A DNA stretch of 21,719 nt from a virus, in IMG/VR virus record IMGVR_UViG_3300020183_000526, positions 1-21,719 of that record. One strand, written 5' to 3'. Made by a program: the position numbers and the translations under genes. How positions within the stretch are numbered: the first letter of the stretch is position 1; the number at the start of each line of letters is the position of its first letter. Positions 1 through 21,719 of this stretch are shown here, piece after piece. The notes under the pieces are model-generated. The model saw only the letters and a list, made by a program, of their open reading frames with translations. It made no database searches and was not told where the DNA came from.

Positions 1-2662
1 CCTTATGAAGAGCGATCATCCCGGCCTTTGTCTGGTCAGCAGCCGAGCCTTGAATAAGGCGATTCAGTCCTTTGTAAGTGAACGCTCGCTTAATCGAACG
101 ACCGTATTCTATAACGGCCTGCTCATATGGCAGGGCCTTGTTTACGCCCCACTGCGTGGGCTCCCAGAGCGGGAATCGGCACTTACGGCCAAGCAAGGTT
201 CGGATTGATCCGCCGGAGGCCGGGTGCTCAATGCGCTTTTGGACGGCGTCCACTGTGCCCTTGAGGAACGGTACGCGGGTGTGGAAGGTTTGGATGAGCT
301 CACCTGCCTCGTCCACAGGAAGATCCAGCTGTTGAGCCATTTTGGCCTTCCCTGCGCCGTACATGATGGCCAGGGTGCAGTTTGAAACTAGGACGCCCGA
401 TACAGTGAAACGATGGCGGGGTCCGGCGTTGAGGATGTCGTAGACCTTCGCATACCGTTTCGTTTGTACTCCGCAAGCTGATCCGGAAGCACTCCGCGCG
501 TCACAAGCTTTGTTGTCCAACCCGGCGTGAATTCGTAAAAAGGGTGATCCGTCTTTACCAGATGCCACAAGTGACCCAAGCACACTTTTTGCCCTTTGTA
601 AGAGACGTAGTGCGTGATTCTCCTGTTGGCATTGTTCTGAGACGACGTGGCGCAACGAATGTTGCCTCTGCTGTAGCCCTTGTTGTTGTCGATCCGGTCG
701 ATCTGTTTGCTCACCCACTGTTCGGCTGGGGCCACAGTAAGAAGATACTCCACGAGCTCTTTGATCGACCCAAATTCGCACGTTATTCCACGTGCGCCAT
801 AGCCCCGAAAGCCCTTGTCGCTTGGGTTGTTGCAGCGTTGAAAAATAGCAGTCGCTCTTTTCTGTAGAAGGCCTACTTCTCTTGATGAGACCAGTAAATT
901 GCCTTCCCGTTGGTGCCTTCCCCGCGTAGCACATGATTGGCATTGCCGCGATTTCCCCGCCTTCAAGTTTTCCAATAACTTCCAGGCCTCTGTTCCACAG
1001 TCGCAGCGCACTTTGATGTATTGATGATGGCCTTTTCTCTGTATCTCCAGACTCGTGACGGTCCACATATTGAATCGCTTGTTCAGCATTTCCTGTGGAA
1101 ACGAGGTCATCCAGTCTTGATGCTGCGACCCCGAAAGGAATCTTCCCTGATTGGACTGTCCAGACGTCGTGGTCCGGTGTTGCTGTGAGATTGCCATGGG
1201 TAATGACCTCCTTGGTTCCCATGAAGGCCACTCCTTCATGACTCACCCACTCTACCCCATCCCATACTTTATCGTCCACCCTTATTTTTTCAATAGGGAC
1301 AAGGCCTCGGTCTGTTAGGACAAGTTGCCCTTCTGCAATGCAGGTCTTCGCCACCTTGCGCGAGACGTTAGCCGCTTGAGCCACGATCTGATAGAAGTCA
1401 GTACTGGGATCTTTTTGGTAAGCATCGACAATTCCTTCTGTGCCGGGGAGACCCAAGAGCGATGCATAGTGGATCAGGATCCGTGGTTCTTGGCTAGAGA
1501 AGTCACAAGCAGCCCAGGTGTCGCCTTCTTCTGGTAAGAACAGCCCACGGACCATCGGCCCAATAACCTCATGCCGTGCAGGAACCTGCTGAAGGTTTGG
1601 GTTGGCCATGGACAGTCGTCCTGTGACCGTGCCGCCTTCATCAGAACGCAGCTGGTTGACGTGGGGGTGGATGCGGCCGTCGGCGGCGGAGAAGTCCAGG
1701 TAGGGCTGCAGGAACGTGCCGTGGGTCTTGTTCAGTTCACGTGCTTCGATGATGAGCTTGGCAATGGGGTGTTCGTGGTTCTGGAGGAATGACCGGGTGA
1801 AGCTGGGCAGTCCTGTGTTGCTCTTTGGGTAGGGAAGTTTGAGCTTGTCAAAGGCAATGGCGATGCTTGCAGCGGCCCAGATCTCAACCGAGGATCCTGT
1901 TAATTTCTTCAACTCGCGCTGTAGTGTCTCTTCGCGCTCTTGCATCTGCACGATGAGGGTCTTGGCGCGGTCGCGGTCAAAGCGGATGCCGCGCTTGGTG
2001 AGGTTGATGAGAATGGGCAGGAGCTCTGTTTCGAGGTCAAAGATCGACTCGATGTTTTCCTTGCGCAGCACAGTCTGGAAGTGTTGCCAGAGCTTTAGCG
2101 TGAGCGCGGCGTCTTGCTCGGCGTATTCACCAACAAACATCGCAGGCAGCTTCCAGAGCTCCTTTTTGGCGTGGACGTTAAAGTCACTGGCGGCATCTTT
2201 TAGGGCCTGCTCGGACTTGATCTCTTTGAGATAGTCAAAGCCCAGGGCGTTGAGGCTGTAGGAAAAGCGGTTCTCATCAATCAGCGGGGCCGCGATCATT
2301 GTGTCCAGGATTCGACCCTTAATCTCATATCCGTGGGCCATGAGCCACCCGCAATCGTAAGCTGCATTGTGCATAACTTTGTCAGCGGGAAGCAGAAGAA
2401 CTCGTCTGATGAAGCGCTCAACGAGCCCCTGGTCAAGATTCCCTCCACCTTGATGTCTAACAGGGAAGTATCCGGTCCATCCGTCAACAGCGATGGCGTA
2501 ACCAACAATGTAGCCATCGTTTCTTGGCCATCCGGGGCCGTATTTCTCCATGTTAGGGTCACATGTTTCGAGGTCAATTGCGATCTCCTTCGCGTCCGAT
2601 AGGTCTGGGAATTTGTCCGGGGGGACCCACTCTGTCTGGCGTGGGAACAGAGGTAATGTCAT
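1..2662 (-). CDS. polA: Family A DNA polymerase (Pol I-like), intein-containing, 3' end beyond window
   Basis: Replicative phage DNA polymerase with a proofreading exonuclease domain, interrupted by an intein. It starts at ATG 2662 in an ATGA overlap with the upstream helicase gene and is open to the left edge, so the C-terminus (including motif C, HDE) is missing. The N-extein is 440 residues. Exonuclease motifs are AIDLETCD (D30, E32), HNAAYD (N99, D103) and YAEQD (Y180, D184). Polymerase features are TGRLSMANPNLQQVP (347-361), motif A DFSSQEPR (D387) and the O-helix (motif B), read across the splice junction as RKVAKT then CTLAIMYG. The C-extein continues with LIQGSAAD, typical of Pol I. 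Aligned to E. coli RRSAKAINFGLIYG, residue 762 is Leu instead of Phe. The intein occupies 380-1342, so active polymerase requires splicing. The weak ribosome site suggests translational coupling to the helicase. Family assignment is firm. Confidence 0.95.
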   Translation of the reverse strand, partial: MTLPLFPRQTEWVPPDKFPDLSDAKEIAIDLETCDPNMEKYGPGWPRNDGYIVGYAIAVDGWTGYFPVRHQGGGNLDQGLVERFIRRVLLLPADKVMHNAAYDCGWLMAHGYEIKGRILDTMIAAPLIDENRFSYSLNALGFDYLKEIKSEQALKDAASDFNVHAKKELWKLPAMFVGEYAEQDAALTLKLWQHFQTVLRKENIESIFDLETELLPILINLTKRGIRFDRDRAKTLIVQMQEREETLQRELKKLTGSSVEIWAAASIAIAFDKLKLPYPKSNTGLPSFTRSFLQNHEHPIAKLIIEARELNKTHGTFLQPYLDFSAADGRIHPHVNQLRSDEGGTVTGRLSMANPNLQQVPARHEVIGPMVRGLFLPEEGDTWAACDFSSQEPRILIHYASLLGLPGTEGIVDAYQKDPSTDFYQIVAQAANVSRKVAKTCIAEGQLVLTDRGLVPIEKIRVDDKVWDGVEWVSHEGVAFMGTKEVITHGNLTATPDHDVWTVQSGKIPFGVAASRLDDLVSTGNAEQAIQYVDRHESGDTEKRPSSIHQSALRLWNRGLEVIGKLEGGEIAAMPIMCYAGKAPTGRQFTGLIKRSRPSTEKSDCYFSTLQQPKRQGLSGLWRTWNNVRIWVDQRARGVSSYCGPSRTVGEQTDRPDRQQQGLQQRQHSLRHVVSEQCQQENHALRLLQRAKSVLGSLVASGKDGSPFLRIHAGLDNKACDARSASGSACGVQTKRYAKVYDILNAGPRHRFTVSGVLVSNCTLAIMYGAGKAKMAQQLDLPVDEAGELIQTFHTRVPFLKGTVDAVQKRIEHPASGGSIRTLLGRKCRFPLWEPTQWGVNKALPYEQAVIEYGRSIKRAFTYKGLNRLIQGSAADQTKAGMIALHK
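388..1197 (-). CDS. HNH homing endonuclease nested out of frame inside the polymerase intein
   Basis: 269-residue DNA endonuclease, probably the mobility enzyme of the intein. It lies in the +1 frame relative to the polymerase and intein. A four-cysteine zinc-binding region comes first (VRCDCG, C65 and C67; CQSC, C86 and C89), preceded by RFNMWTV, which resembles the start of many phage HNH proteins. The nuclease core follows: QRCNNPSDKGFRGYGARGI (about 120-138), then QIDRIDNNKGYSRGNIRCA (165-183) and SSQNNANRR. This is the pattern of phage HNH endonucleases with the DRIDN signature. The start is ATG 1197, because AAGGAGGT (1213-1206) lies 8 bases upstream. An ATG at 1239 in the same frame has only a weak site, and ATG 1110 would also keep the zinc and HNH regions. 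The stop TAG is 8 bases before the intein end, so the 3' end is also read as block F in the other frame. Family is firm; cleavage of the intein-free polymerase gene is inferred. Confidence 0.88.
   Translation of the reverse strand: MAISQQHRTTTSGQSNQGRFLSGSQHQDWMTSFPQEMLNKRFNMWTVTSLEIQRKGHHQYIKVRCDCGTEAWKLLENLKAGKSRQCQSCATRGRHQREGNLLVSSREVGLLQKRATAIFQRCNNPSDKGFRGYGARGITCEFGSIKELVEYLLTVAPAEQWVSKQIDRIDNNKGYSRGNIRCATSSQNNANRRITHYVSYKGQKVCLGHLWHLVKTDHPFYEFTPGWTTKLVTRGVLPDQLAEYKRNGMRRSTTSSTPDPAIVSLYRAS
1206..1213 (-). promoter_or_regulatory. Strong Shine-Dalgarno of the nested HNH gene
   Basis: AAGGAGGT read on the minus strand, 8 bases before ATG 1197. In the intein frame the same bases form part of the Thr-Lys-Glu-Val codons (residues 43-46), so the site serves two roles. 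It is much stronger than the ribosome sites of the polymerase and helicase genes and decides the HNH start. Confidence 0.75.
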
Positions 2663-4158
2663 AAGGTAAAGCCTCTTGAATAGGTTTCGGGTTCGACGAT
2701 ATGCAATTCTCTTTTTGCTCGGGTCAGGCCCACATAGAGCAGTCTGCGCATGTCATCGGGATTCTTTTGCAGTTCTTCCATGAACCGTGCTGAGAGGTCC
2801 AGGCGCAGTAGGACATTGTCCGCCTCCCCGCCTTTTGCCGCGTGGACCGTGGACAGTTTTACGGGGGCCTCGCCTGTTAGGCGCACCCCACGCCTAAGAA
2901 GAGCGATGATGTAGTTGCGCTTATCCTCGGCGATCTTGGTCAGGGCCTCGTGCCAGATGACATCGGTCAGTAGGCCGTGGTGGTCTTTAAGCTTTTGCAG
3001 GGTGTAGAGAGCCTCGGGATCACCGTCTTTAAAGGACTTATTGCCGCGTTTGACAAACTCCGTGCCGAGGTGTTTGTAGACCAGCGCCACGGTCGCGTAG
3101 TCCACTTCCTTGCCCTTGCGCAGGTTCTCCCATCCGATGACGGCGCGCACGATGGTCTCAGAAACGCTGCGATGGCCGTTGCGCTCGAAGAGAACGCCTT
3201 GGTCCAAGAGCCAGCCGTGGATGGGCGTGAGGTAGTAGTTCGTGAAGGCAAGGATGAGCCAGTTGCCCTTGGTCACGTCCACGTCGCTAAAGCGGTTGTA
3301 CCAAAAGAGCGAGCCTTCAAATCCTTCCTTTGGTCGCCATGTCTTTGGCTGTCTAATGCGTATCCGGTCGGATACTTCGTTGGCAAGATCGTGAATGACC
3401 GGTGGGACGCGATAGGACTGGTCAAGGATGATGTTCTCTCCTGGCAGCGAGAGGAAGGTGTCTACGTCCGCCCCTGCCCAACGGTAAATGGCCTGATCAT
3501 CATCCCCGGCGATGAAGGTTGTAACGCTACGCGCTACAAGTTCCTGGACCAAGTTCCATTGCAAACGAGAGAGATCCTGTGCCTCGTCGATGATGAGCAA
3601 CTCCAGCGTGGGCAGGCGCTCGGGTTCGAGGATGATTTTTTCTAGGAGATCGGTGAAGTCAAAGAGCAGGCGCTGTTCTTTGTACTGGCGATAGGTGCGC
3701 TCAACAAACTCAAAGTGCCACCACTCGATGGAAAGGCCGCTCTGGTTGTAGTGTGTGCGCAGGTCCATGCCCCGGATCCGGGCAAGGTTGATCTCATTGA
3801 GAATCGGGTTGTCTGTTTTGACAAGGCCCTCTTCATCTGATTCGTCAACCGTCAGCGTGAGCCGTGCAAGCTTGGCAAATTCCCTAAAGTGCTCGGGCGA
3901 CATCATGTCATTTTGCTTAACGCCCAGGCAGTGGTAGGCAAGACTGTGTAGCGTCCGAAACCACGGGAAGTCACTGTTACTCTGCAGGTGCGGGAACTTC
4001 ACAATCGCCCGCTCCTTGGCCTCGGCGGCCGCCTTGCGGGTGAAGGCAAAGTAGCCGATGTTCAAGGGCAGTGTGCCTTGTTCCAAGTACCGCTCTACGG
4101 TGTTGAGCAGGTAGGTTGTTTTGCCAGTACCGGGAGGGCCGAAGACCTTGTATATCAT
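2659..4158 (-). CDS. SF1 (UvrD/Rep-like) DNA helicase
   Basis: ATP-dependent 3'-5' type DNA helicase of 499 residues, probably unwinding at the phage replication fork or in repair. Motif I is GPPGTGKTT (7-15) and motif Ia is FAFTRKAAAEAKERA (38-51). Motif II is IIDEAQD (about 189-195), motif III is GDDDQAIYRWAGA (218-230), motif IV is LDQSYR (245-250), motif V is STVHAAKG (436-443) and motif VI is LLYVGLTRAKRE (473-484). It is shorter than cellular UvrD (about 720 residues), with reduced 1B/2B subdomains, as in compact phage SF1 helicases. Its ATG overlaps the primase stop by one base (TGATG) and its stop overlaps the polymerase ATG (ATGA), so the three genes are translationally coupled and probably made together. 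The ribosome site is weak. Its direction of movement is inferred from the family. Confidence 0.92.
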   Translation of the reverse strand: MIYKVFGPPGTGKTTYLLNTVERYLEQGTLPLNIGYFAFTRKAAAEAKERAIVKFPHLQSNSDFPWFRTLHSLAYHCLGVKQNDMMSPEHFREFAKLARLTLTVDESDEEGLVKTDNPILNEINLARIRGMDLRTHYNQSGLSIEWWHFEFVERTYRQYKEQRLLFDFTDLLEKIILEPERLPTLELLIIDEAQDLSRLQWNLVQELVARSVTTFIAGDDDQAIYRWAGADVDTFLSLPGENIILDQSYRVPPVIHDLANEVSDRIRIRQPKTWRPKEGFEGSLFWYNRFSDVDVTKGNWLILAFTNYYLTPIHGWLLDQGVLFERNGHRSVSETIVRAVIGWENLRKGKEVDYATVALVYKHLGTEFVKRGNKSFKDGDPEALYTLQKLKDHHGLLTDVIWHEALTKIAEDKRNYIIALLRRGVRLTGEAPVKLSTVHAAKGGEADNVLLRLDLSARFMEELQKNPDDMRRLLYVGLTRAKRELHIVEPETYSRGFTL

Positions 4159-5684
4159 CAGAACGGACTCACTTTGCTCTGCTCAGGCGTCTCGAACGGG
4201 GCGTCTTGCCGCTCGAACCGTGGGATACGCCAGCATCTTGTCTGCCTGCCTTTTAGAAACAAGGTGCATGGTTCACCGCCGAGATCGCGGACGCGCTGGG
4301 CCATGCGATTCAAGGACATGCCCAAGAAGTTATTGCGCTTTAAGTGTGCTTCGAGGTCCTTGAACCGGAAGTAGGTCTTGGCTTCTGCGTCATCCGTCCA
4401 AGGGCGGCCCATGAGAATCTCATCGCGGTCCATGGCCTGTTGCAGGTGGGTGGTGAAGTCTTCTAAGAGATCGAAGAACCGGCCAGTGAAGCTCGTGTCT
4501 TCTGGGGCCTCTTGGATCTGTTCGGTTTCGACCATCTCGCGCAGCAGGGAGTTGAGCACCTGCTCCCAGTCCTGTTTGCGTAAAGTAGGGGGCAGTACGT
4601 TGATGCGGTCGATGCAGGCCTTTTGGAAAAGGTTCTGGTTGTACAGGCTGTCGGTATCAAGCTCCAGCCGTCTGCCGTTCACGTCTAAGAACCACAGAGG
4701 CGGTTCGCTGTTGTACTTTGACAGTGAGGACAGGGCCGGGGAGTCTGGCCCGTTGGCCCCGATCCCGTGTTTGCGGGTCCTGCACATGCTGCTGTTGCAA
4801 AAGCTGTTTAAGGGCTGATCTTTGCACTTGTAGAGATAATCTTTTTTGGTCAGCTGCTTGACGATCACCTGTATTTCTGTGAGGCCCAGGGGCGGGTGAA
4901 AGTATTTGTTGTTATGTTCCATGAGCTTGGTATCCCAGTCATGGGGATGGGCTTTTTTCAGGTAGATCCCGATGTTGAAAAGCCCGTTGTTTCGTGTGCC
5001 TTCGGGAAAGCCTTGTGTGCAAAGGGCCTGCAGGCATGGTGGGCCGTCAGGAATAGGCTGGTCTGGCTTTGCTGGTGGGCTGACGTTAGGGACTTCGTCC
5101 TGTACGTGATCTGCGTAGAGTTGGTAAAACTCTTCCAGGCTTGCGGCCGTGCCGTCGTCTTTCAACGCATAGCGCATGCCCTCGTCACCTGCGAAATAGG
5201 GCAGGTTCAAGAAGTTGCCCGTGTCGCCACGGTCAACAAGGATTTCGGATTGCTTGGGGAAGATCTCTCTGCCTGCCTCGCCCAGGAGCGCGGCCATGGC
5301 CTTGAGCGTAGACTGCATATCAGCCGCTGATATGGGCTGGCGCATGAAGAGAAAGCAATGCGCGCCGCTAGATTTACTGCGGCAGACGACAAGAGGGAGT
5401 TTTAGCTTGCGGACTTTTTCTACAAGACCTTTGTGGTCTAGAGGATACTGGTCGATGTCGATGCAGCCCCAAATGCAGGTGTTGTCTGCACGGATTGGAA
5501 TAATCCCCAGGCTGGGCTCGACCCCCTGTAAATGCTTTTCCCACAGATCATCTGTTGGTGGCTGACGGACAACGACGGCCTTGCCAGTCTGTTTTCCATC
5601 ACCGCGAGACTTGTCTATTTTGTACGTCCCGTATGCAACATCCAATCCGGAGAAAATTGCTTTGAACCGTGTTATGTCGGTCAT
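4158..5684 (-). CDS. Archaeo-eukaryotic primase (AEP) fused to a PriCT/PriL-like cysteine domain
   Basis: 508-residue primase, probably synthesising primers for the polymerase encoded two genes downstream. The AEP catalytic set is visible: CIDIDQY (D76, D78), RSKSSGAH (H109) and SEILVD (D151), followed by GNFLNLPYF. This arrangement is known from primases of phages and of the TOTE conflict systems. A second domain (about 215-310) contains PPCLQALC, GTRNNGLFNIGIYL and YKCKDQPLNSFCNSSMC. C217 or C222 with C287, C296 and C301 form a four-cysteine set like a PriCT zinc site or a PriL Fe-S site. The C-terminal 200 residues are helical and charged, without a motif I recognise. No Walker A motif is seen, so the helicase function is in separate genes. 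The gene begins just after a rho-independent terminator, so its expression may depend on read-through. The AEP call is firm; the metal type is not. Confidence 0.85.
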   Translation of the reverse strand: MTDITRFKAIFSGLDVAYGTYKIDKSRGDGKQTGKAVVVRQPPTDDLWEKHLQGVEPSLGIIPIRADNTCIWGCIDIDQYPLDHKGLVEKVRKLKLPLVVCRSKSSGAHCFLFMRQPISAADMQSTLKAMAALLGEAGREIFPKQSEILVDRGDTGNFLNLPYFAGDEGMRYALKDDGTAASLEEFYQLYADHVQDEVPNVSPPAKPDQPIPDGPPCLQALCTQGFPEGTRNNGLFNIGIYLKKAHPHDWDTKLMEHNNKYFHPPLGLTEIQVIVKQLTKKDYLYKCKDQPLNSFCNSSMCRTRKHGIGANGPDSPALSSLSKYNSEPPLWFLDVNGRRLELDTDSLYNQNLFQKACIDRINVLPPTLRKQDWEQVLNSLLREMVETEQIQEAPEDTSFTGRFFDLLEDFTTHLQQAMDRDEILMGRPWTDDAEAKTYFRFKDLEAHLKRNNFLGMSLNRMAQRVRDLGGEPCTLFLKGRQTRCWRIPRFERQDAPFETPEQSKVSPF

Positions 5685-5698
5685 CTTCTTCTCGGTTG

Positions 5699-5728
5699 AA
5701 AAAGGCCGAGGGCCGTGGGCCCCCGACC
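5699..5728 (-). terminator. Rho-independent terminator between the ssDNA-binding-like and primase genes
   Basis: On the minus strand, GGTCGGGGGCC (5728-5718), loop CAC, then GGCCCTCGGCC (5714-5704). This forms an 11-bp stem with two G-U pairs, followed directly by TTTTT (5703-5699). It begins 7 bases after the stop codon of the 254-aa gene and ends 14 bases before the primase ATG. It would separate highly expressed early genes from the primase-helicase-polymerase cluster, with partial read-through. Confidence 0.8.
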
Positions 5729-5735
5729 TTGGAAG

Positions 5736-6500
5736 TTAGAACGGTGTTGTGCCTGTCTCTGCGGCCTCGTCGTGGTGCTTGACCTTCACGTCCCCGGCGT
5801 TAACCGAGGCAGCAAAAGCCTTTGCAGCCTGATAGACGAGCGCATCTTCAACAGGGCCGACACGTTCCACTTCCCAACCGAACCACTTGCCCTTGTCATT
5901 GGACTCAGCCACTGTGGTGAGTCGATAGACTTGGCTATACATGGGAGGCGTAAACAGTCCGCTCTTGCCTGCCACTTTTACGGACTGCATCATGCTGTTC
6001 CACTTGCGGGACTTCTTCAGCTGTGTGGACTTCATGCTGATCAAGGCAGGCTCAGGCGTACCGTCATCGCGAATGACCATCACATAGTGATTGGCCGTGT
6101 TCTCAATGTAGTTGCCATTGTCCAGATAGTCCTTGTTCTCGCCCGGTTCACGGTGAGTGCGCGACAGCACGTCACTGGTGGCGGGATACATTGATACAGG
6201 TGCGCCACTGCCAGACCCGCGAGGGGCCCACTCAATGTATTGCCGGACATAGGCACAAGGGACTACCTCAATGCCTTTCTTGCCATCATACAAATCACCC
6301 GTGACGCTGTTGTAAAGCATCCCAGGCATTGCCCCATCAACCGTACCAACCTCGGGTGAGGTGTTGGTCAGAAGGCGCAGAAAAGGAAGCGCAAAGTCTT
6401 CCTGATTCATGCCTTCAAAACCATCAAGGGCATCCTGCTCAAACATCGATGTGAGGGCTAAAGCACCCTCGCTTTTTGCTGCAACTTCTGTCTTGGCCAT
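5736..6500 (-). CDS. Conserved phage protein, putative ssDNA-binding or replication accessory protein
   Basis: 254 residues. I do not recognise a named domain with certainty. Seen: an N-terminal LTSMFEQDA segment (16-24) shared with the next upstream gene; a beta-rich middle; a basic block STQLKKSRKWNSMM (158-171) that could contact nucleic acid; and an acidic-to-aromatic tail, DEAAETGTTPF, reminiscent of the partner-binding C-terminal tips of bacterial and phage SSBs (known: DDDIPF-like ends). It lies between a DUF-type phage protein and the primase in the replication operon and is followed by a strong terminator, which would suit a protein needed in large amounts. Start ATG 6500; the AAGGA ribosome site overlaps the upstream stop. 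The SSB-like role is inferred from tail, composition and context only. Confidence 0.55.
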   Translation of the reverse strand: MAKTEVAAKSEGALALTSMFEQDALDGFEGMNQEDFALPFLRLLTNTSPEVGTVDGAMPGMLYNSVTGDLYDGKKGIEVVPCAYVRQYIEWAPRGSGSGAPVSMYPATSDVLSRTHREPGENKDYLDNGNYIENTANHYVMVIRDDGTPEPALISMKSTQLKKSRKWNSMMQSVKVAGKSGLFTPPMYSQVYRLTTVAESNDKGKWFGWEVERVGPVEDALVYQAAKAFAASVNAGDVKVKHHDEAAETGTTPF

Positions 6501-6512
6501 GATTCTTGGTCC

Positions 6513-7067
6513 TTAAAGAGATTTGATAGTTACTTTTTGGCCGATGTAAGCGCCAAAAAGATCGGCAGGAAAAGCGTTGCCACGCTCGACCTGTTCTTTC
6601 ACCCATGCTTTGAGGGTCATGGGCTCCACCTTTTCCGCTTGCTCGGCCGGGAAGCGTTGCTCACGGAGAAGATCCAGTAGACGAGCGCAGAGCTCGTCTT
6701 CGCCTTTGCCGAATCGGACAGAGACGATGTTCTTGATGATGTCATCGAAGCCGTTGGTGCGCAGCCATGCGAAGGCTTCTGCACGACGGGCCTCGGTGAT
6801 CGAAGCAGAGTAGAAGGGCTTGAGCGTGACCTTGGAGCCGTCTTCCATGTCGAAGCCTTTCATGCCCAGGCTTGTCATGGCCTCGGGCATTGCCTCTTCG
6901 GTCAGTTTGCGGTACTGCTCTTTGCGCTCCTTGACCACGGACTCCATGTCCTCAATTTCTTTTTCCAGTTCCTTGGCCCTACGGGCCATGGCAGAAACAC
7001 TGGCGAGATCGGCATCAGCAACTTTAAGGGCTGCTGCGTCTTGTTCAAACAAATTCGTAAGACTCAT
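6513..7067 (-). CDS. Conserved phage protein of unknown function (coiled-coil N-terminus)
   Basis: 184 residues. After an N-terminal LTNLFEQDA (3-11), matching that of the downstream gene, there is a strongly charged heptad-like helix (about 25-60, RAKELEKEIEDMESVVKERK). Then follow GMKGFDMEDGSKVTLKPFYSA (a short beta hairpin), EAFAWLRTNGFDDIIKNIVSV and a C-terminal DLFGAYIGQKVTIK. This overall pattern recurs in many podovirus replication clusters as a protein of unknown function. The long helix superficially resembles host-nuclease inhibitor Gam, but I would not assign Gam. Start ATG 7067, with AAGGAG eight bases upstream. The gene overlaps the end of the preceding gene by 23 bases, indicating coupled translation. 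Likely soluble and acting with the ssDNA-binding-like protein. Confidence 0.7.
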   Translation of the reverse strand: MSLTNLFEQDAAALKVADADLASVSAMARRAKELEKEIEDMESVVKERKEQYRKLTEEAMPEAMTSLGMKGFDMEDGSKVTLKPFYSASITEARRAEAFAWLRTNGFDDIIKNIVSVRFGKGEDELCARLLDLLREQRFPAEQAEKVEPMTLKAWVKEQVERGNAFPADLFGAYIGQKVTIKSL

Positions 7068-7389
7068 TTATTTCTCCTTTATGAAAGATATCGACCTGCA
7101 ATGGAACGTACAGCTTTTCACGGCGATCCCACTTCAACACTTTGTAGCGCCCGCTGTTCTTGGCCGCAGCCACTGAGCACACAATTCCTATGATCGCTGG
7201 ATCCCCGATGAGAACAAGATAATCCTCATCAGAAAATTTTTCAAGTCGGCGTCGAATCCGTTGTACTGTGGGCACGACGCTAAACAAGACCTGCGCATTA
7301 GGGGGTAGTACTGTGATGATCTCGCCAAACTGCAAAGCTGGGGTGACGTTGTGCTGAGTGGTCTCAGACGTGACGTAGACCTTTGCCAA
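7045..7389 (-). CDS. Small hypothetical phage protein, TTG start
   Basis: 114 residues, function unknown. Visible are two beta-rich parts: a segment with LVLIGDPAIIGIVCSVAA (about 58-75), and YKVLKWDRREKLYVPLQVDI near the C-terminus. Small proteins with this GDP...LKWD pattern occur in phage replication regions without known function. The start is TTG at 7389, preceded by AAAGGAG at good spacing; the nearby ATG in another frame is only two bases from that site. It is the first gene of the leftward operon, immediately downstream of a candidate promoter, and its 3' end overlaps the next gene by 23 bases. Confidence 0.65.
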   Translation of the reverse strand: MAKVYVTSETTQHNVTPALQFGEIITVLPPNAQVLFSVVPTVQRIRRRLEKFSDEDYLVLIGDPAIIGIVCSVAAAKNSGRYKVLKWDRREKLYVPLQVDIFHKGEINESYEFV

Positions 7390-7418
7390 TTCATTCTCCT
7401 TTCTAAAAACGAATTTGC

Positions 7419-7447
7419 ATAGTACACTCTCACTTACGGCAATGCAA
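7419..7447 (-). promoter_or_regulatory. Candidate leftward sigma70-type promoter in the divergent intergenic region
   Basis: Minus strand: TTGCAT (7447-7442), 17-base spacer, TACTAT (7424-7419), placed 29 bases before the TTG start of the replication operon. TTGCAT and ATGCAA flank the spacer symmetrically. A second inverted repeat, CGGCA-N7-TGCCG, lies next to the -35 box and could bind a regulator. The boxes match consensus only partly. No good rightward promoter for the helicase gene was found. Confidence 0.4.
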
Positions 7448-7469
7448 GTGCCGCTAGAAAGAGAGAAAT

Positions 7470-8924
7470 ATGGAAGACAAACATTTAGGGCGTTATCCCT
7501 TTAAAAACAAGCCTTTCCTGCATCAGCAGGCCTATCTACAGCGCTTCTGGAAAGAGCCTGTGGCCGCGCTTTTTGCTGACATGGGCACGGGCAAGAGCTT
7601 CATGTTGATCAACAACACCGCAATGCTCTATGACCAAGGGCATATCAACGCGGCGCTTATCGTCGCACCCAAGGGCGTGTACAGGAACTGGTACAAAGTC
7701 GAATTGCCCAAGCACATGCCTGAGCACGTGGTGTACCGAATGGCTATCTGGAACCCTGCGCCGAGGAAGGCAGAGAAGAAGGCCCTTGATTCGTTGTTCG
7801 AGATCACTGAAGATCTGAAGATCCTGATCATGAACATTGAGGCGTTCTCCACGCCCAAGGGGGCCTCGTATGCGCAGATGTTCCTGCGCAGCCACAAGGC
7901 TTTTTTTGCCGTGGACGAAAGCACGACAATCAAAAACCATTCGGCGCAAAGGACTAAGGCGACGATTAGGGCAGGCAGGCTGGCGAAGTACCGGCGTATT
8001 GCAACCGGGTCACCGGTGACCAAAAGCCCGATGGATCTGTTCTCCCAGTGTGAGTTTTTAAGCCCAGAATGCCTTGGAATTCACAGTTTTTATGCCTTTC
8101 AGGCCCGATACGCGGTGATGATAGAGCGCTCTGTTGCAACGCACAGTTACAAACAAGTCGTAGGCTATCGACATCTGGATGAGATTCAAGAAAAACTATC
8201 ACGCTTTAGTTTTCGGGTGCGCAAAGAGGAGTGCTTTGACCTCCCGGACAAGGTCTTTTTAAAGCGCGAGGTGGAGCTCACGCCTGAGCAGAAGCGCGCC
8301 TATGACCAGATGGTGCTGATGGCCCTGGTGACCTTTGAGAAGGGAATGACGACCACGACCAATGCGCTCACGCAGATCATGCGGCTGCAGCAGATCGTCT
8401 GTGGTCATGTGACCTTGGACGGTGGAGAGATCGTCCCGATCAAGAACAACCGGCTCGATGAGTTGCTGTCTGCGGTGGAGGAACTGGACGGCAAGATCAT
8501 CATCTGGGCGCACTTTAGGCATGACATCGAGGCGATCAAGCTGGCCCTGCAAAAGGCCCACGGGATGAACTCTGTGGCTACCTACTTTGGTGATACAAAG
8601 GCCGAGGAAAGGTCCGAGATTGTGGATCGTTTTTCTGATGAAAACAGCGAGTTAAGATTTTTTGTTGGGCAGCCCAGGACGGGTGGGTACGGATTAACCC
8701 TAACGGCGGCGCATACAATGATCTACTACAGCAACGGCTATGACCTGGAAGTGCGGCTGCAGTCAGAGGCGCGCATTGACCGCTATGGCCAGACCAACAA
8801 AATGACATATATCGACCTATTTACACCCAATACGGTGGACGAAAAGATCGTCGATGCGCTGCTGGAAAAGATGAACATCGCCAACACCATCCTGCAAGAG
8901 GATCCAAAGGAGTGGATTAAATGA
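7470..8924 (+). CDS. Snf2-family SF2 DNA helicase/translocase
   Basis: 484-residue ATP-dependent DNA translocase of the compact phage Snf2 type. Motif I is ADMGTGKS (36-43), motif Ia is ALIVAPKGVYRNW (62-74), motif II is DEST (149-152, followed by TIKN), motif III is ATGSP (178-182), and the motif V/VI region is GGYGLTLTAA (405-414) with QSEARIDRYGQ (431-441). Its length is that of a bare helicase core without added DNA-binding or nuclease domains. The Q motif region includes FLHQQAYLQRFW. It is divergent from the replication operon and its stop overlaps the nuclease ATG (ATGA), so the two products are probably made together and may act together in recombination or replication restart. The ribosome site GAGAG is modest. 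Substrate is unknown. Confidence 0.92.
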   Translation: MEDKHLGRYPFKNKPFLHQQAYLQRFWKEPVAALFADMGTGKSFMLINNTAMLYDQGHINAALIVAPKGVYRNWYKVELPKHMPEHVVYRMAIWNPAPRKAEKKALDSLFEITEDLKILIMNIEAFSTPKGASYAQMFLRSHKAFFAVDESTTIKNHSAQRTKATIRAGRLAKYRRIATGSPVTKSPMDLFSQCEFLSPECLGIHSFYAFQARYAVMIERSVATHSYKQVVGYRHLDEIQEKLSRFSFRVRKEECFDLPDKVFLKREVELTPEQKRAYDQMVLMALVTFEKGMTTTTNALTQIMRLQQIVCGHVTLDGGEIVPIKNNRLDELLSAVEELDGKIIIWAHFRHDIEAIKLALQKAHGMNSVATYFGDTKAEERSEIVDRFSDENSELRFFVGQPRTGGYGLTLTAAHTMIYYSNGYDLEVRLQSEARIDRYGQTNKMTYIDLFTPNTVDEKIVDALLEKMNIANTILQEDPKEWIK

Positions 8925-9631
8925 TCGACATGATCCCGATTCGCAAGAAGTACATCTACGAAAAGCTTGAGCGTGTGGATGGCCCGGAGGGGCGGACATA
9001 TGGCGAGCAGAAGCTGCCGAGTGTGACCAGAATCCTGGCCGCGACCAAGGACCAGACTGCCCTTGACGCGTGGGCCGAGAGGATTGGCAAAGACAACGCA
9101 GAGCGGATCAAGACCGAAGCGGCCACCGTGGGCACTCACATGCACATGGTCATGGACCGGATGATCGCGGGGCAGCCCCTCCCTCGCCCCACAAGCTGGC
9201 TCATGACTCGTGGGTATGAGATGGGGTACAGGTTAATAAACACTTACTTCCCTAATCTGCAAGAGATTTGGGGGTCTGAGGTGACGCTCTACTATCCTAA
9301 CAAGTACGCAGGGACGACCGATTTAGTTGGAGTCTATCGAGGGCAGCCAGCGATAGTTGATTTCAAACAGGCCAATAAGCCCAAAAAGCACGAGTGGATT
9401 CAAGATTACTTCCACCAACTGGCCGCGTATGCTCTGGCGCACGACGAAATTCACGGTTCGCACATCGAATTTGGGGCTGTTTTAGTCTCCGTGCAGGACG
9501 GAACTACCCAAGAATTCACCACTACCGGTAGTGAATTCTTGGATTACAAGGCGCAGTGGATGGAGCGGGTGGACGCCTATTGGAGAGGCGATCCGGCGCG
9601 CAGTGTGGCGTCAAACGGGAAAAGTGACTGA
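8921..9631 (+). CDS. PD-(D/E)XK nuclease (phage exonuclease, Cas4/RecB-like fold)
   Basis: 236-residue nuclease. Core motifs: GTHMHMVMD (H73), E120 in WGSEVTLYY, GTTD (D134), VDFKQ (D147, K149) and DYFHQLAAYA with Q166-x3-Y170. This is the order of the RecB/Cas4/lambda-type PD-(D/E)XK families. No four-cysteine Fe-S cluster of the Cas4 type is present. It is coupled to the Snf2 helicase by an ATGA overlap and is the last gene of the rightward unit. Its final 55 bases overlap, on the opposite strand, the end of the 1043-residue virion gene. A large inverted repeat (9508-9542) lies within its 3' part. Probable roles are DNA end resection for recombination or genome maturation (inferred). Confidence 0.88.
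   Translation: MIDMIPIRKKYIYEKLERVDGPEGRTYGEQKLPSVTRILAATKDQTALDAWAERIGKDNAERIKTEAATVGTHMHMVMDRMIAGQPLPRPTSWLMTRGYEMGYRLINTYFPNLQEIWGSEVTLYYPNKYAGTTDLVGVYRGQPAIVDFKQANKPKKHEWIQDYFHQLAAYALAHDEIHGSHIEFGAVLVSVQDGTTQEFTTTGSEFLDYKAQWMERVDAYWRGDPARSVASNGKSD
9508..9542. repeat. Large inverted repeat (16-base arms, 3-base bulge) near the convergent junction
   Basis: Arms CCAAGAATTCAC-TACC and GGTAGTGAATTCTTGG are perfectly complementary except for an extra CAC in the left arm, with no spacer at the centre. It lies in the nuclease coding sequence and, on the minus strand, starts 35 bases after the stop of the late operon. No T-tract follows in either direction. It could halt or stabilise late transcripts, or be a protein-binding site. 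Confidence 0.75.
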
Positions 9632-12600
9632 AGCATCTGCCTGCTCGTGGGCGGTTGTCCAGGAGCTCCGGGCATTGGTGGCGCAGCAGGAACCCTGGGC
9701 CCTGGGCCCTGAGGCCTGACACTCGGCGCACTGCTCAATCCCGGCACTCCCGTTGTGGGGGGAGCAGCGGGGAGTTGGCGTAGCAACTGAGAAGCAGGTG
9801 CCCCGGTGATGGGAGTAGTGGGGACTGTTTCTTCAGGGGGCTCATCGTAGGCGGCATAGTTGTACCCTGCGGCGAACAGATAGCCCCCAAGTTGTCGTGC
9901 CATACCCCTTTGGCGACCAGCAATCGGAGGGGCTTTTTCGAGGAGCATGGCCATGAGCTTTGGGTCTTGCGTGGCGTCTTCGATCATCCGGGTCATGGAA
10001 AGGCGTGGAATCTTGTCAAAGATTGAGCGCATGAAGCGAGAACCGGCCGAAGCAGCGATCAGGGACCCAGGGCCGCCTGGGGCGATTTTCCCGGCTCCTG
10101 CAGAACCTATCACTCGAAGAGCGAGATCTGTGAGAGGCGAAGTTACGCCGATGATCTCGTCCATGTTCTCGCGGCTACCGCTTTTTAAGGCATCCTCAAT
10201 GCGCCTCATTGGCGTGATAAGGCGCCGAAGATTTTTCTCTTCTGACAAGCTCATCAACCCCTGGCTGCGCATGACCTTAACGATGGAAGGCTGATTAGGG
10301 GCAAGTGGTGTAAATAGAACCCGTTCCAAAACCTCAGGGCTCATGGTCCCAGTACGGTTTGTTGCCGCGTTGAATGCGTAGTCATAGATGGAAGATTTAA
10401 GACCGGCAACCGCTTCTGGGCCGCCTTTTTGGGCGATCTTCACAAGGTTGTTCATGCTCTTAAGCGGGAAACGACTTCTCAGGGCATCAGAAACAGCCAT
10501 CGAAGCGTTCTCAAACTCCAGCAACTGAGCAAACCGCTGTTGGTTGCGCACCGCACGGTTGACTGCGCTGTTGGGATCGCCAAGGAGCTTGAGGGCGTTT
10601 TCGGCTACGGCCGCGTTTTCCAGATCAGGCGTGATGCCCATGCGATCCAACATTGGCTTGTTTTGCGCGGCCCACCGGGTAAGCCCAGTTACATTCAGCC
10701 TGCCCGTGTTAAGGTCCACATAGTTAGACGCAATTAACCGCAGTGCCCTTGTCTGAGCATCCGTGGTCGAAGCCACCTGCTCACGCGCAAATGGAAGAAT
10801 ATCCTGCAAGGCCTGAGCTTCTGCGCTGCGTGGGCCAAAGGCCGAGGCCAGATCTCTTTGAGCGCGCTCGAAAAACCCCACCGCCTCTTCAATTTCCTTC
10901 ATGCGAAGAGAAGTGAGATCCGCGTTAGAGGTAAAGGCCCGTGAAACAAGGATCTCTACCGGTAGTCGCTCCGCCCCGGAAGGCGCAGTGCGTTGCATGT
11001 CTCCGGCAAAAGAGCGGGTGAAGACATCGTTAAGAGACTTGGAGTAGGTCCGAGCCTTGTCATAGGCGCGGCTGTCCAGACGGCTGAGCGACTCAAGCGA
11101 TTCTTCTGCAAGGTTGCCATACAGGCTGGCGGCCGAGTTATCGCCCTGAGCGGAGGCTTTTCTTGCCAATTCCAAGAAGTTGCTGCGCATGTTGATGAGA
11201 TCGGTGACCTCGACAGGCTTCAATCCTTTTGGCAAAAACTCAGCAGGCACCGAGCCTTCGTTCAAGAACTGCTCTGTCTGACGGCCCAGCCGGTATCGGC
11301 CGATCATCTGGTCCGTTACTCCCAGATCACGCATCACGCGCTGAACAGACTGAGGCACGAGCTCGTCCACCAAAGACGGCGCAATCTGTGAGATGCGGTC
11401 GATGTAAGACTGGACGAGGTTGTTTGCTCGCACCTTACGGGGCACAAATGTGCCATCAGCCGCAGGACGCAGACTTGCTTTGTAGGCGTTGTTCCAGAGT
11501 TCTTTTTCTACCGTACGAGCCTGCCCTAAGGCCTGCTCGACGTTGCCCTTGATGATCTGCCCGATCTCGTACCGCGCAGCAGGTGTGTCCCTTGTGATAT
11601 TGGCAATCGCCTGGGCGGCGTTGGCATGCGCAATCTCAATGCTGCCTTCCATCAAGCCATCAAAATACTGCGCTTCGAGTTCTGCCGCCTTGCGCAGAGA
11701 CTGTGGATCACCAATGTTGCGCAGGCGCTCAACGATCATTTGATAAGCCTGGAAAGCCTTCTCGCCCTGCTCTTGTGTGGCCGCGCCGTACTTGGCGTGG
11801 TTCCCAGCAAGGGTCTTCTCTATCATGTTGAGGACGGGCACACCCGTCATCTGTCCGGCCGTGGGTTTGACACCGGGCGGAAGAGTTTGTTTTAGGGCTT
11901 TGATGATCTCGTCTGGATCCTCGCCTGCTTCGATTAGTGCAGCACGAAGGACACCGCCCGTCCGTGCCTCCCTAGTGCCCTGGGAGAACTGCCCAGCCAA
12001 GTTTCCAAGAAAGTCGGTGGTACTGGAAGATACGTTGACTAGTAGTTTTACGGGAGAGAACAAAACTGCTCCACCCACTAATTCTGCCCCCAGGCGAACC
12101 CCAGGCTGACCCGGAGCATAGGCCTCTGCCATGCCCCCAGCGATTCCGGCTCCCGTTGAACCAATTGTCTGGTTTATCAAAAAAGATTTTGGCTGCTCTC
12201 GTGCCGATTTTCCAAATCCCGACAAGAAACGAGAAACCATATTTCCAGACATCTGTGGGATGCCAAAGGCAACAGGAGCAAAGGCCATAGACATACCAAA
12301 TGTCTTACCACCTTCACGATACGGAGCCAAATCCTCGCGAGGAACCCCGGGAAATAGGTCCCCCAAAGGCTCAGAAGCCAAAAAGCCCGCAGTCAGGCCG
12401 CCCAAAAAGCCTACTGTTCCGCCAACAACAGCACCAGGAGGACCTCCAACTGCTCCACCGGCCAGTGCGCCATACTTACCACCAAGAAGACCACCGCCCA
12501 GCACGGGTAGCCCGGTGACCACCCCTTCTACTGTGCCTACTCCAACCTGTTCAGCCTTTTCTCCCAGCGTGGGATCAGAAAAAAAGTCCCCTTCTGGCAA

Positions 12601-12708
12601 AGGCGGAATGTCAGATTGGAACGCTCCGGTAAAGCCTTCTGGGCTTAATCCAGTTCCTGCGCGCTGAATGTCCGCTTGAATATCTGCTGGGAGTTGATCA
12701 TCTTTCAT
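9577..12708 (-). CDS. Large virion protein, probable internal/ejection protein (1043 aa)
   Basis: Largest gene of the window. The N-terminal part has a Gly-rich hydrophobic stretch (about 56-111, with repeats such as GGGLLGG and GGAVGGPPGAVVGG) and a second hydrophobic region (about 145-215), as in proteins that insert into the host envelope. A long soluble helical middle follows (about 230-900, PTAGQMTG followed by many charged helices), then a Pro/Ala-rich low-complexity tail. This layout and its place at the end of the virion operon fit podovirus internal virion or DNA-ejection proteins, but no catalytic motif (for example a lytic transglycosylase) is seen. ATG 12708 overlaps the upstream stop by one base (TAATG) and has GGAGG upstream. 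Its 3' end overlaps the nuclease gene on the opposite strand by 55 bases. Confidence 0.7.
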   Translation of the reverse strand: MKDDQLPADIQADIQRAGTGLSPEGFTGAFQSDIPPLPEGDFFSDPTLGEKAEQVGVGTVEGVVTGLPVLGGGLLGGKYGALAGGAVGGPPGAVVGGTVGFLGGLTAGFLASEPLGDLFPGVPREDLAPYREGGKTFGMSMAFAPVAFGIPQMSGNMVSRFLSGFGKSAREQPKSFLINQTIGSTGAGIAGGMAEAYAPGQPGVRLGAELVGGAVLFSPVKLLVNVSSSTTDFLGNLAGQFSQGTREARTGGVLRAALIEAGEDPDEIIKALKQTLPPGVKPTAGQMTGVPVLNMIEKTLAGNHAKYGAATQEQGEKAFQAYQMIVERLRNIGDPQSLRKAAELEAQYFDGLMEGSIEIAHANAAQAIANITRDTPAARYEIGQIIKGNVEQALGQARTVEKELWNNAYKASLRPAADGTFVPRKVRANNLVQSYIDRISQIAPSLVDELVPQSVQRVMRDLGVTDQMIGRYRLGRQTEQFLNEGSVPAEFLPKGLKPVEVTDLINMRSNFLELARKASAQGDNSAASLYGNLAEESLESLSRLDSRAYDKARTYSKSLNDVFTRSFAGDMQRTAPSGAERLPVEILVSRAFTSNADLTSLRMKEIEEAVGFFERAQRDLASAFGPRSAEAQALQDILPFAREQVASTTDAQTRALRLIASNYVDLNTGRLNVTGLTRWAAQNKPMLDRMGITPDLENAAVAENALKLLGDPNSAVNRAVRNQQRFAQLLEFENASMAVSDALRSRFPLKSMNNLVKIAQKGGPEAVAGLKSSIYDYAFNAATNRTGTMSPEVLERVLFTPLAPNQPSIVKVMRSQGLMSLSEEKNLRRLITPMRRIEDALKSGSRENMDEIIGVTSPLTDLALRVIGSAGAGKIAPGGPGSLIAASAGSRFMRSIFDKIPRLSMTRMIEDATQDPKLMAMLLEKAPPIAGRQRGMARQLGGYLFAAGYNYAAYDEPPEETVPTTPITGAPASQLLRQLPAAPPTTGVPGLSSAPSVRPQGPGPRVPAAPPMPGAPGQPPTSRQMLQSLFPFDATLRAGSPLQ

Positions 12709-14645
12709 TATTTTCCTCCACGCGTCGCAGAGATCTTACCCTGCCACAAATACTCTGTTCCAGGCGGCAGCTTCGCCGCGTCTTCTTTGGTGTAAATCCG
12801 AACAGGAACACCCAGGGAAGAACGGAACTTTTCAGCCGAAGACAGGAATTCTCTTGCACTTTGGCGAACAGAAGAACTAAGTTTTTCATCAAAAGCCTGT
12901 GACCTAGCTAAGTTAATTTCCTTAGCAATCTCTTCGTCAATCGCAATCAAACGGTCACGATAGGCAGCAGGATCGTCAAAGAACTTCGGCCCAACAGAGT
13001 ACAAGGCCCGCAGGCGCTCTTGCTCAGCCACCGGAGCACGACCACTCTTTAGGAACGCCTCAACCAAGTTTTCAACCTCTTGCTTAGCCAGACTTTGAGC
13101 CTGTGTGATCTCAGGGAATGGAGCACCAAGCCCCGGAATCCCCGATACAGCGCCAGCGGCAACTGCTCCTGGGCCCGTGATCCGTGCGCTTTCACTCCAG
13201 AGCGTCCTTCCAGGAAGCGCTCCAGGTGTTCCGGGAGCTTCGACCGTGGGCCGTGGACCGCGCATACTGGGCGGCAACGAACCTCCACCGACCTGTGCCT
13301 GCGCTGGAGCAGCGCCTGTTCCAGGAGCAGAGGCGCCCGGAGCAGCGACCCCACCTCTTCGTGTCTGTTGCGCTTGTCTAACAAAATCGGGAATAAGAGG
13401 GGGAATTGTTACCTGATAAGGCAGTTTAGTGTCCGGATCTATTCTTGTTTCAAATCGAGGCTGGCTAAGTTTCGTGATCGAAGAGTCAACAAGGTTGGTC
13501 TCGTCCTCATCAGTCTTTCCTGCAGCATACTTAGCCAGGAGTCCTGGTGTGTTGACCACGCGCCATTCCCACGCCCCTTTGCCAAACAAGGAGTCCGTAC
13601 CACCGGCTTTTTTGACGATCTCAACGAAAGTTTTGCGTTGGTTTTCAATCAGCTTTGTATTGGCCTCTTGAATTGTCTGACGCTCTTTTTCGGCCGCCTG
13701 GATGCCTGCAAGTTTCAGTGCACGATCTTCTTTTTCAATGTCTGCCGTGTATTTGCCCACTACTGCAGGCAATGTGCGCACCGCTCCAGCTAGACGAGCA
13801 AGCTGACTGCCGCGCAAAGGACGGCCTTGCTCATCTACGTTTGCAGCATAGCCAAAGGCTCGTTGTCCAAGTTCAAACAACAGCTGTGCCTGGGCAGACT
13901 TTCGATCAGTGCCAAGAATCTCTCCATATTCACGTGCACGTTTTTCTGCCAACGTCCGCAATGCGGGAACACTTTCTGGTCTTCGAGCTAGGTAGTTATA
14001 GACCTCTTGCCTGGACCTTTCAACAAGCTCCGGGGGAAATGAAGCAAAGCCTGAGGACGAGTCTTCTCCTGGGGTCACGCCGTCCTCGTCGGACCCATCT
14101 CTAAAATATTGAACAAGGCCCCCCTGAGCCATTTGCAAAGGAGGTTGACCTACCGGTAGGCCAGCAATACCACCCTCCGGAGGAGGGGGCCCTGGAGGCA
14201 TCATGCCCGGAGGAGGACCTGGGGGCATTCCTGGCGGTGGCCCGGGAGGCATGCCCATTTCAGGGGGCATCATGCCCGGAGGGGGCATTCCCCCCATCGC
14301 GGGAGGTGGTCCGGGAGGCATGGCCCCTGGCATAGGAAGCGAGCCAATACCTTGTTGGGCCAGCACTGGCTGGAGCATGGCAAGAACAGGCTCGGGTGTT
14401 TCGGCGGCAGCGGTGTAGCCGACCAGATCGGCAAGCTCTTCGCGACGCGCATCGATGGAGCGCATGTCCCCACGAAGATTGTTCATCAGAATCTCAGGCG
14501 AATCCGGCGAACGGCCAAGCTCCTCAGCGGACTCGTAATCATCGCCCTCACCTATGTCATCTTCTTCATTCATCATGTCCAGGAACCCCTGCATGATGCC
14601 GACGTTGTCGATGGGCATTTCTTCCATTTGCATGTCTTTTGCCAT
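12708..14645 (-). CDS. Virion-associated protein with a collagen-like Pro-Gly-Met segment (645 aa)
   Basis: Function not recognised. Order of parts: an acidic helical N-terminus (1-100); a low-complexity Pro/Gly/Met segment (104-157) with repeated PPGPPPGM units; the motifs GGIAGLP and MAQGGLVQYF (158-181), which recur in virion proteins of environmental phages; a long charged helical region with coiled-coil potential (about 200-345); a small globular part (DPDTKLPYQVTIPPLIPDF, near 400); and an Ala/Pro/Gly linker before a helical C-terminal domain ending in GTEYLWQGKISATRGGK. It lies between two other large virion proteins, with spacing of 9 bases upstream and overlap of 1 base downstream. 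Start ATG 14645 follows GAGGTAACT. A virion role is inferred from context and from the shared GGIAGL motif. Confidence 0.65.
   Translation of the reverse strand: MAKDMQMEEMPIDNVGIMQGFLDMMNEEDDIGEGDDYESAEELGRSPDSPEILMNNLRGDMRSIDARREELADLVGYTAAAETPEPVLAMLQPVLAQQGIGSLPMPGAMPPGPPPAMGGMPPPGMMPPEMGMPPGPPPGMPPGPPPGMMPPGPPPPEGGIAGLPVGQPPLQMAQGGLVQYFRDGSDEDGVTPGEDSSSGFASFPPELVERSRQEVYNYLARRPESVPALRTLAEKRAREYGEILGTDRKSAQAQLLFELGQRAFGYAANVDEQGRPLRGSQLARLAGAVRTLPAVVGKYTADIEKEDRALKLAGIQAAEKERQTIQEANTKLIENQRKTFVEIVKKAGGTDSLFGKGAWEWRVVNTPGLLAKYAAGKTDEDETNLVDSSITKLSQPRFETRIDPDTKLPYQVTIPPLIPDFVRQAQQTRRGGVAAPGASAPGTGAAPAQAQVGGGSLPPSMRGPRPTVEAPGTPGALPGRTLWSESARITGPGAVAAGAVSGIPGLGAPFPEITQAQSLAKQEVENLVEAFLKSGRAPVAEQERLRALYSVGPKFFDDPAAYRDRLIAIDEEIAKEINLARSQAFDEKLSSSVRQSAREFLSSAEKFRSSLGVPVRIYTKEDAAKLPPGTEYLWQGKISATRGGK
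14175..14336 (-). repeat. Degenerate tandem repeat encoding PPGPPPGM units
   Basis: The G-rich tracts on the plus strand encode residues 104-157 of the 645-residue protein on the minus strand. Units such as PPGPPPGM recur with small variations, giving a collagen-like or polyproline segment. Such DNA can expand or shrink by slippage. Confidence 0.75.
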
Positions 14646-14654
14646 AGTTACCTC

Positions 14655-15692
14655 TTAAAAAATGCCTGCTTTTTGACCTGCAGCGTAGGTAGACAGGCCA
14701 CCCAAGGCAACCCCTGCGATCTGTTGGAAAGGACTGGGCTGCGGGACCGACGCAGAAGAAAATGCCATCTGTGAGGAGGGCGCGCCTTTGTAGATGTCTG
14801 ACAAGAAGGCCGCTTGCTGATACGGAGCATAAAGCCGCTGCATTTCTGTTGCCCGCTGGGCTTCCAGACCCCGCTGTTGCAGTGCCTGTTGCGACTGGCC
14901 AAGCCCATACAAAAACCCAATGTCCCCTTGTTGCAGCTGCTGGGCCGTTTGTCCCAAGGCCGCTTGTTGGACCCCAAGTTGACCAAGCTGGCCACCTAGT
15001 TGGCCGTATGTCTGCCCCAGGCCGCCAAAAAGCTGGCCAATACCCAACTGACGCCCCCGAGCCGCCTCCTGAGCGGCCATAGCCGCCTGCTGTGCCTGAC
15101 CGAAATTCTGGGCGTAGTCCTGGGCGATGCGCTGAGACATGATGTCCTGCACATTGCGCTCCATCTCTGCCCGCTGCACACCCTCACGAGTGCCACCAAA
15201 AGCCCCAGCACGTACCGCCTGTGCCGCCTGTCCTTGTCCAGCAATATCTGCCTGACGACGGATGGCGCGAAGTGCCTGCTCAGTGACCGCCTCTTGATAG
15301 GGGTTCATGAAGGCAAGCGCCGAGCGCGGATCGTACATACCGGCTGCTCCTGCTCCTGCGATCTGAGCCGCGCTTAATGCACCAAGGCCTTCTCCTGCAG
15401 CCCCATAGCCCCCGCCCAAAGAGACATTGGCTGCTTGGATATAAGGCAAAAAGCTGCCAATGCCTTGTTGCATCCCAGCCTGAAGAGCGGCCTGCTGCGC
15501 AGGAGTAAACCCAGCAATCTGGTAAGAAGGCAGACGCGCTTGAAGCGTCTGTGAAGGAGGAAGATCCTTCCCTGTTTCAGGATCTTTATCATAAGCAAGC
15601 TTAGCTGCTGAACCGAGCAAGTCTAGCTTGATTGCCTCAAGCCGTGGATCCTCTTGGTATCTTTGGATTTGTTCTGTAACTGAAACAGCCAT
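14655..15692 (-). CDS. Ala/Gln-rich virion protein (345 aa), probable internal or ejection protein
   Basis: 345 residues, soluble, helical and strongly rich in Ala, Gln and Gly. The recognisable core, MNPYQEAVTEQALRAIRRQADIAGQGQAAQAVRAGAFGG interrupted here for length (about 128-166), followed by a heptad-like Gln/Ala helix, is common in virion proteins of environmental podoviruses and siphoviruses. A repetitive part (about 218-245) is built from GQLGQLG-like units. The C-terminus (SPFQQIAGVALGGLSTYAAGQ) ends in a short hydrophobic stretch. SD GGGGAG precedes ATG 15692, and only 3 bases separate it from the upstream gene. A structural role is inferred from gene order and composition. Confidence 0.7.
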   Translation of the reverse strand: MAVSVTEQIQRYQEDPRLEAIKLDLLGSAAKLAYDKDPETGKDLPPSQTLQARLPSYQIAGFTPAQQAALQAGMQQGIGSFLPYIQAANVSLGGGYGAAGEGLGALSAAQIAGAGAAGMYDPRSALAFMNPYQEAVTEQALRAIRRQADIAGQGQAAQAVRAGAFGGTREGVQRAEMERNVQDIMSQRIAQDYAQNFGQAQQAAMAAQEAARGRQLGIGQLFGGLGQTYGQLGGQLGQLGVQQAALGQTAQQLQQGDIGFLYGLGQSQQALQQRGLEAQRATEMQRLYAPYQQAAFLSDIYKGAPSSQMAFSSASVPQPSPFQQIAGVALGGLSTYAAGQKAGIF

Positions 15693-15695
15693 GAC

Positions 15696-17663
15696 TTATC
15701 TCCCCTTTCCTACGGGACCACCTTCGAGCATCTTCATTAACCGGTACATCTTGGCAGCGCCCTTGCGCCGTGAGCCGTTGCCCATGTTCCGTACAGACTT
15801 GGCAGTGAACACGAACTCACCGTCAGAGAGCATGGCCGGGATGGAATCTGAAGTGCCTGTTCCTGGTCCGTTAATCGCGCCTGTCCTGCGGGGGAAGTTG
15901 GTCACGCCCTCGGGACTAGAGCCCCTAGCTGCCGTATAGGGCATCCTGTCGAACGCCCCACGGACAAAGCCCCCGAAGAACTCAGGGCGCGCTTGGCGGA
16001 ACGCTGCCGCCTCTTCTGCGCGCTGCCTGTTGTACTCTTCGAGCGACATGCCCCCTTCACCTTCGATGGGCTTGAACAGGTTGCTGATGCCCCCGGTCGT
16101 CGCCTCAAGGGCCAAGGCGCCTGTGGCGGCGAGTGGGCCGTACTTGGCGAACACCCCAGGAGCTTCTTTAGTGGCCATGTCTTGAGCAAGTTTCATGGTC
16201 TCCGCAGTTTTAGGAAGCCCTTTTGTTGTCACTAAATCATTAAAAATAGTGTCAGCAGAACGCCCCTGAATGCTTGCACGGGTTGGAGACAAACGCTCTG
16301 AGTAAAAGTCACTAATCCTTTCCCCAAAAGTCTTAGGAGCGGCAGGTGTTGATCTAAGCCCCGCTGATGCAGGAGTTTGCATACCTGCACTTTCTACGGC
16401 GTCTACAAATGGATCCCCTACTGGCCGCAAAGGAACTTGACCGGCGGGGAAAGGGGAGCTAGGCGCAGGCGCACCTGGGGCCGCAGCCGGGGGTGGGGGC
16501 ATCCCTCTTGTAAAGTCCGAAAATCCACCTAGAACGGGGCTTCCAGTAGGGCCACCGGTTTCAACAATTTGCGCTGCTGATGGCGCCGGTGACACGGCAG
16601 GTGCAGCCAAACTAGCGGCAGCGGGTGCAGGAGCAGCGGGCCGAACCATCTCAGCGGCAGCTTTAAAAGGCGCTGTAATTTGCTCTACACCACGAGTAAA
16701 CCCTTCGCCAAAGGTTTTTGGTGTGTTTGAAGGCACACCAGAAAAACCGGCATCACTAACTAGACCTGATCCCACATAAGAGGTAAGCCCAGCAGTGATG
16801 CCCTTACGTAAGGAGTTTTTAAGGCCATCTCCAGCAAGAAGACTTGCGCCAAATGTGCCTATGCCAGCGCTCAACCCAAACTGCGCCGCAGTACCTAAAG
16901 TGATACCAGCAGTAGAAGACAAAGCACCTACAGCCATAGGCCCAAGAAACGCGCCTAGGGCTACGCCGATAACTATCCGTCCGACAGTGCTCTTGGCAAA
17001 CTTTTTAAGTGCCCTGCCGATTTTCTTTAAGAAAAACTCAGGCAGCCCCGTGTATGGGTTGATGGTCCCTGAGCCGCCCATCTGGCGCAACATCATCGCC
17101 TCTTCCGGCGTAATGTGGGCAAGCATGGTATCGCCACTACGGCCCATGGCGGCGAGCTCACGCGCAATCGGCTGCATCTGCGGCAGTCCAGCAATCCCGC
17201 CTTCGGCCATTTCCATGGGCATCTGAAGTCCCATGGGCCCTGGTTCGCGAGAAAGGTTTTCTGCCTCTTCCACAGCAATTCGCATTGCCATGAAAAACTC
17301 AAGGTCAAAAGTCTCGGGCAGCAAGTCCTCAGAAATGCCTTCCTGAAGCAAGCGCATACGAACTTGAGGGTAGTTGTTGGGATCGTTCAAGACGGTTTCC
17401 ACAACACGGCGCATCATGGCAATCTCATCAGGCGTGAGACGCGCTTCACGAATAGCCTGTATGAACTCTTGAACCTCAGCGGGATCTACCTCCGACCCTG
17501 CTTCTAAGAGCTCTTTTGTGAACTGTGGATATCCTATGTCTCGCGCGGCCTGCTGCGAGGCAATAAGAGGAGCAAAAGAGTCCAGTCCGTCCTGGGAAGC
17601 CATTCCGCCTACATTTGTAGGCAGGTTCATAATTCCTGCACCGTTCATGGGTGTCCTTTCCAA
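15696..17663 (-). CDS. Virion-associated protein with hydrophobic centre (655 aa)
   Basis: Order: helical N-terminus with LTPDEIAMMRRVVETVLNDP (77-96); EMAEGGIAGLPQMQ (151-164), sharing the GGIAGL motif with the neighbouring 645-residue protein; SGDTMLAHITPEEAMMLRQMGG (176-197) and GTINPYTGLPEFF (199-211), a conserved block in environmental phages; a hydrophobic Gly/Ala region (about 228-275) that could cross or insert into a membrane; an Ala/Pro-rich low-complexity linker (about 330-430); and a conserved C-terminal block with GPGTGTSDSIPAMLSDGEFVF (about 600-620) and SRRKGAAKMYRLM. The function of this family is unknown to me; the late operon position and the membrane-like centre suggest an ejected or internal virion component. 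Its SD lies in a possible hairpin (see separate entry). Confidence 0.7.
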   Translation of the reverse strand: MERTPMNGAGIMNLPTNVGGMASQDGLDSFAPLIASQQAARDIGYPQFTKELLEAGSEVDPAEVQEFIQAIREARLTPDEIAMMRRVVETVLNDPNNYPQVRMRLLQEGISEDLLPETFDLEFFMAMRIAVEEAENLSREPGPMGLQMPMEMAEGGIAGLPQMQPIARELAAMGRSGDTMLAHITPEEAMMLRQMGGSGTINPYTGLPEFFLKKIGRALKKFAKSTVGRIVIGVALGAFLGPMAVGALSSTAGITLGTAAQFGLSAGIGTFGASLLAGDGLKNSLRKGITAGLTSYVGSGLVSDAGFSGVPSNTPKTFGEGFTRGVEQITAPFKAAAEMVRPAAPAPAAASLAAPAVSPAPSAAQIVETGGPTGSPVLGGFSDFTRGMPPPPAAAPGAPAPSSPFPAGQVPLRPVGDPFVDAVESAGMQTPASAGLRSTPAAPKTFGERISDFYSERLSPTRASIQGRSADTIFNDLVTTKGLPKTAETMKLAQDMATKEAPGVFAKYGPLAATGALALEATTGGISNLFKPIEGEGGMSLEEYNRQRAEEAAAFRQARPEFFGGFVRGAFDRMPYTAARGSSPEGVTNFPRRTGAINGPGTGTSDSIPAMLSDGEFVFTAKSVRNMGNGSRRKGAAKMYRLMKMLEGGPVGKGR

Positions 17664-17704
17664 ATTAATATGTAGGCCTCGTTGGGCGCGCGCCGGGAAA
17701 GGAC
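17653..17704 (-). promoter_or_regulatory. Inverted repeat that can sequester the ribosome site of the 655-aa gene
   Basis: On the minus strand, GTCCTTTCC (17704-17696) is the exact complement of GGAAAGGAC (17661-17653). The second arm holds the Shine-Dalgarno and ends 5 bases before the A of the ATG at 17663. The 34-base loop starts with CGGCGCGCGCC, containing the 10-base palindrome GGCGCGCGCC. Pairing would hide the ribosome site. The 70-base gap (17664-17733) is the longest within the late operon; I found no convincing promoter in it. Confidence 0.5.
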
Positions 17705-17733
17705 GCGAAATAACCCCGATTATCTGGTTTTTA

Positions 17734-18066
17734 TCAGTTCCTGTCTACTTCAAGGTAGGACAGATAAAAGACCACAGAACCCTCAGTAGAAGTTACGTTT
17801 AGCTCGTCTCCGGCCTCTAAAACACAAGGCACACCGTTGAAAACATCCACAGTCGCGTTGACGGAAAGTGTTTTTCCTCGAAGCAAATAATGCGCCGGGG
17901 CAGAACCTCCTGTGTACTGGGTGACCGTAATCGACGAAGCCAACGCACCAGAATTAGTCACCCGCAAAGAGCGCAACACGCCGGTATTAGCCTCCGGCGC
18001 AGTGTAGATGGTCGTCTCTACCCCAGCAGAGGGGATAGATGTTTTCCTGAAATATTTGTTTGACAT
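17734..18066 (-). CDS. Small beta-rich virion protein (110 aa)
   Basis: 110 residues, predicted almost entirely beta: alternating polar and hydrophobic stretches such as TTIYTAPEANTGVLRSLRVTN, SSITVTQY, ATVDVFNGVPCVLEAGDELNVT and GSVVFYLSYLEV. No signal peptide or membrane helix. Proteins of this type in phage virion operons usually decorate the head or accompany tail fibres, but the exact role is not recognised. ATG 18066 directly follows the stop of the upstream 488-residue gene (TAAATG), and the gene ends in a double stop (TGATAA). Confidence 0.6.
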   Translation of the reverse strand: MSNKYFRKTSIPSAGVETTIYTAPEANTGVLRSLRVTNSGALASSITVTQYTGGSAPAHYLLRGKTLSVNATVDVFNGVPCVLEAGDELNVTSTEGSVVFYLSYLEVDRN

Positions 18067-19533
18067 TTACGCCACCGTGACCGTTGGAGCTACTCCAGCT
18101 AGGGTAAGCCCAGCTGTTCCTGGGAAAGCGTAGATTATTGGGTTTCCTTGTACAGGGTCTGTAATATCAAAAAAGCTCAACGAACCCAGACCGTCTCCCG
18201 TACCTGTAATTAGACGCATGGCCAGGGTGTAAATGTCCCTCGTTCCAGCCAGACTTATGCCTAGTTGCAGTGCAAAATTGTAGGAAACATCTACGTTTAT
18301 AGGAACCTTGGCTTGGTTAGTGGAGGCTAACAAATCACTGTAAACAATGGTTCCGCCTGACATAGTTGTGGCCGTGGTATCACTCTCTATATTGGCTGAA
18401 AGAGAAGTAAACGCTGCTCCAGAAAGTGTTGCATTTTTAACCAACGCCACTTCAAAAAGGTCGTTTGAAGATGTCGGCAGGAAAGAAAGTGCTGCCGGAA
18501 GCACAATTGCCCCCGTTCTGGTGGCCTTGAGCCGTGCAGAAACGACCGGGACAAAACTCGTGCCAACTCCAGTCAAAGCCGAAGTACGACGCGCCCAGAT
18601 CTGAGAGGACTTTTGGTCATACCCACCCTCAGAGATCACCGAAGAACAGATTTGCTTTAATGCCGAAGAGGACGCCGTGACGCCAGTATTTTCAATCTCA
18701 TACCGCAAAGGCAGGATTGCCGTGGTCATATAGACCTTGTCAATGTCGTTGGCGTTATTAAACGTATGGCACACGATGAAGATGCCGTTGATCACGAACC
18801 CCGCGCGAACCGAACCCACCCCCAGCCACTCAAAGTCCAAGAACAAAATCTGGCTCTTGGTCACATCAAACGTCAGTCCAGAAGGCCCCGTGCCGTCTAA
18901 CTTGTCCCCGTTCCATGACGCTTGGTTCACGGTCCGAGCGTCGCTAGGCACCCCACTGGAAGAAGTCCTCAACACAAAAGAAAGCGTCGTTCCACTTTGC
19001 TGGAAAAACACCCCGTTATCGGTGTTGAAGTACCCCACCCGCTGCCGCAGGTTGGCCTTGCCCGCATTCATAACCGAAGTGGCTAGAACAAGAAGACTTT
19101 TCCCCGGTTGGTAAGGGAAATTCCTAAATGTCTGACGTATGACCTTATCCCCCGAGGCCGTGCCAACATTAAGGTTCACGCTACTCTGATCCAGTAAATA
19201 GCTCGTCGAGCCACTACCCGTGAGCGCCGTGTCGTACTGCGAATCCGGCTGGTATCGGTTCTGGCTGTCAAAGACTGTGTAAGGCTGCGAAGTCCGCAGT
19301 CTGCCAAATGCATCCAAGGAAGTGGCGGAAAAAGGATAACCGTTCATTTCTGACTCTCCGCGACTCTCGAACCAGGACAAAGCGCCCTGCGTGTTTTCGC
19401 TAAAAACAGGCGTATAGGTTGAATTAAGCTGTAAAACAATCTGCTCAAGCGAACGCACAAGCTGGTTGAACTGCTGCGGATCATATTGTTGCGAGACAGC
19501 ATTAGGCAGCCTGACATTGGTAATCTTGGACAT
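18067..19533 (-). CDS. Probable tail/fibre-associated structural protein (488 aa)
   Basis: 488 residues. The N-terminal helix (about 15-45, QQFNQLVRSLEQIVLQLNSTY) is followed by a beta-rich body without transmembrane segments. Recognisable parts are SLDAFGRLRTSQPYTVFDSQNRY (about 71-93), RQTFRNFPYQPGKS (about 132-145) and LPLRYEIENTG (about 271-281), a pattern I associate with conserved structural proteins of environmental tailed phages, sometimes annotated as tail or fibre proteins. The protein is rich in Ser, Thr and Asn, typical of exposed virion proteins. Its ATG follows the stop of the gp10-like gene without a gap (TAGATG), so it is translated together with it. A head-fibre or tail-fibre identity cannot be separated from the sequence alone. 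Confidence 0.65.
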   Translation of the reverse strand: MSKITNVRLPNAVSQQYDPQQFNQLVRSLEQIVLQLNSTYTPVFSENTQGALSWFESRGESEMNGYPFSATSLDAFGRLRTSQPYTVFDSQNRYQPDSQYDTALTGSGSTSYLLDQSSVNLNVGTASGDKVIRQTFRNFPYQPGKSLLVLATSVMNAGKANLRQRVGYFNTDNGVFFQQSGTTLSFVLRTSSSGVPSDARTVNQASWNGDKLDGTGPSGLTFDVTKSQILFLDFEWLGVGSVRAGFVINGIFIVCHTFNNANDIDKVYMTTAILPLRYEIENTGVTASSSALKQICSSVISEGGYDQKSSQIWARRTSALTGVGTSFVPVVSARLKATRTGAIVLPAALSFLPTSSNDLFEVALVKNATLSGAAFTSLSANIESDTTATTMSGGTIVYSDLLASTNQAKVPINVDVSYNFALQLGISLAGTRDIYTLAMRLITGTGDGLGSLSFFDITDPVQGNPIIYAFPGTAGLTLAGVAPTVTVA

Positions 19534-21411
19534 CTATCTAAGTCCATCCGGCTGCACATCTACCCGTAGTGTTCCATAACGCCAGTTGGTGCCAAGGGCA
19601 TCACTAACAATCCGAAGCGAGATCTGCCTGCCGCGCGCCCGCGTGTCCACTTTCTGTGTGGTCGGGGTGATTACATAAGGGTCCAAGGAACTGGGACTGG
19701 CACTGGCCTGGGGGTAAGGTCTTAGCAACAGGTTGACCGTGAGGTTTCCAAGCTGGTTTTTGAAGTCAGGGATGAACCGCTTCATGTACAGCATGTTATC
19801 CCCCTCTGAGATATCAAAGTACCCAGACTGGATGAAAGCCACAATCGGCAGGCCGTCGCCGTTCACACCCTCTTCTTGGTTGTATACCAAGGTTCTACCG
19901 GGCGTTAAGCCGTAAATTGTAGAGATGGTGGGCTCGGTGCTGTCTTGGAGATACTCCGCACCAAGAGGCTTGGGATACGTCCCAAGATCAACCCAAGCTG
20001 TTCGAGGCATCGTGCCCACGTGCCACGTGTTTTCAAGGTAGTTGTAGGTGACAAATCGGTCGATCTGGTCGCTGGTAAAGGAGCAATACCACCAAGTCAC
20101 CTCGTTGAACTGGGAATTCACCCCAGCATGGGTCTTGGCCCCTTGCACGACATTTATGTCCTTAAACACATAGTCTTGGACCGTGGACGGCAGCTTTTTA
20201 ACCGTACCGTCGAACATGTAAAACGCCTCAGTGCCCATCCAAAAGGCAACACCGTTCACGTCCACCGCAGCATGCGGCCCGATACAGCCGCAGTTAGCGC
20301 CAAGCTGCTGAAACCCAAAAGTGTACGGCGGACCGACGTACTGCATGCCATGCAAAGATGTGTCGGTGAAGATCAAAATCTGCCCCCGCGAGCGCACCGC
20401 TGAGACAATACGGCTGCCATCTGTCAGGCGCTGCCCCCCAGCCGTGTTCGTGGCCGTCTCAGCAAAGGTGTTGATGTCCTCTTGGTTGGAGAAGCGCACA
20501 AACATCGGGTCTTGGGTGCTTGTTGTACCGATTACCGTTTCCGTACCAAAACAGACTAGATGCCTGTCTGGCGTGGACACAAGAGCATAGGCGCTTTTCG
20601 TTGGAGCACCGCTAATGGCAGTGGCCCGTGTTCCAAGGCCCGCGCTCAAGTCCCAACGATAAATGGCTCCGTTGACAAGCTGGCAGATAAGGTCTTCACC
20701 AAATGTGTCTAACTGCCAGACGCGAGAGCTTAGAAACACCCCCGTTCCACTTGTTCTCGGAGTGTTCCAAGTGCTCTCGCCCCACGTTCCAACGCCCCAG
20801 CCAAAGTCAAAAAAGCTGGTGTCCGTCCCAACGCTGATCTGATAAGTGCCTACAACAGCAGCCCCACCGTTTCCAGAGTCCGAGGCATTTGCTGCAACAG
20901 GAGAGGTAATTGTGTAGCTGTTGGCATTGATGATTGAGGTAATCTCAAACTGCGATTGCAAAATAGCCTGGGTTATGTTTCCCCCCACCCCCAGACCATT
21001 CGCACCCACCCCGCTAAAAGTAACAAAATCCCCTACGGTTGCCCCGTGGGCATTGTCTGTTACTGTGATGACCGTGGATCCCGTAGAAGCGGCAAAGGTC
21101 ACATCCCCGGCAGCGGTAGTGGCTCGAATAGGGGTGATATCGGCCCACGCGCCACCAAAGAACACATACAGCTTTCTCGTCGTACCCACGGCAACATAGG
21201 GTGAGCCATCCAAGGCATTCCAGGTAAAAACCTCGCTTGCAAGGCCTACGAGGTAAGAATTAGCGTTACTGAACCGCGTCCAACCGCCCAGCTTTTCTGG
21301 CAGGCCGTAGCGAAAACGAATGAAATCCCCGTCAATCCAGCCGCCTTCCGCACCGTATTCGGTGTTCTGCTTGTCGATTCCTGGTTTTAGAAAGAGGCGG
21401 GCAAGGGGCAC
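19534..21411 (-). CDS. P22 gp10-like packaged-DNA stabilisation / head-tail connector protein
   Basis: 625 residues, beta-rich. The N-terminus, LFLKPGIDKQNTEYGAEGGW interrupted here, then GDFIRFRYGLPEKLGGW (28-44), is typical of the family of P22 gp10 stabilisation proteins, which close the portal after packaging and form the tail hub or nozzle of podoviruses. Later parts resemble propeller blades: repeated short strands with aromatic and Gly residues (for example WGVGTWGESTW, YRWDLSAGLG, FWMGTEAFYMFDG, TWHVGTMPRTAW). A Thr/Val/Ala-rich inserted domain (about 95-190) may be an Ig-like or jelly-roll insertion. The start is GTG 21411, placed directly after the M15 stop (TGAGTG) with GGAG upstream. 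Family assignment is good; the exact position in the particle is inferred. Confidence 0.75.
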   Translation of the reverse strand: MPLARLFLKPGIDKQNTEYGAEGGWIDGDFIRFRYGLPEKLGGWTRFSNANSYLVGLASEVFTWNALDGSPYVAVGTTRKLYVFFGGAWADITPIRATTAAGDVTFAASTGSTVITVTDNAHGATVGDFVTFSGVGANGLGVGGNITQAILQSQFEITSIINANSYTITSPVAANASDSGNGGAAVVGTYQISVGTDTSFFDFGWGVGTWGESTWNTPRTSGTGVFLSSRVWQLDTFGEDLICQLVNGAIYRWDLSAGLGTRATAISGAPTKSAYALVSTPDRHLVCFGTETVIGTTSTQDPMFVRFSNQEDINTFAETATNTAGGQRLTDGSRIVSAVRSRGQILIFTDTSLHGMQYVGPPYTFGFQQLGANCGCIGPHAAVDVNGVAFWMGTEAFYMFDGTVKKLPSTVQDYVFKDINVVQGAKTHAGVNSQFNEVTWWYCSFTSDQIDRFVTYNYLENTWHVGTMPRTAWVDLGTYPKPLGAEYLQDSTEPTISTIYGLTPGRTLVYNQEEGVNGDGLPIVAFIQSGYFDISEGDNMLYMKRFIPDFKNQLGNLTVNLLLRPYPQASASPSSLDPYVITPTTQKVDTRARGRQISLRIVSDALGTNWRYGTLRVDVQPDGLR

Positions 21412-21719
21412 TCAATAGCTCCATACGCTCGGGGTAGGTAGTTGCCCAGACCGAATGTCTACGTGGATAAAACGACCTGTGCCTTTTTGTTGCACACCAA
21501 CACCGGTGAAGCCGTGTTTGAACGCCAGGGAGAGGATTCTGTGGGCCTCTGCACCCTCAGCCGCGATGTCAGCAGCCAAGCCTAATGCGTGAGCGCCAGG
21601 GGCGGTTTTCTTGGCTTCTACGGGGTGCTGTGGACAACGATATCCGGAGGTGATCTTTATGGGTTTACCGTACTCGGTGCGCATCGCCTGGAGCTTATCC
21701 AACAGACCTTCTTGGACAC
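21412..21719 (-). CDS. Peptidase M15-like (D-Ala-D-Ala carboxypeptidase/endolysin), 5' end beyond window
   Basis: Zinc peptidase of the M15 (VanX/DUF882-like) type, acting on peptidoglycan cross-links. It would serve as an endolysin or as a virion-associated wall hydrolase. Visible are ITSGYRCPQHPVEAKK, GAHALGLAADI (zinc ligands His and Asp) and GRFIHVD (third ligand His), ending in TPSVWSY. The frame is still open to the right edge (VQEGLLDKLQAMRTEYGKP), and the family normally begins about 20-40 residues earlier, so the start is outside the window. A TTG at 21702 is an unlikely start. No signal peptide is visible in the part present. It sits directly upstream of the gp10-like gene with no gap. 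Confidence 0.88.
   Translation of the reverse strand, partial: VQEGLLDKLQAMRTEYGKPIKITSGYRCPQHPVEAKKTAPGAHALGLAADIAAEGAEAHRILSLAFKHGFTGVGVQQKGTGRFIHVDIRSGQLPTPSVWSY

Follow-up and report, generated by a model that had tools for sequence, protein, structure and literature searches.

What role could a near-perfect inverted repeat play inside the coding sequence of a nuclease, at the very place where this gene meets the last gene of an opposing late operon tail to tail? The window, i.e., the whole stretch of DNA analyzed here, is a virus record of 21,719 bases. The minus-strand open reading frames (ORFs) that run from 21,717 down to 9577 form a late operon of structural and DNA-ejection genes, with PHROG matches to head or virion proteins and, weakly, to a tape measure and a DNA-ejection protein. 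A second minus-strand block extends from about 7430 downward and carries a DNA polymerase and a helicase, both matched in PHROG, together with a primase that is recognized by its likeness to phage DSL-LC04. The helicase and nuclease genes listed in Table 1 make up a plus-strand pair flanked by these two blocks, and the nuclease overlaps the last late gene by 55 nt.

The closest named relative is DSL-LC04, a lake phage assembled from a metagenome (PMC10611076), the nuclease of which is 66% identical; no close cultured relative is found among the phage records listed. Its gene order matches that of the window, with the nuclease overlapping, tail to tail, a gene annotated as “DNA transfer protein”, which is the counterpart of the 1043-aa late protein, itself without a match in the PHROG search. 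In the 50 kb of DSL-LC04 that were read, a short ORF is labelled sigma-G and no RNA polymerase gene is annotated.

Table 1. Features at and around the junction of the late operon and the nuclease gene (coordinates of the window).
Feature	Position	Strand	Remarks
RNA hairpin, 17 pairs (6 G-C, 9 A-U, 2 G-U), loop CGGTA	9506..9544	minus	folded with flanks, -24.4 kcal/mol
Spacer from the late stop to the 17-bp stem, 32 nt	9545..9576	minus	
Last late-operon gene, 1043 aa	9577..12708	minus	stop TAG 9577-9579; Pro-rich C-terminus
Nuclease gene	8921..9631	plus	phrog_298, exonuclease; “PD-(D/E)XK nuclease” in DSL-LC04
Helicase gene	7470..8924	plus	phrog_62
Candidate Rho loading region: among 80-nt bins of the late genes, the richest in C relative to G (C minus G = 26)	9752..9831	minus	

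The inverted repeat lies exactly where the original prediction placed it, at 9508-9542 and within the nuclease gene, and a repeat search returned arms of 15 nt each (9508-9522 and 9528-9542), 93% complementary and separated by 5 nt. The 16-base arms interrupted by a 3-base CAC insertion that had been proposed earlier are a possible register, but one that leaves a loop of zero, and the remark that the 3-base difference preserves the frame is uninformative, given that the entire repeat is ordinary nuclease coding sequence. The repeat does adjoin the late stop, at a measured distance of 34 nt (32 nt for the 17-bp stem) instead of 35. On the minus RNA, it folds into 15 unbroken pairs, including one G-U, around the loop CGGTA (-21.0 kcal/mol), and these are the inner pairs of the 17-bp stem. 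On the plus RNA, 12 and 3 bp flank a single C.A mismatch (-17.6 kcal/mol), the position of which corresponds to the G-U pair of the minus RNA. The nuclease codons for QEFTTTGSEFLD are the antisense of this hairpin.

The z-score against shuffled sequences is approximately -6.3 on both strands. When stems were counted with one wobble or A.C permitted and loops of 3-9, the window was found to contain one stem of at least 15 pairs, which was matched in none of 20 dinucleotide shuffles of the window, and three stems of at least 13 pairs, compared with a shuffle mean of 0. A chance repeat was thus rejected, since no equally long stem arose in the 20 shuffles. In a scan of the coding sequence (2237 segments of 42 nt at 9-nt steps, on both strands), the hairpin had the lowest minimum free energy of all the 2237 segments, but ranked only 8th of 4474 strand-segments by the synonymous-codon z. 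The strongest values of this z occur elsewhere in the window, at 4662-4703 (-5.9) and 7866-7907 (-5.8), on the sense RNA with 60 shuffles. Membership of an Rfam family was rejected, as the covariance models of Rfam 15, run on positions 9300-9800, matched nothing at E values up to 1.

The repeat encodes QEFTTTGSEFL, part of a motif that is widespread in this nuclease family, and GAA TTC is itself palindromic, which provides part of the pairing for free. The folding was therefore compared with that of sequences in which the peptide had been recoded at random with synonymous codons, and the hairpin of the window exceeds what the protein code demands, with p = 0.0007 on the minus RNA (2/3000) and p = 0.006 on the plus RNA. 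This null was applied, with the codon usage of the window, to 27 chosen loci, which include eight distinct loci with the peptide QEFTTTGSEF. The original prediction had named relatives with the same protein sequence and no pairing as the observation that would speak against it; all eight of these loci keep the hairpin on the minus RNA, each with p <= 0.001. The loci L089/L184 and L091/L215 seem partly broken until G-U pairs are permitted: L089 and L091 are half-paired on the plus RNA, and form 12 inner and 4 outer pairs on the minus RNA when G-U is included.

These nulls bear directly on the proposal that the repeat is a coincidence of coding, in which the conserved QEF-x5-EF motif would pair with itself through its two GAA TTC copies and the remainder would be due to chance. 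The two GAATTC copies provide 6 pairs by themselves, a degenerate pattern of the motif retrieved 53 stretches of viral contigs, all with a nuclease match, and five loci (L005, L006, L007, L217, and L205) have a form of the motif with folding that is not above expectation. Even so, such a coincidence is improbable and was rejected on the synonymous-codon nulls, given that the same-peptide loci stand out when the protein is preserved, that 11 of the 21 clusters of relatives described below reach z < -2 against a synonymous null, and that the registers of L009/L015, L092, L101, and L207 are independent of the EF-EF pairing.

The relatives were obtained from two protein scans, a late-protein scan, two pattern scans, and DSL-LC04, and were restricted to those of at least 48% identity, which comprise 79 distinct nuclease ends with an answer, the more distant ones being omitted. 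The late-protein scan of viral contigs yielded only 2 loci, and the motif pattern had 0 matches in genome contigs. The main test covered 58 loci in 21 clusters (85% identity), anchored on the true late stop, in which the best 45-nt segment at 10-nt steps was compared with 60 shuffles based on the codon usage of each locus itself; a locus was counted as overlapping if its late stop lay no more than 15 nt past that of the nuclease.

In the first 105 nt of minus RNA after the late stop, the mean cluster z was -2.26, with 11 of the 21 clusters at z < -2, and the signal fell to a mean of -0.62 (3/21) at 105-210 nt and 0.03 (0/21) at 210-315 nt. The first region lay below the third in 19 of the 21 clusters (Wilcoxon p 4e-5), and an extension to 150 nt gave a mean of -2.27, with 12/21 clusters at z < -2. 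The folding signal thus belongs to the end of the late transcript and to a single direction, and is found in about half of the clusters. A 45-nt profile slid from the late stop reached a mean z of only -1.44 at best, a blurring due to the different positions of the hairpin among the loci.

A variant run, with the anchor at most 75 nt past the motif, found 14 of 20 overlapping clusters at z < -2 and a mean of -3.02, values to be read with the true late stop lying more than 75 nt past the motif in 16 of the 58 loci. The averages of this run used only the majority gene-order class of each cluster, which dropped 5 of the 79 loci (L005, L210, L191, L189, and L026), and its 30 clusters include 2 cut at contig ends and 2 without a long minus-strand ORF nearby. 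Individual values are noisy, as exemplified by L092, with -4.97 in the variant run and -2.28 in the main test.

The clusters that missed z < -2 numbered 10 of 21 in the first 105 nt and 9 in 150 nt, the latter being the L195 group, L005, the L200 group, L016/L021/L022/L024/L025, the L217 group, L029, the L216 group, L192/L202/L172, and L203. Weaker hairpins are present in the L195 and L200 groups, and the hairpin lies further on in the L016 group; L005, L217, and L029 practically lack one in the first 150 nt. The locus L005 is overlapping and 73% identical, with z of +0.4, and counts as a miss in the main test, in which it forms its own cluster. In the L008-L022 group, a second minus-strand hairpin was observed in the nuclease coding sequence, some 84-107 nt past the late stop, and the z of the second region is approximately -2 to -3.7 in several loci.

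The hairpin recurs among the relatives with different sequences, and in the loci that passed the test, the strongest one begins between 7 and 107 nt past the late stop, a variation on which read-through of the late stop codon was set aside. The register of the window is shared by L166, L082, L215, L167, L201, L165, L193, L182, L017, and others; L009-L015 have another register, L092 and L207 a further one, and L101 and L169 others still. Compensatory changes, which the original prediction had suggested looking for, were found in two alignments. In 28 rows of the window register, the covariation score was 0.230, compared with 0.140 in shuffled alignments (0/500), the share of paired cells fell from 75.8% to 35-40% when the partner was slid, and the pair formed by columns 15 and 25 takes six standard pair types. 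These rows were hand-picked from 32 loci, with 4 identical segments omitted and the non-pairing ones included, and 2 of 5 measures were not above the shuffles. In 10 close rows, which were picked as hairpin carriers, the score was 0.221, compared with 0.131. The shuffled controls leave relatedness in both comparisons. Two double changes with the pairs preserved distinguish L003/L004 from the window.

These differences also bear on a reading at the level of the DNA, by which the palindrome would form a cruciform or a site for protein binding, much as the original prediction had envisaged a recognition site for a phage protein. The window does contain GAATTC twice and a near-perfect dyad, with the 14-bp CACTACCGGTAGTG at 9520-9533, and the arms of L003/L004 are perfect over 15 bp. 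Among the relatives, however, neither the sequence nor the register is conserved, and in L215, L184, L201, and L193 the full stem exists only as minus RNA with G-U pairs. A DNA-binding palindrome is, given these registers and wobble pairs, highly improbable and was rejected, and the recognition site is not supported, with unrelated hairpin sequences and wobbles that aid the minus RNA only.

The relatives in which the two genes do not overlap provide a natural control. In six clusters, a gap of more than 15 nt separates the nuclease from the end of the late gene, and the nuclease region past the motif has z < -2 in only one of them (L183). A hairpin is present within the gap itself in three of the six: in L180, with 12 bp, poor in U and 39 nt past the late stop; in L097/L098, with 10 bp; and in L095/L162, with 8 bp and a run of U on the plus side. 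The gap of L007 has no clear hairpin, and L031 was grouped with the branch described next.

In this branch (L026-L028 and L030-L036, 52-56% identical), all 10 loci have a minus-RNA hairpin that is followed, within a few bases, by at least 5 U. The hairpin occupies the last codons of the nuclease, or the nuclease stop in L034 and L036, and the nuclease tails read, for example, AKSGPGPDPG or EKNPGRGPG. These hairpins look like ordinary terminators written in antisense, and are the strongest hint of function. Some caution is due in this branch, given that in L030, with the hairpin near 5700, a 126-aa minus ORF at 5922 and a 1130-aa ORF at 6299, the nearest long minus ORFs end approximately 220 and 600 nt upstream of the hairpin.

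The strand on which the structure is maintained can be read from the same clusters. The minus z was below the plus z in 16 of the 21 (p 0.016), and in 14 (p 0.05) at 0-150 nt. At the mirror position, i.e., the plus RNA past the nuclease stop and inside the late gene, the mean z was 0.06 (n = 56), and a mirror hairpin for the nuclease transcript was rejected on this basis. Given this absence of selected structure, the earlier suggestion of a block to opposing polymerases received no specific support. A role of the plus strand in the nuclease mRNA, whether in decay, RNase III cleavage, or slowed translation near the C-terminus, would fit the plus RNA reaching z < -2 in 8 of the 21 clusters and folding better than the minus RNA in L008/L017. 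This role is quite improbable, though, considering that G-U pairs favor the minus RNA, that the minus RNA is the stronger in most clusters, and that in L180, L095/L162, and L097/L098 the nuclease region has no excess folding and the hairpin is found in the gap.

Taken together, the minus-strand folding, the covariation, and the U-tract branch make the ending or protection of the late mRNA the best supported of the roles originally suggested, and we estimate at roughly two in three the probability that the hairpin acts at the 3′ end of this mRNA. In this process, the hairpin would form in the short untranslated tail of the late transcript and would set or protect its 3′ end. Late transcription would thereby be kept from running antisense through the nuclease and helicase genes into the replication genes, which share the late strand from about 7430 down. 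Because of the tail-to-tail overlap of the two genes, the element is written in the codons of the nuclease, where it would be kept by synonymous changes and a few amino-acid changes.

The features of the hairpin itself indicate what kind of 3′ end this may be. It is stable, past the last gene of the operon, at -21 to -24 kcal/mol on the minus RNA and 32-34 nt from the late stop, but its stem is not rich in G+C as in intrinsic terminators, with 6 of the 17 pairs being G-C, and its tail, AGUUCCGU, has no U-tract. In 20 cluster representatives, the 8 nt past the hairpin have a mean of 2.1 U, compared with 2.05 expected. In respect of bidirectional terminators, the plus RNA folds less well, and on this strand the hairpin precedes the nuclease stop. 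A consensus scan found no terminator-like site on the minus strand between 9506 and 7433. A terminator-like hairpin with a T-run was observed at 6451-6472 on the plus strand, antisense to the minus ORF 5736-6500, a type of site no commoner in the window than in shuffled sequence.

Without a U-tract, the hairpin may itself stop the host RNA polymerase independently of Rho, as a terminator similar to those called I-shaped. Stable stems of 15-18 bp near the late stop are in line with this, as are the 12-bp gap hairpin of L180, which is poor in U while free of any coding constraint, and the U-lacking stem-loop 3′ ends of Streptomyces, which are likened to I-shaped terminators in PMC8269248. On the other hand, the low share of G-C pairs in the stem of the window weighs against it, as do the U-rich minus-RNA hairpins that DSL-LC04 (L218) has after its DNA polymerase and major capsid genes (27939-28056 and 3523-3655), from which it seems that this group of phages uses ordinary terminators elsewhere. 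Direct termination of this type is possible but unlikely, and ranks below a route through Rho.

In the preferred mechanism, which we put forward tentatively, Rho would load where the end of the late gene is rich in C and release the transcript, which would then be trimmed from 3′ to 5′ back to the hairpin. The candidate loading region of Table 1 is followed by a second C-rich, G-poor stretch at about 9521-9640, at the end of the late gene, and among the relatives, the terminal 300 nt of this gene take first or second place by C minus G in 14 of the 18 clusters ranked, 2 further clusters being too short to rank. The C-rich, G-poor RNA coincides with the Pro-rich C-terminal tail of the late protein (9577-9900, minus strand), and Pro-rich coding may be its cause. 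As the C-rich end also encodes this tail, the Rho step is something that we infer.

Three known systems resemble the present one in part. Overlapping convergent transcripts that end in the opposing gene have reportedly been found in bacterial transcriptomes by Ju, Li and Liu in 2019. The convergent genes with transcripts overlapping at their 3′ ends are shared with this arrangement, which differs from the conserved and shifting structure described here, known from sequence alone and mostly in uncultured phages. In the case of Rho-dependent ends, PMC9927376 describes RNA past the Rho release site as being removed by a 3′-to-5′ exonuclease, after which a stem-loop marks the stable 3′ end, and PMC8269248 also reports U-poor stem-loop 3′ ends after Rho release. 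The stable stem-loop past the last gene, the lack of a U-tract, and the C-rich, G-poor RNA upstream are all common to both; by contrast, the stem-loop here is written antisense to a protein-coding gene of a phage, is under dual constraint, and the part of Rho is putative.

With intrinsic or bidirectional terminators, the likeness consists of a hairpin with compensatory changes at a tail-to-tail junction, as in PMC5381666, and of the U-tract form present at the junction in L026-L028 and L030-L036. The hairpin of the window differs from these in lacking a U-tract, in lying inside the opposing coding sequence, and in having a structure selected only in the late direction. A search with few terms, on titles and the beginnings of abstracts in a literature of partial coverage, found no description of an embedded late terminator in phages.

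What this junction contains is most likely a hairpin of the 3′ end of the late operon, hidden in antisense within the overlapping convergent gene, which would have been kept and re-made in about half of the lineages compared. More doubtfully, a group of uncultured phages may keep a U-tract-free late hairpin in the codons for the C-terminus of the opposing nuclease, re-evolve it in new registers, and shift it into the gap wherever the two genes come apart, with one branch having exchanged it for a U-tract terminator, so that the C-terminus of the nuclease would be partly shaped by RNA.

Compact genomes have scarce room for terminators, and one stretch of DNA has apparently been selected here on both strands, for the protein that one of them encodes and for the RNA structure that the other forms, with the gene orders with and without overlap available as a natural control. 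Terminator finders miss such embedded signals for lack of a U-tract, and the case therefore bears both on how frequently 3′-end signals are hidden in opposing coding sequences and on how these signals may limit or shape the C-termini of the proteins.
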